The notes under the pieces were generated by a model. That model did not search any database, was not told the DNA's origin, and was given only the letters and a program-made list of their open reading frames with translations. Positions 1-64,000 of a stretch of DNA of 64,000 nucleotides are shown piece by piece (the first letter of the stretch is position 1; each line of letters starts with the position of its first letter). The stretch spans positions 62,001 to 126,000 of the forward strand of contig CAILZL010000018.1 of assembly GCA_903838705.1 (NCBI GenBank). Reading direction: 5' to 3'. A program made the position numbers and the translations under genes. This DNA comes from an uncultured Pseudomonadota bacterium (lineage in GTDB: Bacteria; Pseudomonadota; Gammaproteobacteria; Steroidobacterales; Steroidobacteraceae).

Positions 1-2124
1 AATATCCTGATCGGCAGCAAATGCTTTCAGCAGGCTTTCATCGCCTGATAGGTGCGCCATGATGCGCAGTTCAATCTGTGAATAGTCGGCAGCGACCAGC
101 ACCTGCCCGGGTGGAGCAATGAAGGCCTGACGGATGCGCCGGCCTTCTGCGGAACGAATTGGAATGTTCTGCAGATTCGGGTCAGTGGATGAGAGTCGTC
201 CGGTAGCAGCTACAGCCTGATGATAAGAAGTATGTACGCGTCCGGTACCGGGATTGATCTGTAGCGGCAACTTGTCTGTATAGGTGGACTTCAGTTTCGC
301 CATGCTGCGGTATTCGATGATCAGGCGGGGCAGTTCATGATCTGACGCCAGTTCTTCAAGTACATCTTCAGCGGTAGAGGGCTGACCGGTAGGGGTCTTG
401 CGCAACACAGGAATACCCAGCTTGCCGAACAGAATTTCCTGCAACTGTTTCGGCGAATCTACATTGAATGGTTGCCCCGCTGCGCTGTGGCAGCGATCAA
501 CCAAGGCCAGCATCTGTTCTGACAGCTGCTGGCTCTGTTGTCTGAGCAGTCCGGCATCTATCAGTACACCATGATGCTCCATGCGGAACAGCACGGGTAC
601 CAGTGGCTGTTCTATGGAAGTGTAGACGTGTTGCAGCCCGGGTTCAGCACTGAGCATTGGCCACAGGGTCTGGTGAAGGCGCAGGGTAATATCGGCATCT
701 TCAGCTGAATAGCGTGTGGCGGCATCAATATCCACCTGATCGAAGGTGATCTGTCTGGCACCCTTGCCGCATACATCTTCATAGTGAATGGTATCCACGC
801 CCAGGTATTTCTTTGCTACTGAATCCATGTCATGGCGACCGGCAGTGCTGTTCAGAACATAGGATTCCAGCATGCTGTCGAATTGCATGTTCTGGATATT
901 GATGCCGTAGTTGGCAAAAATGTGTGCGTCGTATTTCAGGTGATGCCCGAGTTTGGCAAGCCGGGCGTTTTCCAGTATTGGCTTGATCTGTGCCAGCAAT
1001 GCTTCGCGTTGCAGCTGTTGCGGTGCACCGGGGTAGGTGTGTGCAACAGGAATATACGCTGCCTTGCCTGCCTCAACAGACAGGGCGATGCCGACCAGCT
1101 CCGCAGTCATGTAATCCAGTGAAGTGGTTTCGGTATCAATGCAGATGAGCTCTGCTTTTGAAAGTTGTTCCAGCCAGTGCTCTAACTGTGACTGAGTCAG
1201 AACGGTTTCATACTGACCCGTTGTGCTTGTTGCTGCCGGTGCCTGTGGTGCATCAGTAGTGAGGAGTTCACCATGCTGGGATTCAAGGTGTCTAAGTAGC
1301 GTGTTCAATTCATAGCGCTGGCAAAGTGTGCGCAATGCATCGGCGGCAGGTGGCTGTGCCACCAGCGTCTCTGGCGTGCTGTCCAGTGTGACAGCACAGT
1401 CAATCCTGGCCAGCTTGCGTGACAGTTCCAGTGTTGCAATATTCTCGCGCAGACTTTCGCCCACCTTGCCGGTAATCGCATCGGCATTCGCCAGAAGATT
1501 GTCGAGGGAATGGTATTCATTCAGCCATTTTGCGGCTGTTTTGGGTCCCACCTTGGGAACGCCGGGAATGTTATCGGCGCTATCGCCAACCAGAGACAGA
1601 TAATCAACGATCTGCTCCGGGTACACATCAAATTTGGTTTTTACGCCCTCACGATCCAGACGCGAGCCGGTCATGGTATTGATCAGACTGATATGCGGGT
1701 TGACCAGTTGCGCCATATCCTTGTCGCCAGTGGAGATCAGCACTTCAATGTTCTGAGTTGCGGCCTGTACGGCAAGCGTGCCGATCACGTCATCCGCTTC
1801 AACACCATTGATACGCAGCATGGGCAATCCCATCGCCTGTACCAGATCCAGCAGGGGCTGGGTCTGCGCACGCAGGTCGTCTGGCATCGGCGGTCGATGT
1901 GCCTTGTATTGTTCAAACAGCTCATCACGAAAGGTTTTGCCGGGCGCATCAAATACCACGGCAATCAGATCCGGTTTTTCTTCCTTGACCAGCTTGTGCA
2001 GCATGTTGGCCACACCCAGCAGCGCGCCGGTTGGTTCACCCCGGGAATTGCTTAATGCGGGCAGTGCGAAGAAAGCCCGATACAGATACGACGAGCCATC
2101 CACGAGTACCAGTTTACGGTTCAT
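1..2124 (-). CDS. polA: DNA polymerase I, N-terminal two thirds (3' end cut by window edge)
   Basis: Family A DNA polymerase for Okazaki-fragment processing and repair synthesis. The reading frame begins at the ATG ending at 2124 and runs off the left edge. Seen in order: a 5'-3' flap exonuclease domain (about residues 1-300, starting MNRKLVLVDGSSYLYRAFFA); a 3'-5' exonuclease domain with the Exo I motif DTETTSLD near residue 335, the LKYD motif, and the YSAEDAD motif, so proofreading looks intact; then the polymerase domain, with motif A DYSQIELRIMAHL near residue 680. The window ends just after motif A, so motifs B and C are not visible. The start codon overlaps the stop of lptM (ATGA), indicating translational coupling and one transcript with the upstream genes. 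Confidence 0.97.
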   Translation of the reverse strand, partial: MNRKLVLVDGSSYLYRAFFALPALSNSRGEPTGALLGVANMLHKLVKEEKPDLIAVVFDAPGKTFRDELFEQYKAHRPPMPDDLRAQTQPLLDLVQAMGLPMLRINGVEADDVIGTLAVQAATQNIEVLISTGDKDMAQLVNPHISLINTMTGSRLDREGVKTKFDVYPEQIVDYLSLVGDSADNIPGVPKVGPKTAAKWLNEYHSLDNLLANADAITGKVGESLRENIATLELSRKLARIDCAVTLDSTPETLVAQPPAADALRTLCQRYELNTLLRHLESQHGELLTTDAPQAPAATSTTGQYETVLTQSQLEHWLEQLSKAELICIDTETTSLDYMTAELVGIALSVEAGKAAYIPVAHTYPGAPQQLQREALLAQIKPILENARLAKLGHHLKYDAHIFANYGINIQNMQFDSMLESYVLNSTAGRHDMDSVAKKYLGVDTIHYEDVCGKGARQITFDQVDIDAATRYSAEDADITLRLHQTLWPMLSAEPGLQHVYTSIEQPLVPVLFRMEHHGVLIDAGLLRQQSQQLSEQMLALVDRCHSAAGQPFNVDSPKQLQEILFGKLGIPVLRKTPTGQPSTAEDVLEELASDHELPRLIIEYRSMAKLKSTYTDKLPLQINPGTGRVHTSYHQAVAATGRLSSTDPNLQNIPIRSAEGRRIRQAFIAPPGQVLVAADYSQIELRIMAHLSGDESLLKAFAADQDI

Positions 2125-2288
2125 GGTTGTGATGAAGTGCTGGAGCTGCTGCTGGAGTTCTGTGCCGGCGGGGTAATAACAACGGGTGTGGTGCTTTTAT
2201 CCGGCAGGTACAGATCACCCTTCAGGCCACAGGATGAGAGCATCAGCGCAAGCACGGCAGCAAGAAACAATATGATGAAGCGCTTCAT
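2121..2288 (-). CDS. lptM: LptM (YifL)-type small lipoprotein
   Basis: A 55-residue ORF: MKRFIILFLAAVLALMLSSC is a lipoprotein signal peptide with the lipobox LSSC (acylated Cys20). The mature start CGLKGDLYLP matches the CGxKGxLYxP signature of the LptM/YifL family. The rest is a Ser/Pro-rich, presumably disordered tail. LptM in E. coli binds the LptD/LptE lipopolysaccharide translocon and helps its oxidative maturation; that role is family knowledge. The stop overlaps the polA start by 4 bases. The location next to polA differs from the lysA/dapF neighbourhood common in enterobacteria. Confidence 0.88.
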   Translation of the reverse strand: MKRFIILFLAAVLALMLSSCGLKGDLYLPDKSTTPVVITPPAQNSSSSSSTSSQP

Positions 2289-2299
2289 ACAATGCCCGA

Positions 2300-3340
2300 T
2301 TATTTTTCCGGATGACCGGCTGACAGCACGGCCGATCGCAACCGATCAACGTCACGCTTGCCGAGCAGCTTGGTCTGACCGGGTTTCAGTCCGGCAGCGC
2401 GCAGTGGACCGATCGCAACGCGCTCCAGATCGCGAACTTTGAGGCCAACTCGGGCCAGCATTCGACGGATCTCACGATTCTGGCCTTCCCGTAGCTGAAT
2501 GGACAACTGAGTACGGTCGCCCCGGCTGCGATCGACAAACCGCTTCAATACACGCACATCTTCCAGGCGGGTGCGTCTGGATCGAGCCTGGCCACTTTTA
2601 TCGGGAGTCAGCAGGTACAGCCCGTTTCTCAATTTCGACAACTGTTCATCACTGGCCAGTCCCGTGGTGGTGACTGTGTATTCCTTGATGACACCGAACT
2701 TTGGATGGGTCAGCTGGTAGGCCAGATCGCCGTCGTTGGTCAGCAGCAACAGGCCAGTAGAATCAGCGTCTAGGCGACCTACGGGAAACAGGCGTTCCCG
2801 CGCACTGATTGAATGCGGAACCATCTGTAATACTGTGGCACGACCTTCCGGATCTCGGGCAGTGGTGATCATGCCCTTGGGTTTGTTGATCAATACATAA
2901 ACGAAGTTCCCGGTTCCGCTGCCACTCTGTTTGCGGATCTGGGTTGCGCTCAGATCAAGGGGAACGCCATCAAGTGTAATGACATCCCGTGCAGGATCAA
3001 TGAAGCAAGGCAGCTCAATGACATTGCTGCCGTTGAGAAGAATGCGCCCTTTCAGAATCATCTGCTCGCAATCACGTCTTGCTCCGACGCCCGCATCGGC
3101 CAGCGCTTTTTGAATTCTGACTCCTTCCTTGACCGGACGTTTGCCTGAAACAGGGCGATCTGTCTGTGCAATGAGTTCATTACGATTGCTGAAGGCTCGA
3201 CCTTGTCCGGTTGTCCTTTCAGGTGTGCCGGGTTTACTGCGTACTTCATTTTTACTGCGCACTGGCGCGCCGCGCGCCGCGCTAGCATTGCGTCGGGCTC
3301 GTGTGAAACTGCCGCCAGCTGATTTTTTACGAACGGTCAT
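2300..3340 (-). CDS. rluB: 23S rRNA pseudouridine synthase, RluB/RsuA family
   Basis: Isomerises a uridine of 23S rRNA to pseudouridine (U2605 in E. coli RluB). From the ATG at 3340 it is 346 residues. A basic, low-complexity N-terminus (MTVRKKSAGG...) is followed by an S4 RNA-binding domain (IQKALADAGVGARRDCE), then the catalytic domain with GRLDADSTGLLLLTNDGDL containing the catalytic Asp, and the C-terminal REGQNREIRRML motif of the RsuA/RluB/E/F group. The frame stays open 31 codons further upstream to 3433, but that extension has no family character and 3340 starts the basic tail typical of RluB. It lies 11 bp upstream of lptM in the same direction. RluB versus RluE/F is judged from the overall match, so the exact target base is inferred. 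Confidence 0.88.
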   Translation of the reverse strand: MTVRKKSAGGSFTRARRNASAARGAPVRSKNEVRSKPGTPERTTGQGRAFSNRNELIAQTDRPVSGKRPVKEGVRIQKALADAGVGARRDCEQMILKGRILLNGSNVIELPCFIDPARDVITLDGVPLDLSATQIRKQSGSGTGNFVYVLINKPKGMITTARDPEGRATVLQMVPHSISARERLFPVGRLDADSTGLLLLTNDGDLAYQLTHPKFGVIKEYTVTTTGLASDEQLSKLRNGLYLLTPDKSGQARSRRTRLEDVRVLKRFVDRSRGDRTQLSIQLREGQNREIRRMLARVGLKVRDLERVAIGPLRAAGLKPGQTKLLGKRDVDRLRSAVLSAGHPEK

Positions 3341-3516
3341 GCCAGGAAAGTACTCGGCGTCGGTAAACAGGTTGGTGATCATGCACGATTTGCCGGCATT
3401 CCGCGACCAATCGCTGCAGCTGGACACTGTCATCTGCCAGCAGACTTACGTCTGAAATGCCCGGTCAACTCTTGAGTGTGATGCTGTCCCGGCAGAATTC
3501 AGTGCGGCTAATCTGG

Positions 3517-4269
3517 TCAGGGCGTCGTAATTATCAGTGGCGCGCCTTGTCTGACGACCAGCGTGTGTTCAAATTGTGCAAACAGCGAGCTTGGGCGTCC
3601 CACTAATGTCCAGCCATCGTTCGCTTCATGAACCCTGCTTACGTTTGTAGACAGAAATGGTTCAATCGTAATGACCTGGCCTTCCTGCAACATCTGGTTG
3701 TCTCGTGGATCATGGTAGTTACGCATGGTCGGTTCTTCATGCAGGGCAGCACCTGTTCCATGCCCGCACAGGTTACGTACATTACGAAAACCAGCCGAAT
3801 TGATTGTGCGTTCGATAAGTCTGCCAATGATATTGAGCTGCTGGCCGGCTCTGACAGCAGCGATACCTGCATCGCGTGCCTGTAGGGCGGCTGCGCACAG
3901 ACGATGTTTGAGAAGATGATCTGCATCAATGCCCGGTAGCACAAAGCTGCCACCGGTATCAGCAAAGTAGCCGTCAAGAGAGGCAGAGACGTCTATATTG
4001 ACCAGATCACCGGCACGCATCACGCGCTGACCCGGTATGCCATGCGCTGCTTCTTCGTTGATGCTGATACAGGTATGACCGGGAAATTCATAGCAGCTGC
4101 GAGGGGCCGACTCTGCGCCGGCACGGGTTAAGAGCTGCCCTCCATACTCATCCAGCTCTGCAGTAGACATGCCCGGTCGGGCATGTGCCTGCATGGCCAG
4201 CAGAACCTGTGCAACCAGTTTGCCAGTACGTTGCAGCCCTGCCAGCTGCACATCATTGCGGATTATCAC
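3517..4269 (-). CDS. map: Methionine aminopeptidase, type I
   Basis: Removes the initiator methionine from nascent proteins; a cytosolic dinuclear-metal enzyme. At 250 residues it is the usual type I length. The five metal ligands are visible: Asp93 (VNIDVS), Asp104 (FADTGG), His170 (CGHGTG), Glu203 (TIEPFL) and Glu234 (AQFEHT). His76 of the substrate-binding EEAAHGIPG motif is also present. No N-terminal SH3-like or zinc-finger extension is seen. The gene is monocistronic-looking or weakly linked to rluB (about 180 bp gap). It is not beside rpsB, so a second map copy elsewhere is possible. Confidence 0.95.
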   Translation of the reverse strand: MIIRNDVQLAGLQRTGKLVAQVLLAMQAHARPGMSTAELDEYGGQLLTRAGAESAPRSCYEFPGHTCISINEEAAHGIPGQRVMRAGDLVNIDVSASLDGYFADTGGSFVLPGIDADHLLKHRLCAAALQARDAGIAAVRAGQQLNIIGRLIERTINSAGFRNVRNLCGHGTGAALHEEPTMRNYHDPRDNQMLQEGQVITIEPFLSTNVSRVHEANDGWTLVGRPSSLFAQFEHTLVVRQGAPLIITTP

Positions 4270-4285
4270 GCCCGGAACGTGGAGA

Positions 4286-4615
4286 TTATTGCGGTTTCAA
4301 TACCCACACCTTGCACCAGCCATTTACATTGACCAGCTTTCCGGGAAACAGATTGCAGCCACGGTCGTTGCCGGTTCCTGCTTGCAGCTGTACGCAACTG
4401 CTGCAGCTCTGGGTTGGCTTATAGGTTGAAAATTGTTTTACATCGACGGTTTTGGCGTTGGTGTGATATCCCAGTGCAGCAGCCGTAGGGTCAGATTCGG
4501 TGAGCTTGACCATCTCTGCAGCTTCGCTGCGCTCTGATTTCAGGATGGTTACACCCGCAGCACTCAGCAAGGCGCCTTTCAAAATCTGCCGGCGTTGAAT
4601 TTTGGAATCAGACAT
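4286..4615 (-). CDS. High-potential iron-sulfur protein (HiPIP) 1
   Basis: A small periplasmic electron carrier holding one [4Fe-4S] cluster at high redox potential. The 109-residue sequence has a twin-arginine export signal (RRQILKG, residues 8-14, then a hydrophobic stretch). The mature domain contains the HiPIP cluster cysteines Cys71, Cys74, Cys87 and Cys101 in the pattern C-x2-C-x12-C-x13-C, ending NGWCKVW. HiPIPs carry electrons from quinol:cytochrome c oxidoreductase to oxidases or photosynthetic reaction centres; in Acidithiobacillus the HiPIP Iro is linked to iron oxidation. It is followed by map (16 bp away) and preceded by a second HiPIP gene. Confidence 0.93.
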   Translation of the reverse strand: MSDSKIQRRQILKGALLSAAGVTILKSERSEAAEMVKLTESDPTAAALGYHTNAKTVDVKQFSTYKPTQSCSSCVQLQAGTGNDRGCNLFPGKLVNVNGWCKVWVLKPQ

Positions 4616-4693
4616 GTGGATTAACCTCAGTGAAACATCACACTTGATTAGAAAAACATTTAGAAAGTTATTTAGAGTCAGAATACGCAGTGA

Positions 4694-5014
4694 TCAGCGC
4701 AGCGGGTTCTTTACCCAGGCGCTACACCAGCCATTGGCATTGACCACATTTTTGGGGAAAAGTTTGCAGGGTCGATAGGGACTGTACTGCAACATGATCA
4801 ATGAGCAATTGGCGCAGTTCTGGCCGGGTTTGTAGGTGGGAAAGCGCTTGGCATCGACCTTGGAAGCATTTTCAACGTAGCCCACGGCTGCGGCAGCAGG
4901 ATCCGCAGGATTGAGCTTGCTGGCCATGGCCATGCCTGGTTCAGATAGCAAGGGAGCGCCCAGCGCACCCAGCAAGGCGCTTTTTACAAACTTACGTCGC
5001 TTAGGCTCCTGCAT
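4694..5014 (-). CDS. High-potential iron-sulfur protein (HiPIP) 2
   Basis: A 106-residue paralogue of the next gene downstream, probably a tandem duplication. It has a basic twin-arginine-like signal (KRRKFVKSALLG) without a perfect SRRxFLK motif. The cluster cysteines are Cys67, Cys70, Cys83 and Cys97 with the same spacing as HiPIP 1, and the shared ending is NGWCSAWV. Both copies share the block DPxAAAxGY and the YKPxQxC approach to the cluster, but the loop between Cys70 and Cys83 differs. Such divergence is expected if the two have different partners or redox potentials. Confidence 0.93.
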   Translation of the reverse strand: MQEPKRRKFVKSALLGALGAPLLSEPGMAMASKLNPADPAAAAVGYVENASKVDAKRFPTYKPGQNCANCSLIMLQYSPYRPCKLFPKNVVNANGWCSAWVKNPLR

Positions 5015-5095
5015 AAATCAGCTCCAGCTAAATGGAGACTTGATTTTAAGCGACTACCTGAAATTAGTAACGGCTTTTCGCTTTTAATTAACTGT

Positions 5096-6373
5096 TCAGT
5101 CCAGCTGTCGACCTATCAGGCGCGACAAAAATGATTGCGGGCGGGGTGGCGGCGATACCTTGTTTGCTGCCTGAGTTACGGTAGGGATCACATGTTGGGC
5201 GGTAGCGGGTTTTGCGGGTACCGGAGTCGTGCGCTTTATGGTTGCAGCTGGCTGGTTCTGGCCGGCACCGGCTGGTCGTGCCGATGCATCGCGTGTATTG
5301 CCCAGATTGATGACGTTATCGGGTGGCGGTGCGGATTGAACCGGCTTGCTCTCTGCGAAGCGATCATGTTCAGAGCCACTGACCTGGCTGATGCTCGCAG
5401 AGGCAAAAAATGTTTTCAGATAACCCATCACCGCTTCGGCGGCCACCTGCTCACGGAAAAATCCCAGTCGCAGTGCGTGGCGTATGGTGCTGTTTTCCAT
5501 CAGCGCTACTGAGTAGAGGTTGTATGCCACAAATATATCCAGCTTGGGCATGGTATCGAGGTTGAATGGCTGTTCCGATGACGTGAGTTGCACTACAAAC
5601 CATTTCGGGCGACTGGGGTCTTCCGCTTCTGCGCGCGTCAGCGCACGGATAGTGAGCGTTGAATCCAGCACAGGTATAGCGTCATCAGGAATCTGCCGGG
5701 TCTTGTTTGCAGCTGCCCCGCCACTGCTATCGCGTGACATGGGTGAGCTGATAATGCTGGCAGACATGATGGGTGGCTGATTGGCGGGCGTAGCCGGTAG
5801 GGAATCCTTTTCCACAGTGGCTGTTGAAATATCCATTGATTCACGCGAAGGTGGAACAATGGCTGGTTCGTCAAGGAGACTGAGCATGGTTTCAGCTACA
5901 GGCGTTTTGATCGAGTGCTCGTCTGCAGATGTCTGTTTGACAGTCTCAATGGACTCGGTTGGCTGTATCGCATCACGGCTCAATTCCAGCGCAATGGGTG
6001 TAATGGGTGTATGCCTGGCTGTCTGCAGTGACGACATGGTTGACGGCACTGAATCATCAACATAGCGCTGGTCTTCACTGGTGACGCATCCTGCAAATGC
6101 AGCCGGGTACAGGTTCCTCACTGCACTGACTACCATTTCAGCATCAGCCTCACTGGTGAAAAACCCAAGCCGCAATCGATAGCGACGCCTGCCATCTTCC
6201 TGACGGGAAACCTGGTATAGCCGGTATTTTTCAAAACCCTTGAGCTGTTTTGGCAGCGCGGGCATGGGCGTCATGGACGCACACAGATTGATGACAAACA
6301 GTTCGTTGTCATTGTGACCGGCAATGGGCATTTCCCATTCTGGTACAAGCGGAGCTTTAGCAACTTCATTCAT
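5096..6373 (-). CDS. Protein with two SPOR-like domains, under a c-di-GMP riboswitch leader
   Basis: The product is 425 residues. Residues about 22-100 and 255-340 form two related modules with the SPOR layout (a FVINL- or FVVQL-type strand, then Y.LY.V, then YRLRLGFF or HALRLGFF, then a helix). They are separated by an acidic Ser/Thr/Pro-rich linker and followed by a disordered Pro/Ala tail. SPOR domains usually bind denuded septal peptidoglycan in the periplasm, but I see no signal peptide or membrane anchor, so the location is unclear. The start at 6373 has a GGGGAAG ribosome-binding site 5 bp upstream. The 5' leader contains a class-I c-di-GMP riboswitch, so expression should respond to the second messenger. 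No precise function can be assigned. Confidence 0.72.
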   Translation of the reverse strand: MNEVAKAPLVPEWEMPIAGHNDNELFVINLCASMTPMPALPKQLKGFEKYRLYQVSRQEDGRRRYRLRLGFFTSEADAEMVVSAVRNLYPAAFAGCVTSEDQRYVDDSVPSTMSSLQTARHTPITPIALELSRDAIQPTESIETVKQTSADEHSIKTPVAETMLSLLDEPAIVPPSRESMDISTATVEKDSLPATPANQPPIMSASIISSPMSRDSSGGAAANKTRQIPDDAIPVLDSTLTIRALTRAEAEDPSRPKWFVVQLTSSEQPFNLDTMPKLDIFVAYNLYSVALMENSTIRHALRLGFFREQVAAEAVMGYLKTFFASASISQVSGSEHDRFAESKPVQSAPPPDNVINLGNTRDASARPAGAGQNQPAATIKRTTPVPAKPATAQHVIPTVTQAANKVSPPPRPQSFLSRLIGRQLD

Positions 6374-6886
6374 GCTGTCTTCCCCAACACGAAAAGATTA
6401 GACCTCACAAAGCTCAGGTCATGCTTCGGCTGATAAACCACGGGAACGAAGTTGCAACGGATGTGATGACTTTGAATGTCCCGGACTTATGAACCGGATG
6501 TCATCTTCATCAGAACCTGGTGATCTGTAGAGTCAGGTTCTTTGTGGCAACCCCGCTGTCCTAGGCTAAGCCCTTAGACCGGAAGCTTTGCGTCCCCGCC
6601 TTTCGACGAGTTTGCGATTAACACTATGAAAATGATTCTTGTGTGTTGGGTAAGCCAAGTCAAGCGCTGATGTGGTCCTGGAAGCGCTATAACCACTGCA
6701 GATTTAACCTAAGTGGTCAGCAGATGAAAACGATGCTGAATCCCGGAGTCTGATCGGGTTTCATTCATGAACATAATGATTAACAACAACATAATACCCA
6801 GCGATTCTCAAGCTATGGTAATTTGTCATATCGAGTCCTTGCTGCCCTGATTTCATACAGGCAATGCATGGCGTGCAACCTTTGTC
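6374..6886. promoter_or_regulatory. Divergent 513-bp control region between SPOR gene and sheath gene
   Basis: The left half is the riboswitch leader of the minus-strand gene. To the right of the aptamer lie an AGCGCT pair (6663-6668 and 6683-6688) and the inverted repeat ACCACT/AGTGGT (6692-6717). These are possible operator or promoter elements for one or both divergent genes. From 6750 to 6886 the DNA is richer in A+T and should contain the sheath-gene promoter. No confident sigma-70 pair could be picked by eye. Confidence 0.4.
6545..6625 (-). ncRNA. Cyclic-di-GMP class I riboswitch (GEMM-I aptamer)
   Basis: Read on the minus strand, the segment shows the GEMM-I consensus blocks in order: CGCAAAC, a P2 hairpin closed by a GAAA tetraloop, GGGACGCAAAGC, TCCGG, then CTAA, a second hairpin, and AGCGGGGTTGCC. 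The GAAA loop and its CTAA-side receptor, and the G-rich 3' strand holding the ligand-binding C, are all in the expected places. The aptamer lies about 170 nt upstream of the SPOR gene on the same strand. A 7-bp hairpin (GAACCTG/CAGGTTC, 6513-6540) follows directly and may be part of the expression platform. No T-run follows, so control at translation or by another switch is as likely as termination. Confidence 0.93.
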
Positions 6887-8470
6887 ATGAATACTGGCGT
6901 GAATCAGAACAATTCAAATACTGCAACCATTACCGCTTTTGTTGGCCGCTGCCTGCGTGGTCCTGTAAATACACCTGTCACACTTGCCAGCTTTGCTGAT
7001 TATCAGCGAGTGTTCGGTGGTTTATGGCAGCCCAGCACGTTGTCCTACGCAGTCGAGCACTATTTTGAACATGGTGGTACATGTGCCGTTGTCGTTCGTG
7101 TAGTCAATGGCGCTTCTCCAGCCACCATTGAGCTGCCTTGCGGCAAACAGACACTGACACTGGAGGCGCTGGCGTCTGGCAGCCGTGAGTTTCTGCGTGC
7201 TTCCGTGGATTACGACAATCTTCCCGATCAGGATACGGATTACTTCAATCTGGTTCTGCAGCGGGTGCGCATGCACCAGTCCGAACATATTGAAAGTCAG
7301 GAATCTTACTATCGCGTTTCCATCAACCCGACCACCAGCCGGTTTGTTTCAACGGTACTGGTAGAGTCACATCTGGTGCGGGTACGTGGTGAGGTTCCTG
7401 CGCAACGCCCTGATCTTACGCCGGGCAAAACCGCGCAACACATGGTGGGCTATGTCAGCTCTCTGCCGAATGGCAATGATGGTGCCCCGCTGACTGATTA
7501 TGACCTGATCGGCTCTGCGACCGATGGTACCGGCATGTTTGCCTTGCAGTCATTGCCGCGTTTCGACTTTCTCTATATTCCCCCGCTGACCCGAGAAGAG
7601 GATGTGGGTTTAAGTACGTTGCTGGTTGCTACCCGGTTCTGTCGCGAGCGCCACGCTATGTTGATCATGGATCCGCCACTGGCCTGGCAACAGGTGTCCA
7701 GCGCCTTGTCTGGCATGCGTGCGCTGAACTTCAATTCAGATCAGGCTGTGATGTTTTTTCCGCGCGTGATAGCTCAGGATCGGCTGCGTGGTGCAGTGGC
7801 AGTGTTTGCCAATGGTGGCGCGGTTGCAGGCATGCTGTCACATGCAGATGAATTGCGTCCGGTATGGGATTCCCAGCAGCAGGAAGCCGAGCTGCTGCTG
7901 CGTCCCGGTTACCGTTTGCAAACTGAGCTGTCAGAGCTGGATCGATGGCGTCTTGCTGCGCAGGGCATTAATGGCCTGCAGACCATACGACGTGCGTTGC
8001 CGGTGTCGCTGGTCCGGCGCACGCTGGCAGGCAGTACTAATGCTGCTGCTGACTGGAGTTATCTGGGTTCACGCCGTTTTGCTCTCTATATCATGGGTAA
8101 TCTTCAGCGCAATACGCGCTGGGTGTTGCTGTCCAGTCCTGGTCGTGCCATGTGGGCGAGACTGGTGCGACAGATCAACGACTTTCTTCATGCTCAGGTG
8201 GCGATGGGTGCCTTTTCAAATGCGCACCAGGGACAGGAGTTTTTTGTCATCTGCGATGAACGCATCAATCCACAGACACCGGAGGCGACTGATGGGGTCA
8301 ATATTCTGGTGGGGTTTGCAGGTGCGCATGCAGGGCAGTACCACACGTTCATGATAAGTCATTCCCTGATGGGCAGCAGTACGCGCATGGTGGCCGTAAA
8401 TCGTTTTGAAACTCCCAGCAATTTTGAAGACGTGGAGCTCACCGGCATGCATCAGCGCTTGCGAGGCTGA
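6887..8470 (+). CDS. Orphan contractile-tail sheath protein
   Basis: A 527-residue protein of the phage/R-pyocin/extracellular contractile injection tail-sheath family. The N-terminus AFVGRCLRGPVNTPVTLASF, followed by RVFGGL and YFEHGG, is the classic sheath start. The middle holds the sheath core (SDQAVMFFPRV, GGAVAGMLSHAD, INGLQTI), and the C-terminal part (WSYLGSRRFALYI, NTRWVLLSSPG, WARLVRQINDFL) is the conserved interlocking domain. Sheath subunits normally polymerise around a tube and contract, but no tube, baseplate, spike, ATPase or terminator gene is seen within this window. The gene has host-like composition. It is therefore a domesticated or solitary sheath homologue, or encodes a sheath for parts located elsewhere. 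Confidence 0.88.
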   Translation: MNTGVNQNNSNTATITAFVGRCLRGPVNTPVTLASFADYQRVFGGLWQPSTLSYAVEHYFEHGGTCAVVVRVVNGASPATIELPCGKQTLTLEALASGSREFLRASVDYDNLPDQDTDYFNLVLQRVRMHQSEHIESQESYYRVSINPTTSRFVSTVLVESHLVRVRGEVPAQRPDLTPGKTAQHMVGYVSSLPNGNDGAPLTDYDLIGSATDGTGMFALQSLPRFDFLYIPPLTREEDVGLSTLLVATRFCRERHAMLIMDPPLAWQQVSSALSGMRALNFNSDQAVMFFPRVIAQDRLRGAVAVFANGGAVAGMLSHADELRPVWDSQQQEAELLLRPGYRLQTELSELDRWRLAAQGINGLQTIRRALPVSLVRRTLAGSTNAAADWSYLGSRRFALYIMGNLQRNTRWVLLSSPGRAMWARLVRQINDFLHAQVAMGAFSNAHQGQEFFVICDERINPQTPEATDGVNILVGFAGAHAGQYHTFMISHSLMGSSTRMVAVNRFETPSNFEDVELTGMHQRLRG

Positions 8471-8485
8471 TAGGCAGTCAGTTAT

Positions 8486-8914
8486 ATGTCAGTGCAGTAT
8501 CTGTTCGTCATTATCTTTGCAGTGGTCGTCGTTATTTGGTCGGTGCCCATAGAGCGGGCTCGCGCAGTGGCGCTGCGAATGTATTGGCTTCGTAGTTGCA
8601 GTGGGCGCGCTTGGAAGCGCGAATTCCCCAGCGTACCGAAAAGTGATGTTCGATCTTTCCTGCAGCTGTTTGTTCAAGCATTCGCGTTTCCGCGGAATCG
8701 CGCATTGCAGTTTCTCCCGTCTGACCGTGTGTTCGACGTCTACCAAGCGATCTATCCGAGCAAATATTTGCCGGATGCACTTGAGCTGGAAACGCTAGCT
8801 AAAGAACTCGATCGGATGTACCGGATATCTCTCGAGGAGCTTTGGAGTGAAGAGCTCACCCTTGGTCAGCTGTTCGATGTTGCCGTGTGCCAGCCGCTTT
8901 ACAAGCAGTTGTAG
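8486..8914 (+). CDS. Small membrane-anchored protein with acyl-carrier-like C-terminus
   Basis: 142 residues: one N-terminal membrane helix (residues about 4-20, FVIIFAVVVVIWSV), a basic stretch, then a soluble helical domain. The end (ISLEELWSEELTLGQLFDV) resembles the C-terminal helix pattern of DUF1493/acyl-carrier-like proteins, but no DSL phosphopantetheine site is visible, so a carrier role is not supported. It starts 15 bp after the sheath gene and is probably co-transcribed with it, which may make it a partner of the sheath. Function unknown. Confidence 0.6.
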   Translation: MSVQYLFVIIFAVVVVIWSVPIERARAVALRMYWLRSCSGRAWKREFPSVPKSDVRSFLQLFVQAFAFPRNRALQFLPSDRVFDVYQAIYPSKYLPDALELETLAKELDRMYRISLEELWSEELTLGQLFDVAVCQPLYKQL

Positions 8915-9043
8915 CGGAAGGTGAGCTGATGTCGCAGGCGCGCCGCCGCTGAACTGTGGCGATAGCTGGTGAAGACGACCTGTCACTCAACTCGACACCT
9001 GCGTAAACTTTGCATTTTTAATGATCAGGCTGAGTAGTTATAA

Positions 9044-9544
9044 ATGAACAATGCTGTGGTGATCTTTTCGCATGGCAAGGACAGCGAGCCCTGGGGCAGC
9101 AAGATCACCGCCATGGCTGAGGTTGCGCGCAGCATGGGATATCAAGTTGAGTCAGTTGACTATCGGGGCATGGATGATCCCCTTGCGCGAGTCCGGCGCC
9201 TGCTCGAGTTTGCTCACACCACACCTGCACCCATCCTGGTGGGTTCAAGTCTCGGTGGCCATGTTGCAACGGCTGCTTCAGTCAAGTTGCAGGCACGGGG
9301 TCTGTTCCTGCTTGCACCAGCGTTTTACATGCCCGGTTATGAGCAGTACACGCCACCCCCAGCAGATTGTCCTCTGAGTATTGTGCACGGCTGGCGTGAT
9401 GAAATTGTGCCGGTTGAAAACAGCATCCGCTATGCGGGTGAATATCACGGCACATTACAGGTCATCGATTCTGATCATCGCATGTTGCAGAACCTGCCCC
9501 AGATTCTGGGGTACTTTGCGTTGTTCCTGCGGGGATTGAAATGA
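9044..9544 (+). CDS. Small alpha/beta hydrolase (YqiA/RBBP9-like)
   Basis: A 166-residue minimal alpha/beta hydrolase fold. The nucleophile elbow is GSSLGG (Ser about 69), the acid loop is HGWRDEIVP, and the catalytic His lies in DSDHRM. There is no signal peptide, so it is cytosolic. Enzymes of this size are esterases or serine hydrolases of uncertain substrate. It overlaps the following lipoprotein gene by 4 bases (ATGA), so the two are translated together. Confidence 0.82.
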   Translation: MNNAVVIFSHGKDSEPWGSKITAMAEVARSMGYQVESVDYRGMDDPLARVRRLLEFAHTTPAPILVGSSLGGHVATAASVKLQARGLFLLAPAFYMPGYEQYTPPPADCPLSIVHGWRDEIVPVENSIRYAGEYHGTLQVIDSDHRMLQNLPQILGYFALFLRGLK

Positions 9545-9768
9545 AAAGAAGCCATGCATGTTTGCTGGGAGTGATTGCGTTGCAGCTGTGTGCCTGTGGC
9601 GCAAGCGAGCATGAGACTTCACAGAAATTACCCGTGCAGACTACAGAGACGGTAGCTGCGCCTCTGGTTGAGGATCTGCACAAAGCTCAGACAGTGCAGA
9701 GTGTCTTGCAGCAAGGACAGGAAAAAACCCAGGCTGCAATCGATGCCAATGCCCAGACCGGACAATGA
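9541..9768 (+). CDS. Small lipoprotein
   Basis: 75 residues with a lipoprotein signal peptide (MKRSHACLLGVIALQLCAC). The lipobox is LQLC or LCAC, so either Cys17 or Cys19 could be acylated; the LCAC/G reading is slightly better. The mature part is short, hydrophilic, Gln/Ala-rich and likely helical. It resembles no family I recognise. Translationally coupled to the upstream hydrolase. Confidence 0.7.
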   Translation: MKRSHACLLGVIALQLCACGASEHETSQKLPVQTTETVAAPLVEDLHKAQTVQSVLQQGQEKTQAAIDANAQTGQ

Positions 9769-9816
9769 AATCATGTCACTGAATGGCTGTGCTGAATTCT
9801 GTCGTTCGAGCGTTGC

Positions 9817-12264
9817 ATGTCAGTTCTGACTTCATTCTGGGTGCGCTGCTGGGTCAGACCAAGGGTTCTCCCTGAGCAGATCATTGACAAGCTGGGTGTC
9901 AGTAATCGTGATCTGTGCTTCATCCTGCCGACAGATGCAGCAATGGATCATCATGCGCTGCGCGTGTTACTTCAGCAGCCACAGTGGCAGGCCCTTTTCA
10001 GCCAGCGCCAGTTGATTCTTCCTGATGGTCGGGCGCTCAGCTTGCAGCGCTGGGCGGGAGCGGCGGGAAGTCGTCTTGATTCGCGCTCACCTGATGCACT
10101 GCGACAGCTGGTGGAGTCAGTGCTTGATTCAATAAATGCACACGACCCGCAGCATGATATTGATCTGGTGCCGGTCAATATTTTCTGGGGTCGGGCTCCC
10201 GACAGAAAAGCATCAGGATGGAGATTACTGCTGTCAGGCACATGGGCAGAGTCGTGGTCCGGCAGCACGGCTCTGCATCGGCTGCTTGCATCCATGATCA
10301 ATGGACGGAATCTGATGGTGCAGTTTGGTGAACCGATGTCGGTGCGCAATCTGATAGCGGATACGCCTGATGGTGCACGGGCGACACGTCGTGTTGCCCG
10401 GGCCTGCCGGAACAGTTTTTATCGACAGCGAACTGCATTAATTGGCCCTGAAATTGCCGGCAAACATCTGATCGAGTCACAGGTGTTACGTGCTCATGGC
10501 GTTCGACAGGCCATGCGAAACGATATGCGCACCAAAGGACTGACACGCAAGCAGGCAGTGCAGGCTGCACAAAAATGCCTGAATGAAATTGCTGCGGACT
10601 ATTCACACGTTACCGTCAGTCTGCTGGCGCGGCTGTTCAGGCGCATATGGAATCGTCTGTATGACGGAGTGGAGCTGCATCATCTGGATCAGTTACAGGC
10701 AGTGATGAATGACAATGAGATCATCTTTGTTCCCTGTCATCGAAGTCATCTTGATTATCTGCTGCTTTCCTATGTGATCTATGACAATGGCTACGTAGTG
10801 CCCCATGTGGCAGCCGGCGTGAATCTCAATCTGCCGGTGCTGGGCAGGATATTGCGCAAGGGCGGTGCATTTTTCATCCGGCGCAGTTTTGCAGGGAATG
10901 CGCTTTATACCGCCGTATTTACCCGCTATCTGGGTTTGATGATGGCGCGCGGACATGCGCTGGAGTATTTCATTGAAGGTGGTCGCAGCCGTACTGGTCG
11001 GTTATTGCAGCCTAAGACCGGCGCATTGACCATGACAGTGAGGAGTTACCTTCGTGATCCGCAGCGTCCGGTGGTGTTCGTGCCGGTCTATTTTGGCTAT
11101 GAGCGGGTGGCGGAGGGCAGTGCCTATCTCAATGAGCTGTCCGGCAAACCGAAGGAAAAAGAGTCCGTGATGGGTTTGCTCAGAGCGTTGCCAGCTTTGC
11201 GTCAGCAGTTCGGCAAGGTGCATGTCAGTATCGGAGCACCCATTCAGCTTGATGATCTGCTCAAGCAATACACACCTGACTGGCGGAGCAAGGCTGTAGA
11301 AGACAGACCTGGCTGGCTGGGCCCGATGGTGGATGATCTGGCGCAGCGCATCATGCGCAATATCAACGATGCTGCATATGTAACACCCATCAATCTGCTG
11401 GCGCTGGTGCTGCTGGCAACACCTAAACAGGCCATGCTCGAAGCCGATCTGATACGTCAGCTGACTTTGTACATATCAATGTTGCGTAGCATGCCGTACT
11501 CGCCGCTGGTTGGGATCACGCCGATGAAAGCAGAGGAAGTTATTGCCTATGCTGAACGTATGCGCTGGTTGCGGCGTACCAGTCATGAGCTGGGCGATGT
11601 GCTGGGCATGACCGAAATCAATGCCACTCAGATCACGTACTTCCGCAATAACATCCTGCATCTGATGGTATTGCCATCAGCCATCGCCAGCTGTTTCCAG
11701 AACAATCGACAGGTGCGAACCGAAGACATCCAGCGTCTGGCCTGGCGTATATATCCTTATCTAAGTGATGAGCTGTTCCTGCGCTGGGACGAAGTGGCTT
11801 TGCCCGGTGTGGTCGATGGCATGGTCAGGAATATGGCAACACATGGGTTGCTGGTCTCTCATGATGATGGCAACAGCTGGGTCAGACCGGCAGCGGGCAG
11901 TGCTGAAGCGGTACAGCTGTCGTTGCTGGGCCAGCTCAGCATGCAGATCATTGAACGTTACTATCTGACAGTGGCGCTGTTGCTCAAGGCGGGCAGTGGC
12001 CGGATCAGTCAGGAAGCGCTGGTTCGTCAGTGCCATCTGATGGCACAGCGCATGTCATTAATTTATGAACTCAATTCACCCGAATTTTTCGACCAGAGCC
12101 TGTTCAAGAATTTTCTTGATCTGCTGCGCAGCCGCAGTGTGCTGGGGGTCAATTCGGAGGGGCGGCTTACTTATACCGATCTGCTGATTGCAGTTGCCGA
12201 TGATGCCGAGCTGGTGCTTCACGAACAGATCCGTAACAGCATTCTGCAAGTGACACATCGCTGA
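9817..12264 (+). CDS. plsB: Glycerol-3-phosphate 1-O-acyltransferase PlsB
   Basis: Catalyses the first step of phospholipid synthesis at the inner membrane, acylating glycerol-3-phosphate from acyl-CoA or acyl-ACP. The 815-residue length matches E. coli PlsB. The acyltransferase blocks are all present: block I HRSHLDYLLL (catalytic His and Asp, near residue 308), block II GGAFFIRRSF, block III FIEGGRSRTGRL and block IV VFVPVYFGYE. Long N- and C-terminal helical regions characteristic of PlsB flank the catalytic part. The gene converges on aroE with a gap of only 19 bp. Confidence 0.96.
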   Translation: MSVLTSFWVRCWVRPRVLPEQIIDKLGVSNRDLCFILPTDAAMDHHALRVLLQQPQWQALFSQRQLILPDGRALSLQRWAGAAGSRLDSRSPDALRQLVESVLDSINAHDPQHDIDLVPVNIFWGRAPDRKASGWRLLLSGTWAESWSGSTALHRLLASMINGRNLMVQFGEPMSVRNLIADTPDGARATRRVARACRNSFYRQRTALIGPEIAGKHLIESQVLRAHGVRQAMRNDMRTKGLTRKQAVQAAQKCLNEIAADYSHVTVSLLARLFRRIWNRLYDGVELHHLDQLQAVMNDNEIIFVPCHRSHLDYLLLSYVIYDNGYVVPHVAAGVNLNLPVLGRILRKGGAFFIRRSFAGNALYTAVFTRYLGLMMARGHALEYFIEGGRSRTGRLLQPKTGALTMTVRSYLRDPQRPVVFVPVYFGYERVAEGSAYLNELSGKPKEKESVMGLLRALPALRQQFGKVHVSIGAPIQLDDLLKQYTPDWRSKAVEDRPGWLGPMVDDLAQRIMRNINDAAYVTPINLLALVLLATPKQAMLEADLIRQLTLYISMLRSMPYSPLVGITPMKAEEVIAYAERMRWLRRTSHELGDVLGMTEINATQITYFRNNILHLMVLPSAIASCFQNNRQVRTEDIQRLAWRIYPYLSDELFLRWDEVALPGVVDGMVRNMATHGLLVSHDDGNSWVRPAAGSAEAVQLSLLGQLSMQIIERYYLTVALLLKAGSGRISQEALVRQCHLMAQRMSLIYELNSPEFFDQSLFKNFLDLLRSRSVLGVNSEGRLTYTDLLIAVADDAELVLHEQIRNSILQVTHR

Positions 12265-12283
12265 AGTCACCTGCGTATTGCCT

Positions 12284-13120
12284 TCATGGCGGATTCTGCA
12301 GCGCCAGCAGCACGGGTACGGTGTCGGGTCTGACGCCGCGCCACAGGAAAAAAGCTTCTGCAGCTTGCTCTACCAGCATGCCCCAGCCCTGTACGGCCTG
12401 AGCGGCACCCCGTTGCCTGCCCCAGAGCGTGAATACCGTATCGTCCTTGCCGTAGGCCATGTCATAGCAGAGGGTTTTTGCACCCACAATACTATCCGGC
12501 AGTTGGGGCATTTCACCTTGCAGGCTGGCAGAAGTCGCGTTGATGATCAGGTCGAATTGTTGCGGTTTCAGGTCAGCAAAACTCACTGCGCTGATTGTGC
12601 CCAGGCTGTTGAACTCGTTAACCAGTTGCGTGGCACGTTCGACATTACGATTGGCTATGACCAGCTCTTCCAGATGTTGTTGCAACAGTGGTGCGATGAC
12701 TCCGCGTGCGGCACCGCCAGCGCCCAGCATCAGGATGCGTTTGCCTTTCAGATCAAATTGCAGATTGTTACGCAGATCATTAAGCAGGCCGACACCATCA
12801 GTATTGTCGCCCATCAGGGCACCATCCTGCATCTGCAGCACCGTATTTACTGCACCGGCAAATTCGGCACGCGGAGTGCGGTATTTCAGCAAGGGGATAA
12901 TCGCTTCCTTATGTGGCACAGTGATATTAAGACCCTTGCCGCCTTCCGTAAAAAAACGGGGCACTTCTGTAGCGAGATTTTCCGGCGCCACTTCCATCAG
13001 CTGATAGCGGAGCTTCTGACCAGTCTGCTTGGCAAACATGCCGTGAATGAACGGTGAACGACTATGTTTGACCGGGTAACCGACCACGGCGTAACGATCA
13101 AATTCTGTATTGCTATTCAC
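12284..13120 (-). CDS. aroE: Shikimate dehydrogenase (NADP+)
   Basis: Reduces 3-dehydroshikimate to shikimate in aromatic amino-acid synthesis. The N-terminal substrate domain has GYPVKHSRSPFIHGMF and the catalytic Lys in NITVPHKE. The Rossmann domain has LMLGAGGAARGV and ANRNVERA. I start it at the GTG at 13120 (VNSNTEFDRYAVVGYP), which has GGAA upstream and matches the family N-terminus. An earlier TTG at 13180 would overlap hemB by 38 bp and lacks a ribosome-binding site. It lies directly after hemB in a minus-strand operon. Confidence 0.95.
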   Translation of the reverse strand: MNSNTEFDRYAVVGYPVKHSRSPFIHGMFAKQTGQKLRYQLMEVAPENLATEVPRFFTEGGKGLNITVPHKEAIIPLLKYRTPRAEFAGAVNTVLQMQDGALMGDNTDGVGLLNDLRNNLQFDLKGKRILMLGAGGAARGVIAPLLQQHLEELVIANRNVERATQLVNEFNSLGTISAVSFADLKPQQFDLIINATSASLQGEMPQLPDSIVGAKTLCYDMAYGKDDTVFTLWGRQRGAAQAVQGWGMLVEQAAEAFFLWRGVRPDTVPVLLALQNPP

Positions 13121-13142
13121 GGCAGAAAATTTCCATGCTGGT

Positions 13143-14183
<1,041 letters not shown>

Positions 14184-14235
14184 TCAGAGCGATATCTTAT
14201 CCGCTGGCGGGTGAGAAATATGCATACCGGGCAGG

Positions 14236-15090
14236 TTATTCACGCACCAGCCATTCCACACGCACGCTGCCTTGAGAGTCCGGGGCCAGGGCTGGCAGCA
14301 ACTCTGTATATGCACTTCGCAATGCGATATCCAGTTGCCAGGGTGGATTCATGATCAGCATGCCCGAGCCATTCAGGCCCAGCGGTGTATCGGCTGGTCG
14401 TACTGAAAGTTCGGCCAGTAACAGATTGCGAAGTCCACTGCGTTTCAGTGCCGCATAGAATGGATTTACCAGACCGCCTGATTTGATCGGGTACCACAGA
14501 CAGTACACTCCATCTGACCAGCGTTCTGACGCACGCAGCAGCGCCTGTTCCAGTCGCTTGAATTCATCGGCTGCCTCAAAGGGTGCGTCCATCAGAATCA
14601 GGCCGCGTCTTTCCTTTGGCGGCAGATAGGCGTTGAGTGCCTGATAGCCGTCTCCATGGTTCACCGTGGTATTGACCATGTGATGTTGCGGCTGACGCAA
14701 CAGTTTGCGTAACGCCAGACATTCCTCGGCCTGCATTTCGACAAACACACGTCGATCAATGTCACGTAGCACATGTGTGGCAATCAGGGGTGAACCCGGA
14801 TACGTGTGTAATTTCCCCGCACCTTGCTGAGCTTTATGGATGACTTCGATGTAGCGGGTGATGAGGGGTGAGGTGAAATGACCATTGAAGATTCTGCCGA
14901 TACCTTCATTCCATTCATTGCCGCGAGTGGACTCGTCTCCGGACAGATCATACTCACCACCACCTGCATGAGTGTCGAGGTAGAAAATGGGTTTGGGTTT
15001 CAGCAGGAGATAGTCGAGTACTGCCAGCAATGTGAGATGTTTGTGTACATCAGCAAAATTGCCGGCATGGAAAGAATGACGATAGTTCAC
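14236..15090 (-). CDS. rlmJ: 23S rRNA (adenine2030-N6)-methyltransferase RlmJ
   Basis: Methylates A2030 of 23S rRNA using SAM. From the GTG at 15090 it has 284 residues and begins NYRHSFHAGNFADVHKH, the family signature. FYLDTHAGGG is the SAM-binding loop and LILMDAPFEAADEF corresponds to the catalytic DPPF-type motif (here DAPF). An in-frame TTG at 15111 is a weaker alternative start. It is formerly known as YhiR/ComJ-like, once linked to use of DNA as a nutrient. Sits between hemF and hemB. Confidence 0.93.
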   Translation of the reverse strand: MNYRHSFHAGNFADVHKHLTLLAVLDYLLLKPKPIFYLDTHAGGGEYDLSGDESTRGNEWNEGIGRIFNGHFTSPLITRYIEVIHKAQQGAGKLHTYPGSPLIATHVLRDIDRRVFVEMQAEECLALRKLLRQPQHHMVNTTVNHGDGYQALNAYLPPKERRGLILMDAPFEAADEFKRLEQALLRASERWSDGVYCLWYPIKSGGLVNPFYAALKRSGLRNLLLAELSVRPADTPLGLNGSGMLIMNPPWQLDIALRSAYTELLPALAPDSQGSVRVEWLVRE

Positions 15091-15202
15091 GAGCAGCCGG
15101 AAAGAGCACAAAGGGAGGCTAGTGTACTCGTTGATGCCCGGGTTTTATCAGCTTGAATGGCCCGCTGCCGCAGCAGGTTCAGCGGGCGTTGAAAAATTAA
15201 GG

Positions 15203-16126
15203 CTATACGGGTTTCAGTTCAGTCAGCCAGTCGCGAGGCTTGAGATAGTCATATAACCTGGCCTCCGCAGTACCCGGTTCTGGATGGTAATCATATTGCC
15301 AGCGAACCAGCGGCGGCATTGACATCAGGATGGACTCGGTACGGCCATTGGACTGCAATCCAAACAAGGTTCCACGGTCATACACCAGGTTGAATTCCAC
15401 ATAGCGACCACGTCGATACAGCTGGAATTGCCGTTCCCGGTCGCCATATGGCAGATCCTTGCGACGCTCAACGATGGGGCGGTAGGCCTTCAGGAAGTGG
15501 TCGCCCACGCTTTGCTGAAAGGCAAAACTACGCTCGAAGTTCCAGTGATTCAGATCATCAAAGAACAGGCCGCCCACACCACGGGTTTCATTACGGTGTT
15601 TCAGGAAAAAATACTGATCACATTCTGCTTTGTACCTGGCATACACCTCAGCGCCGAAAGGCAGGCAGGCCTGCTGGGCAATGCGATGCCAGTCCAGGAT
15701 GTCTTCTTCATAGATGTAGTAAGGCGTGAGGTCAAAGCCGCCACCGAACCACCACACTGGTTTCATGCCGGGCTTTTCTGCGAGAAAGAAACGGACATTG
15801 GCGTGAGTGGTGGGTATGTACGGATTGCGCGGATGAAACACCAGCGAGATACCGGTGGCAGTCCAGCTGGCGCCGGCCAGTTCCGGGCGGGCGGCAGTGG
15901 CGGAAGACGGTAACTGCTTGCCAACTACATGCGAGAAGTTAATCCCGGCCTGCTCGAATATTGCGCCATTGGATAGCACCCGGCTTTCACCACCGCCGCC
16001 TTCGGGACGTTGCCATGCATCACGTCGAAACTGGTTACCGTCCAGTTGCTCGATACCATCAGAAATCTGGTCGTGCAGCTTGCGCAGATAGGCAATCACT
16101 GCAGTGATGTCAGGTTCAGTACTCAT
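15203..16126 (-). CDS. hemF: Oxygen-dependent coproporphyrinogen III oxidase
   Basis: Converts coproporphyrinogen III to protoporphyrinogen IX using O2, so the host lives at least partly aerobically. 307 residues, the usual HemF length. Typical blocks are [46 protein letters not shown] and [11 protein letters not shown], with [12 protein letters not shown] near the C-terminus. It starts 9 bp after topA ends and belongs to the topA-hemF-rlmJ-hemB-aroE run. Confidence 0.97.
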
Positions 16127-16135
16127 CGGTCAAAG

Positions 16136-18559
16136 TCACTTGCTGGTCTTGCGTTTGGCGGTTTTCTTGGCAGGGGCCTTCTTCACTGCGCCGGATTTTG
16201 CCGGGGCAGCGGTTTTCACTGCCTTTGCTTCTGTCTTTGCCGCAGGTCGACCAAATGCTCCACGCTTGGGGCGTATCGGTGCGGCGGCAATCAATTCTCG
16301 GCATTCCTCACGGGTCAGAGATTTCGGGTCGCGATCTTTGGGTATCTTGGCGTTCTTCACCTTGTCGGTGATGTATGGGCCATAGCGACCGTTCAGTACC
16401 TGAATGCCATCTTCGGGAAAATCCAGAATCAGACGATTGGCGTCCAGTTCCTGTTTTTCGGCAATCAGTTCCAGTGCTCGCGGCAATTCAATCGTATAGG
16501 GGTCATCGGTTTTGATCGATACGTAGTTCTTACTACCGTACTGCACGTAAGGACCGAATCGACCGATGGCTACCTTGACTGGTTCGCCATTGGCGGTCTG
16601 CCCGAGCGTGCGTGGCATTTTGAACAGCTCAAGCGCATCGGCCAGAGTGAGGGTGTCCATACGCTGAGTGGATTTCAGGCTGGCAAATTTTGGTTTCTCG
16701 ACATCTTCCTTGGTGCCCAGTTGTACGAAAGGTCCGAACCGGCCATAACGAACGGAGATGGGTTTGCCTGTGGCAGGGTCGGTGCCCAGCTGACGGGATT
16801 CGGAGACATCATCCCGAGTAGTGGTCTCATTCACTACACCTACCTGCGTCTTGAAGTCTTTCCAGAAGCGCGTCAGCACCTGAATCCATTCAGCATGACC
16901 TTCTGCGATTTCATCAAGGTCGTCTTCCAGCTTGGCGGTAAAGCCATAATTGACGTAGTGCTCGAAGTTTCTCGTCAAGAATTTGTTGATGATCTTGCCC
17001 AAGTCAGTCGGGATAAACCTTCTGCTATCCAGTTCTGCATATTTCTTGCCCAACAAAGTCTGAATAATGCTGGCATAAGTCGATGGGCGCCCGATGCCGA
17101 ATTCTTCCAGTGCCTTGACCAGTGAAGCTTCTGAAAAGCGGGGCGGGGGTTCAGTGAAATGCTGGGTAGTACGGATCGCCAGCAGGCTGAGAGTTTCACC
17201 CACATTCATCGGTGGCAGGATGCGGTCGTCGTCTTCCTCGGCGACATCATCAGTTCCCTCAATGTAGACAGACAGATAACCCGGTTCTACCAGCGTCGAG
17301 CCATTGGCGCGTAATACTGCAACCTTCTCCTGGGCTGGAGTCAGATCTACTGCCACTGTGTCATAGACTGCCGGAGCCATCTGACTTGCAACTGTGCGCT
17401 TCCAGATGAGGGTGTATAGCTTCAACAGGTCAGCATCAATTTTGCCGGACAGTCTTTCCGGGATGACTGCCGAAGAAGTGGGGCGCACAGCTTCGTGTGC
17501 TTCCTGTGCATTCTTGGCCTTGGTTTTGTAGATGCGTGGTGAGTCCGGCAGACATTTATCGCCATACAGCTGAGTGACCACCTGACGGATTTCAGTGAGC
17601 GCTTCCGCCGCCAGATTGACCGAGTCGGTACGCATATAGGTAATCAGACCCACTGCGCCTTCACCAAAATCCACGCCTTCATACAGCTGCTGGGCCAGAC
17701 GCATGGTGCGTTGTGCACCGAAGCCCAGCTTGCGCGAGGCCTCCTGCTGCAGGGTAGAGGTGGTGAATGGCGGTGACGGATTTCGCTTGCGCTGCTTCTT
17801 GTCGATATTGGCTACTTTCAGCTGACCGGCAGCGGCGGTTTCAATTGTCTGTTTGACCTGGGCTGCGGTTCCGGCTTCGGTTACGGTGAATTGTTCCACC
17901 TTGCTGCCCTGATATTCGATCAGGCGAGCCGGGAAGCTCTGTTTTTCCCGTGCGGCATCGGCTTCAACGGTCCAGTATTCGCGCGGTTTGAAGTTGAGGA
18001 TTTCTTCTTCACGTTCGCATATCAGTCGTAATGCAGGACTTTGCACCCGGCCAGCGGATGCGCCGGGCAGCCCCGCTTTCTTCCACAGCAGCGGCGAGAG
18101 ATTGAAGCCCACCAGATAGTCGAGTGCACGACGAGCCTGTTGTGCATTCACAAGATCATTCGATACATCACGCGGATGAGTGATGGCATCCTGAATGGCA
18201 TTGCGTGTGATTTCATAGAACGCGACCCGATGTACCGCCTTGTCATTCAGTACATTCTGTTCTTTCAGTACCTGTAACAGATGCCAGGAAATGGCTTCGC
18301 CTTCGCGGTCCGGGTCGGTGGCCAGATACAGCGCATCAGATTTTTTCATGGCACGCGAAATCGCCTGCATGTGCTTTTCGTTCTTGTCGATCAGCTGATA
18401 GCGCATGGCAAACTGATTATCGGGATCGACAGCACCTTCCTTTGGGACCAGATCGCGTACATGGCCATATGACGCAAGGACTTCAAAGTCCTTGCCCAGA
18501 TATTTCTTGATGGTCTTCGCCTTGGCGGGCGACTCCACGATGACTAGATTCCGACTCAT
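16136..18559 (-). CDS. topA: DNA topoisomerase I (type IA)
   Basis: Relaxes negative supercoils by single-strand passage. 807 residues. The TOPRIM domain at the N-terminus has LVIVESPAKAKTIKKYLG and ATDPDREGEAISWHL. The active-site tyrosine lies in GLITYMRTDSVNL. After the gate domains come several repeats of the type RYGRFGPFVQLG, RFGPYVQYG and RYGPYITD, which are DUF/topo C-terminal repeats without Cys zinc ligands. The end is a Lys/Ala-rich basic tail. This layout matches the TopA of bacteria lacking the E. coli zinc ribbons. A terminator separates it from smg upstream. Confidence 0.97.
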   Translation of the reverse strand: MSRNLVIVESPAKAKTIKKYLGKDFEVLASYGHVRDLVPKEGAVDPDNQFAMRYQLIDKNEKHMQAISRAMKKSDALYLATDPDREGEAISWHLLQVLKEQNVLNDKAVHRVAFYEITRNAIQDAITHPRDVSNDLVNAQQARRALDYLVGFNLSPLLWKKAGLPGASAGRVQSPALRLICEREEEILNFKPREYWTVEADAAREKQSFPARLIEYQGSKVEQFTVTEAGTAAQVKQTIETAAAGQLKVANIDKKQRKRNPSPPFTTSTLQQEASRKLGFGAQRTMRLAQQLYEGVDFGEGAVGLITYMRTDSVNLAAEALTEIRQVVTQLYGDKCLPDSPRIYKTKAKNAQEAHEAVRPTSSAVIPERLSGKIDADLLKLYTLIWKRTVASQMAPAVYDTVAVDLTPAQEKVAVLRANGSTLVEPGYLSVYIEGTDDVAEEDDDRILPPMNVGETLSLLAIRTTQHFTEPPPRFSEASLVKALEEFGIGRPSTYASIIQTLLGKKYAELDSRRFIPTDLGKIINKFLTRNFEHYVNYGFTAKLEDDLDEIAEGHAEWIQVLTRFWKDFKTQVGVVNETTTRDDVSESRQLGTDPATGKPISVRYGRFGPFVQLGTKEDVEKPKFASLKSTQRMDTLTLADALELFKMPRTLGQTANGEPVKVAIGRFGPYVQYGSKNYVSIKTDDPYTIELPRALELIAEKQELDANRLILDFPEDGIQVLNGRYGPYITDKVKNAKIPKDRDPKSLTREECRELIAAAPIRPKRGAFGRPAAKTEAKAVKTAAPAKSGAVKKAPAKKTAKRKTSK

Positions 18560-18612
18560 GGCTGGTTCAATTCACTTTGTCTGTCGCCGGTTCAGGTAGA
18601 ACCGGCCGTTAT

Positions 18613-18640
18613 CAAAAAAAAACCGCGTCCGGGACGCGGT
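18613..18640 (-). terminator. Rho-independent terminator after smg
   Basis: On the minus strand an 8-bp GC-rich stem (ACCGCGTC/GACGCGGT) with a 3-nt loop is followed by nine T residues. It lies between the smg stop and the topA start, so it should end the lysM-dprA-smg transcript and leave topA to its own promoter. Confidence 0.9.
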
Positions 18641-18667
18641 GCGTTGTTATTGCATGAATACAGGGGT

Positions 18668-19150
18668 TCAATGCAGCGCATGTTCGGTCTGTTCTTCAAA
18701 CACCAGATCTTCCATGCGTGCATAAGCATTCGCCTCATCGGGCTGGCTGAATAGCACCATCAGCACCACCCACTTGACCTGCTCAATATCAATCTCTTCT
18801 GCGGCCAGAGCCAGCAGGCGGTCAATCACCCACTCGCGCTGCACGGGACTGAGGATGCCGAGGTTTTCGAGGTGCATGATGTAACCGCGACACGCCAGAT
18901 CCAGGCGGGCGCATTCGCTGACATCAAATACCCGGATGGCACGTGAGTTAGGTACTGGATGAGTTCTGGCCGGGGAGCTGGACAGGGAATCCAGCCAGAC
19001 CAGTGCCTGATCGATTTCCCGGTCAGCAAATCCAGCCTGCTCCAGTTCGACTTTCAACGTATCACGGTCAGGCTCAGGCGTCGCATCGACTTCGCTACCG
19101 ATATAGTTTTCGAAAAGATAGATCAGGATATCGAGCACGTTTTCCTTCAT
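18668..19150 (-). CDS. smg: Smg family protein (DUF494)
   Basis: 160-residue acidic, helical protein beginning MKENVLDILIYLFENYI, the standard start of the Smg/DUF494 family, which is widely found between dprA and topA in Gamma- and Betaproteobacteria. Biochemical role unknown. The order dprA-smg-topA is conserved here. The gap to dprA is about 50 bp. Confidence 0.93.
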   Translation of the reverse strand: MKENVLDILIYLFENYIGSEVDATPEPDRDTLKVELEQAGFADREIDQALVWLDSLSSSPARTHPVPNSRAIRVFDVSECARLDLACRGYIMHLENLGILSPVQREWVIDRLLALAAEEIDIEQVKWVVLMVLFSQPDEANAYARMEDLVFEEQTEHALH

Positions 19151-19201
19151 CGCTTTGGTTCAGAGGTCATGTCGCCGGGTCAGTCCCCGTCCGGGACGGG
19201 T

Positions 19202-20317
19202 CTATTCTGGGGCCCGGAGGTACATTCCGCCGGGAAATGATTCAATCCGGTTTTCCAGTTCCAGAATCAGCAACATGGAGGCAACCGCATCGGCTGGCAA
19301 GCCACTGCGAAGCACCAATTGGTCAACTCCCAGCGGCTCGAAGCCGAGGGCATCTAACAGGATTTTATAATCCTTGTCCAACTCCGTCTGAAAAACTCCT
19401 GAAGAATCAATGGGATTGGTGCTTCTCGATGCCATGCTGGTCAGGCTGGCCACCAATGGCCCCAGTTCACTGAGAATATCCTCGGCCGTGTCCACCAGTT
19501 TCGCCCCTTGACGGATCAGCTGGTGACAGCCCTTGCTCATGGGGCTGTGTATGGAGCCGGGAATGGCGAATACCTCGCGCCCCTGGTCGCCAGCCAGACG
19601 GGCGGTGATCAATGATCCGCTGTGGACGGCGGCCTCCACCACCAGAGTTCCGAGTGACATGCCGCTGATGAGGCGGTTCCGCTGCGGAAAGTGATGTTTG
19701 CGCGGCGGTGTTCCGGGCAGGAATTCCGAAACCAGTGCGCCCTGCTGTTCGATTTCCCGCGCCAGTTCTGCGCTGCTGCGCGGATAGACCATATCCAGTC
19801 CCGTACCGCATACCGCGAGTGTCGGACCACCACCTGCAAGTGCGCCGCGGTGACTTGCAGCATCAATACCGGCTGCCAGACCGCTGGTGATGCTCAATCC
19901 GCAGTTGCTCAGATGTCTGGCAAAGGCTTCAGCAATCTGCCGACCATAGGGACTGGGATTGCGTGAGCCCACCACAGCCAGTTGGGGAGTATTCAGGAGT
20001 ACCGGGTTGCCGCTGACAAAAAGTCCCAGGGGCGGATCGGCGATCCGCAACAGCAGTTCAGGATAATCAGGTTCACCCGACATGACCAGGTGGTGCTGCG
20101 GTTCCTCCAGCCAGCGCTGCGCGTGAGTCACCTGAGCGGTGTTTGCCTGACACAGGTAATCACAGCACCGGGGTGTGAGGCCGGCTTCGCGCCAGACCTG
20201 AATGCCTGCCTGCACAATCGCAGTGGCGGTACCCAGTTGTTCGAGTAATGAGAGGTAGCTCGCCGCGGAGAATCCCGGAGCATTCAGAAGGATCAGTTTT
20301 GCTGCTTGCTCGTCCAT
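19202..20317 (-). CDS. dprA: DNA-processing protein DprA
   Basis: Binds incoming single-stranded DNA and loads RecA during natural transformation. 371 residues. The Rossmann-like core has VVGSRNPSPYGRQIAEAF, SGLAAGIDAASHRGAL, AVCGTGLDMVYP, FPQRNRLISGMS and VVEAAVHSGSLITARLA. A C-terminal winged-helix (about residues 300-371) completes the family plan; an N-terminal SAM-like helical part precedes the core. Upstream is the LysM gene, downstream smg. Confidence 0.96.
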   Translation of the reverse strand: MDEQAAKLILLNAPGFSAASYLSLLEQLGTATAIVQAGIQVWREAGLTPRCCDYLCQANTAQVTHAQRWLEEPQHHLVMSGEPDYPELLLRIADPPLGLFVSGNPVLLNTPQLAVVGSRNPSPYGRQIAEAFARHLSNCGLSITSGLAAGIDAASHRGALAGGGPTLAVCGTGLDMVYPRSSAELAREIEQQGALVSEFLPGTPPRKHHFPQRNRLISGMSLGTLVVEAAVHSGSLITARLAGDQGREVFAIPGSIHSPMSKGCHQLIRQGAKLVDTAEDILSELGPLVASLTSMASRSTNPIDSSGVFQTELDKDYKILLDALGFEPLGVDQLVLRSGLPADAVASMLLILELENRIESFPGGMYLRAPE

Positions 20318-20341
20318 GAGCCGTATTCCTGTGGTGAAAAG

Positions 20342-21511
20342 TTACGGGGTGCGTACGTGGTCGCCGATGCCCACAGGATGGCTGGCATCCATGATCAGAG
20401 CATAGCTCATGCGGTCAAAGGTTTTGAATACCATGATGATGCCCACCTGTTCGTCGGGTATCTTTACCTTCTTGCTGAAGACGTTACCCGAGTTGTTCAT
20501 CGGATCGGCAGAACGGCCGTCACTATAGTGATCAGTCACCTTGCCAACAGCATGAAACACCGACAGCACATGGCCGGCCTCAATGCCCTGCTTGCTGCCG
20601 CGATTGATTGCCACCACCTGATTCTGTCCGGCCATCGTCACGCCGTTCACTGCCATTATCTGGCCATCGACTTTGCTGGCGGGTGCATGCGGAATGAAGT
20701 CCAGATTCACCTGATAATTTTCCGGATAGAGTTTGTCGCCCGGCAGGGCCTCCCGCACGGTTTCAGTCAGGCGCAGTTTGGCCGGGTTGCCATTGTTCAG
20801 CACCGGTCCTGTGCCGACGTAGTCAGCGTAATAGCCAAGAAGGTCGTTGTTGTCCGGATCATGCAGTGCCTGCCCGACATGAATGATGTTGTAGCGAGTG
20901 CCGGGTACGGCTTTGCTGATACCACGGGCATACACTTCATCACCCGCAGATCCCATGATGTGCTGGTCACGAATGGTCAGCAGGTACGGCGCGGATTTGA
21001 CTTCATCCTTGCTGATGATCGAAGGCCGGCCGAGGAAGGCTGCCACACTCTTGTATGAAATCGTGCTGATGGCCTGACCCAGTGTTTCACTGCGCACCTG
21101 AGGTGACAGGCGTTCGCCGTTGCCCGTAGTCACCTGTTCGCCACCCCGTTCTGTCAGCATCAGGCGCGGCTGACCATCAACATTGACCAGAGACAGCACA
21201 TCACCGGGATAAATAAGATGCGGGTTCTTGATCTGCGGGTTTACATACCATAGCTCAGGCCAGTACCAGGGCTGGCTCAGGAAGGTCTTTGAAATGTCCC
21301 ACAGGGTATCGCCAGTCTTGACGGTGTATTTGTCTGGCGCATCAGGTGCCAGTGCCAATTTGCTGCCAGTGGCCAATGTCCGGTTGCTGTCACTGCTTTG
21401 AGCCAGAGAAACAGCACTGAAGGCAAGCCCGCCCATTACCATCAGGCAGCCAAGCGCTGAACTCAGGCAGAAACCACGCCAGTGCTGAATCGGCGAGCTG
21501 ATCTTATTCAT
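20342..21511 (-). CDS. LysM-domain envelope protein
   Basis: About 389 residues with an N-terminal signal peptide and a LysM peptidoglycan-binding motif (YTVKTGDTLWDISKTFL, then YPGDVLSL), followed by a long beta-rich domain of unknown fold. It occupies the place next to dprA where many proteobacteria encode such a LysM protein. I start it at the ATG at 21511, preceded by GGAG; the in-frame ATG at 21529 has no ribosome-binding site. Probably periplasmic and cell-wall-bound. It is divergent from def. Confidence 0.88.
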   Translation of the reverse strand: MNKISSPIQHWRGFCLSSALGCLMVMGGLAFSAVSLAQSSDSNRTLATGSKLALAPDAPDKYTVKTGDTLWDISKTFLSQPWYWPELWYVNPQIKNPHLIYPGDVLSLVNVDGQPRLMLTERGGEQVTTGNGERLSPQVRSETLGQAISTISYKSVAAFLGRPSIISKDEVKSAPYLLTIRDQHIMGSAGDEVYARGISKAVPGTRYNIIHVGQALHDPDNNDLLGYYADYVGTGPVLNNGNPAKLRLTETVREALPGDKLYPENYQVNLDFIPHAPASKVDGQIMAVNGVTMAGQNQVVAINRGSKQGIEAGHVLSVFHAVGKVTDHYSDGRSADPMNNSGNVFSKKVKIPDEQVGIIMVFKTFDRMSYALIMDASHPVGIGDHVRTP

Positions 21512-21537
21512 GCGCACCACACGCTCCATATATACAA

Positions 21538-21549
21538 GTTAACGTTAAC
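21538..21549. promoter_or_regulatory. Perfect 12-bp palindrome in the lysM/def divergent region
   Basis: GTTAACGTTAAC reads the same on both strands and lies about 27 bp upstream of the LysM start, within the 283-bp divergent region. It could be an operator or overlap a minus-strand -10/-35 element. No regulator is assigned. Confidence 0.35.
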
Positions 21550-21794
21550 CGGTGCTGATTCGAAGCTGCGAGGCTATAATTCCGCACCAGATGGCCCAGT
21601 CGGGGCAGGGTACACCACCCAGCCCGCGATTAAGTTCAATGTCACGCCAACTCTAACAGCATTCCCGAACCCTGTGCACGACCCCTTGGCAATGGCCAGC
21701 AACGGTCGAGACTTGGTTCTCATTTGATTCTGTTTCTGAGTTGTCTGATCTGACTGGCCTCCCTGCCTGCACCACCGTACCTTGAGAGCGCGCC

Positions 21795-22334
21795 ATGGCC
21801 TTGCTGACGATTCTGGAATTTCCTGACCCCCGCCTGCGCACACGGGCCGTACCCGTAACCCAGGTGGATGATGCATTGCGTCAGCTGATTGATGACATGA
21901 TTGAAACCATGTACTCGGCCAATGGTGTCGGGCTTGCCGCAACCCAGGTGAATGTTCACAAGCGGGTGGTGGTGATAGATGTCAGTGAAGAACGCAATCA
22001 GCCCCGGGCACTGGTCAATCCCGAAATCATCGCGCGTGCTGGCGTAGAGATTGGCGAAGAAGGTTGCCTGTCCGTGCCCGGTACCTATGAAGAAGTGGAG
22101 CGTGCCGAACGGGTGACAGTGCGTGCGATGGATCGCAATGGCGTCAGTTCCGAATTCAATGCCGAGGGTCTGCTGGCTGTCTGTATCCAGCATGAACTTG
22201 ATCATCTGGAAGGCAAGCTGTTTGTCGATTATCTGTCTGAACTGAAACGCAGCCGAATCCGCAGGAAGCTGGAAAAAGAACAGAAAGATCGCGCAGTCAA
22301 AGCGGCGCGCAACAGTCCCGTACCGGTTATCTGA
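21795..22334 (+). CDS. def: Peptide deformylase
   Basis: Removes the N-formyl group from nascent proteins. 179 residues. All three metal-site motifs are present: [17 protein letters not shown] (metal Cys) and HELDHLEG (two metal His and the catalytic Glu). First gene of the def-fmt-rsmB operon. Confidence 0.98.
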
Positions 22335-22373
22335 GTCCAATGCGCAGGCTTGGCAGCTGAGCGCAAATACACC

Positions 22374-23333
22374 ATGACTATTCCATTGCGAATTGTATAT
22401 GCAGGTACACCTGAGTTTGCGGTACCCGCACTTCAGGCATTGTGTGCCTCTGTGCATAGCGTGCAGGCTGTTTACACCCAGCCGGATCGTCCTGCTGGGC
22501 GCGGGCGGGTGTTGACCGCAAGTCCAGTGAAACAGTGCGCTCTGGCGCATTCGATTCCAGTTGAACAGCCAGTCAATTTTCGTGATGACGCAACCATTGA
22601 ACATCTGCGCGCCTATCAGCCGGATGTCATGGTGGTGGCTGCTTACGGATTGATCCTGCCCCAGAAGGTGCTCGATATCCCGCGCATGGGGTGCATCAAC
22701 ATTCACGCTTCGTTGTTGCCACGCTGGCGAGGTGCGGCACCGATTCAGCGTTCCATTCTTGCCGGCGACACTGAAACCGGTGTCACCATCATGAAGATGG
22801 AGGCCGGACTGGATACGGGGCCGATGCTGAAAATGCAGGGCTTTGACTTGCATGAACAGGACACCGCCGCCAGCGTGCATGATCGTCTTGCCGCTTTGGG
22901 TGCAACCTTGTTGCTGGAAGTCTTGCAGGATTTGCCTGCCGCATTGCGTGATGCACGTGCTCAGCCGGCAGCAGCAGTCAGCTATGCAAAGAAGCTTAGC
23001 AAGGAAGAAGCACAGCTTGACTGGTCAGAATCGGCGCAGCAGCTGGATAGAAAAATCCGCGCATTCAATCCCTGGCCGGTTGCAGAAACACGGTTTCAGG
23101 ATCAGCAACTGCGCATCTGGCAGGCACAGGTAATCAGCATGAAGCATGATGCAGTGCCGGGAACGGTACTGGCTGCAACCACAACTGGTATTCAGGTGGC
23201 CTGTGGCAGCGATGTGCTCAATATCACTCAGGTACAGCAGGCCGGGCGCAAAACGCTTAATGCCGCTGAATTCATCAAGTCCCATACATTGACCGGCGTG
23301 CAACTAGGTGCGTCCACAGGAAAGCATTCATGA
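22374..23333 (+). CDS. fmt: Methionyl-tRNA formyltransferase
   Basis: Formylates initiator Met-tRNA using 10-formyl-THF. From the ATG at 22374 (MTIPLRIVYAGTPEFAVPAL) it has 319 residues. The catalytic domain shows INIHASLLPRWRGAAPI with catalytic Asn/His, and the SLLPxxRG and GVTIMKMEAGLDTGPML signatures. The C-terminal OB-like tRNA-binding domain follows (AFNPWPVAET). A TTG at 22350 is in frame but not needed. It ends in a 4-base overlap with rsmB. Confidence 0.97.
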   Translation: MTIPLRIVYAGTPEFAVPALQALCASVHSVQAVYTQPDRPAGRGRVLTASPVKQCALAHSIPVEQPVNFRDDATIEHLRAYQPDVMVVAAYGLILPQKVLDIPRMGCINIHASLLPRWRGAAPIQRSILAGDTETGVTIMKMEAGLDTGPMLKMQGFDLHEQDTAASVHDRLAALGATLLLEVLQDLPAALRDARAQPAAAVSYAKKLSKEEAQLDWSESAQQLDRKIRAFNPWPVAETRFQDQQLRIWQAQVISMKHDAVPGTVLAATTTGIQVACGSDVLNITQVQQAGRKTLNAAEFIKSHTLTGVQLGASTGKHS

Positions 23334-24691
23334 GTACGCCCGCTCCCAGTACACCCGCACAGATTCGTGCCCAGGCCGCATTGCTGCTGATGAAAGTAGT
23401 GGACGAGGGGCGTTCGCTGGATGCCTTGCTGGAAAATCGCAGTGATGCACCACAGGAGCGTGGCCTGTTGCGTTCATTGAGTTACGGTTCAGTCCGCTGG
23501 TACTGGCGTCTGCTGGCAGCGTTGACACAACTCAGCAGTCAGCCGCCGAAGGACTTGCAGCCTGAAGTGCGTGCGCTGGCGCTGGTTGGATTATTCCAGT
23601 TGCTGCAAACCGATATCGCCGCGCATGCTGCGGTGGCAGAAACAGTGGAGGCCGCGCGGGTTCTCAAGCTCAACCGCACCACAGGTTTTCTGAATGCGAT
23701 TCTGCGCCGTTGTCAGCGCGAATCGGACAGTCTCTCGGCCATCATTGATGATGACCTCGCACAGCGCACGGCGCATCCCGACTGGCTGGTCAAACAATTG
23801 CAGCATGACTGGCCGACCAAGGTTGAAACCATTCTGCAGGCCAATAACGAACATCCTCCTTTCTGGCTGCGCGTGAATACGAAACACATCAGTCGTGATG
23901 CCTATCGTGACCTGCTCACCGCACAGGGTCTGCAAGCCAGTATTTCCGATTACGCGCCTGAAGCGCTGCTGTTACCGCAGGCAGTGGATGTGATGTTGCT
24001 GCCCGGTTTCAAGGAAGGCTGGGTGGCGATACAGGATGCAGCCGCACAACTGGCTGCACACTTGCTGGCAGTTGAGTCGGGCCAGCGGGTGCTGGATGCC
24101 TGCGCAGCGCCGGGTGGCAAGACCTGCCACATTCTGGAATTACAGCCACAGCTCAAGGAGATGGTAGCGCTGGATGTGTCTGCTGAACGTATGCAGCGAG
24201 TACGCGGCAATCTTAAACGTCTTGGACTTGAGGCCACTTTGATAGTGGGCGATGCGAGTAACCCTGATAGATGGTGGGATGGTCAGCTGTTTGAACGCAT
24301 TCTGCTGGATGTGCCCTGTTCTGCCACGGGTGTGATCCGCCGTCATCCTGATATCAAGCTGCTGCGTCGCGCCAGTGACATTCATTCACTCGCCGGTCGT
24401 CAGGCCGACATGCTGAGCAAAGCATGGACGATGCTGGCACCGGGTGGGCGATTGCTCTATGCCAGCTGTTCTGCATTGCGGGCGGAAAATGCTGATGTGA
24501 TTGCGGCATTCCTGAATGCACAGGCCGATGCACGCGACAGCACCACGGAAGTGATTGAGCAACAGGGTCTGGTTGATGCAAGACAGCTGGAGCCGGATAT
24601 GCCAGCAGAAAAACAGATTGGTCTGGCGATACCGGCTGGCTTGAATGGCATGGACGGCTTCTACTACGCCTGCCTGCAGAAAGCTTTCTGA
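23330..24691 (+). CDS. rsmB: 16S rRNA (cytosine967-C5)-methyltransferase RsmB
   Basis: Methylates C967 of 16S rRNA. 453 residues: an N-terminal NusB-like RNA-binding domain (to about 150), then the SAM domain with DACAAPGGKTCHILEL, the Pro-Cys motif LDVPCSATGVIRRHPD, and LLYASCSALRAEN holding the second conserved Cys (nucleophile). Translationally coupled to fmt (ATGA). Confidence 0.97.
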   Translation: MSTPAPSTPAQIRAQAALLLMKVVDEGRSLDALLENRSDAPQERGLLRSLSYGSVRWYWRLLAALTQLSSQPPKDLQPEVRALALVGLFQLLQTDIAAHAAVAETVEAARVLKLNRTTGFLNAILRRCQRESDSLSAIIDDDLAQRTAHPDWLVKQLQHDWPTKVETILQANNEHPPFWLRVNTKHISRDAYRDLLTAQGLQASISDYAPEALLLPQAVDVMLLPGFKEGWVAIQDAAAQLAAHLLAVESGQRVLDACAAPGGKTCHILELQPQLKEMVALDVSAERMQRVRGNLKRLGLEATLIVGDASNPDRWWDGQLFERILLDVPCSATGVIRRHPDIKLLRRASDIHSLAGRQADMLSKAWTMLAPGGRLLYASCSALRAENADVIAAFLNAQADARDSTTEVIEQQGLVDARQLEPDMPAEKQIGLAIPAGLNGMDGFYYACLQKAF

Positions 24692-24732
24692 CTCTGCGGT
24701 GGGTGACTTCGTTAGTACCTGAAGTCTTTACC

Positions 24733-26574
24733 TTACTGAGTCCATCGGTCACGGCTGATGGTTGAATACAGCAGAACGCGACTGGCCTGCAAGTATCTTG
24801 CTGCAGGATGAGTTGAAGACTCCATGCTGGGTTCGTACATGAGCGTTTCATCCGGCGTCATCAGACCCAGATTTTCGCCAGAGCGGAACAGGGCCATGCT
24901 GGTTGCAGGTTCGGCCATCAATGAATGCCCTGCTGAGAAGTAGTTGCCCTCAATGCCCAGCAGATCAATGGCGGTATCGAACACATCTACCTGAGCGCCA
25001 ATGCGTGTGTCCACACGATGAGAGAAAATTGCGGGTGCATAAATGACCATCGGAGTATGGAAACGATCACGCAGCTGTTCATCACTGCCGCGCGTATGGT
25101 CTGCGGTAAAAATGAACACCGTGTTATCAAACCAGGGTTCCTGACGCGCCCGTTTGATGAATTGGCCGATGCTCCAGTCTGAATAGTGGATGGCATCGAG
25201 AAACTCACGATCAGGGTTGTCAGGGCTCACGGGTGCCCGCAAGTTTGCTGGCACCGCTGCGACGGGCGTATGTGTTGAACCGGTAAACAGGAAGGCCAGA
25301 AACTGTTTCTGCTCACCATGCAGATGATCCACCATGTTCTGCAGACTTTCGTAATCCAGTCCGAAGCGGAATGCATCCGCATCAGGATAATCAAGCAGCA
25401 CCCGCGGTACATCTTCTCTGCCGTAATACTCCGCAAACCCAAGACTCTTCGCGACGGCATCCAGACGTAATGATCGTCGTTCAGATGCCTGCATGAATAA
25501 AGTGCGCACACCCTGCTGTGCAGCCAGCGAGCCCACCTGAGTAGTACGGATGGTGAGGCCTTCAGACAGCGATGGAATGCCGGGCAGGGCGGGCAGGCCG
25601 GTCATGACCGCCTGTATGCCTTCATAACTGCGTTGTCCTGCGGCATAAAAATTGGAGAACACCAGACCATCACTCGCAAGCGCATCCATTTCGGGTGCGA
25701 CACCAAGATGCCGGCCATTGTTGAAGGTATCAACGTAACTGGCGCTCCATGATTCCAGTAACACCACTATGACGTTATGCGGTGTGCGCTTGCCGGCATG
25801 TCGGCTGAATGGATTGGAGTGGTCATCGAGTCCCAGCGTGGCGCGTGCCTGAGACAAGGTATCTGCATTAATAGAAGGTGTGGTGCGTGAGATGGACTTG
25901 ACCATCGAGAACGGTCCATTGAGCGACACCTGCGCAAGCTCATAACTGGAGCTGGCAAACGCATCAATGGGATTAAGTGGTTTGGATGTAACCGAACCGC
26001 GAATTGCCAGCGTGGTCAGCAGCAGCGCAGCAATCGCCACAATCAACGAAGGCCGCTTGGTGCCGATCCGGGTCTGCATCTTCCATTGAAAGTACGCGGC
26101 CACCGCCAGTAATGCCATCAGCAGCAGTCCCGGTTTAGCGGGGCCCAGCGCATAGGCCAGCAGAAAATCCAGATCATGCGCAACGGTCATGATCTCCTGA
26201 CCAATGTGCCGCCGCACTTCATCAGCGTAGAAATAATCTGCAATGCAGGCCAGTGTAAGCACCATTACGGCCATGCTGGCCATGGCCAGCCAGAAAGAAC
26301 GCCAGGCACGATCAATTCGTGCGGGAGTGGGTAGAGCCAGCATCAACAACGGCAATCCGATGAACATGGCCGTGGCAGCCAGATCGAACTTCAAGCCAAG
26401 CAGCCATGAGGAAATGAATTCAGAGGCTGAGAATGTTATCAGCCGCTCGCGGGCATTCAGCGCATAGGCAAGACGGGATAGCTGCAAGACACTCAGACAG
26501 GCAGATACATACACCAGTGCGATACGACCATATGAACGCGGGCCTGTATCCCGTGTGTGGTCATTTAAGCGCAT
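24733..26574 (-). CDS. Membrane sulfatase-fold protein, LTA synthase/phosphoethanolamine transferase type
   Basis: 613 residues. The N-terminus has about five transmembrane helices (residues 17-200). The periplasmic catalytic domain has VIVVLLESWSASYVDTF with the metal ligand Glu, FYAAGQRSYEGIQAVMTGLP with the nucleophile candidate in the AGQRSYEG stretch, and FIFTADHTRG with the late Asp-His metal site. LTA synthase/OpgB-like enzymes transfer phosphoglycerol or similar groups onto envelope glycans or lipids; the acceptor here is unknown. It stands alone, converging on rsmB. Confidence 0.85.
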   Translation of the reverse strand: MRLNDHTRDTGPRSYGRIALVYVSACLSVLQLSRLAYALNARERLITFSASEFISSWLLGLKFDLAATAMFIGLPLLMLALPTPARIDRAWRSFWLAMASMAVMVLTLACIADYFYADEVRRHIGQEIMTVAHDLDFLLAYALGPAKPGLLLMALLAVAAYFQWKMQTRIGTKRPSLIVAIAALLLTTLAIRGSVTSKPLNPIDAFASSSYELAQVSLNGPFSMVKSISRTTPSINADTLSQARATLGLDDHSNPFSRHAGKRTPHNVIVVLLESWSASYVDTFNNGRHLGVAPEMDALASDGLVFSNFYAAGQRSYEGIQAVMTGLPALPGIPSLSEGLTIRTTQVGSLAAQQGVRTLFMQASERRSLRLDAVAKSLGFAEYYGREDVPRVLLDYPDADAFRFGLDYESLQNMVDHLHGEQKQFLAFLFTGSTHTPVAAVPANLRAPVSPDNPDREFLDAIHYSDWSIGQFIKRARQEPWFDNTVFIFTADHTRGSDEQLRDRFHTPMVIYAPAIFSHRVDTRIGAQVDVFDTAIDLLGIEGNYFSAGHSLMAEPATSMALFRSGENLGLMTPDETLMYEPSMESSTHPAARYLQASRVLLYSTISRDRWTQ

Positions 26575-26734
26575 GCATGATTCCTGATTGTGATGAAAAT
26601 TATGATGGGACCGGCTGTGGGACTGCTTCCGGTGTCCGCTGATAGAGCTTGCAACACACGGCGATTATTACACCCAACATGAGTCTGTGCCAGTTGCACA
26701 GGTCAGCGCATCAGGTCACCTGCAAAGCAGAAAG

Positions 26735-26763
26735 GCGGAGTGCAGCATAAAGCAGCACTCCGC
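26735..26763 (-). terminator. Terminator after the outer-membrane protein gene
   Basis: A 9-bp perfect stem (GCGGAGTGC/GCACTCCGC) with an 11-nt loop lies downstream of the gene ending at 26792. On the minus strand it is followed by CTTTCTGCTTT, an interrupted T-tract. The stem is strong and the tail imperfect. Confidence 0.7.
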
Positions 26764-26791
26764 AATTGCTCACGCAAAAAGCGAAGAGCAA

Positions 26792-27355
26792 CTACAGGCC
26801 AAAGCTGGCCGTGAAGGCAATACTTCTAACATTGCCGAATTTATACGGGTTGTCTTTATAGCTGACACCCAGAGCCACCGTGTCACTGATTTTCTTCTGC
26901 AAGGTTAACTCCCAGAAGTCATCGTAGTCGCGGATGGTGTTCGTGCGATCTGCATCAGGATGCAGTAGCGTGTTTTCCTTCGAGTACAGATCCCAGTGCG
27001 TGCGACCCACCTTGGGTATCACCCGGAAGCCGTGCTGAGTTTCGAACTGGTAGCCCACCGCAAGGCTGTATTCGGTAAGCCGGTATCTGTCCACCGTGCC
27101 AAACCAGTCCCAGTTACCTTGCGAGCTGTATCCACCTTCGACCATCAGGCCAATGGGTGACACATAGGCCATACGCACGCCGGTCAGCAGGGTTTCCACT
27201 TCATGCAGCTGGTTGTCCTTCAGCTGATCGGCATCAATCTGCAAGGTGGACTTGCCGATGCGCGGACTGATCTGAAAGCCTTCTGCGGCCAGCACCACCG
27301 AGGTGCTCGCTGCCTGAAGCAGCAACAGCGAAATCAGCACGGATTTGATCTTCAT
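26792..27355 (-). CDS. Small outer-membrane beta-barrel protein
   Basis: From the ATG at 27355 (GGAG upstream) it encodes 187 residues: signal peptide MKIKSVLISLLLLQAASTSV...AAEG, then alternating strands rich in Tyr/Trp (VRMAYVSPIGLMVEGGY, YSLAVGYQFE), ending in an aromatic-containing strand (IAFTASFGL), as expected for an eight-strand OmpA/OmpW-like barrel. No specific family is recognised. It shares a 172-bp intergenic region with the divergent XRE regulator, which may control it. Confidence 0.72.
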   Translation of the reverse strand: MKIKSVLISLLLLQAASTSVVLAAEGFQISPRIGKSTLQIDADQLKDNQLHEVETLLTGVRMAYVSPIGLMVEGGYSSQGNWDWFGTVDRYRLTEYSLAVGYQFETQHGFRVIPKVGRTHWDLYSKENTLLHPDADRTNTIRDYDDFWELTLQKKISDTVALGVSYKDNPYKFGNVRSIAFTASFGL

Positions 27356-27527
27356 AATCTGCAACTCCTGAAAGACGCCCGTCAACGACAGGTGGAGCAA
27401 GTAAGCGCCTGTACCGCTAGTCGTGCAACGCAGGGCCGGGAAGTGCGACCGGCTGGTACTGCAAGCAGTGGATTTCGCGACTGCCAACCCTCTACACTGC
27501 GAGGAATGTGACGAATGGAGCAACACT

Positions 27528-28271
27528 GTGAGCGAATGCGCCCGGATCATTGATGTACTGAAACGCACGCTAAAAACGCGCGGCATGACCTATCGCGACC
27601 TGGCCGGCAAGGTCAATCTGAGTGAAGCGTCCATCAAGCGCGTATTTGCCGAAGAAACCTTCACGCTGCAGCGGCTTGAAAAAATCTGCAATGCCATCGG
27701 CATCACCATGGGTGAGCTGGTACGCATGTCAGCCGAAACCCACGAACCGAATTCGCAATACCTCAGCCTTGAACAGGAACAGCTGCTGGCTGCTCATCCC
27801 GCCTTGCTCGCCTGCTTCTACCTGTTGCTCAATGGCAGGCCCTCAGCAGAAATTCAGGCGCGACTTGATCTGAATGATCGCGAACTGCGTTCTCTGTACG
27901 TCAAGCTGGACGATGCGCGACTGGCCGAACTGCTGCCGGGCCTGAAGGCACGACTGCGTGTTGGTCCTGTGGTCAACTGGCGCAGCGATGGCCCGGTTCG
28001 GCGTGTGTATGAACGACGGGTCAAGGCCGAGTTTCTGCAATCAGAGTTCATGGGTGATGGTGAAGCATTGCACTTTCACTCCGCAGAACTTTCCGAAGCT
28101 TCCGCCGCCCTGCTGGCCCGCAAGCTGGAACAGCTTGGTCATGAATTTGCCGATTACGCCAAACTGGATCGCGATCTGCCCATTAAGAAAAAACGCAGCG
28201 TCGCTCTGTTGCTTGCCTTCCGGCCCTGGGTGTTCTCGATGTTTGATGGGTTGAAGCATGCAAAAAAGTAG
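27528..28271 (+). CDS. XRE-family transcriptional regulator
   Basis: From the GTG at 27528 (GGAG 8 bp upstream) it encodes 247 residues. The N-terminal 60 residues form a helix-turn-helix of the XRE/Cro type (MTYRDLAGKVNLSEASIKRV, with recognition helix SEASIKRVF, then LQRLEKICNAIGITMGELVRM). The remaining 180 residues are a helical effector domain of unknown ligand, of a kind common in proteobacterial XRE regulators. Divergent from the outer-membrane protein gene. Confidence 0.85.
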   Translation: MSECARIIDVLKRTLKTRGMTYRDLAGKVNLSEASIKRVFAEETFTLQRLEKICNAIGITMGELVRMSAETHEPNSQYLSLEQEQLLAAHPALLACFYLLLNGRPSAEIQARLDLNDRELRSLYVKLDDARLAELLPGLKARLRVGPVVNWRSDGPVRRVYERRVKAEFLQSEFMGDGEALHFHSAELSEASAALLARKLEQLGHEFADYAKLDRDLPIKKKRSVALLLAFRPWVFSMFDGLKHAKK

Positions 28272-28363
28272 TTTCCCAATGGTGCTAGTTAACTGAGTTG
28301 AGCGGTATGTTGCTTGCGGTCAGGATTTCACTGTCGATTAGTTGATCTTATTAAGGTGCGTAT

Positions 28364-29056
28364 ATGAGGCTGTTCGAAAAGTTCAAAAAAAGTATGCCAA
28401 CCAATGAGGCTCTGTGTGATGCAGCTGTGAAGTTGGTATTGGAGGGGAGAGACAAACTTTATATCAAGAGCAACTTTTCGAGCTTGATTGATGAAGCAAA
28501 CGACAGGATTTACAAATCCTATCTGAAGGCCCAAGCCGAGGTGGGTGAGCCGATAATTGTTGAACGCTTTACTGAATCAAAAAAGGGTTTGTTTGAGGAA
28601 TTTGACAGCTTTTTTATGTCGATTTTCCAGTCGAGAAAGTCAAGGGCTGGAGATGCGTTTGAGCACATGATTCGCAGTTTATTCAAGTCTCTTGATTATC
28701 CTTTCGCAGAGCAGATAAATATTGAGGGGGCCACTCCTGATTTTGTATTACCGAGCGAAAAGCGTTTCCGGGAGCAGCCACTGGACTGCATAATTTTTAC
28801 AGCGAAGAGAACACTCAGGGAGCGCTGGCGTCAGGTGGTAACAGAGGCGAACAAGGGTTACGGATTCTTTCTTGCAACTATCGATGAAAAAGTAAGCCAG
28901 AGTCAGATAGAGCAAATGGCCAGACACAAGGTTTTCATGGTTGTTCCCCAGAAGCTGAAGAACGAGAAGTACTCTGGCTACTACAGCGTTCTGAGCTTTG
29001 AGGAATTCTTTGCGAGACATCTGGACCCAGCAATGCAGCGTTGGCAGATGGGCTGA
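28364..29056 (+). CDS. Type II restriction endonuclease, EcoRII-C/SsoII/PspGI-like
   Basis: 230 residues. The catalytic core matches the EcoRII C-terminal domain: AGDAFEHMIRSLF (Glu100), then ATPDFVLP (Asp126), then FTAKRTLRERWRQVV, with Lys148 of the PD-(D/E)xK site and the RW pair that contacts the CCGG-like recognition sequence in this family. The single-domain length is like PspGI or SsoII rather than full EcoRII, so no effector domain is present. By family and by the Dcm-like partner the target is probably CCNGG or CCWGG (inference). It converges on vsr and has low-GC codons unlike its neighbours. Confidence 0.85.
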   Translation: MRLFEKFKKSMPTNEALCDAAVKLVLEGRDKLYIKSNFSSLIDEANDRIYKSYLKAQAEVGEPIIVERFTESKKGLFEEFDSFFMSIFQSRKSRAGDAFEHMIRSLFKSLDYPFAEQINIEGATPDFVLPSEKRFREQPLDCIIFTAKRTLRERWRQVVTEANKGYGFFLATIDEKVSQSQIEQMARHKVFMVVPQKLKNEKYSGYYSVLSFEEFFARHLDPAMQRWQMG

Positions 29057-29086
29057 GTGTCGTAGACATGATTTGGCTGTTCTGGT

Positions 29087-29497
29087 TCAAGCGCCTTTCT
29101 TGATCAGCTTTAACAGGGGGTTCAGCTGCTTTGCTCTGACGCGGCACTCCCAGACGACGGTTGTGCGCCACCCCAATTTTTTCAGCAACCGCATTGAACG
29201 TTTGTCACGGGCAGTATTTGATTCAAACTTTGCTTCCCAAGAAGCAGTTCTTGTTTTTGGTGTGTATGCAAGGCGGCATCCCTTATGACGATGCCAGAAG
29301 CAACCATGTACAAATACGGCTAGCTTGTATTTTGGCAAGACTATGTCTGGGCTACCGGGCAGGTCTTTTCTATGTAACCTGAATCTGAGTCCTTGTGAAA
29401 ACAGGAATTTTCTAACTGCAATTTCGGGGCGCGTGTTTCGCGCCCGAATATTGCTCATCATCCGACTTCTGGTTTTCTTGTCGACTATGTCAGCCAT
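29087..29497 (-). CDS. vsr: Very short patch repair endonuclease Vsr
   Basis: Nicks 5' of T in T:G mismatches that arise when 5-methylcytosine deaminates, protecting CCWGG-type sites. 136 residues. The E. coli Vsr catalytic residues are conserved even in numbering: Glu25 (NTRPEIAVR), Asp51 (GSPDIVLP), His64 (VFVHGCF) and His69 (CFWHRHKGC), plus the zinc-site CFWHRHKGC. It ends just after the convergent restriction gene and overlaps the small ORF upstream by 8 bases, so it is translationally linked to the methyltransferase operon. Confidence 0.97.
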   Translation of the reverse strand: MADIVDKKTRSRMMSNIRARNTRPEIAVRKFLFSQGLRFRLHRKDLPGSPDIVLPKYKLAVFVHGCFWHRHKGCRLAYTPKTRTASWEAKFESNTARDKRSMRLLKKLGWRTTVVWECRVRAKQLNPLLKLIKKGA

Positions 29498-29699
29498 CTT
29501 TTTTCTGTTGAGGAAGAATCATCTCTTCCCGAACTGCATCAGCACAAGATGCGGCAATAAATTCTGCATGGCCCCTATCCATGTTTAAACTTTCAGTCAG
29601 ATAACTGACGCATTCCGTTGTCGCCTCATCAAATTCATAGCCATCAGCTTCCACTAGTTCAAAAACCCTGGTGTAAATCAGGTGTTGGATCTGTTCCAT
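29490..29699 (-). CDS. 69-residue protein between methyltransferase and vsr
   Basis: From the ATG at 29699 (TGGAGA 8 bp upstream) it encodes MEQIQHLIYTRVFELVEADG..., an acidic helical protein ending in QQKKDG. No family is recognised. The frame is open up to 29780, but that start overlaps the methyltransferase end and lacks a ribosome-binding site. It sits inside the R-M cassette, overlaps vsr by 8 bases and may modulate one of the enzymes; this is only inferred from position. Confidence 0.68.
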   Translation of the reverse strand: MEQIQHLIYTRVFELVEADGYEFDEATTECVSYLTESLNMDRGHAEFIAASCADAVREEMILPQQKKDG

Positions 29700-29736
29700 T
29701 TTGATATCTCCATTCTCTGTATTTAAGTGGGTAATT

Positions 29737-31017
29737 TCAGGCGGTTCTTCTGGTGACATTAGCCGAAAGGTCAATGTCACTAGAGGCGAGTACGGGCTTC
29801 ATCAGTTTGGCAACGTGGCGCATCACATCTACTACTACTGAATTGCCAAACTGCTTGTAAGCACGCGTGTCAGAAACGGGAATCCGGTATGTGTCCGGGA
29901 ATCCCATCAGTCGGGCGCATTCGCGGGGCGTCAGCCGGCGTGGATTCTTGCGTGTGCCCTGATATACAAGAATCTCCGAGCCATCTTTGTAATAACGGGC
30001 TGATAGAGTTCTAGCCACGTTGTCCGGTCTGACCAGGCCGAATCCGAATCCATTTCCAGCTGCTTTGTGTTTGGCGGCATAGTTTTGTAGGTATGCCCAG
30101 AGCTTGTCTGTAAGCGTGTATTTGTCGAGCGCTCTTTTCTTCATATGGTCGAAATACTTATCGCCATCCCATTCAAGCAGGGGTTCTGAACCGTCGGTCT
30201 TGTGCAGAATGTCGCGCATTACCCGCTTGCCTTTTGCTGGAAGCGGTCTGGCATCGAAATCAAAATCAACCGGATCACGGAATCCAACAATCAGTATTCG
30301 CTCTCGGTGTTGAGGAACAAAGTGTGCGCCATCAATAACTCTGTAGTGAATGTGGTACCCAAGGTCATCGCGTAGAGTCCGGCAGATCACGTCGAACGTG
30401 CGACCCTTGTCGTGTGATGTGAGGTTCTTTACGTTCTCCAGAAGAAAGGCTTGTGGTCTCTTTGCTTCAAGTATTGTCGCTACATTAAAGAACAGCGTCC
30501 CTTGTGTTTCATCATGAAAACCATGCGCTCTGCCCAGTGCATTCTTTTTGCTGACTCCTGCGATCGAGAATGGTTGGCATGGAAAGCCGGCAAGTAGTAC
30601 GTCGTGATCGGGAATAGTTTCAGGCTCTATCTTTGTGATGTCACCAGCTGGAAGTTCTGTGTCATGAAAGTTTTCAACATAGGTCTTCTGGGCATAGTTA
30701 TCCCATTCGCTTGTGAAGACGCATCGCCCGCCTATGCCCTCGAAGGCCGCCCGCATGCCGCCGATTCCTGCAAACAGGTCTATAAATCGGAATTGACCTT
30801 CTCTCTGCGTGACTGACCCAAAAGGTAGTATTAGTTGCTTGAGCGCATGGAATACGTAAGGCTTTGGCTCGATTTCTCTAACTTGCCAACGTCGTATGGT
30901 TCTAGGGTCAACATCAAGATGTTCAGCAATATGGGCGAGTGAATGGTGTTGGCGAGCAATGGACAGATATTTAAGGACTTCTTCCGTGTCTGGCCCGATC
31001 TTGTAGTTAACGCTCAT
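29737..31017 (-). CDS. DNA (cytosine-5-)-methyltransferase, Dcm/EcoRII/SsoII type with N-terminal HTH
   Basis: 426 residues. The N-terminal 70 residues form a helix-turn-helix ([20 protein letters not shown]), as in M.SsoII and M.EcoRII, where this region represses the operon by binding an operator. The methyltransferase part has motif [16 protein letters not shown], motif [16 protein letters not shown] (catalytic Cys147), motif [10 protein letters not shown], motif [14 protein letters not shown] and motifs IX/X ([27 protein letters not shown]). It closely resembles E. coli Dcm, so CCWGG or CCNGG is the likely target. Vsr follows in the operon. Confidence 0.95.
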
Positions 31018-31043
31018 GCGGGTCTCTCGCTGGGTTGAATATC

Positions 31044-31056
31044 GGACATTTTGCCC
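31044..31056. promoter_or_regulatory. Candidate autoregulatory operator upstream of the methyltransferase
   Basis: GGACATTTTGCCC is an imperfect inverted repeat (GG.CA/TG.CC) 27 bp upstream of the methyltransferase start. It has the same length and outer bases as the operator I recall for M.SsoII (GGACAAATTGTCC). Together with the N-terminal HTH of the methyltransferase this suggests autorepression. Confidence 0.5.
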
Positions 31057-31146
31057 GAAAAAAAATCCATGTAAAGCAATTTTTCTGTTTATTTATACAG
31101 TAATCATATGGGGTCCTTTTATACAATTGCCTAGATAGTCAGGTGT

Positions 31147-34100
31147 ATGCTCTGGCTGGAAATCCTGTTACTGATCTCTGGCGTATCAATCAGTCATGAT
31201 CCTGATTTAGCCCGTATGCCGCTTCAGCATTTTCATTCTGCCGTGCAAGCCTGGTTCGACCGGGCATTTACTGCGCCGACTGCGGTGCAGCGAGATGCGT
31301 GGGCGGCGATTGCTGAAGGCAGGCACACACTGATTGCTGCGCCAACCGGATCGGGAAAGACGCTGGCGGCTTTTCTGACGGCGATTGATGCGCTGGTGCG
31401 GCAGGCATCGCGTGGCTGGATCGATGATGCGGTGCAGGTGGTGTATGTGTCGCCACTCAAGGCGCTCTCCAATGATGTGGAGCGCAATCTGCAGGTGCCG
31501 CTGGCGGGTATTACGGAAGTGCTGATGCAGCAGGGGCATGCAGCCGCTGAGATTCGTGCGCAGGTACGTACCGGTGATACGCCGCAGATCGAACGCATGG
31601 CAATGCGTCGTAAGCCGCCACATATTCTGGTGACAACGCCTGAATCTTTGTATCTGTTGCTTACAAGCAATTCAGGTCGTGATCTGCTGGCTACAACACG
31701 AACTGTTATCGTCGATGAAATTCATGCAGTGGCGAACAGCAAGCGGGGTGCGCATCTGGCGTTGTCACTGGAACGATTAAGTGCGCTGTGTGCGCATCCG
31801 GTGCAGCGCATTGGTCTGTCAGCTACGCAGAAGCCGATTGAGGAAGTTGCGAATTTTCTGGTGGGCGTACGCATAGATACGCCGTCTGATCTGTTTCATG
31901 ATGTGCAGGATGAAGGCACATCTCCAGATACAGCATTGGCAGGTCAAGACTGCGTGATAGTGAACACCGGTCATGTACGTGAGCGCGATATTCAGATGCT
32001 GCTGCCCGATGCGCCGCTGGAAGCGGTGATGTCAAATGAAGTGTGGCAGAACGTATATGACAAGCTAGCGACGCTCATTGATGCGCATCACACCACGCTG
32101 GTGTTTACCAACACACGGCGCATGGTGGAGCGCGTGGCCAGGCAGCTCACTGAGCGACTGGGTGAGCAGCATGTGGCGGCGCATCATGGTTCACTGTCGA
32201 AGGAAACACGATTCGATGCTGAACAGCGCTTGAAGGCAGGCAAGTTGCGCGTGCTGGTTGCAACGGCTTCACTGGAACTCGGAATCGACATTGGTGATGT
32301 GGATCTGGTGTGCCAGCTCGGTTCGCCGCGCTCCATCGCGGCATTTCTGCAACGAGTGGGACGAGCCAACCACTCAGTCACCGGCGTCCCGAAAGGGCGA
32401 CTGTTTCCGTTGAGTCGTGATGAACTGGTGGAATGCACGGCCTTGCTTGATGCGGTGCGAATGGGCGAGCTGGACCGGCTCATCATGCCCTACAAACCGC
32501 TGGATGTGCTGGCACAGCAGATGGTCGCCGAAGTGGCTTCGCGTGAGTATGGCGAAGATGAGCTGTACGACATGGTGAGGCGTGCATGGCTTTATCGCAC
32601 TCTGCAACGTGATGAGTTTGCTGCTGTGTTGCAGATGCTGTCTGAAGGTTACGCAACCCGGCGTGGCCGGCAGGGTGCCTATCTGCATCGCGATGCGATC
32701 AACGGCAGGCTGCGTGCGCGCAAAGGCGCGCGACTGACGGCCATTACCTGTGGCGGCGCGATTCCTGATGTGGCCGACTATCGCGTGATACTGGAGCCAC
32801 AGGAAGTGTTCATTGGTACGTTGAATGAAGACTTTGCCATCGAAAGTCAGGCGGGCGATATTTTTCAGCTGGGTAATGCGTCCTACCGGATTCAGCGTGT
32901 TGAAGCCGGTAAGGTGCGTGTAGAAGATGCCAGAGGCCAGCCACCGACGCTGCCATTCTGGCTGGGTGAGGCACCGGCGCGTACCGATGAATTGTCGCTG
33001 GCTGTGTCGCGCTTGCGTGAGCAGATCAATAGCGCGTTGTCTGGTGCGGATGCAGATTCACTGAAGCACGCTGTTGACATGCTGGTGCAGCAGCATCAGC
33101 TGAGTGAAGCCGCAGCGCGGCAGCTGGTTGATTATCTGGGTGCGGCCAGAGCCATGCTCGGCGAATTGCCTTCGCAGCACTGTCTGGTGCTGGAGCGTTT
33201 CTTTGATGAAAGCGGTGGCATGCAGCTGGTGATTCATTCACCCTTCGGTGCGCGGGTCAATCGTGCTTATGGACTGGCGCTGCGCAAACGCTTCTGCCGC
33301 AGTTTCAACTTTGAATTGCAGGCTGCGGCCACTGAAGATGCGGTGATTCTGTCGCTGGGCGAAACGCATAGCTTCGAGCTGGCCGAAGTGGCGCGCTATC
33401 TGACCAGTCAGTCCGTGCGTGAGATTCTGATTCAGGCGATGCTGGATTCGCCATTGTTCACCACGCGCTGGCGCTGGGTTACGACGATCTCGCTAGCGGT
33501 GCAACGCTATCGTGGTGGCAAGCGTACTCCCGCGCCGCTGCAACGCATGGCCGCAGAAGATCTGGTATCAGTGGTGTTTCCGGAACAACTCGCCTGTCTG
33601 GAGAACATTCAGGGTGATCGCGAGATTCCTGATCATCCATTGGTGAATCAGGCGATTCATGATTGTCTGACTGAAGCTATGGACATTGCCGGACTTGAGC
33701 GATTGCTCAGTGGACTTGAGCGTGGCGATATCAGGATAGTGGCCTGCGATCTGCCGACGCCTTCGCCACTGTCTCAGGAAATTCTCACCGCCAAACCTTA
33801 TGCCTTTCTGGATGATGCGCCATTGGAGGAACGGCGTACTCAAGCCGTTGCCAGCAGGCGCTGGCTTGATCCACAGACCGCAGCCGAATTCGGCAAGCTG
33901 GATGAGCGTGCCATTGCACAGGTGCGCTCGGAAGCCTGGCCTTCAGTGGATAATGCCGATGAATTGCACGATGCCCTGATGTCGATGGGTTTGTGCAGTG
34001 ACATTGAAGCCCGGCAGAGTGGCTGGGAGGTGTTGTTCACTCAATTGGTACAGTCAGGCCGCGCAACCCGACTCGCCATTGTTGAAAGTGAAAGTCAGGC

Positions 34101-35595
34101 AAGTGCAGATGTGCCTGCTTACTGGCTCGCTGCCGAGCGCATGCCGATGCTTGCCGTGCTGTATCCGCAGGCACGATTCAGCCCGGCCGTGAATTTGCCG
34201 GACATGTTCAGTCATCAGCAATGGGATGCAGACACTGCGCTGGTAGAAGTGTTGCGCGGCAGATTGCAGGCGCTTGGGCCGGTGACTGTGACCGCATTGA
34301 GTGCTTCATTGAACCTGTCCGTTTCAGCCATCAACATGGCGCTGCTCAAGCTGGAATCACAGGGATTTGTCATGCGCGGCCAGTTCACGGCGGATATCTC
34401 TGAACTGGAATGGTGTGAGCGAAGATTGCTGGCACGTATTCATCGTTATACGGTGCAAAGTCTGCGCGCTGAAATCGAGCCGGTATCAACAGCAGACTTC
34501 ATGCGCTTCCTGTTGCAATGGCAGGGACTCATCCGTTCTCCGCGTCCGCAGGGTGTTGAGGCATTGTCGGGCATCATTGAGCAGCTTGAAGGAGTTGCGG
34601 TACCGGCCGCAGCGTGGGAGAGCGATATCCTGCCGGCCCGTATGCAGGACTATGATCCGAACTGGCTGGACAGTGTGTGCCTTTCCGGGCGTGCCTCATG
34701 GTTGCGTCTGCAAGCTTCTGCAAGTGGCGCTGCACCGGTAAGAGCTACACCGATTGTGCTGCTGACCCGCAAGCATCTGGCACTCTGGCAGACATCTGAA
34801 ATAGACGAGAGCGGGTTACGACTCTCGCATCCGGCACAACGCATTCGCGAATATCTGCAAGCACACGGTGCCTCGTTCTATACCGATATTGCACATGGAT
34901 GCGGCGTGCTGCCAACGCAGGCAGAAGAGGGACTGAGTGAACTGGTGTCAGCGGGGCTGGTGAGTGCTGACAGTTTCAGCGGCCTGCGCGCACTGGTGAT
35001 GCCGATGGATCGCAAACGCAAACTTGCTGCACGTGGTCTGCGTATTGCCCGCTTTGGTCTCGAAGATGCCGGTCGCTGGTCATTGCTGCGAAGGAGCGCG
35101 ACTGCAACAGTCGATGATCGTATGCAGCAGCTAGCATTCATCCTGTTGCGTCGCTATGGCGTGGTGTTTCGCAAGCTGCTGATAAACGAGAGTGCACAAT
35201 TGCCACCCTGGCATGAAATGCTGCGCGTGTTCCGGCAGCTGGAAGCGCAGGGTCTGATTCGTGGTGGTCGTTTTGTAGGTGGTGTGACCGGTGAACAATA
35301 CGCATTGCCTGAAGCGGTGACGGCATTGCGCACGCTTCGCAAACAGCCGCACGATGGTCAGATGGTGTCATTGTCAGCAGCAGATCCGCTGAACCTGAGT
35401 GGCGTGCTGATGCCCGGTCCACGTATTCCGTCTTTGATCAGTAACAGATTGCTGCTGCGTGATGGCGTTTTGATTGCCAGTCAGGTGGGAGGACAGACAG
35501 AGCTGCATGTTGAATTCACACCCGCTGCGGAATGGCAGGCACGCAATGTCCTGTTACACAAGCGCATGCCGGGTCTGGTCATGACAACGCAATAG
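31147..35595 (+). CDS. lhr: Large ATP-dependent helicase Lhr (Lhr-long)
   Basis: 3'-5' superfamily 2 helicase implicated in DNA repair. 1482 residues, the size of full-length Lhr. Walker A is [13 protein letters not shown] (near residue 65), Walker B is VDEIHAV, motif III is GLSATQ, and helicase-C has [13 protein letters not shown] and QRVGRANHS. These are followed by the winged-helix and Lhr-specific beta-barrel domain and a very long C-terminal region with further winged helices. The first ATG at 31147 has a weak AGGTGT upstream; the ATG at 31216 ([18 protein letters not shown]) gives an N-terminus closer to E. coli Lhr and is a fair alternative. Likely monocistronic. Confidence 0.95.
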
Positions 35596-35627
35596 CCGGT
35601 CTGAGCACTGAATAGTCTGATGCAGAC

Positions 35628-36185
35628 TCAGGAGCGCCAGAATCTTTCCATTTCGACAAAGGTAAAAGAAGCAGACCAGGTCAGCAGCACAAATCCGGTC
35701 AGTGCCTCCGTGCCTGTTACAAAACGGATGGCGCCCGTAGGTATCACATCGCCCAGTCCGAGCGTGGTGAAGCATACGGCTGAGTAATAGATGCAATCCA
35801 GAAAGCCGATGAGGTGATTGGCCACCAGCGAACCATGCCCTTCATTGGATATCAGCAGGTAGTAGCCGATTCCGAATATCCATACTTCAAGCACATGCAG
35901 CAGCAGGATTGCGAAAATCAGTAACAGGATGTGCCGGCGTGGTTTCAGCTGGATGCGTTTGAGCAGGGTGGTCAGCCAGCTCAGTGATTCGTAATGCAGT
36001 ACCACACAGGCAATGACGATGCCCACGGTGAGCAGCACCACTATTGAACGACTTTGCAGTGTTTCCAGTGACTGTTGCGCATGAGCCGGCTGGATCAGGC
36101 AGATGCTGGCCAGTATCAGCAGGCAGTAAGTCCAGATGGAACGCGCTGCTGTCCGGAAAATAGGTGTACAGGGAAGATGCATCAC
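35628..36185 (-). CDS. Two-TM potassium-channel-like protein
   Basis: 185 residues: a signal-like first hydrophobic segment (residues 15-36), a membrane helix (about 47-65), a basic loop (RIQLKPRRH), then the pore unit with an outer helix (87-112), a pore helix and the filter TTLGLGD (residues 140-146), and a final inner helix. The canonical filter is TTVGYGD; here V and Y are replaced by two leucines, so ion selectivity is uncertain. No cytosolic RCK or cyclic-nucleotide domain is fused. Confidence 0.78.
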   Translation of the reverse strand: MMHLPCTPIFRTAARSIWTYCLLILASICLIQPAHAQQSLETLQSRSIVVLLTVGIVIACVVLHYESLSWLTTLLKRIQLKPRRHILLLIFAILLLHVLEVWIFGIGYYLLISNEGHGSLVANHLIGFLDCIYYSAVCFTTLGLGDVIPTGAIRFVTGTEALTGFVLLTWSASFTFVEMERFWRS

Positions 36186-36281
36186 GAACCCTCGCGTGAC
36201 CGGCGACTACATTGATGGAGTGTAAGCGGGAAGAATCATCCGGCACAGTCGGGGATGCCCGCAATCGTGATCTGGTTAGGC

Positions 36282-36323
36282 AAAAGAAAACGGCCAGCCA
36301 GTGTTTTTCTGGCAGGCCGTTTC
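36282..36323 (-). terminator. Terminator downstream of acnB
   Basis: On the minus strand a long stem (AAACGGCC then a one-base mismatch then GCCAG, pairing with CTGGC and GGCCGTTT) with a 7-nt A-rich loop runs into TTTTCTTTTG. It is just after the acnB stop at 36341. Confidence 0.88.
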
Positions 36324-36340
36324 AGATCGGCAAAGATCAA

Positions 36341-38932
36341 TCAGACAGAGACTGTGCTGGCCTCGTCTGCATACTCTTCGATCTTGTCGAAGTTCATGTA
36401 GCGATACACAGAAGCTGCGTCCTTGTTGATGACGCCCATGTCAGCGTTGTATTCATCAACAGTGGGGATGCGGCCCAATTTGGAAGCAATTGCCGCCAGC
36501 TCCGCAGAGCATAGATACACGTTGGTATTCTTGCCCAAGCGGTTCGGGAAGTTGCGGGTACTGGTGGACATCACCGTAGCGCCTTCCTTCACTTGTGCCT
36601 GATTACCCATGCACAGACTGCAACCAGGCATTTCCATGCGGGCACCGGCGCCACCCAGTGTCGAGTAATGACCTTCTTTGGTCAGCTCGGCCTGATCCAT
36701 ACGGGTTGGAGGTGCGACCCACAGGCGGGTGGCGATGTCCTTCTTGCCTTCCAGCAGTTTGCTGGCCGCGCGGAAGTGACCGATGTTGGTCATGCATGAG
36801 CCGATGAACACTTCATCAATCTTCGCGCCTGACACTTCACTGAGCACCTTTGCGTCGTCCGGATCATTCGGACAGCAGACGATAGGCTCCTTGATATCAG
36901 CCAGATCAATTTCGATGACCGCAGCGTAGTCGGCATCGGCATCCGGTTGCAGCAACTCTGGTTTGGCCAGCCAGGCTTCCATGGCCTTGATACGGCGTTC
37001 AATGCTGCGCTTGTCGGCGTAGTTGTTGGCGATCATGTGCTTGAGCAGAACGATGTTCGAGTTGATGTACTCAATGATCGGTTCCTTGTTCAGGCGCACG
37101 GTGCAACCCGCAGCGCTGCGTTCGGCCGATGCGTCGCTCAGCTCAAATGCCTGTTCAACTTTCAGATCGGGCAGACCTTCAATTTCCAGAATGCGACCGG
37201 AGAAAATATTCTTCTTGCCCTGCTTGGCCACGGTCAGCATGCCGTTCTTGATGGCATACAGCGGAATCGCATGCACCAGGTCGCGCAGCGTGATGCCGGG
37301 CTGCATCTTGCCCTTGAAGCGCACCAGCACTGATTCAGGCATGTCGAGTGGCATCACGCCGGTGGCAGCCGCGAAAGCCACCAGACCGGAACCCGCCGGG
37401 AAAGAAATACCGATAGGGAAACGGGTATGGCTGTCACCGCCGGTGCCGACCGTATCCGGTAGCAGCATGCGGTTCAGCCAGCTATGAATTACGCCGTCAC
37501 CCGGACGCAGCGCAATACCGCCCCGGTTGCTGATGAATGCCGGCAATTCGCGGTGGGTCTTCACGTCGACTGGTTTTGGATAAGCCGCAGTGTGGCAGAA
37601 GCTCTGCATCACCAGATCCGCTGAGAAGCCCAGGCACGCGAGGTCCTTCAGCTCGTCGCGGGTCATCGGACCGGTGGTGTCCTGACTGCCGACTGAGGTC
37701 ATCTTCGGTTCGCAGTAAGTGCCGGGGCGCATGCCCTGACCTTCGGGCAGGCCACAGGCGCGGCCGACCATTTTCTGAGCCAGCGAGAAACCTTTCTTCG
37801 ATGAAGCGGGCGGTACCGGCAGCCGGAATGTCGTCGAGGCGGGCAGTTTCAGGAATTCGCGGGCCTTGCCGGTCAGTGAACGACCAATGATCAGATTGAT
37901 ACGGCCACCGGCGCGCACTTCATCAAACAGCACATCGTTCTTGAGCTTGAAGTCGATAACTTTGACGCCATCTTTCTCGATCTTGCCTTCATATGGATAG
38001 ATATCGATGACATCGCCCATTTCGAATCTGGATACATCCACTTCGATAGGCAACGAACCCGAGTCTTCCTGAGTATTGAAGAAAATCGGTGCGATCTTGC
38101 CGCCGAGGGTGACACCGCCAAAGCGCTTGTTCGGAACAAAGGGAATGTCTTCGCCGGTTGCCCAGATCACGCTGTTAGTAGCGGATTTGCGGCTGGAGCC
38201 GGTGCCGACCACGTCGCCTACATAGGCCACCAGATGACCCTTCTTTTTCAGGTCTTCAATAAACTTCATCGGGCCGCGCTTGCCATCTTCCTCAGGAACG
38301 AATGCGGCGCCGGGGCGCGTGTTCTTCAGCATGGCCAGATAGTGCAGCGGAATGTCGGGACGGCTCCAGGCATCTGGCGCAGGGGACAGATCATCGGTGT
38401 TGGTTTCGCCCGGTACCTTGAACACGGTAACCGTGATTTTCTTTGCGACTTCCGGACGGGAGGTAAACCATTCCGCATCGGCCCAGCTCTGGATCACTTC
38501 CTTCGCATGCTTGTTGCCCGCTTCGGCTTTCTGCGCCACATCGTGGAAGAAGTCGAACATCAACAGGGTTTTCTTCAGTGCATTGGCTGCAACCGAAGCC
38601 ACATCGGCATCATCCAGCAAGTCGATCAATGGTTTGACGTTGTAGCCGCCCACCATCGTGCCGAGCAATTCTGTTGCCTTCGCCTTGCTCACAAGTTTGA
38701 CCTGCAGGTCGCCGTGTGCGACGGCAGCCAGAAACGAGGCCTTAACCTTGGCGGCATCATCTACACCGGGCGGTACACGATGGGTCAGCAGATCCATCAG
38801 GAAAGTTTCTTCGCCGGCGGGTGGATTTTTGATCAGCTCGATGACTTCGGCGGTTTGCTGCGCAGTAAGTGGCAGGGGCGGGATGCCCAGCGCGGCGCGT
38901 TCGGCTACGTGCTGACGATAAGCTACTAACAT
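36341..38932 (-). CDS. acnB: Bifunctional aconitate hydratase 2 / 2-methylisocitrate dehydratase
   Basis: TCA-cycle aconitase isomerising citrate to isocitrate with a [4Fe-4S] cluster. From the ATG at 38932 (AGGAACC ribosome-binding site) it has 863 residues, almost the E. coli AcnB length; the frame is open another 16 codons upstream without support. Domain order is AcnB type: an N-terminal HEAT-like domain ([20 protein letters not shown]), a swivelling domain, then the cluster domains. Cluster cysteines lie in [12 protein letters not shown] and in [11 protein letters not shown]. Single gene with a clear terminator. Confidence 0.97.
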
Positions 38933-39173
38933 AGGTTCCTCGTGAATCTCGACTCGCGTGAAAACGGGCCGGCGTTGCAATGGGAAAACCCACCAAGGCC
39001 AAGCTTGTGTGAGACCAGCCAGTTTAATGAAGCCCCCCTGTTTTCACCAGCGTTAAGGGTCACGCAGGCAGGCAGAAAGGGCGATTCCGGCGGGATGGCC
39101 CGCTTTTCAACTTAATGCGGGGGAATTATTCAGTCCGGTAGCAGTGACCATGCCGGGCGGCGATTTGCGGCGG

Positions 39174-42100
39174 TTACTGGTTCGTGGCCTGAACTGAACC
39201 ATAACGCTGTACACGGCCCCAGCCGACCCGGGGACCGCGCAATGCAGCGAGGAAAGAGCGAATCGCAACGTAGTACATCAGTTGTCGGTAGAAGAATCTC
39301 TGCAGCAACAGCCAGGGGAGCAGCCGCCAGTCTTCGTCTGGTTCGAACAGGTAAGCAACCAGCGCTGTGGTCATGTCGAGCGACAGGAACAGACTGTAAT
39401 AAAACAGACAATGCCAGAAGCCGCTGCTCATGCCATCTGCCGGATGCTGCATGTAATTCAGTGTTGCTTCCATGGTGGTCCACAGCATCGTGAAATCCAT
39501 CACAGGCGATATCAGCGGAAATGCAATCTGGAACAGAATGACATTCGGCAGAGCGATGAAGCCCAATGTACCACCTTTGCGACGCAGCAATATCGAGCGA
39601 TGCTTCCAGCAGGCCTGAAGGGTTCCATACATCCAGCGGAAGCGCTGATTGATAAACGCAGCTACTGTCTGTGGTGCTTCTGTGTAGGCATGGGCGGATT
39701 GCTCATACACTACCTTGTAGCCATTGCGGACAATGCGCATGGTGAGGTCGGCATCTTCTGCCAGGGTGTCATCCATGAAACCGCCCGCTTCAGCAACCGC
39801 AGTACGACGCCACGCGCCAACTGCCCCGGGCACGACTGTAATGCAATTCAGTTTTTCGAATGCACGGCGATCCAGATTCTGAGAGGTAACATACTCAAGT
39901 GCCTGCCAGCGCGTGAGCAAATTGATCCGGTTGCCTACCTTGGCATTGCCAGCCACGGCGCCAACTTTCGGGTCGCTAAATCGTGCGGCCAGCCTTGCTG
40001 CAGTGTCCGGGGTAAACAGGGTATCGGCATCCAGTGCGATGATAATTTCCTGATGAGCATTGCGGATTCCATGGTTAAGCGCCTCCGCTTTGCCTGCATT
40101 TTCCTGGTGGATCAAACGAACACGCGGCTCGTGTGCGAAGTTATCGAGCACTGTTGATGATGTGTTGTCGGTTGATCCGTCATCCACGACGATGATTTCC
40201 ATGTCTACGCCTTCAGATTTCAGCAGCGTATCGATAGTCCGGCAGATCAGCTGCTCCTCGTTATGCGCTGGCACTACAAAGCTGACTCGGGGAATGGCAG
40301 TGTTATGAGAAGTAATTTCCTGTTGTTTCCGCATCAGGGCAAGCAACCCGATAATCACGAATCGGGCAATGCCCAGACCGATGCCAAGAATAAAGATGGC
40401 ACGTAAGGTACGGCCGAGATAGTTGATCATCACGAAGCCGTATGTTTCCAGCAGCAGGCCGATATTCAGTTTTTCTCTGACTTCAGGCATGACGGCCTCA
40501 CGTGTGACATCAGGTGAGGTTTCATGCAGCAGTTCGGACATCGTTACAAGGCGATAACCCGCATTCCGCAGTCCGTCGATCAGGCCCGGCAAAGCCGCAA
40601 TGGTTTCGCTGCGATCGCCTCCTGCATCATGAAGCAGAACCACATTCCCTTCACCAGATGCAGCCTGGTCCATTACACGCCGGATGATTTCCCTGGCGGG
40701 CGGTTTCTTCCAGTCATCTGGGTCAATCTGCAGGCCCACGCTGTAGTAACCCAGACTACTGGTGAATACCAGTGGTCGCACCTGGTCTGGAGTTTCGGGT
40801 TCTACATCTTCTGCATAGGGTGGACGGAATAACAGAGAGCGATGCCCGGTGCGGCTTTCCAGCAGCCTTTCGGTTGCATTTAATTCCAGTGAGGTACGTT
40901 TTTCACTGATATCTGCGATGTTGGGATGAGTGAAGGTGTGATTACCAAGGTCGTGCCCCTCTGCATAGATACGATCAATCAGATCCGGATTCGCCGCACC
41001 GTTTTCACCAATGATGAAGAATGTTGCATGGACTTTTTTATCGCGCAGTATATCCAGCACCTCGGGTGTCCATTGCGGATCTGGTCCGTCGTCGAATGTC
41101 AGAGCGATGGCGTGGTTTTTATTGAAGCCCCAGCGCTGGATCACATAGCCACGCGGGAATTTCTCAATTTCATCGTCGGTGAGAAGTCCATCATCCGGAT
41201 CATAACTGACGGTGCGCTGGCCATTTTCGGGTGTGCCAACGACACGCAGAATTTCGCCTCTACCTTCGTAATCAAGGTCATATCCGAAACTCAGTGTCTG
41301 CAACTGTTCGGCTACTGTTGCGTCGAGAGCTGCAGGTTTGCCCAGTACTCTCCAGACATCAGGGTCTTCTGAACCCAGTCGCCACAAGGCATAACCGCGC
41401 GGACCGAGACGGTTTGCAGCTGTTACCTGATTGAATGCAGTGACTGCATCCAGAAACCACACCGAATGGCTGGTGCCTTTCTCATCTTTGTAGTTAAAGC
41501 GCGGGTTGCCAGAGTTTTCGTCAAGCTCAATATCATCATCTGAATCCTCCGCCAGACCGAGTGCATCCTGGAAGGACAGTTCTGCTGCGGGCGTCTTGCC
41601 TGCTACCCAGTCATATCCATAGCTGCCTATGCCGGCGACCAGTTTGTCTGCCGGAACATCCTGTATTCTTCGCTGAATACTGCTGACGAACCAGTCCTGG
41701 GAGGCGATGGGGCCGGCATCATTGTCGGATGCGTGCTCGTCGTAGGCCATGAGGATCAGATAGTCTGTGTTCTGGCTTAATTCTGCGAACCGGTAATTTT
41801 CGTCATCTACTGGCACCGATTGCGAAATCGAAAAGTGCTGAGGATGCAATCGATCATGCAGTTCACGCATGAACTCAACGAGTTCATGCTGCGCCGTGTT
41901 GGGCACAGCCTCAAAGTCGATGCTCACCCCTGCCAGTTTCCATTGCTTGAGAAACTGCTCAATACCATCAATACAGTGAGTGCGTGCCGCGGGGTTATCC
42001 AGCATGGACTTGAGCATGGTGCTGTCCCACTGGCCATCGTGGAAATTATTGATGAGTGCAACGATCGGCATGTCAGCTCGCTGTGCGCGCACATAGCGCA

Positions 42101-42566
42101 ACACGATGTCCTGTTGCTTGCTGTCATCGATACGCACGTGGCCGCCTGTATCACTCAGGTGCAGCCACTCGGCAATGAGCGTGTCTATGTTTCCCACATT
42201 GTGCTTGAGGGATACCCAGCTGTTGTCATCCCAGTTGACGTAGAAGGCAATCCGTTCGAACTGACTTCGAGGAGTGGCAGGAAGAGCCGGCAGCGAGCTT
42301 TTCAGATGCTGTTCGAGTGCTTCCCGTGCAGTTTCAAATCGGGCGTCACGGGCTGCTGTGGCAACTCTGGGTGTCAGGCGTGGCGTATGTGCCCGACTGT
42401 TTTCCAGTCCGAGTCCGGGGAGACCCGGGTTGATCGAGATGGCCAGTAGCACCGACCCCAGCAAGATCATTGCAATCAGACTGACAACCGTGCCCGCTCG
42501 TAACACGCGCTGCCAGCGGCGGGACGATGGGTCAAAAAATATCGGGTTGCGCGAACGGTTAGTCAT
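39174..42566 (-). CDS. Trimodular membrane protein: GH18-like, polysaccharide deacetylase and family 2 glycosyltransferase
   Basis: 1130 residues with three modules. After one membrane helix (about 22-45) comes a GH18-fold module (about 105-430; FYVNWDDNSW, SIDFEAVPN with the catalytic-type Asp and Glu, YLILMAYDEH). Next is a CE4 polysaccharide deacetylase (about 480-700; ALTFDDGPDPQWTP, GNHTFTHPNI). A membrane segment leads to a GT2 module (about 755-985; VSFVVPAHNEEQL, DDGSTD, LDADTLF, EDADLTMRI, QRFRWMYG) and several C-terminal membrane helices. The GT2 resembles PgaC/NodC-type beta-1,4 or 1,6-N-acetylglucosamine polymerases. One chain could thus polymerise, deacetylate and trim an extracellular poly-GlcNAc-like polymer. 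No separate pga genes are near. The substrate is inferred. Confidence 0.88.
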   Translation of the reverse strand: MTNRSRNPIFFDPSSRRWQRVLRAGTVVSLIAMILLGSVLLAISINPGLPGLGLENSRAHTPRLTPRVATAARDARFETAREALEQHLKSSLPALPATPRSQFERIAFYVNWDDNSWVSLKHNVGNIDTLIAEWLHLSDTGGHVRIDDSKQQDIVLRYVRAQRADMPIVALINNFHDGQWDSTMLKSMLDNPAARTHCIDGIEQFLKQWKLAGVSIDFEAVPNTAQHELVEFMRELHDRLHPQHFSISQSVPVDDENYRFAELSQNTDYLILMAYDEHASDNDAGPIASQDWFVSSIQRRIQDVPADKLVAGIGSYGYDWVAGKTPAAELSFQDALGLAEDSDDDIELDENSGNPRFNYKDEKGTSHSVWFLDAVTAFNQVTAANRLGPRGYALWRLGSEDPDVWRVLGKPAALDATVAEQLQTLSFGYDLDYEGRGEILRVVGTPENGQRTVSYDPDDGLLTDDEIEKFPRGYVIQRWGFNKNHAIALTFDDGPDPQWTPEVLDILRDKKVHATFFIIGENGAANPDLIDRIYAEGHDLGNHTFTHPNIADISEKRTSLELNATERLLESRTGHRSLLFRPPYAEDVEPETPDQVRPLVFTSSLGYYSVGLQIDPDDWKKPPAREIIRRVMDQAASGEGNVVLLHDAGGDRSETIAALPGLIDGLRNAGYRLVTMSELLHETSPDVTREAVMPEVREKLNIGLLLETYGFVMINYLGRTLRAIFILGIGLGIARFVIIGLLALMRKQQEITSHNTAIPRVSFVVPAHNEEQLICRTIDTLLKSEGVDMEIIVVDDGSTDNTSSTVLDNFAHEPRVRLIHQENAGKAEALNHGIRNAHQEIIIALDADTLFTPDTAARLAARFSDPKVGAVAGNAKVGNRINLLTRWQALEYVTSQNLDRRAFEKLNCITVVPGAVGAWRRTAVAEAGGFMDDTLAEDADLTMRIVRNGYKVVYEQSAHAYTEAPQTVAAFINQRFRWMYGTLQACWKHRSILLRRKGGTLGFIALPNVILFQIAFPLISPVMDFTMLWTTMEATLNYMQHPADGMSSGFWHCLFYYSLFLSLDMTTALVAYLFEPDEDWRLLPWLLLQRFFYRQLMYYVAIRSFLAALRGPRVGWGRVQRYGSVQATNQ

Positions 42567-42576
42567 ACGGTCGGGA

Positions 42577-42652
<76 letters not shown>

Positions 42653-42774
42653 ATCTTAAAGCGCGTGGTCTTGTGAATAGAACCCAGTGCGCGACGGGGG
42701 GCGTATTAAACCGGCGGCATCGGGGGTAGTCAACCGGAAAGGGCTAAATATATGCGGTCACTGGTGACTAATCG

Positions 42775-43299
42775 CTATAAATACTCGTTTTTCAGGGCGA
42801 CGTAGTGATGGGAGGATTCATGCAGCTCAGCGATCTCGCGCTCAGTCAGGTCACGCACCCGGCGGGCGGGGGTGCCCAGATACAGTCCCCGGGCTTCCAG
42901 CCGCTTGCCCGGCGACACCAGCGCGCCTGCACCGACAAACACGTGATCTTCAAGCACCGCGCCGTCCAGTATTGTGGCACCCATGCCGATCAGGCTGAAA
43001 TTTCCGATGGTGCAGGCGTGCAGAATCACGCCATGGCCGATGGTGACATCTTCGCCGATCACCAGCGTAATGCCATCTGGCATTTCCGGATAGGGGCTGG
43101 TGACGTGCAGGATGCTGCCATCCTGAATATTGGTGCGCGCGCCAATACGGATATCGTTCACATCACCACGGATGACCGTGCCGGGCCAGACAGACACGTC
43201 GTCGCCCAGTGTGACGCGACCGATTACCACTGCGCTGGGGTCAACATAAGTGCGTGCGCCAAGTTGTGGCTGGATCTGGCGGAATGGGCGGATGTTCAT
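42775..43299 (-). CDS. Gamma-carbonic-anhydrase-like hexapeptide-repeat protein (YrdA type)
   Basis: From the ATG at 43299 (MNIRPFRQIQPQLG) it has 174 residues. Left-handed beta-helix hexapeptide repeats run through the chain (VVIGRVTLGDDVSVWPGTVI, RIGARTNIQDGSILH). The metal histidines of the gamma class are seen in ILHVTS, IGHGVILHACTIG, and the rest is typical of YrdA/PaaY. The real substrate of such proteins is often unproven. The frame is open to 43401 upstream, without support. Divergent from prlC. Confidence 0.92.
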   Translation of the reverse strand: MNIRPFRQIQPQLGARTYVDPSAVVIGRVTLGDDVSVWPGTVIRGDVNDIRIGARTNIQDGSILHVTSPYPEMPDGITLVIGEDVTIGHGVILHACTIGNFSLIGMGATILDGAVLEDHVFVGAGALVSPGKRLEARGLYLGTPARRVRDLTEREIAELHESSHHYVALKNEYL

Positions 43300-43441
43300 G
43301 AAAGCCTTGTGATTGATAGTGCTGGTCTTGGACGGCGATAGAAAAGACGCATTGTGACCAACTTGAATGGTGCAGCTCAAGTCCGTATATCCTAGCGGCA
43401 TATCTGACTGCGATTCTTACCTTAACTTTGACTGTACCTGT

Positions 43442-45475
43442 ATGACCTGCACACTGCTGACTTTTACCGGCCTGCCGCCTTTCAACCACATTCCTGCAAG
43501 TGAAATCGAACCGGCCATCCGGCAACTGCTGGATGAAAGTCGGGCGCAGCTGCAACAGATTCTGGCGCAACCGCTGGCCACGTGGGATAACACCATCGCG
43601 CCACTGGAACAGATTCAGCATCGCATTTCCCGCACCTGGTCGCCGGTGGGGCACTTGAATGGTGTGATGAATTCAGACGAGCTGCGTGTGGCATACAACG
43701 CCTGCCTGCCATTGCTCAGTGCGTGGCATACGGAACTTGGCCAGAACGAGGGTCTGTTCAAGGCCTATGAGCTTGTGCGGCAGAATGAAGCTGGCAGCCT
43801 GAATGGGGCTCAGCTCAAACTGCTCGACAATGCTTTGCGGGATTTCCGGCTGAGCGGCGTTGCTCTGTCAGCAGAGAAGAAGGTCCGTTACAAGGAAATC
43901 ATGGAGCAATTGACCAAAGTACAGGCGAAATTCGACGAGAACGTACTGGATGCAACCAACGCATGGTCGCGGCATGTCAGCAATGAGATTGAATTACAGG
44001 GATTGCCGGCGCCGATCATTGCGCGGGCCCGCGCCGCCGCGGAAGCAAAAGAGCAGGCAGGCTGGCTGTTCACGCTGGATGCGCCCAACTACATGGCGGT
44101 GCTGTCACATGGTGTCAATGAACAGCTGCGTCGTGAGTTCTATCAGGCATGGGTCACGCGTGCATCTGATCAGGGCAGCAATTCGCAATGGGACAATACT
44201 GATCTGATCGAGCAGATCATGCGGCTGCGGCATGAACTGGCGCAGCTGGTGGGTTTTGATAACTACGCCAGCTATTCGTTGGCAACCAAGATGGCCAGCT
44301 CCGTGCTAGAGGTAAATGATTTCCTAAAGCATCTGGCCAGTCATAGCAGGCAGGCTGCACAGCGCGAGCTGGATGAGCTTAAAGCTTTTGCAGGCCGCGA
44401 GCTGAATTCATGGGATGTGGGTTACTACTCAGAGCGCATGAAGCAGCAGCGATTTGATCTGTCCGAAGAAGCCTTGCGCCCATATTTCCCTGCGCCGCAG
44501 GTGCTGCTGGGACTGTTCGCCGTTGCTACACGTTTATATGGCGTACGGATTGTTGAGCGCCTTGATGTGGAGAAATACCACGCCGATGTCCAGTTCTTCG
44601 ACATTCTCAATGCGGATGGCACACGTCGTGGCAGTTTCTATGTAGATTTATATGCGCGTCCCAAAAAGCGTGGTGGTGCATGGATGGATGATTGTGTGGG
44701 GCGCATGCAGATCGGAGGCACAAGCTATCTGCCGGTGGCCTACCTGGTGTGCAACTTCATGCCGCCGGCTGCTGATGGCAGTAAACCGGCGTTACTGACG
44801 CATTCGGAAGTGGTAACGATGTTCCATGAGTTTGGTCATGGTCTGCATCACATGTTGACGCGGGTTGATTATCCCGGTGTATCCGGTATCAATGGTGTGC
44901 CATGGGATGCCGTGGAATTGCCCAGTCAGTTCATGGAAAACTTTGCCTGGCGGCCGGAAGTGTTGCCGTTGATCTCAAAGCATGTCGAAAGCGGCGAGCC
45001 TTTGCCGGCAGCTGAACTGGAGCGGCTGCTGGCCTCGCGGACATTTCAGTCAGGGCTTCAGACAGTTCGACAACTTGAGTTCGCGCTGCTTGATCTGCGC
45101 GTCCATGCCGAATACGACCAGGCTCGTGGTGCACGTGTGCTTGAAATACTGGATGAAGTCCGCGCACAGGTTGCGGTAATCAGGCCGCCGGCGTTCAATC
45201 GCTTTCCGCACAGCTTTTCGCATATTTTTTCAGGTGGCTATGCAGCGGGCTATTACAGCTACAAGTGGGCAGAGGTGCTGGCCGCAGATGCCTTCAGCGC
45301 GTTTGAAGAGCAAGGCATTTTCGATGAGAACACTGCCGGACGTTTTGCCAGTGCCATTCTTGAAAAAGGCGGCAGCCGGGATGCCATGGAAGCGTTTATC
45401 GAATTTCGCGGCCGCAAACCTGAAATTGAGCCCTTGCTCAGACAACTGGGGTTGATCAATAAAGTAGCTGCCTAG
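43442..45475 (+). CDS. prlC: Oligopeptidase A (M3 metallopeptidase)
   Basis: Cytosolic zinc oligopeptidase that degrades signal peptides and other small peptides. From the ATG at 43442 (MTCTLLTFTGLPPFNHI) it has 677 residues, close to the 680 of E. coli OpdA. The zinc site is HEFGHGLHHML (HExxH), with the downstream Glu ligand in WDAVELPSQFMENFAW. The helical channel domains are typical of the family. An upstream in-frame start at 43367 adds 25 residues without family similarity. Confidence 0.96.
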   Translation: MTCTLLTFTGLPPFNHIPASEIEPAIRQLLDESRAQLQQILAQPLATWDNTIAPLEQIQHRISRTWSPVGHLNGVMNSDELRVAYNACLPLLSAWHTELGQNEGLFKAYELVRQNEAGSLNGAQLKLLDNALRDFRLSGVALSAEKKVRYKEIMEQLTKVQAKFDENVLDATNAWSRHVSNEIELQGLPAPIIARARAAAEAKEQAGWLFTLDAPNYMAVLSHGVNEQLRREFYQAWVTRASDQGSNSQWDNTDLIEQIMRLRHELAQLVGFDNYASYSLATKMASSVLEVNDFLKHLASHSRQAAQRELDELKAFAGRELNSWDVGYYSERMKQQRFDLSEEALRPYFPAPQVLLGLFAVATRLYGVRIVERLDVEKYHADVQFFDILNADGTRRGSFYVDLYARPKKRGGAWMDDCVGRMQIGGTSYLPVAYLVCNFMPPAADGSKPALLTHSEVVTMFHEFGHGLHHMLTRVDYPGVSGINGVPWDAVELPSQFMENFAWRPEVLPLISKHVESGEPLPAAELERLLASRTFQSGLQTVRQLEFALLDLRVHAEYDQARGARVLEILDEVRAQVAVIRPPAFNRFPHSFSHIFSGGYAAGYYSYKWAEVLAADAFSAFEEQGIFDENTAGRFASAILEKGGSRDAMEAFIEFRGRKPEIEPLLRQLGLINKVAA

Positions 45476-45735
45476 TAAGTCTTGCTAACTTGGAATTTGA
45501 ACCTGCATCGCATAGAAAAAGTCGGGCATTACCTTGCAGCCAGTTGCGTCGAGGGCTGTAGGTTCGGGAAAAGTGTGCGGCATTTCGCGTAATTGATATT
45601 TTCATTGCGCGAATGTGACTTCAATCCAGCCTGATGCATGGACAAGCCTGATGGCTCAATTAGACTGCGTTCAAACAGTGTCGACCCATTACTCATGGCA
45701 CAGCAGGGATTGCGGCCATCAATAACACAGCTGCA

Positions 45736-46734
45736 ATGCAATACCGGCGCAACGATTACGATGTAACCAATACCGTGCAGGTCAGTTCACCTGAGTCGGT
45801 ACGTCGTGCCGTGCGTGAGTTGTACGCACAGACCTGGCCCTATTTTGTATTTGATCGTCTGGATAACGCGTTTGCTGACTTTGAACGACTGTTCACTGGC
45901 AACTATCCGGGCTATCACGGCTGCGATACCGTCTATCACGACATGCAGCATTCACTGGATGGCACGCTGGCAGCTGCAAGATTGTGTGTGGCGCATGATC
46001 GCGCTGTGCCCAGCGAGCAGCGCATCGGTCCGGAACGTGCCATGGTGTGTGTGATCTGCGCCCTGTTCCATGACTCCGGTTACATCCGTGAAGTGGACAA
46101 TGCGGCCGCCAATGGTGCTGAACTGACCAGAAGCCATGTGTCGCGTGGCGCTGAATTTCTGGCGCGCTACCTGCGCGTGATTGATCTGGGTGAATGGATA
46201 CCTGTTGTCACCCAGATCATCCACTTTACCGGCTACGAACTGAGCTTTGATCTGATTCACGTGGAAAGCAGTCTGGACCGGACTGCCGGACATCTGCTGG
46301 GTACGGCTGATCTGATCGCGCAAATGTCGGACCGGTGTTATCTGGAAAAATGTCGCGACCGTTTGTATCCCGAATTTGTTCTGGGTGGCATTGCTGTTCC
46401 GGAAGATGCCACCAGTGGTAAGGCCAAGGTGATGTTCAGCTCTGGGCTCGACGTCTTGCGAGGTACGCCGCAATTCGTCGATAAGATCAGGCGCTCACAC
46501 CTGGATGGAGAATTTGGCAGTTTGTACAGCCATCTTGCCGTTTTATTTAATGGACAGAATCCCTATATCGAAGCTATTGATTCACATCTGGCCTATCTGA
46601 ACGAGATTCTCCGCACTGAGCAGTGGCCGCTGCTACGCAGAGATCCGCCATGCTTTACCTCGGAGAAAAACCCGGTGCAGAACATCCGTTCACTGGCGCT
46701 GACGCGTCTGAAAAATCTCTGGGCGCGTACCTGA
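45736..46734 (+). CDS. HD-domain phosphohydrolase
   Basis: 332 residues. The HD metal motif is seen as YHDMQHSLDGT, ALFHDSGYI (HD pair), HVSRGAEFLARYL and GTADLIAQMSD (final Asp), consistent with HD/HDc phosphohydrolases acting on cyclic nucleotides, (p)ppGpp or other phosphate esters. There is no fused GAF, PAS or response-regulator domain, and it lacks the HD-GYP signature, so c-di-GMP specificity is not supported. Preceded by 260 bp with no gene I can support. Confidence 0.78.
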   Translation: MQYRRNDYDVTNTVQVSSPESVRRAVRELYAQTWPYFVFDRLDNAFADFERLFTGNYPGYHGCDTVYHDMQHSLDGTLAAARLCVAHDRAVPSEQRIGPERAMVCVICALFHDSGYIREVDNAAANGAELTRSHVSRGAEFLARYLRVIDLGEWIPVVTQIIHFTGYELSFDLIHVESSLDRTAGHLLGTADLIAQMSDRCYLEKCRDRLYPEFVLGGIAVPEDATSGKAKVMFSSGLDVLRGTPQFVDKIRRSHLDGEFGSLYSHLAVLFNGQNPYIEAIDSHLAYLNEILRTEQWPLLRRDPPCFTSEKNPVQNIRSLALTRLKNLWART

Positions 46735-46757
46735 TCCGCTGATCCGGGCAATTTCCT

Positions 46758-47432
46758 TCAGGGCATGTCTACAGCGATCAGGTATCGGGTGTAGATTTCC
46801 GGCAGGCGGGTCAGAACCTGTTGCTTGCCTTCAATGTCACTCTGCTCCAGCACTCGACGCAATATAGAAAGAGTCAGTGAATCCAGCGCAGGAAGCGAAA
46901 CCGGTGCATAACTGAAGTGCCAGGGCTCGGGGCTGACGCCGCCACGATCAGTGCAATACGGACGGAAGAACCCGTACTCAGCGGCATGCTGATTCAGCCA
47001 GTCGGTCATATGCGCAAAAATCCCATCGGCGGCGTATTCAGACGGAATCAATTGAATCTGATAACCGGCAGGGACTGCGGTCATATCAATCAGATCCAGA
47101 TCCGAACCCCAGTGATGCCGGCTGCCGCCCGGAATGGCTGACCAGGTCAGGATGGCGTCCAGCAAGTCGTCAGGACTTAGTTCGGCATGAATCAGTGGTG
47201 TGCCGTCAGGTCCGTACAGGGTGCGCTCACCACGCCACTTGGCGTTCCATATCTTCAACTGCGTTGCAAAGCTTCGATAGGCGGAACGTGATTGCAGGTT
47301 GATGCCTTCTCGTCGTGCGGCATCACACATGGCCAGAAAGGAGCTGGCGACTTCATAGTGCAGGGCACATTTCGGCTGTTCCAGCTCGATGATGTGGCTA
47401 TCGGCCAGACCTGTGAGTTCGAGTTCGTTCAT
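46758..47432 (-). CDS. M15 D-alanyl-D-alanine carboxypeptidase, VanY type
   Basis: 224 residues. The M15 zinc site is visible as SRHHWGSDLDL (His and Asp ligands) and EPWHFSYAP (last His). SAYRSFATQLKIW is the family N-terminal block. Such enzymes cut the terminal D-Ala of peptidoglycan stem peptides. No signal peptide or membrane anchor is seen at the chosen start, which is unusual for a periplasmic enzyme. Convergent with the HD gene. Confidence 0.86.
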   Translation of the reverse strand: MNELELTGLADSHIIELEQPKCALHYEVASSFLAMCDAARREGINLQSRSAYRSFATQLKIWNAKWRGERTLYGPDGTPLIHAELSPDDLLDAILTWSAIPGGSRHHWGSDLDLIDMTAVPAGYQIQLIPSEYAADGIFAHMTDWLNQHAAEYGFFRPYCTDRGGVSPEPWHFSYAPVSLPALDSLTLSILRRVLEQSDIEGKQQVLTRLPEIYTRYLIAVDMP

Positions 47433-47637
47433 GGGTCAAAGTGGTGCATGCTCAAGATCAGAAATCCCGCAATCTGGCCGATTGTGTCGAAAATGTGCAA
47501 ATCCTGCGCAGCATTTTAAGGGTTTGGCTGTCTGTCTGTTTGTCATTGGCATCGGTATGATACCCAACACACTGTGACTGTTTGTGCCCATTACTTACCA
47601 AAGCCATGCGCATGACCTGTCCGAGCAATAAATATTT

Positions 47638-49668
47638 GTGAACAAATATAAAAATACTGCCAAAGCCCTGCTTGTTGTTGGCCTGTTAGCTGCGGGCCTG
47701 CTTGTGTTGCTATTTGTATTCTCGTTGTCACGACAAGTCGAGTTCTGGCTGTTCGCCCTTGTCCTGGCGGGAATTGCGCTGGCGTCACTGGCTGCCATAT
47801 TGACCTGGGGTGTAACCCGATCACTTGACCAGCCTATCAATGAATTGATCAAAAGCGCTGAACGGATCGGCAACGGTAACTACAACCATCAGCTGGCAGT
47901 CAGTGAAGATAATGATCTGGCGCCACTTGAGCATGCGCTGGAACAGATGCGGCTTAAGCTGCAGCAATCTGCCATCAACAACAACTATCTGACCACCGTG
48001 CTGGACAGCATGAATGATGCGGTGCTGGTTACCTCCGAGTCCAACATCATCAGCAAGGTGAACGTGTCTGCTGAAAATCTGTTCGGTTTCAGCAGCGCTG
48101 AACTGATCGGAAAGCCGCTTCATGAATTGCTGGTGCCAGTGCAGCGTGATGGACAGGCGCCCGCCACAGGTCTGGCGGATCTGGAGGAGTCGGTGATCCG
48201 TACGGCCAGCGGCCAGACCATTCCGGTTTCCATTTCCAGCTCGGCGCTGAATTCGGCCAACGCCGAATTTCAGGGCACCATTTTTGTGATGCGTGACATT
48301 ACGGACCGAAAGCGGGCTGAGCGCCGTATCCGCTATCTGGCACGGTTCGATTCGCTGACTAAGTTACCCAATCGGATGCAGTTCCAGCACCTGCTGCAAC
48401 AGGGGATCGCCCGGGCGCGTCGCGCTGAACGTATTGTTGCCCTCCTGTATCTGGATCTGGATCGATTCAAGGAAATCAACGACACCTTCGGCCACGAAGC
48501 GGGCGATCGTACGCTGGAAATCCTGAGTGACAGATTGACCCGTGCGTTGCCAAAGGAAGCCGTGCTGGGCAGGCTGGCAGGCGATGAATTTGCCGTGTTC
48601 ATTGAAGGTATTGACCCGCAGGAAGATGAACGCGCGCAATCAGCCAACCTCGCCCGTGTAGTGCTGGCAGAAATCAGCAAGGCATTTTACGTACAGCAGC
48701 ATGAGCTGTTTCTTACTGCCAGCATCGGCATCGCTTTCTGCCCGCGTGATGCGGAAAATGTAATTGACCTGATTCGCCATGCTGATGCAGCCATGTATTA
48801 CTCCAAGCAGAATTCCGGCAACAATTTTGCTTTCTATTCGCCGGAAATGAATGCCGCTGCGGTTGAGCGGCTGATGCTTAAATCCAAGCTGCGGCGTGCG
48901 CTGGAGCGTGATGAGCTGGTGATGCTGTATCAACCGAAGGTGGATCTGCAAACCAACATGGTTATCGGTGCCGAGGCACTGCTGCGCTGGCGCCTGCCGG
49001 GCTATGGTGACATTCCACCCAGCCAGTTTATTCCGCTGGCCGAAGAAACTAGTCTGATTCTGGGTATCGGTGACTGGGTAATGAACCGTGTGTGCGAGGA
49101 TTACAGACGCTGGATGGATTCAATCAATAATCCCGGACAAATCTCTATCAATCTTTCTTTGAAGCAGCTGCGTCAAACCAGCTTTGCCACACGCTATCGC
49201 AATATCTTCAAGCGCCATGAAGTAAGTCCAACCAGCTTTGAGCTTGAGATCACTGAAACCACCCTCATGCAGGATCCGAAGCGAACTGTGAAGTTGCTGG
49301 ATGAGCTGTTTGCCATGGGTCTGACTCTGTCCATTGATGACTTTGGTACGGGATATTCTTCACTCAGTGCCTTGCAGCAATTCCCAATCAGCAGCCTCAA
49401 GATAGATCAATCGTTTGTCCGCGGTATCGACAACGACAAGGGTGATGCAACCATCGTCAGAACCATTATTGAGATGGGCAAGGCCATGGGCATGATGGTG
49501 GTGGCCGAGGGGGTTGAGACACGCGCACAGCTTGAGTATCTGAGAGCGCATCAGTGTCATTACGCGCAGGGGCATCTGTTCGGCAGGGCAATGACCGCTC
49601 AGGATTTTCTGGCCATGATGATCGGCCAGGAAAAAGGCCAGTATCAGATAGCTGCGCTGTTTGCATAG
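47638..49668 (+). CDS. Membrane HAMP-PAS-GGDEF-EAL cyclic-di-GMP protein
   Basis: 676 residues from a GTG start. Two membrane helices (about 9-31 and 37-57) are followed by HAMP (58-110), PAS (115-220; SMNDAVLVTSESNIISKVN), a GGDEF domain (235-395) whose signature is AGDEF (RLAGDEFAVF, near residue 311), and an EAL domain (415-670) with EALLRW, ITETTLM and DDFGTGYSSL, all EAL metal-site residues apparently present. The phosphodiesterase should be active; AGDEF can be active in some proteins, so synthase activity is open. It could set the c-di-GMP level read by the riboswitch at 6.5 kb. Confidence 0.93.
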   Translation: MNKYKNTAKALLVVGLLAAGLLVLLFVFSLSRQVEFWLFALVLAGIALASLAAILTWGVTRSLDQPINELIKSAERIGNGNYNHQLAVSEDNDLAPLEHALEQMRLKLQQSAINNNYLTTVLDSMNDAVLVTSESNIISKVNVSAENLFGFSSAELIGKPLHELLVPVQRDGQAPATGLADLEESVIRTASGQTIPVSISSSALNSANAEFQGTIFVMRDITDRKRAERRIRYLARFDSLTKLPNRMQFQHLLQQGIARARRAERIVALLYLDLDRFKEINDTFGHEAGDRTLEILSDRLTRALPKEAVLGRLAGDEFAVFIEGIDPQEDERAQSANLARVVLAEISKAFYVQQHELFLTASIGIAFCPRDAENVIDLIRHADAAMYYSKQNSGNNFAFYSPEMNAAAVERLMLKSKLRRALERDELVMLYQPKVDLQTNMVIGAEALLRWRLPGYGDIPPSQFIPLAEETSLILGIGDWVMNRVCEDYRRWMDSINNPGQISINLSLKQLRQTSFATRYRNIFKRHEVSPTSFELEITETTLMQDPKRTVKLLDELFAMGLTLSIDDFGTGYSSLSALQQFPISSLKIDQSFVRGIDNDKGDATIVRTIIEMGKAMGMMVVAEGVETRAQLEYLRAHQCHYAQGHLFGRAMTAQDFLAMMIGQEKGQYQIAALFA

Positions 49669-49715
49669 CCTGTTTTGATCCCGCCACTGGCGGTCAGCTG
49701 CTAGACTGTGCGGCT

Positions 49716-51644
49716 ATGCTTAATTTTTCAGACATCTCCATCCGGCGTGGCACGCGATCGTTGTTCGAAAAAGCCACCTTCAACCTGTTCCGTGGTGAAA
49801 AGGTCGGTATCACAGGTGAGAACGGCAGTGGTAAATCTTCGCTGCTGGCGCTGGTGCGCGGGGAAATTACCCCGGAAACGGGCAATTTCGACATGCCTGG
49901 CAATCTGGCGGTGGCACACGTCGCGCAAGAGCTCAGCGCCAGTGATGATCACGCTATTGAATTTGTACTGGATGGCGACGCCGAGTTACGGTTGATTGAA
50001 CGGCAGATTGCTGAAGCAGAGGCGGCCGATGACGGACACAGGCTGGCCGAGCTGTATGGCCATTACGACGCTATCGGTGGTTATAATGCCCGCAGCAGGG
50101 CTGCGACGCTATTACACGGTCTGGGCTTTACCTCTGAAGATGAAGTGCGCGCGGTGCGTGACTTTTCCGGTGGCTGGCGGGTGAGGCTGAATGTCGCGAA
50201 AGCGCTGATGTGCCGGTCCGATTTGTTGTTGCTTGATGAACCCACCAATCACCTGGATCTGGATGCGGTGATGTGGCTGGAGCAATGGCTCAAAGACTAT
50301 CGTGGCACATTACTGCTGATTGCCCACGATCGCGATTTTCTTGATGCGATCTGCAACCGTATCGTCAATATCGAGCAGGGGCGTGCCGAGGTCTACCGTG
50401 GCAACTATTCCGATTTCGAAGAAGCACGCGCGGCGCGACTTGCACAGAATCAGGCGCTGTATGTACGTCAGCAGCGGGAACTGAAACACATCGAGTCGTT
50501 CATTGCACGCTTTCGTGCACAGGCCAGCAAGGCGCGCCAGGCGCAGAGCCGTATCAAGGCGCTGGAGCGCATGCAGCGCATTGCACCGGCGCACGTGGAT
50601 ACCGAATTCACATTTTCATTTCTGGAGCCGAACAAGTTGCCACGCCCGTTGCTGACGGTTGAAGATCAGGCGACGGGTTATAACGATACAGTGCTGGTCG
50701 GCAAAATAAATTTCACCATCGCGCCCGGTGCACGTATTGCACTGCTGGGTCACAACGGTGCGGGCAAATCTACCGTGATAAAAATGCTTGCCGGTGAATT
50801 GCCGTCATTGTCAGGTGAACGCACCGAGGCCAAAGATTTGCGGATCGGGTATTTTGCCCAGCATCAGCTTGAGCAGCTGAAAGAAAACGAATCACCGCTC
50901 CAGCATCTGCGTACTCTGGGTGGGCAGGCTGCTGCCAAGGCACCGGAACAGGAACTGCGTGATTTCCTGGGAACCTTTGGTTTCCGTGGGGACAGAGTGT
51001 TTGAGCACATTGGTCCCTTCTCAGGCGGAGAAAAGGCGCGGCTGGTTCTGGCCTTGTTGTCGTATCTGCGACCTAATCTGCTATTGCTGGATGAGCCGAC
51101 CAACCACCTTGATCTTGAAATGCGTCAGGCTCTGGCGCTGGCCTTGCAGGATTATTCCGGTGCCGTGTTGATGGTCTCGCACGATCGTCACTTGCTGCGT
51201 ACCGTGGTTGATGAGTTTTATATTGTGGCCGATGGTAAAGCCACCCCGTTTGATGGCGACCTCGATGATTACGCCAAGTGGGCCGCAACGCATCCTAAGG
51301 ATGCTGCTGCCAAACCCGTTAAAGCGGTGAAGGTGGTGAATAAGGACTCTGAAGAAGATCGAAAGCAGAAACAACGCGCGACGGCTGATCAGCGCAATCG
51401 TATTGCGCCATTAAAGAGTGAACTCGGCAAGCTGGAGAAACAGCTGGCTCAACTGCAAAAAAAGCAAACGGATGTGGAACAGAAACTGGCAGCACCCGAT
51501 ATCTATGACGCAGCAAAAAAATCACAACTGCGTGACTTGATTGATGAGCAAACTAGGTTGAAGCGACAAGTCGACGAAGTTGAAGCGGCGTGGCTTGATA
51601 TTACGGCTCAGCTGGAAGAGTTCACCAATAATGTAGTCGAGTGA
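49716..51644 (+). CDS. ABC-F family ATPase, YheS type
   Basis: From the ATG at 49716 (MLNFSDISIRRGTRSLFEK) it has 642 residues. Two ABC domains without membrane segments carry Walker A GENGSGKSS and GHNGAGKST, signatures FSGGW and FSGGEKAR, and LLLLDEPTNHLDL twice. The linker between them and the basic coiled-coil C-terminus (about residues 545-640) match YheS. ABC-F proteins act on ribosomes as translation factors. The frame extends upstream into the preceding gene without support. Confidence 0.93.
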   Translation: MLNFSDISIRRGTRSLFEKATFNLFRGEKVGITGENGSGKSSLLALVRGEITPETGNFDMPGNLAVAHVAQELSASDDHAIEFVLDGDAELRLIERQIAEAEAADDGHRLAELYGHYDAIGGYNARSRAATLLHGLGFTSEDEVRAVRDFSGGWRVRLNVAKALMCRSDLLLLDEPTNHLDLDAVMWLEQWLKDYRGTLLLIAHDRDFLDAICNRIVNIEQGRAEVYRGNYSDFEEARAARLAQNQALYVRQQRELKHIESFIARFRAQASKARQAQSRIKALERMQRIAPAHVDTEFTFSFLEPNKLPRPLLTVEDQATGYNDTVLVGKINFTIAPGARIALLGHNGAGKSTVIKMLAGELPSLSGERTEAKDLRIGYFAQHQLEQLKENESPLQHLRTLGGQAAAKAPEQELRDFLGTFGFRGDRVFEHIGPFSGGEKARLVLALLSYLRPNLLLLDEPTNHLDLEMRQALALALQDYSGAVLMVSHDRHLLRTVVDEFYIVADGKATPFDGDLDDYAKWAATHPKDAAAKPVKAVKVVNKDSEEDRKQKQRATADQRNRIAPLKSELGKLEKQLAQLQKKQTDVEQKLAAPDIYDAAKKSQLRDLIDEQTRLKRQVDEVEAAWLDITAQLEEFTNNVVE

Positions 51645-51662
51645 AGTATTGTCCGGTTGTTG

Positions 51663-51683
51663 TTCAGCCTGATGACGGCTGAA
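51663..51683. terminator. Possible bidirectional hairpin between convergent genes
   Basis: A 7-bp perfect stem TTCAGCC/GGCTGAA with a 7-nt loop lies between the ABC-F gene and the convergent nitroreductase gene. No clear T-run follows on either strand. Confidence 0.4.
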
Positions 51684-51695
51684 AACACGCAGGCT

Positions 51696-52250
51696 TTACT
51701 CCATCCACTTCAGTCTTTCTTCTATTGCCGAAGCACGCGGTTCACCGGCAATCTCAATGCTGCCCAGATAGATCAGCGCGACAAGGTGGTCTTCTTCTGC
51801 AAAGCCGAATGCCGTTTTGATTGCGGGGTTGTAAGCCGCAGGACCGGTCTTCCACATCGCGCCATAACCCAGTGCATGTGCGGCCAGCAGCATGTTCTGT
51901 GCTGCGGCACCTGCGGCGAGCACCTGTTCAATCTCCGGCACCTTGTGCGGTCTGGTGATATGTGCGGCGACAGCGATGATGCAGGGTGCGCGCATGGCTT
52001 TGTTACGTTCGCGTCGTAACTCATCCGCATCGGCAGCAGGATTACGATCTTTCAGGCTCTGTGCCATCAGCTCACCAAGGACGAGGCGAGCTTCTCCCCG
52101 CAGAATAGTGAAACGCCACGGAGCCAGTTTGCCGTGATCAGGTGCGCGCCCGCCTGCCTGCAGAATGCGTTGCAGGTGCTCGTGACTGGGTGCGGGATCA
52201 CACAGCTTCAGTGCGGAAGCGCGTGTGTCAATTGCGGTGAATAAATCCAT
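51696..52250 (-). CDS. Nitroreductase family protein (YdjA-like)
   Basis: A 184-residue FMN-dependent oxidoreductase of the small YdjA type. Starts at the ATG at 52250 (GGAG 5 bp upstream; a GTG at 52256 is also in frame). The FMN-phosphate Arg/Ser region is RASALKL, with PDHGKLAPWRFTIL and AAGAAAQNMLLAAHALGYGAMW, a strong family signature. Substrate unknown. Confidence 0.92.
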   Translation of the reverse strand: MDLFTAIDTRASALKLCDPAPSHEHLQRILQAGGRAPDHGKLAPWRFTILRGEARLVLGELMAQSLKDRNPAADADELRRERNKAMRAPCIIAVAAHITRPHKVPEIEQVLAAGAAAQNMLLAAHALGYGAMWKTGPAAYNPAIKTAFGFAEEDHLVALIYLGSIEIAGEPRASAIEERLKWME

Positions 52251-52289
52251 GGCCACTCCGGAGGTGTTCCTCGGGAGTATGCCTTATCC

Positions 52290-52961
52290 TCAGGCCGCTT
52301 TGTTTTCTTCGAGACGAATCACATTGACGACCTGATGATGTGATTTCCAGATGTCATTCAGCATGGCTTCGATGCCGCGTTCCGGGCCGGTCACCTGCAC
52401 CACGCACAGGGGGCGCTCATGCTTGTGCAGCGACACAAAACTCATGACACGCAGCCGATGCTGGTGTGTGACTTCCGCTATCAGCGGAAATACATCCTGA
52501 CCTGATGAGTTATCAAACGTGATGCGTACTCCATGTGTGCCGGGATCAAACAGAGCAGTAAAGGCACGGAATACATCTGACTCAGTGATGATGCCAACCA
52601 GTAAGCCTTTACGCAGAACAGGCAGCGCGCCAATTTTATGATTACGCATCAGGCGCGCCACTTCTTCAATCGGTGTCTCGGATTCAGCCGTGAATGGAGA
52701 AGGTGACATGACGTCGGCCGCCGTCTGCTTGATGGCAGGCTGGCCGGCAACCTGGCCGCTTGCGACTGCAAACGGGTTCACATCGGCAGGAAAGGCATGC
52801 AGGACATCCGGTGACGACACCAGACCCAGCAGCTGACCAGCCTTATCCACCACCGGCAGCCGTCGAATGCTTTTTTCCCGCATCATGCGGGCGATATCCA
52901 CTACCGGAACATCGGCTGTGATGGTGATCGGGTCTTTGCTCATCCACATGCTGACAAACAT
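52290..52961 (-). CDS. CBS-pair and ACT-like regulatory protein (AcuB-like)
   Basis: 223 residues: two CBS domains (about 4-60 and 80-140; VVDIARMMREKSIRRLPVVD and EEVARLMRNHKIGALPVL) followed by an ACT-like domain (about 148-215, ending HHQVVNVIRLEEN). CBS pairs bind adenosyl nucleotides; the role here is unknown. Confidence 0.85.
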   Translation of the reverse strand: MFVSMWMSKDPITITADVPVVDIARMMREKSIRRLPVVDKAGQLLGLVSSPDVLHAFPADVNPFAVASGQVAGQPAIKQTAADVMSPSPFTAESETPIEEVARLMRNHKIGALPVLRKGLLVGIITESDVFRAFTALFDPGTHGVRITFDNSSGQDVFPLIAEVTHQHRLRVMSFVSLHKHERPLCVVQVTGPERGIEAMLNDIWKSHHQVVNVIRLEENKAA

Positions 52962-53170
52962 GGTTTCTGCCTTGGTTATTCATGGGTGACCACCGCTGAG
53001 GCGGTCGACTACCCGGATTAGCGGCAGGAGTCGGGTCAGGCTTGAGCCGGTTTTGTTACAAAACGCGAATATTTTTGCCGGACTAACCCAGTTCCGGCCG
53101 GCTGACAAGCCGGTTACGCCGGCCCATTCAATCCGTATACTGCCCGCCCTTTTTGCAGTGGCTGGTCGTC

Positions 53171-54088
53171 ATGTGGTTCAAGAATCTGATCGTGTTTCGG
53201 CTCGCCTCGGGCTGGGTGCTGTCGCCGGGTGAGCTGGACGAACAGCTGTCCTACCGGCCGCTGATTCCCTGCGCGGGGTACGACATGCAGACTGTAGGCT
53301 GGGTGTTTCCCGGCCTGCAGGAGCGGCTGGTGCACACAGTGAATCAGCACCTGCTGATTGCGCTGGGAGTTGACCAGAAAATATTACCGGCTTCGGTCAT
53401 CAATCAGGTGACCCGGGAACGTGCAGCAGAAATGGCGGCCGAGCAGGGTTATCCGGTGGGGCGTCGCCAGATGCGTGAATTGAAAGAAAGGGTTGCCGAT
53501 GAACTGCGTGCACGGGCTTTCACCCGACGCTCCATGACCCGTGCCTGGATTGACACTGAAAACGATCTGCTGGTGGTGGACGCAGCTGCCCCGGCCAAGG
53601 CAGAAGAACTGGTTGCCACCTTGCGTGACACCATCAATGGATTCAGCGCGGTGCTGCTGGAAACTGAAAAGTCTCCGTCCGTTTCCATGAGTGCCTGGCT
53701 GATGTTTGGGGATGCGCCCGGCCGCTTTCATATTGAACAGGATCTTGAACTGCAATCCGTGAAGGACGACAAGTCGATGGTGCGCTATGTGCGACATCCA
53801 CTGGAAGGCAAGGAAGTGCAGAAACATATCAGCTCGGGTAAAAGCCCCACCAAGCTGGGCTTGAGCTGGAATGATCGAGCCTCCTTCCTGCTGACAGCGG
53901 ACATGCAGATCAAGCGCTTTCAGTTTCTCGACATCATCAAGGATCGCAGTGAAGGACAGGATCAGGCTGCCGAAGAGCAGTTTGACATCGACTTTACATT
54001 GATGACCGGTGAACTGTCGCAAATGCTCAAGGAGCTGATTGAAGAGCTCGGTGGTGATGTCAAGGCGGGTACTCAGCAGGCTGCCTGA
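53171..54088 (+). CDS. rdgC: Recombination-associated protein RdgC
   Basis: A ring-shaped DNA-binding protein that restrains RecA. From the ATG at 53171 (MWFKNLIVFRL) it has 305 residues, like E. coli RdgC (303). Family blocks include FVPG-like VLPASVINQV, KELKERVADELRARAF and the ending with LDIIKDRSEGQDQAAEEQFD. Monocistronic. Confidence 0.96.
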   Translation: MWFKNLIVFRLASGWVLSPGELDEQLSYRPLIPCAGYDMQTVGWVFPGLQERLVHTVNQHLLIALGVDQKILPASVINQVTRERAAEMAAEQGYPVGRRQMRELKERVADELRARAFTRRSMTRAWIDTENDLLVVDAAAPAKAEELVATLRDTINGFSAVLLETEKSPSVSMSAWLMFGDAPGRFHIEQDLELQSVKDDKSMVRYVRHPLEGKEVQKHISSGKSPTKLGLSWNDRASFLLTADMQIKRFQFLDIIKDRSEGQDQAAEEQFDIDFTLMTGELSQMLKELIEELGGDVKAGTQQAA

Positions 54089-54166
54089 TAACCTCTTTCT
54101 TCTGAGAGGCTGCGCGATGCCGGTACACTCCGGCCAAGGTGTAAACAAACTGCCGGGAGGGTATCA

Positions 54167-54586
54167 ATGAAATATCTGCACACCATGGTGCGTGTCACCG
54201 ACATTGATGTATCGCTACGCTTTTATTGTGATGCGCTCGGGTTACAGGAAGTCAGGCGCATCAGCAATGAAAAAGGCCGGTTTACCCTGGTGTTTCTTGC
54301 AGCGCCGGGTGATCACGCTGCGCAAGTTGAGCTGACTTACAACTGGGATCCGGAGGTGTATACCGGCGGGCGCAATTTCGGGCATCTTGCCTATGAAGTG
54401 GCTGACATCTATGCCATCTGCCAGCGGCTTATGAATCACGGCATCATCATTAACCGGCCACCGCGTGATGGCCGCATGGCATTTGTACGTTCCCCTGACA
54501 ATATATCTATCGAGTTATTGCAGAAGGGGGAAGCACTGGCGCCACAGGAACCTTGGCTCAATATGCCCAATGCAGGTGTGTGGTAG
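54167..54586 (+). CDS. gloA: Lactoylglutathione lyase (glyoxalase I)
   Basis: Converts the methylglyoxal-glutathione adduct to S-lactoylglutathione. 139 residues. The metal ligands are positioned as in GloA: His in YLHTMVRV, Glu in AQVELTYNW, His in NFGHLAYEV and Glu in SIELLQKGE. Short-loop (Ni-type) length. Convergent with the DUF3617 gene. Confidence 0.96.
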   Translation: MKYLHTMVRVTDIDVSLRFYCDALGLQEVRRISNEKGRFTLVFLAAPGDHAAQVELTYNWDPEVYTGGRNFGHLAYEVADIYAICQRLMNHGIIINRPPRDGRMAFVRSPDNISIELLQKGEALAPQEPWLNMPNAGVW

Positions 54587-54643
54587 TTGCTGCGCTTGCA
54601 ACCGGAGAGGTTCAAGCCACTGTTCAACTTTCGTGCAGTGCCA

Positions 54644-55246
54644 TTACTGGCACAGGTTGCTCATCTGCTTCATCTGCTGCTCGCACTGCGCCCGATACTG
54701 ATCAGGTGCCTTCGCGCACATCTCAGCCAGTTTTGCTGTGTCCATACTGCTCATTTTCTTGCAGGCACTGCTGTTTTTGTCGAGCTGGATCACAGCATCT
54801 GACTTGCATTCGCCTTCGTAGCTGTAACGCGCCTGCAGTGAACGTTTGTTGCCATCCTTGCTGGTCATTTCAGAATCAATCAGGTAGCTCTTATCGTTTT
54901 CACGATTGAGCTTCAGATGACTGTGCGTGCCATCCTGGCAGGTCACATCAACCTCTGCTGCATCCTTGCTGTTGCGCAGTAGTTTGGGTTTGCAGTTCTG
55001 TTCATCAAGCTGATTGTTTTTCGACATCTGCTTTGCCACATCCGCGCAGATGCTCATCTTGCCGACAGCGCTGGCGCCCTGACTCAACATGGGATCGCTG
55101 CTGCTCAGCAGTTCCATGCGCCACAGACCCTGGGTCATGCCGCCGGATTTGAAGATGGCCAGATCTTCCAGTGTGCTGGCAGCATACGCGCACTGTGTGG
55201 CTGTGATGGCGATGAAGGTAACGACAAGTCTGTTGAAGGTGATCAT
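54644..55246 (-). CDS. DUF3617 periplasmic protein
   Basis: 200 residues with a signal peptide (MITFNRLVVTFIAITATQCAYA) and six or more cysteines spaced as in DUF3617 (GLWRMELLS, then CADVAKQM, then NCKPKLLR, EVDVTCQDG). Function unknown. It ends QQMKQMSNLCQ. Its start follows 17 bp after the next gene, so the two are probably co-transcribed. Confidence 0.78.
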   Translation of the reverse strand: MITFNRLVVTFIAITATQCAYAASTLEDLAIFKSGGMTQGLWRMELLSSSDPMLSQGASAVGKMSICADVAKQMSKNNQLDEQNCKPKLLRNSKDAAEVDVTCQDGTHSHLKLNRENDKSYLIDSEMTSKDGNKRSLQARYSYEGECKSDAVIQLDKNSSACKKMSSMDTAKLAEMCAKAPDQYRAQCEQQMKQMSNLCQ

Positions 55247-55263
55247 GGCTTTTCCAGTGATGG

Positions 55264-55587
55264 TCAGTTGCTTTTCTGTGCGCTGGAAGCAGCGCTGCTT
55301 GAGGCTGAGTGACTGGCTTTGCTGCCTGACTGTTTGCCCGTTTCACCTTTTACGGCTTTGGTGAATTCCTTTGCCCCCTCGCGGGTGGCGTGTCCGACTC
55401 CGACGGCCACTTCAGCTACTTTCTTGCCTGCCTCCTTACCTGTTTCACCGACCTTGCGCGCCATCTCACCGGCTTCCTGACCGACTTTTCTGGCGCCTTC
55501 CTTCAGGGTGGATTCCTCAGCCATTGTCAGAGTGCTGCTGAATAAAGATGACACAACGATTGCAGCAAGGATGAAAGTGGTTCGCAT
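55264..55587 (-). CDS. Small exported Ala/Lys-rich amphipathic protein
   Basis: From the ATG at 55587 it encodes 107 residues: a signal peptide (MRTTFILAAIVVSSLFSSTL) followed by repeats of GxxAGEMARKVGETGKEAG type, an 11-residue-like amphipathic helical pattern reminiscent of LEA-like or YtxH/apolipoprotein helices. The C-terminus is Ser/Lys-rich. An envelope-stabilising role is only a guess. Same operon as the DUF3617 gene. Confidence 0.7.
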   Translation of the reverse strand: MRTTFILAAIVVSSLFSSTLTMAEESTLKEGARKVGQEAGEMARKVGETGKEAGKKVAEVAVGVGHATREGAKEFTKAVKGETGKQSGSKASHSASSSAASSAQKSN

Positions 55588-55667
55588 GAGCGGATGACTC
55601 CTCTTGTATGTCGCGTACGCTAATGGGGAAGGCAGGTCATTGCAAACCCCAGGGTCTGGATGTGGCA

Positions 55668-56564
55668 TTACACCAACAGGTTCCACAGCGGCACGGTAAT
55701 AAATGACAACAGTATGCCCAGCCCGACCATCATGTTCGCCAGTGGGGGATTGAGGTTGTGCTGTTCTGCCAGAATCGCAGCAGAAATCATCGGCGCCATT
55801 GCAGCTTCAAGCAGAGTAACGGTCAGGATGGGCGGTTCAATATGCAGCAACCAGCCACAACTCAGCACCAGCAGTGGAGCAATGCCCAGTTTCCAGCTCA
55901 ATCCGGCCAGCAGGGTCTGTGTCTGATGTCTGATGGACTTCAGTTGCAATTGCAGACCCACTGAGAACAACGCCAGCGGAGCAAGTGTATTGCCGATGCG
56001 GTTCAGCAGATCATTTATAAGGCCGGGCCAGCCGGGTGTGAGTGATACCAGTAATGCAACCATCAAGGCGATGAAAGGCGGGAAGGAAAGCACTTTGCGG
56101 GTAATGATCTGCGCACTGGTCTGTCCTCCGGTATAGATCGCCACCACCAGCGTGCCACCGATACTGATCGCCATGAAGGTGCCCACCTGATCAGCAATCG
56201 CCGCATAGGTCAGCGCTTCTTTGCCACGCAGGGCTTCGATCAGCGGAAAACCAACGAATGAGGTGTTGCCAAGACCCGCAACCAGCACCAGCGCACCGAT
56301 GGTGTCGCGGGACCAGTTGCAGTAGACGCCCAGCCGATGAAATAGCAGCCATGCACAGATGAAGGTCAGCCACAGGCTTGCGGCCAGAAACCACAGGGAC
56401 CCACTGAATTGCAGTGCCGGAATAATGGCCAGCACCGTTGCTGGTAGCGCAATGTTCAGCACCCACCAGTTCAGGCTGCGGGCCAGTCCCGAAGGTGGAT
56501 GAGCCAGATGCGCGACTGCCATGCCGAGCAGCAGGCACACCATCAGTAACAGGAAAGACGCCAT
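55668..56564 (-). CDS. AEC family transporter
   Basis: 298 residues with about ten transmembrane helices, of the auxin efflux carrier (AEC) fold used for malate or other organic acids. ALPATVLAIIPAL and GNTSFVGFPLIEAL are family marks, the latter matching the helix-4 signature. It lies between the small envelope genes and the ars-type pair. Substrate unknown. Confidence 0.87.
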   Translation of the reverse strand: MASFLLLMVCLLLGMAVAHLAHPPSGLARSLNWWVLNIALPATVLAIIPALQFSGSLWFLAASLWLTFICAWLLFHRLGVYCNWSRDTIGALVLVAGLGNTSFVGFPLIEALRGKEALTYAAIADQVGTFMAISIGGTLVVAIYTGGQTSAQIITRKVLSFPPFIALMVALLVSLTPGWPGLINDLLNRIGNTLAPLALFSVGLQLQLKSIRHQTQTLLAGLSWKLGIAPLLVLSCGWLLHIEPPILTVTLLEAAMAPMISAAILAEQHNLNPPLANMMVGLGILLSFITVPLWNLLV

Positions 56565-56639
56565 GACAGGCCTTGCAGTGAATTTACTGGGCCGTGATGT
56601 TACTGCAAGTGACCGTGAAGTGAATGAAGTGGACTCAGC

Positions 56640-57287
56640 TCAGGCCTTGTTATCAAACAGATACTTGCTGAGCAAAGTTGCCAGCAGGGCGCCTGTGCAT
56701 TGAGCAATGATGAAGCCCAATACATCCTGCATGCGGATGCCGCTGAAGGAATTCGTGAGTGAACGCGCAATGGTGATAGCCGGGTTGGCGAATGAAGTGG
56801 ATGACGTGAACCAGTATGCAGCGGTTATCCAGCCGGCCACCATCCACGCTGCTGCTTCAGCTCGACGATGACCCAGCACGACCAGCAGCAAGCCGGCAGT
56901 CGCCACCACTTCGGCAAGCCATTGCGCCATGCCGGTACGAGCATGCGTGGCGACCTGTATCAGCGGCAAGCCAAACATGCCATGTGCCAGCAGGCAACCT
57001 GCTCAGCAGAACAGAATTTGCGTCATGGAATAGGCAAGCATCTCCTTCCATGTATGTCTGCCGAGTAACGTCAGCGATATGGAAACCACCGGATTGAAGT
57101 GCGCGCCACTGATCGGTGCGAACAGTGCGATCAACGTGACAAGTGCCGCCGCAGTGGCCAGCGTGTTGGCCAGCAGAGCGAGTGCGGTGTTACCGCCGGA
57201 TAGTTGCTCGGCCATGATGCCCGAACCCACTACCGTTGCCGACAGCAACATGGATCCTAGCGCTTCTGCCAGCAACTTGCGTTGCAT
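56640..57287 (-). pseudogene. MIP/aquaporin AqpS-like gene, interrupted by one in-frame TGA
   Basis: The two halves are in the same frame and together make a 215-codon aquaporin: residues 1-94 (57287-57006), then a TGA at 57003-57005, then 120 more residues to 56640. The first half has the NPA-box variant SGAHFNPVVSISL, the second half FANPAITIARS. The region round the stop reads MTQILFC-stop-AGCLLAHGMFG, where a small residue would be expected. Beside arsC, such AqpS-type channels export arsenite. It may be a pseudogene, a sequencing error or a recoded TGA. The first half alone would lack the second NPA box and so not form a channel. Confidence 0.85.
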
Positions 57288-57289
57288 AT

Positions 57290-57790
57290 TCAGCCTTCTT
57301 GAGCCAGCGCAGTCAGGGCGGCTTTGAGTTGGGCTGGCCCGTATTGTTCAAGCGGTAGCCTGGCCATGCGTTGAATACGATGGTTCAGTATGTTGAACGC
57401 CTGCTCAAAGGCCGCACGCTGGTCGGCTTCGCTGCCCACTACGGCAGCAGGATCAGCAATGCCCCAATGAACTGTGACAGGTGCGCCATGCCATATCGGA
57501 CAGACTTCATGCGCGGCGTTGTCGCAGACCGTAATGACTGCATCCAGTGGCGGTGCGGTGGGTGAGGCAAATTCATTCCAGCTTTTACTGCGCAGCCCGG
57601 TGATATCAATGTGATGTGTTTGCAGGGTTTGCAATGCCAGTGGATGCGGCGTCCCCTTCGGTTTGCTGCCTGCACTGTGAGCCTGCCAGCGACCGGCGGC
57701 GTGATGATTCAGCAGCGCCTCACCGAGCAGGCTGCGGGCCGAATTGCCAGTGCACAGTATCAATATCTGTAAGGGGCGCGTATGGGTCAT
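57290..57790 (-). CDS. arsC: Arsenate reductase, low-molecular-weight phosphatase type
   Basis: 166 residues of the LMW protein-tyrosine-phosphatase fold: the P-loop CTGNSARS (C13-X5-R19), then AGSKPKG and a DAVITVCDNAAHEVCP motif containing the redox cysteines of thioredoxin-linked ArsC. It reduces As(V) to As(III), which the aquaporin would then let out. The aquaporin start lies 2 bp after its stop. No arsR is adjacent. Confidence 0.93.
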   Translation of the reverse strand: MTHTRPLQILILCTGNSARSLLGEALLNHHAAGRWQAHSAGSKPKGTPHPLALQTLQTHHIDITGLRSKSWNEFASPTAPPLDAVITVCDNAAHEVCPIWHGAPVTVHWGIADPAAVVGSEADQRAAFEQAFNILNHRIQRMARLPLEQYGPAQLKAALTALAQEG

Positions 57791-57823
57791 ACGGATTGTT
57801 TTAACTCAAGATTACTCATCAAG

Positions 57824-57844
57824 ATTGATCGTCAACATTGATCG
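57824..57844. repeat. Direct repeat ATTGATCG upstream of arsC
   Basis: ATTGATCG occurs at 57824-57831 and 57837-57844 (period 13 bp) in the short region between arsC and the divergent ATPase gene. It may be a regulator-binding site, perhaps for an ArsR encoded elsewhere; no assignment is possible. Confidence 0.3.
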
Positions 57845-57905
57845 GGCCTGTCAGTGCCGGTATTGTCTGACAAGTCTGGACAACTATGACTACAGGAATA
57901 TTGCA

Positions 57906-60257
57906 ATGAACCTGCCTGCCTACGAGAAACTCGGAACGTTTTATCTGGGTCGAGTTGTGGATGACAGCGGCAAGGATACCGCTGAGCAGGTGCTCTACGA
58001 TGCCCGCGATCTGACTACACATGCGGTGTGTGTCGGCATGACCGGCAGTGGCAAGACCGGTCTGTGTCTGTCATTGCTGGAAGAAGCTGCGATAGATGGT
58101 ATTCCGGTGCTGGCCATTGATCCCAAGGGCGACATAGCCAATCTCGCCCTGCAATTTCCGCAACTGCGCACGGAAGACTTCCTGCCGTGGGTGGACTCCG
58201 GTGAAGCCAGGCGCAAGGGACAATCCACTGAAGAGTTTGCAGCCGCCACCGCTGCCAGCTGGAAAAAGGGCCTGGCTGACTGGGATCAGGATGGCGAGCG
58301 TATTCAAAGGTTGAGCGATGCTGCCGAAGTCGCCATCTACACACCGGGCAGCAATTCGGGTCGTGGCCTGTCGGTGTTGCGTTCCTTTGCCGCACCAGAT
58401 GAAGCACTGCGCAACGATACATCAGCATTGAAAGAACGCATTGCCGGTGCAGCTGCCGGGTTGCTTGCGCTGCTCGGCATTGATGCCGATCCGCTCAAGA
58501 GTCGTGAACACATTCTGTTGTCGAGTGTGCTGGATACCGCCTGGCGCAAGGGTGAAGATCTTGATCTTGCGGCATTGATACAGCAGATACAGAAGCCGCC
58601 GTTCGACAAGGTGGGCGTGTTTGATCTGGAAACTTTCTTTCCCGCAAAAGAACGCCTAGGTCTGGCCATGGCGATCAACAACTTGCTGGCTGCGCCGGGA
58701 TTTGCCGCCTGGATGGAAGGTGAAGCACTGGACATTCAGAGTCTGTTGTTCACTGCTGAAGGCAAGCCCCGCATAGCCATCATTTCCATAGCGCATCTCA
58801 GTGATGCCGAACGCATGTTCATCGTTACATTGCTGCTCAATGAAGTGGTGGCATGGATGCGCAGGCAGTCCGGCACCTCTGCCTTGCGGGCTCTGGTGTA
58901 CATGGATGAAATCATCGGTTACTTCCCGCCCACTGCTATGCCGCCTTCGAAGCTGCCGCTGCTCACTCTCATGAAGCAGGCGCGAGCTTTTGGTCTTGGA
59001 GTCGTGCTCGCCACACAGAATCCTGTCGATCTGGATTACAAAGGGCTTTCCAATGCCGGCACATGGTTCATCGGTCGCCTGCAGACCGAGCGTGACAAGG
59101 CGCGCGTGGTGGAAGGTTTGCTCAGCAGTGGTGGTGAGGGGCTGGAAAAGGAACGTATCGAATCCATGATTGCCAATCTCAGTCAGCGTGTGTTTCTGAT
59201 GCGCAAGGTGCATGAGGCCGCGCCAGTGCTGTTGCGTACCCGCTGGGCCCTGTCTTATTTAAGAGGCCCGATCACCTTGCAGGAGATTCAGCAATTCAAT
59301 CAGAAAAATCCCCCACCAGTGGCCACTGCTGCCAGTGCCAAGCCTGTGGCAGGCAAAGTGGCAAGCAAGCCCATGCTTCCTGCGGGCGTAAATGAGTATT
59401 ACGCCAATGCTGGCGCCAGTAATACCTATGTGCCCATGTTGCTGGGCATGGCCAAGATTCACTTTGTGGATAGCAAGGCCAGTATTGATGAATGGCAGAA
59501 TCGTGCACTGCTGGCTCCGCTGGCTGAAGACGGATCAGGTCCCGACTGGTCGGCTGCCAGTGAGGTGGCAGGTGGTAAGGCATCCCTCGCAGCGCAGGCA
59601 GTAAAAGAGGCCAGCTACGGCGAAGTGCCCGCAGCCTTGTTGCGAGCTCAGAACTATGCCGGGTGGAGCAAGGAGCTCAGCAGTGCCATCTATCAGGGAG
59701 TCACGCATTCTGTATTTGGATGTGATGTCCTGAAGCTCAGTTCCAAAGCGGGTGAGAGTGAAGGTGAGTTCCGTGCCCGTATCGGTCTGCAGTTGCGCGA
59801 ACAGCGTGACGCTGAAGTGGATCGCCTGCGCAAGAAGTACGCGCCCCGTCTGCAGACCTTGCAGGATCAGCAGGTCAGGGCGCAACAGAAAATCGAAAAA
59901 GAAAAATCAGAGCTGTCACAACAGAAACTGCAAACTGCATTAAATGTCGGCGCCACTATTCTCGGTGCCTTCTTCGGTCGCAAGGCGATCAGTACGGCGA
60001 GTGTGAGCCGCGTTGCAACCGCTGCCCGTTCTGCCAGCCGTATTGGTCGTGAAAGTCAGGATGTGGATCAGGCCGCAGGCAGTCTCGAGTCAATTCAGCA
60101 GCGGCTCGCTGATCTGCAAGCCGAGCTGGAACAGGAAATTGCACGGGTGCAGGGCGAGCTAGACCCGGCGGCAATTACTTTGACGCGAATTGAAATGAAA
60201 CCCCGCAAGACTGATACGGTGATCAGTGAAGTTGCGCTGGTGTGGAAGGCCGTATGA
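57906..60257 (+). CDS. HerA-like (DUF87) ATPase with coiled-coil C-terminus
   Basis: From the ATG at 57906 it has 783 residues. A RecA/FtsK-like ATPase domain carries Walker A GMTGSGKTGL (residues about 40-50), IDPKGDIANL (a HerA/FtsK mark), Walker B VYMDEIIGYFP and a sensor-type ATQNPVDLDYKG. The last 200 residues hold a coiled coil (about 640-700 and 725-760) with a membrane- or glycine-rich hydrophobic stretch (NVGATILGAFFG). Such ATPases pump or translocate DNA or act in antiphage systems; no NurA or other partner is adjacent. It stands alone next to ars genes and could be a chromosomal DUF87 of unknown role. Confidence 0.85.
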   Translation: MNLPAYEKLGTFYLGRVVDDSGKDTAEQVLYDARDLTTHAVCVGMTGSGKTGLCLSLLEEAAIDGIPVLAIDPKGDIANLALQFPQLRTEDFLPWVDSGEARRKGQSTEEFAAATAASWKKGLADWDQDGERIQRLSDAAEVAIYTPGSNSGRGLSVLRSFAAPDEALRNDTSALKERIAGAAAGLLALLGIDADPLKSREHILLSSVLDTAWRKGEDLDLAALIQQIQKPPFDKVGVFDLETFFPAKERLGLAMAINNLLAAPGFAAWMEGEALDIQSLLFTAEGKPRIAIISIAHLSDAERMFIVTLLLNEVVAWMRRQSGTSALRALVYMDEIIGYFPPTAMPPSKLPLLTLMKQARAFGLGVVLATQNPVDLDYKGLSNAGTWFIGRLQTERDKARVVEGLLSSGGEGLEKERIESMIANLSQRVFLMRKVHEAAPVLLRTRWALSYLRGPITLQEIQQFNQKNPPPVATAASAKPVAGKVASKPMLPAGVNEYYANAGASNTYVPMLLGMAKIHFVDSKASIDEWQNRALLAPLAEDGSGPDWSAASEVAGGKASLAAQAVKEASYGEVPAALLRAQNYAGWSKELSSAIYQGVTHSVFGCDVLKLSSKAGESEGEFRARIGLQLREQRDAEVDRLRKKYAPRLQTLQDQQVRAQQKIEKEKSELSQQKLQTALNVGATILGAFFGRKAISTASVSRVATAARSASRIGRESQDVDQAAGSLESIQQRLADLQAELEQEIARVQGELDPAAITLTRIEMKPRKTDTVISEVALVWKAV

Positions 60258-60441
60258 ATCGTTACCTCGTATTAGAAATGACGTGGTGTTCAGCGGGAAG
60301 TGGCTACATGCACGTGTAATTACTGATTGTTAGCAGTTCAGGTCCGGCTAGGCTGTTGGGGATCGTGAGAATCCATTCGTGATGGCAACTGTTCCTGCTG
60401 GATCAGTATCAGCTGTCACACTTCCTCCCGGAGCAGAGCCC

Positions 60442-61776
60442 GTGACCCGTCGAATACTTCGTTTCCCAGTTGTTTCTGTGCTGATTGGACTGTCCATGCT
60501 GGCTATTTTCAATCAGGCGCAGGCGGTGCCGAGTTTTGCCCGGCAGATGAACATGGAATGCAGCGGGTGTCATACACGATTTCCAAAGCTCAATGCCTTC
60601 GGGCGTGAGTTCAAGTTAAGTGGCTACACCATGGCAGCAGGCAAGCAGATTCAGGGGGTGGATGGAAATCAGAAGGAAACACTTTCAGTGAATGAACTGC
60701 CACCCCTTTCTGTGATGCTTGAAACGGCCTATACCAATACGGGTAAATCTGTTCCGGATGCGCAGAACAGTGATGTGGAATTGCCGCAGCAGCTCAGTCT
60801 GTTTCTCGCGGGTCGTATCTCGCCGAAGATCGGATCCTTTGTGCAGATGACCTATACACAACAGGATGACAAGCTCACTATGGATAACGCTGACCTGCGC
60901 TATGCAGATCGCGGCTCTGTCGGCGGCAAGTCGCTGACATATGGCATTACGCTGAATAACAGTCCGACAGTGGAAGATCTCTGGAACTCCACTCCCACCT
61001 GGGGTTTTCCTTTTTCCGGCCCGGATACTGCACCCACGCCTGTTGCAGCAACTCTGGTTGATGGCGGACTGAGTCAGGATGTAGCCGGTGTCGGTGGTTA
61101 TGTGATGCTGGATCAGACGTGGTATGCCGCTGCTTCGCTCTATCGTTCTGCCCACCTTGGCAGCAATGCGCCGACATCAGGCAGCACGAATACGCTTGAT
61201 TCCGCAGCCCCTTATTTGCGGATGGCCTGGCAGCATCAGTGGGGCGCAAACTATCTTGAGATCGGTGCCTATGGCATGTGGAGCAAGCTGATGCCTGATG
61301 GAATCCATGGCGAGTACGATAAGTACAAGGATATCGCAGCCGACTTCCAGTACGAACGCACTCTCAACAAGGGTCAGCTGACGGTGCATGGTACGGTGAT
61401 CCGCGAGACACAGAATCTGGATGCTACCTTCGCTGCGAATAATTCAAGTAACGCCTCCAACAAGCTGCACACCGCTCGTATGGATGCCAGTTATGGGCTG
61501 AAAAACTGGGAATGGACTGGCGGCCTGTTCTCAACAACAGGTGACCGTGATGAAACACTCTATGCCCAAGCCAGCGTGGATGGCAGTGCAACCGGTAAAC
61601 CGGACAGCAGTGGCTGGTTGTGCCAGGTGTCTTACTCCCCATGGCAGAACGTACAGTTGACGGCACAATATACCGGCTACGCAAAATTCAATGGCAGTCG
61701 CAGCAACTATGACGGAGCTGGGCGAAACGCCAGTGACAACAACACATTGTTTTTGCAGGCCTGGTTTGTTTGGTAG
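60442..61776 (+). CDS. Cyc2-like fused cytochrome-porin (outer membrane)
   Basis: From the GTG at 60442 (GGAG upstream) it has 444 residues. A signal peptide (to about QAQA, residue 28) leads into FARQMNMECSGCHTRFPKL, with one c-type heme site Cys40-x2-Cys43-His44, then NAFGREFKLSGYTM. This FARQ..C..CH....L..FGR.FK..GY block is the hallmark of the Cyc2 cytochrome-porin superfamily. The rest (about 390 residues) has porin-like alternating strands and ends with an aromatic strand (FLQAWFVW). Cyc2 proteins take electrons from Fe(II) at the cell surface; distant homologues in non-iron-oxidisers are common, so function is inferred. The longer frame from 60379 would not improve the signal peptide. 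Confidence 0.85.
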   Translation: MTRRILRFPVVSVLIGLSMLAIFNQAQAVPSFARQMNMECSGCHTRFPKLNAFGREFKLSGYTMAAGKQIQGVDGNQKETLSVNELPPLSVMLETAYTNTGKSVPDAQNSDVELPQQLSLFLAGRISPKIGSFVQMTYTQQDDKLTMDNADLRYADRGSVGGKSLTYGITLNNSPTVEDLWNSTPTWGFPFSGPDTAPTPVAATLVDGGLSQDVAGVGGYVMLDQTWYAAASLYRSAHLGSNAPTSGSTNTLDSAAPYLRMAWQHQWGANYLEIGAYGMWSKLMPDGIHGEYDKYKDIAADFQYERTLNKGQLTVHGTVIRETQNLDATFAANNSSNASNKLHTARMDASYGLKNWEWTGGLFSTTGDRDETLYAQASVDGSATGKPDSSGWLCQVSYSPWQNVQLTAQYTGYAKFNGSRSNYDGAGRNASDNNTLFLQAWFVW

Positions 61777-61840
61777 GGAAAACTTTTTAATCAGCTAATT
61801 AGAGCTGGGTGATGTTTTATCTGCAAAACGCCATCCAGTT

Positions 61841-62047
61841 TCATGTGCCTTGCACACGTTGTTGCCCGCAGCGTGAACACTGTTGCGTGGTGACCAGTTT
61901 GCCCTGCTTCACATCGAAGTGTGAATGCTTGAGTGTTTCCCATTTATGAAAGCCGGAAGAGCAGAGCGTCTTGCCTTCGGCACGTTTGGCGGTGCGCTCC
62001 GATCTGACCTTGCGCAGTTGTACGACGTTGTTAGGTGGACCGCTCAT
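61841..62047 (-). CDS. Small zinc-ribbon-like protein
   Basis: 68 residues, basic N-terminus (QLRKVRSERTAKRAEG), then a putative zinc-binding set: TLCSSGFHKW (Cys, His) and QQCSRCGQQ (CxxC). The pattern resembles short conserved proteobacterial hypothetical proteins. Function unknown. Convergent with the cytochrome-porin gene, 64 bp apart. Confidence 0.68.
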   Translation of the reverse strand: MSGPPNNVVQLRKVRSERTAKRAEGKTLCSSGFHKWETLKHSHFDVKQGKLVTTQQCSRCGQQRVQGT

Positions 62048-62070
62048 TAGAAACCTCGGCCTGAAAGTGC

Positions 62071-62370
62071 TTACGCCCTGCCTGCATTGCGATCATTCGG
62101 TGAATGGAAGTATTCGCTTTCGGTTGAGAAACTTTCTATAGCCTTGCGCAGCTCGCTCATGCGGGCTTCGGCGGTGGCAATGGGAGCGCAGTCATCACAG
62201 TGCGCATCGCCACAGGGCTGGCGTGAATACAGCCAGAATTGCAGTGCACCGGCCAGAATGCCGTCTGCGACATCCCACAGATCGGCCTGCTGATCCTGAT
62301 CGGCGATGCTGTTGCCGACATTGATGGTGCGGGTAAAGGCTTCGTCGAAGTGGGTGTCAGGTTCTTGCAT
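62071..62370 (-). CDS. Hypothetical Cys-containing small protein
   Basis: 99 residues, acidic and helical, with a CGDAHCDDCAP cluster of three Cys and one His that could bind metal. No family recognised. It precedes the zinc-ribbon gene by 23 bp in the same direction and shares a divergent region with the gene at 62493. Confidence 0.6.
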   Translation of the reverse strand: MQEPDTHFDEAFTRTINVGNSIADQDQQADLWDVADGILAGALQFWLYSRQPCGDAHCDDCAPIATAEARMSELRKAIESFSTESEYFHSPNDRNAGRA

Positions 62371-62455
62371 GGTCGTCGTCTGTGCAAAGCGGGCTGGTGA
62401 TCATTGTAACTGCTTGCCCGCCGGTGTGTGCTGAACCCCTGTGTCATGCGATACT

Positions 62456-62470
62456 GTTGACAGTGTCAAC
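62456..62470. promoter_or_regulatory. Inverted repeat in the divergent region
   Basis: GTTGACAGTGTCAAC has two perfect 7-base arms about a central G and contains TTGACA, a -35-like hexamer. It lies 22 bp upstream of the start at 62493, so it may be an operator or overlap the promoter. Confidence 0.35.
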
Positions 62471-62492
62471 TTCGGTACCTTCAGGGGTTTAT

Positions 62493-62882
62493 ATGTCGCA
62501 GGATTCACAGGCTGATTCACAGATGGACCTGGCCAATCTGTATCGTGAGGATACCTACACCGACCGCAAGCTTGGCGTGATCCGGTGTATGACTCCGGTG
62601 ACCGGTGAGGGGATGGTCGATGCCAGCCGTCCGGTGCAGTATCTGGGTCAGGCGGAAATCATGACCAATATGGGGCCGGTGCCGATCAATTTTGAAATTG
62701 AAGCCGGGTCTCTGGCCGAAGCGGTGCAGGGTTTTGCCGATGCAGCCCAGAAGGGTATCGAGCGCACCATGCAGCAGATGCAGGAGATGCGTCGCCAGCA
62801 GGCTTCGCAACTGGTGGTCGCACCAGGCATGGCAGGGCTGAAAGAAGGCCCACGCGGCGGTGGCAAGATCCAGATTCCATGA
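62493..62882 (+). CDS. Conserved hypothetical cytosolic protein
   Basis: From the ATG at 62493 (AGGGG 6 bp upstream) it has 129 residues: YREDTYTDRKLGVIRCMTPV and QAEIMTNMGPVPINFEIEAG, then a helical stretch (EAVQGFADAAQKGIERTMQ) rich in Met and Gln, ending in a Gly/Lys tail. It looks like a member of a conserved proteobacterial family with no assigned role. Confidence 0.8.
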   Translation: MSQDSQADSQMDLANLYREDTYTDRKLGVIRCMTPVTGEGMVDASRPVQYLGQAEIMTNMGPVPINFEIEAGSLAEAVQGFADAAQKGIERTMQQMQEMRRQQASQLVVAPGMAGLKEGPRGGGKIQIP

Positions 62883-63089
62883 TGAGGTCGGTGAAGAGGG
62901 TGCCAATTGTCCGTAAATAGTGCGGACGGGTGGTACCGGCGCATGGATTTGGTGCGTCGTAATGAGAGCATGCGCCAGTCTGGTAAGCGGCGGGCTTGCG
63001 ATCCGGCCTGAACAGGGCAACTATTCACTGGCATGCTTTTCGCTGTGTAGTAAAGGACGATCAACAAATGAAAAGGGGTTTACCGCCGA

Positions 63090-64000
63090 ATGGCTTTGTC
63101 GCAACCACCCTATGATGAGATGCATGACAGTGATGGGGTGCGCCCGCATTACCGTACTTTTGCCAACTGGCTCAAACAGACTCCCGCTGAAAAGCTGCAA
63201 CGAAAGCGCGCGGAAGCGGATGCGCTGTTCCATCGCGTGGGTATTACCTTTGCGGTGTATGGCGAAGAATCAGGCACAGAGCGTCTGATTCCGTTCGACA
63301 TCGTGCCGCGCATCATTCCCGCCGGCGAATGGCAGCAACTGGCCGCTGGCCTGAAGCAGCGAGTGCGTGCGCTCAATGCCTTCATCAAGGACATCTATCA
63401 CGACCAGGAAATTCTCAGGGCGGGCAAGTTGCCAGCGGAAGAGATATTGAATAACGCCCAGTTCCGTCCGGAAATGAAGGGCGTGACTGTGCCGAATGAT
63501 ATTTATGCGCACATCGCCGGTGTGGATATCGTGCGTGCCGGCAAGGGCGAGTTCTATGTGCTGGAAGACAACCTGCGCGTGCCGTCCGGTGTCTCGTACA
63601 TGATTGAAGATCGCAAGATGATGATGCGCCTGTTCCCTGAGCTGTTTGCGCAGTACGCCGTGGCGCCGGTGGAACATTATCCTGATCTGCTGCTGGATAA
63701 TCTGCGCAGTGTGGCGCCTGCGGGTGTGAATGATCCCGTGGTGGTGGTGTTGACGCCGGGTTCATATAACAGCGCCTACTTTGAGCATGCCTTCATCGCA
63801 CAGCAGATGGGTGTGGAGCTGGTGGAAGGTGCCGATCTGTTCGTCAGAGACAACTATGTGTACATGCGTACCACTCGCGGCCCGCAGCGTGTTGATGTGA
63901 TCTATCGGCGCATAGATGATGACTTTCTTGATCCCCGGGCATTCCGTCCCGATTCCCAGCTGGGCGTACCGGGTCTGCTGGATGCCTATCGTGCCGGGCG
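63090..64000 (+). CDS. Circularly permuted type 2 ATP-grasp protein (3' end cut by window edge)
   Basis: The frame from the ATG at 63090 (MALSQPPYDEMHDSDGVRPH) stays open to the right edge (303 codons). Blocks VLEDNLRVPSGVSYMIEDR, GVTVPNDIYAHIAGVD and VVVLTPGSYNSAYFEHAFIA are characteristic of the circularly permuted ATP-grasp family (DUF404/DUF407). In many genomes it is followed by an alpha-E domain gene and a transglutaminase-like protease; these would lie beyond this window. The family is thought to make peptide-like bonds, but the substrate is unknown. Confidence 0.93.
   Translation, partial: MALSQPPYDEMHDSDGVRPHYRTFANWLKQTPAEKLQRKRAEADALFHRVGITFAVYGEESGTERLIPFDIVPRIIPAGEWQQLAAGLKQRVRALNAFIKDIYHDQEILRAGKLPAEEILNNAQFRPEMKGVTVPNDIYAHIAGVDIVRAGKGEFYVLEDNLRVPSGVSYMIEDRKMMMRLFPELFAQYAVAPVEHYPDLLLDNLRSVAPAGVNDPVVVVLTPGSYNSAYFEHAFIAQQMGVELVEGADLFVRDNYVYMRTTRGPQRVDVIYRRIDDDFLDPRAFRPDSQLGVPGLLDAYRAG

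Follow-up and report, generated by a model that had tools for sequence, protein, structure and literature searches.

A lone contractile-injection-type sheath protein of the Steroidobacterales, with diverged assembly parts and a preserved middle domain, suggests a new job for a machine part

The window analyzed here is a 64,000-nucleotide stretch of DNA from an uncultured bacterium of the Steroidobacteraceae (order Steroidobacterales, class Gammaproteobacteria), in which we confirmed an open reading frame of 527 amino acids at positions 6887-8470 of the forward strand. Its product is a sheath protein, and its surroundings are a divergent SPOR gene with a riboswitch on one side and a short open reading frame followed by two recurring neighbor genes on the other. 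The features are given below in window coordinates; "lone sheaths" are the window protein and its relatives of the same kind within the order, and "sisters" are the eCIS-near sheaths with which they were compared.

5096-6373, reverse strand: gene for a SPOR-domain protein of 425 amino acids (Pfam), with the riboswitch upstream; adjoins the sheath gene only within the genus, as far as seen
6543-6626, reverse strand: c-di-GMP-I riboswitch (77.4 bits), belonging to the SPOR gene rather than to the sheath gene
6887-8470, forward strand: lone contractile-injection-type sheath protein, 527 amino acids, by sequence and fold matches
6887-6922, forward strand: sheath residues 1-12, the expected site of a canonical N-arm (PG[VI]YVEE type), which is absent here and was not seen in the three frames immediately upstream
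7103-7471, forward strand: middle domain of the sheath, residues 73-195; 46% identity among lone sheaths versus 35% among sisters
7259-7264, forward strand: Q125-R126, conserved at 0.98 and 1.00 in lone sheaths and unconserved in sisters
7298-7300, forward strand: Q138, conserved at 1.00 in lone sheaths and unconserved in sisters
7982-8371, forward strand: C-terminal sheath-wall/handshake domain, residues 366-495, without the PAEFV[VI] motif; 33% identity among lone sheaths versus 81% among sisters
8366-8467, forward strand: extra C-terminal tail, residues 494-527, modeled with low confidence (pLDDT < 50 at residues 504-527)
8486-8914, forward strand: open reading frame of 142 amino acids with a hydrophobic N terminus, starting 15 bases past the sheath stop; no relatives found
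9044-9544, forward strand: alpha/beta hydrolase gene (Abhydrolase_6, Pfam), a recurring downstream neighbor
9817-12264, forward strand: plsB-type glycerol-3-phosphate acyltransferase gene (GPAT_C, Pfam), a recurring downstream neighbor

The sheath homologue that had been read from the DNA alone proved real. The 527-residue protein matched PHROG_23, "tail sheath," over residues 2-464 (E 3.2e-23) and the solved CIS sheath 8bky_A over residues 14-80 and 205-491 (E 5.4e-22), and its sequence also matched the solved CIS sheaths 8bl4 and 9ezm. An AlphaFold2 model (mean pLDDT 75.8, pTM 0.76) had the haloarchaeal CIS sheath 9ezm_A as its top PDB match (Foldseek E 7.6e-27); because the 21 sequences of its input alignment were mostly canonical sheaths, the model leans toward the canonical fold. 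Pfam gave no match to the window sheath even at E 1, PF04984 and PF17482 included, and NCBIfam gave none either; among 40 members of the alignment (one of them L056, described below), Pfam at E 0.01 recognized PF04984 in 11 and PF17482 in 16. We conclude that the window protein belongs to the contractile sheath superfamily by fold and by significant sequence relation. The accompanying claim of a full-length sheath with both sheath domains stood as far as the fold is concerned and did not stand for the N-terminal arm, which is missing, or for Pfam, which found no match.

Two known sheaths resemble the window protein in both sequence and fold, namely Cis2 of Streptomyces coelicolor (8bky and 8bl4) and the CIS sheath of Halogeometricum borinquense (9ezm), but, unlike the window sheath, both sit in contractile particles with a tube and a baseplate. 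The T6SS sheath, a two-protein sheath (TssB/TssC), is one that we take to belong to the same broad superfamily; TssB/TssC gave no match among those listed in the sequence searches with the window sheath. The plasmid collection held 58 records with sheath matches, all below 60% identity, the matches listed being at 25-33%.

The rest of the machine was sought across 148 genomes of the order. We regard the tube alignment, which was built from eCIS clusters of the same order, as sensitive because it detected a tube at 29 of 38 loci of the viral collection with diverse sheaths. Tube matches were obtained in 8 of the 148 genomes, matches to a gp25-type wedge alignment in six, and matches to a Pvc16 alignment in five. 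The window's genome matched none of these three alignments, all of which matched other genomes of the set, and it held neither PF04984 nor Baseplate_J, each of which was found in 3 of 14 control genomes. For two more searches there was no positive control: PF06841 was absent from the window's genome and from the control genomes as well, and alignment A6 (T4_baseplate-like) matched 0 of the 148. The genes whose linkage marks an eCIS (tube, wedge, baseplate, and cap) were not found in the window's genome, and the sheath is an orphan there, as predicted from the window. The same searches bear on the suggestion that the sheath contributes to a contractile system whose other parts are encoded elsewhere in the genome. 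Sheath and tube matches do occur together in six genomes of the order, but in the four of these that were examined (G021, G033, G084, and G095) the tube adjoins a separate, canonical sheath of its own, and since searches of the window's genome for a tube, a wedge, a cap, and Baseplate_J all came back empty, we consider such a system extremely unlikely. We also note that, in one genome of the order that has no sheath match, a tube-like and a Pvc16-like match adjoin (G034:C8:2940-3880).

The c-di-GMP riboswitch that the original prediction had placed beside the sheath is likewise real and lies upstream of the SPOR gene. Of 59 genomes searched for the SPOR protein, 20 gave a match, the window's own among them; the SPOR gene adjoins the sheath in G000 (the window's genome), G001, and G002, all of the window's genus, and lies away from it in G019, G006, and G030, which represent other genera. 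A c-di-GMP-I-type aptamer was found upstream of the SPOR gene in all four other genomes scanned (G001, G002, G006, and G019, the last with the variant c-di-GMP-I-GGC), and because it is there with or without a nearby sheath, the riboswitch is assigned to the SPOR gene. G003 has no SPOR match, and its sheath site carries neither the short transmembrane reading frame nor an aptamer. This reading frame of 142 amino acids, proposed as the sheath's membrane partner, was found in its own genome only (one of 59 searched) and had no match in the plasmid collection, and we judged it to lie outside the sheath story. What speaks for a single c-di-GMP-controlled system of SPOR protein, sheath, and membrane protein is that the three genes are adjacent in the window and that the SPOR gene adjoins the sheath in G001 and G002 too; set against the confinement of the transmembrane gene to one genome, the different location of the SPOR gene and its riboswitch in other genera, and the sheath site of G003, this leaves such a system with very little probability. 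The synteny comparison indicates that the trio is a local arrangement and not a system.

As an observation in its own right, the pairing of the SPOR gene with a c-di-GMP-I-type riboswitch recurs across several genera and in different places (window 5096-6626 on the reverse strand; L093, L094, L095, and L097). In the window, at 4286-5014 on the reverse strand, lie two tandem genes for HiPIP (high-potential iron-sulphur protein), one of which has a Tat signal match below the Pfam cut-off.

Relatives of the sheath were found by protein search (E 1e-10 or better) in 116 of the 148 genomes of the order, own included, many of the searched genomes being draft assemblies; 6 of the 8 genomes with a tube match belong to these 116. 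The nearest relative of the window sheath, in G003, is 72-73% identical to it, and most relatives have uninterrupted frames. No sheath match was obtained in 32 of the 148 genomes, including 23 of the 107 good ones, and in G001, which is of the same genus as the window, the sheath is present only as interrupted matches with internal stops (L072, which is G001:C1); from these two results it follows that the gene can be lost. The interrupted sheath of L072 adjoins a SPOR gene carrying its riboswitch. Overall, the sheath is widespread in the order, its inheritance looks vertical, and many members of the order appear to have kept it alone, without the rest of the injection machine.

The chromosomal neighborhood was compared at 35 loci representing 26 genus groups. 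An L,D-transpeptidase gene (named by Pfam in one member) lies within five genes of the lone sheath in 15 of the 26 groups, a gene that we presume from its sequence to be oxoprolinase-like recurs in 12, an alpha/beta hydrolase gene in 8, and PlsB in 7, and the recurring neighborhood extends over several families. No phage or tail gene was recognized among the recurring neighbors at these 35 loci, for a subset of which Pfam was run, several neighbors being without a match. The L,D-transpeptidase was considered as an operon partner and rejected, since both the gaps and the immediate neighbor differ among families; because the immediate neighbors vary, there is no nameable operon partner.

Selection was measured in 13 pairs of lone sheaths, with L013 used in two of them; the pair of the window and G003 was synonymously saturated and gave no ratio. 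In the other 12 pairs, whole-gene dN/dS was 0.07-0.27, and one pair of eCIS sheaths gave 0.10. Purifying selection acts on the lone sheaths of the measured pairs. These ratios weigh on the view that the sheath is a slowly decaying, functionless eCIS remnant. The interrupted matches in one genome of the same genus, the 32 genomes without a match, and the loss of the N-arm would fit gradual decay, but the low dN/dS in 12 pairs, the uninterrupted frames of most relatives, and residues that are invariant in lone sheaths only (see below) argue against it, and we hold it to be improbable. Within the close lone-sheath pairs, the C-domain alone gave a dN/dS of 0.10-0.30, higher than that of the middle domain in 7 of the 12 pairs and lower in 5, whereas in the eCIS pair it was the most constrained part of the protein (0.048 versus 0.117 for the middle domain).

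Relatives outside the order were sought with profile A3 in 321 genomes drawn from the class. Seven genomes gave strong matches: six scored 394-461 bits, and in G215 the match was split into pieces, the best at 280. A group of 24 genomes followed at no more than 169 bits. The one-by-one tube check covered the seven strong genomes, and in all of them a tube match lay within 400 bases of the sheath match. By Pfam, L111 holds a sheath, a Phage_T4_gp19 tube, T4_baseplate, Pvc16_N, AAA, and eCIS_core, and similar genes stand in the same order in L112, L115, L116, and L117 within the fetched stretches. From this gene content we term the clusters L111-L117 eCIS-type and do not call them complete, spike and wedge being outside the check. 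In a tree of 63 rows, comprising 37 of the 70 lone sheaths, 15 eCIS-near sheaths, 10 canonical sheaths, and L056, the 37 lone sheaths came out as a single clade (SH-aLRT 99) next to the eCIS sheaths, with families f1, f4, f5, f7, f11, and f15 each clustering together. The tree indicates that the lone sheaths share common descent with eCIS sheaths. The eCIS-type sheaths of L111-L117 are their nearest relatives by both profile score and tree, yet these are accompanied by a tube and other genes of the machine, and they have both arms in canonical form and a C-domain of high conservation, all of which most lone sheaths lack. L056 (L056:9688-11205, in G109 of the same order) resembles the window sheath in that no tail gene was recognized around it by eye, and its genome gave no tube match. 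Unlike the lone-sheath clade, it retains the N-arm and the C-arm in their canonical form and is placed with the eCIS sheaths in the tree; it is probably a separate orphan and a second kind of lone sheath.

To compare conservation domain by domain, we set 70 lone sheaths (69 loci, L056 excluded, plus the window; 45 of the 70 from the window's family) against the 15 eCIS-near sheaths, a small group of which 8 come from contigs filed as viral. The lone-sheath alignment kept 70 of 81 matches, those dropped being matches with fewer than 430 aligned query residues, the canonical L052-L055, and copies of the window; loci L032-L043 had been excluded beforehand from the sheath collection as duplicates of genes in L002-L029. 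At the N-terminal end (window residues 1-12), mean pairwise identity was 0.87 in the sisters and 0.26 in the lone sheaths, start codons being uncertain in several sheath relatives. The corresponding values were 0.64 and 0.56 for the N-domain, 0.56 and 0.42 for the core, and 0.81 and 0.33 for the C-domain; for the middle domain they were 0.35 in the sisters and 0.46 in the lone sheaths. Expressed as weighted bits per column, the C-domain goes from 3.83 in the sisters to 1.96 in the lone sheaths, and the middle domain is nearly equal (2.41 and 2.49, respectively). Against a broader canonical set of 32 rows (6 of 39 were dropped for scoring below 160 bits), the middle domain had 1.71 bits in canonical and 2.62 in lone sheaths and the C-domain 2.99 and 2.02, respectively; the two comparisons overlap, 7 of the 32 canonical rows being also among the 15 sisters. 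Across these alignments, conservation is inverted, in that the sisters are most conserved at the N-terminal end and in the C-terminal wall domain, exactly where the lone sheaths are least conserved. Because the C-domain is still constrained within close pairs, it is rebuilt rather than free, even though its old form is no longer held across the clade.

The arm motifs follow the same division. For the N-arm with its PG[VI]xVxE-type strand, a strict motif was present in 15 of 15 sisters and 5 of 70 lone sheaths, and the C-arm motif PAEFV[VI] in 15 of 15 and 0 of 70; a loose arm-like motif is still found in 46 of the 70. There is no N-arm in G000, G001, or G003, where the upstream frames were scanned as well (in G001, the sheath frame only). 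In the AlphaFold2 model of the window sheath, a strand is still predicted at residues 485-493. Thirteen residues are conserved in the lone sheaths but not in the sisters. The middle domain holds six of them, including Q125, R126, and Q138 (0.98-1.00), the core holds four, and the C-domain holds three.

Two readings in which the protein still engages other sheath subunits can be weighed on these results. First, it may polymerize by way of contacts that are new or have become weaker, giving a filament or ring inside the cell that lacks a tube and serves as a structural element. The intact fold of the model, the loose motif retained in 46 of 70 relatives, and a C-domain that is under purifying selection and has three lone-sheath-specific residues are all consistent with this, but G000, G001, and G003 have no N-arm, the C-arm motif is absent throughout, and of all folded parts the handshake domain shows the lowest conservation across the clade, so that we rate polymerization as unlikely, though less so than the other alternatives. 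A tube-less filament of the canonical kind is not supported, as the arm motifs are lost in most of the clade and the genus has no N-arm as far as seen. Second, the protein may act as a decoy or poison, inserting itself into sheaths that invading phages or rival particles are assembling and thereby stopping their growth. An arm-less subunit could conceivably cap a sheath, but the polymer interface that such a decoy requires is without its conserved motifs, and no defense genes were recognized among the neighbors looked at, which were inspected without a defense-library search; we give this reading little credence.

The reading that we prefer, and consider somewhat likely to be correct, is that the window sheath descends from an eCIS sheath, has been domesticated and is non-contractile, and serves through its middle domain as a scaffold or adaptor. 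A single ancestor in the order would have held the sheath without its machine. The lone sheath would no longer build a contractile sheath and would be a soluble cytoplasmic protein, either a monomer or a small oligomer, whose middle domain around Q125, R126, and Q138 would bind a host-encoded partner and act as a scaffold or adaptor. Known sheath structures give these domains their meaning. In the available text of PMC10329688, the subunits of a phage sheath in the extended state are joined solely by the N-arm, the C-arm, and a C-terminal beta-turn; for AlgoCIS, the available text of PMC8894135 has domains I and II forming the wall through a "handshake" and domains III and IV extending outward; and in Streptomyces a longer N-terminal sheath linker blocks contraction, according to the available text of PMC10066040. 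From the order of domains, we infer that the middle domain here corresponds to the outward domains of AlgoCIS. As judged from the alignments, the stitching parts (N-arm, C-arm, and handshake) have lost the clade-wide conservation that the eCIS sisters hold, and the middle domain has not. Changed arms and handshake together with a held middle domain are what exaptation into a non-contractile binding protein would predict, and diverged assembly parts beside a preserved other part suggest, at the level of sequence, a new job for the lone sheath. That a sheath subunit was exapted once, early in the order, becoming non-contractile and gaining a new binding function through a former surface domain, is put forward tentatively, as falling just short of an even chance. 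Several findings count against exaptation: the information in the middle domain is barely above that of the sisters (2.49 versus 2.41 bits), the lone-specific residues are not confined to the middle domain (7 of 13 lie in the core and C-domain), the C-domain is constrained in close pairs, the loose arm-like motif persists in 46 of 70, and the gene can be lost. A further caution is that some ordinary prophage sheath proteins are reported in the available text of PMC9230969 to be non-polymerizing too.

We found no description of a lone, domesticated CIS sheath in the literature searched, which is weak evidence of absence, as subscription papers and preprints were mostly outside it. Known sheaths are components of machines, and surveys detect them through linked sets of genes. 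According to its available text, one survey (PMC8213781) set a minimum of four linked genes carrying three or more different Pfam annotations and later moved to ten core genes, a requirement under which it would overlook a lone sheath. If the single, early exaptation proposed above is true, it would give sheath proteins a third fate, in addition to service in working particles and decay within prophages. An order-wide lone sheath with rebuilt assembly surfaces and a held middle domain would clearly illustrate how part of a machine can be put to cellular use, and the middle domain would be a definite place to seek its partner.

Some minor observations concern the eCIS-type clusters themselves. 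Three contigs filed as viral in IMG/VR (L146, L147, and L148) each hold two tandem eCIS-type sheath genes, with a tube match also in L146 and L148, and these contigs may be pieces of eCIS rather than phages. A gene for a papain-family cysteine peptidase follows the eCIS AAA ATPase gene in L111 (L111:16538-17392, by Pfam) and in L112 (L112:16116-17033, by a similar sequence start).
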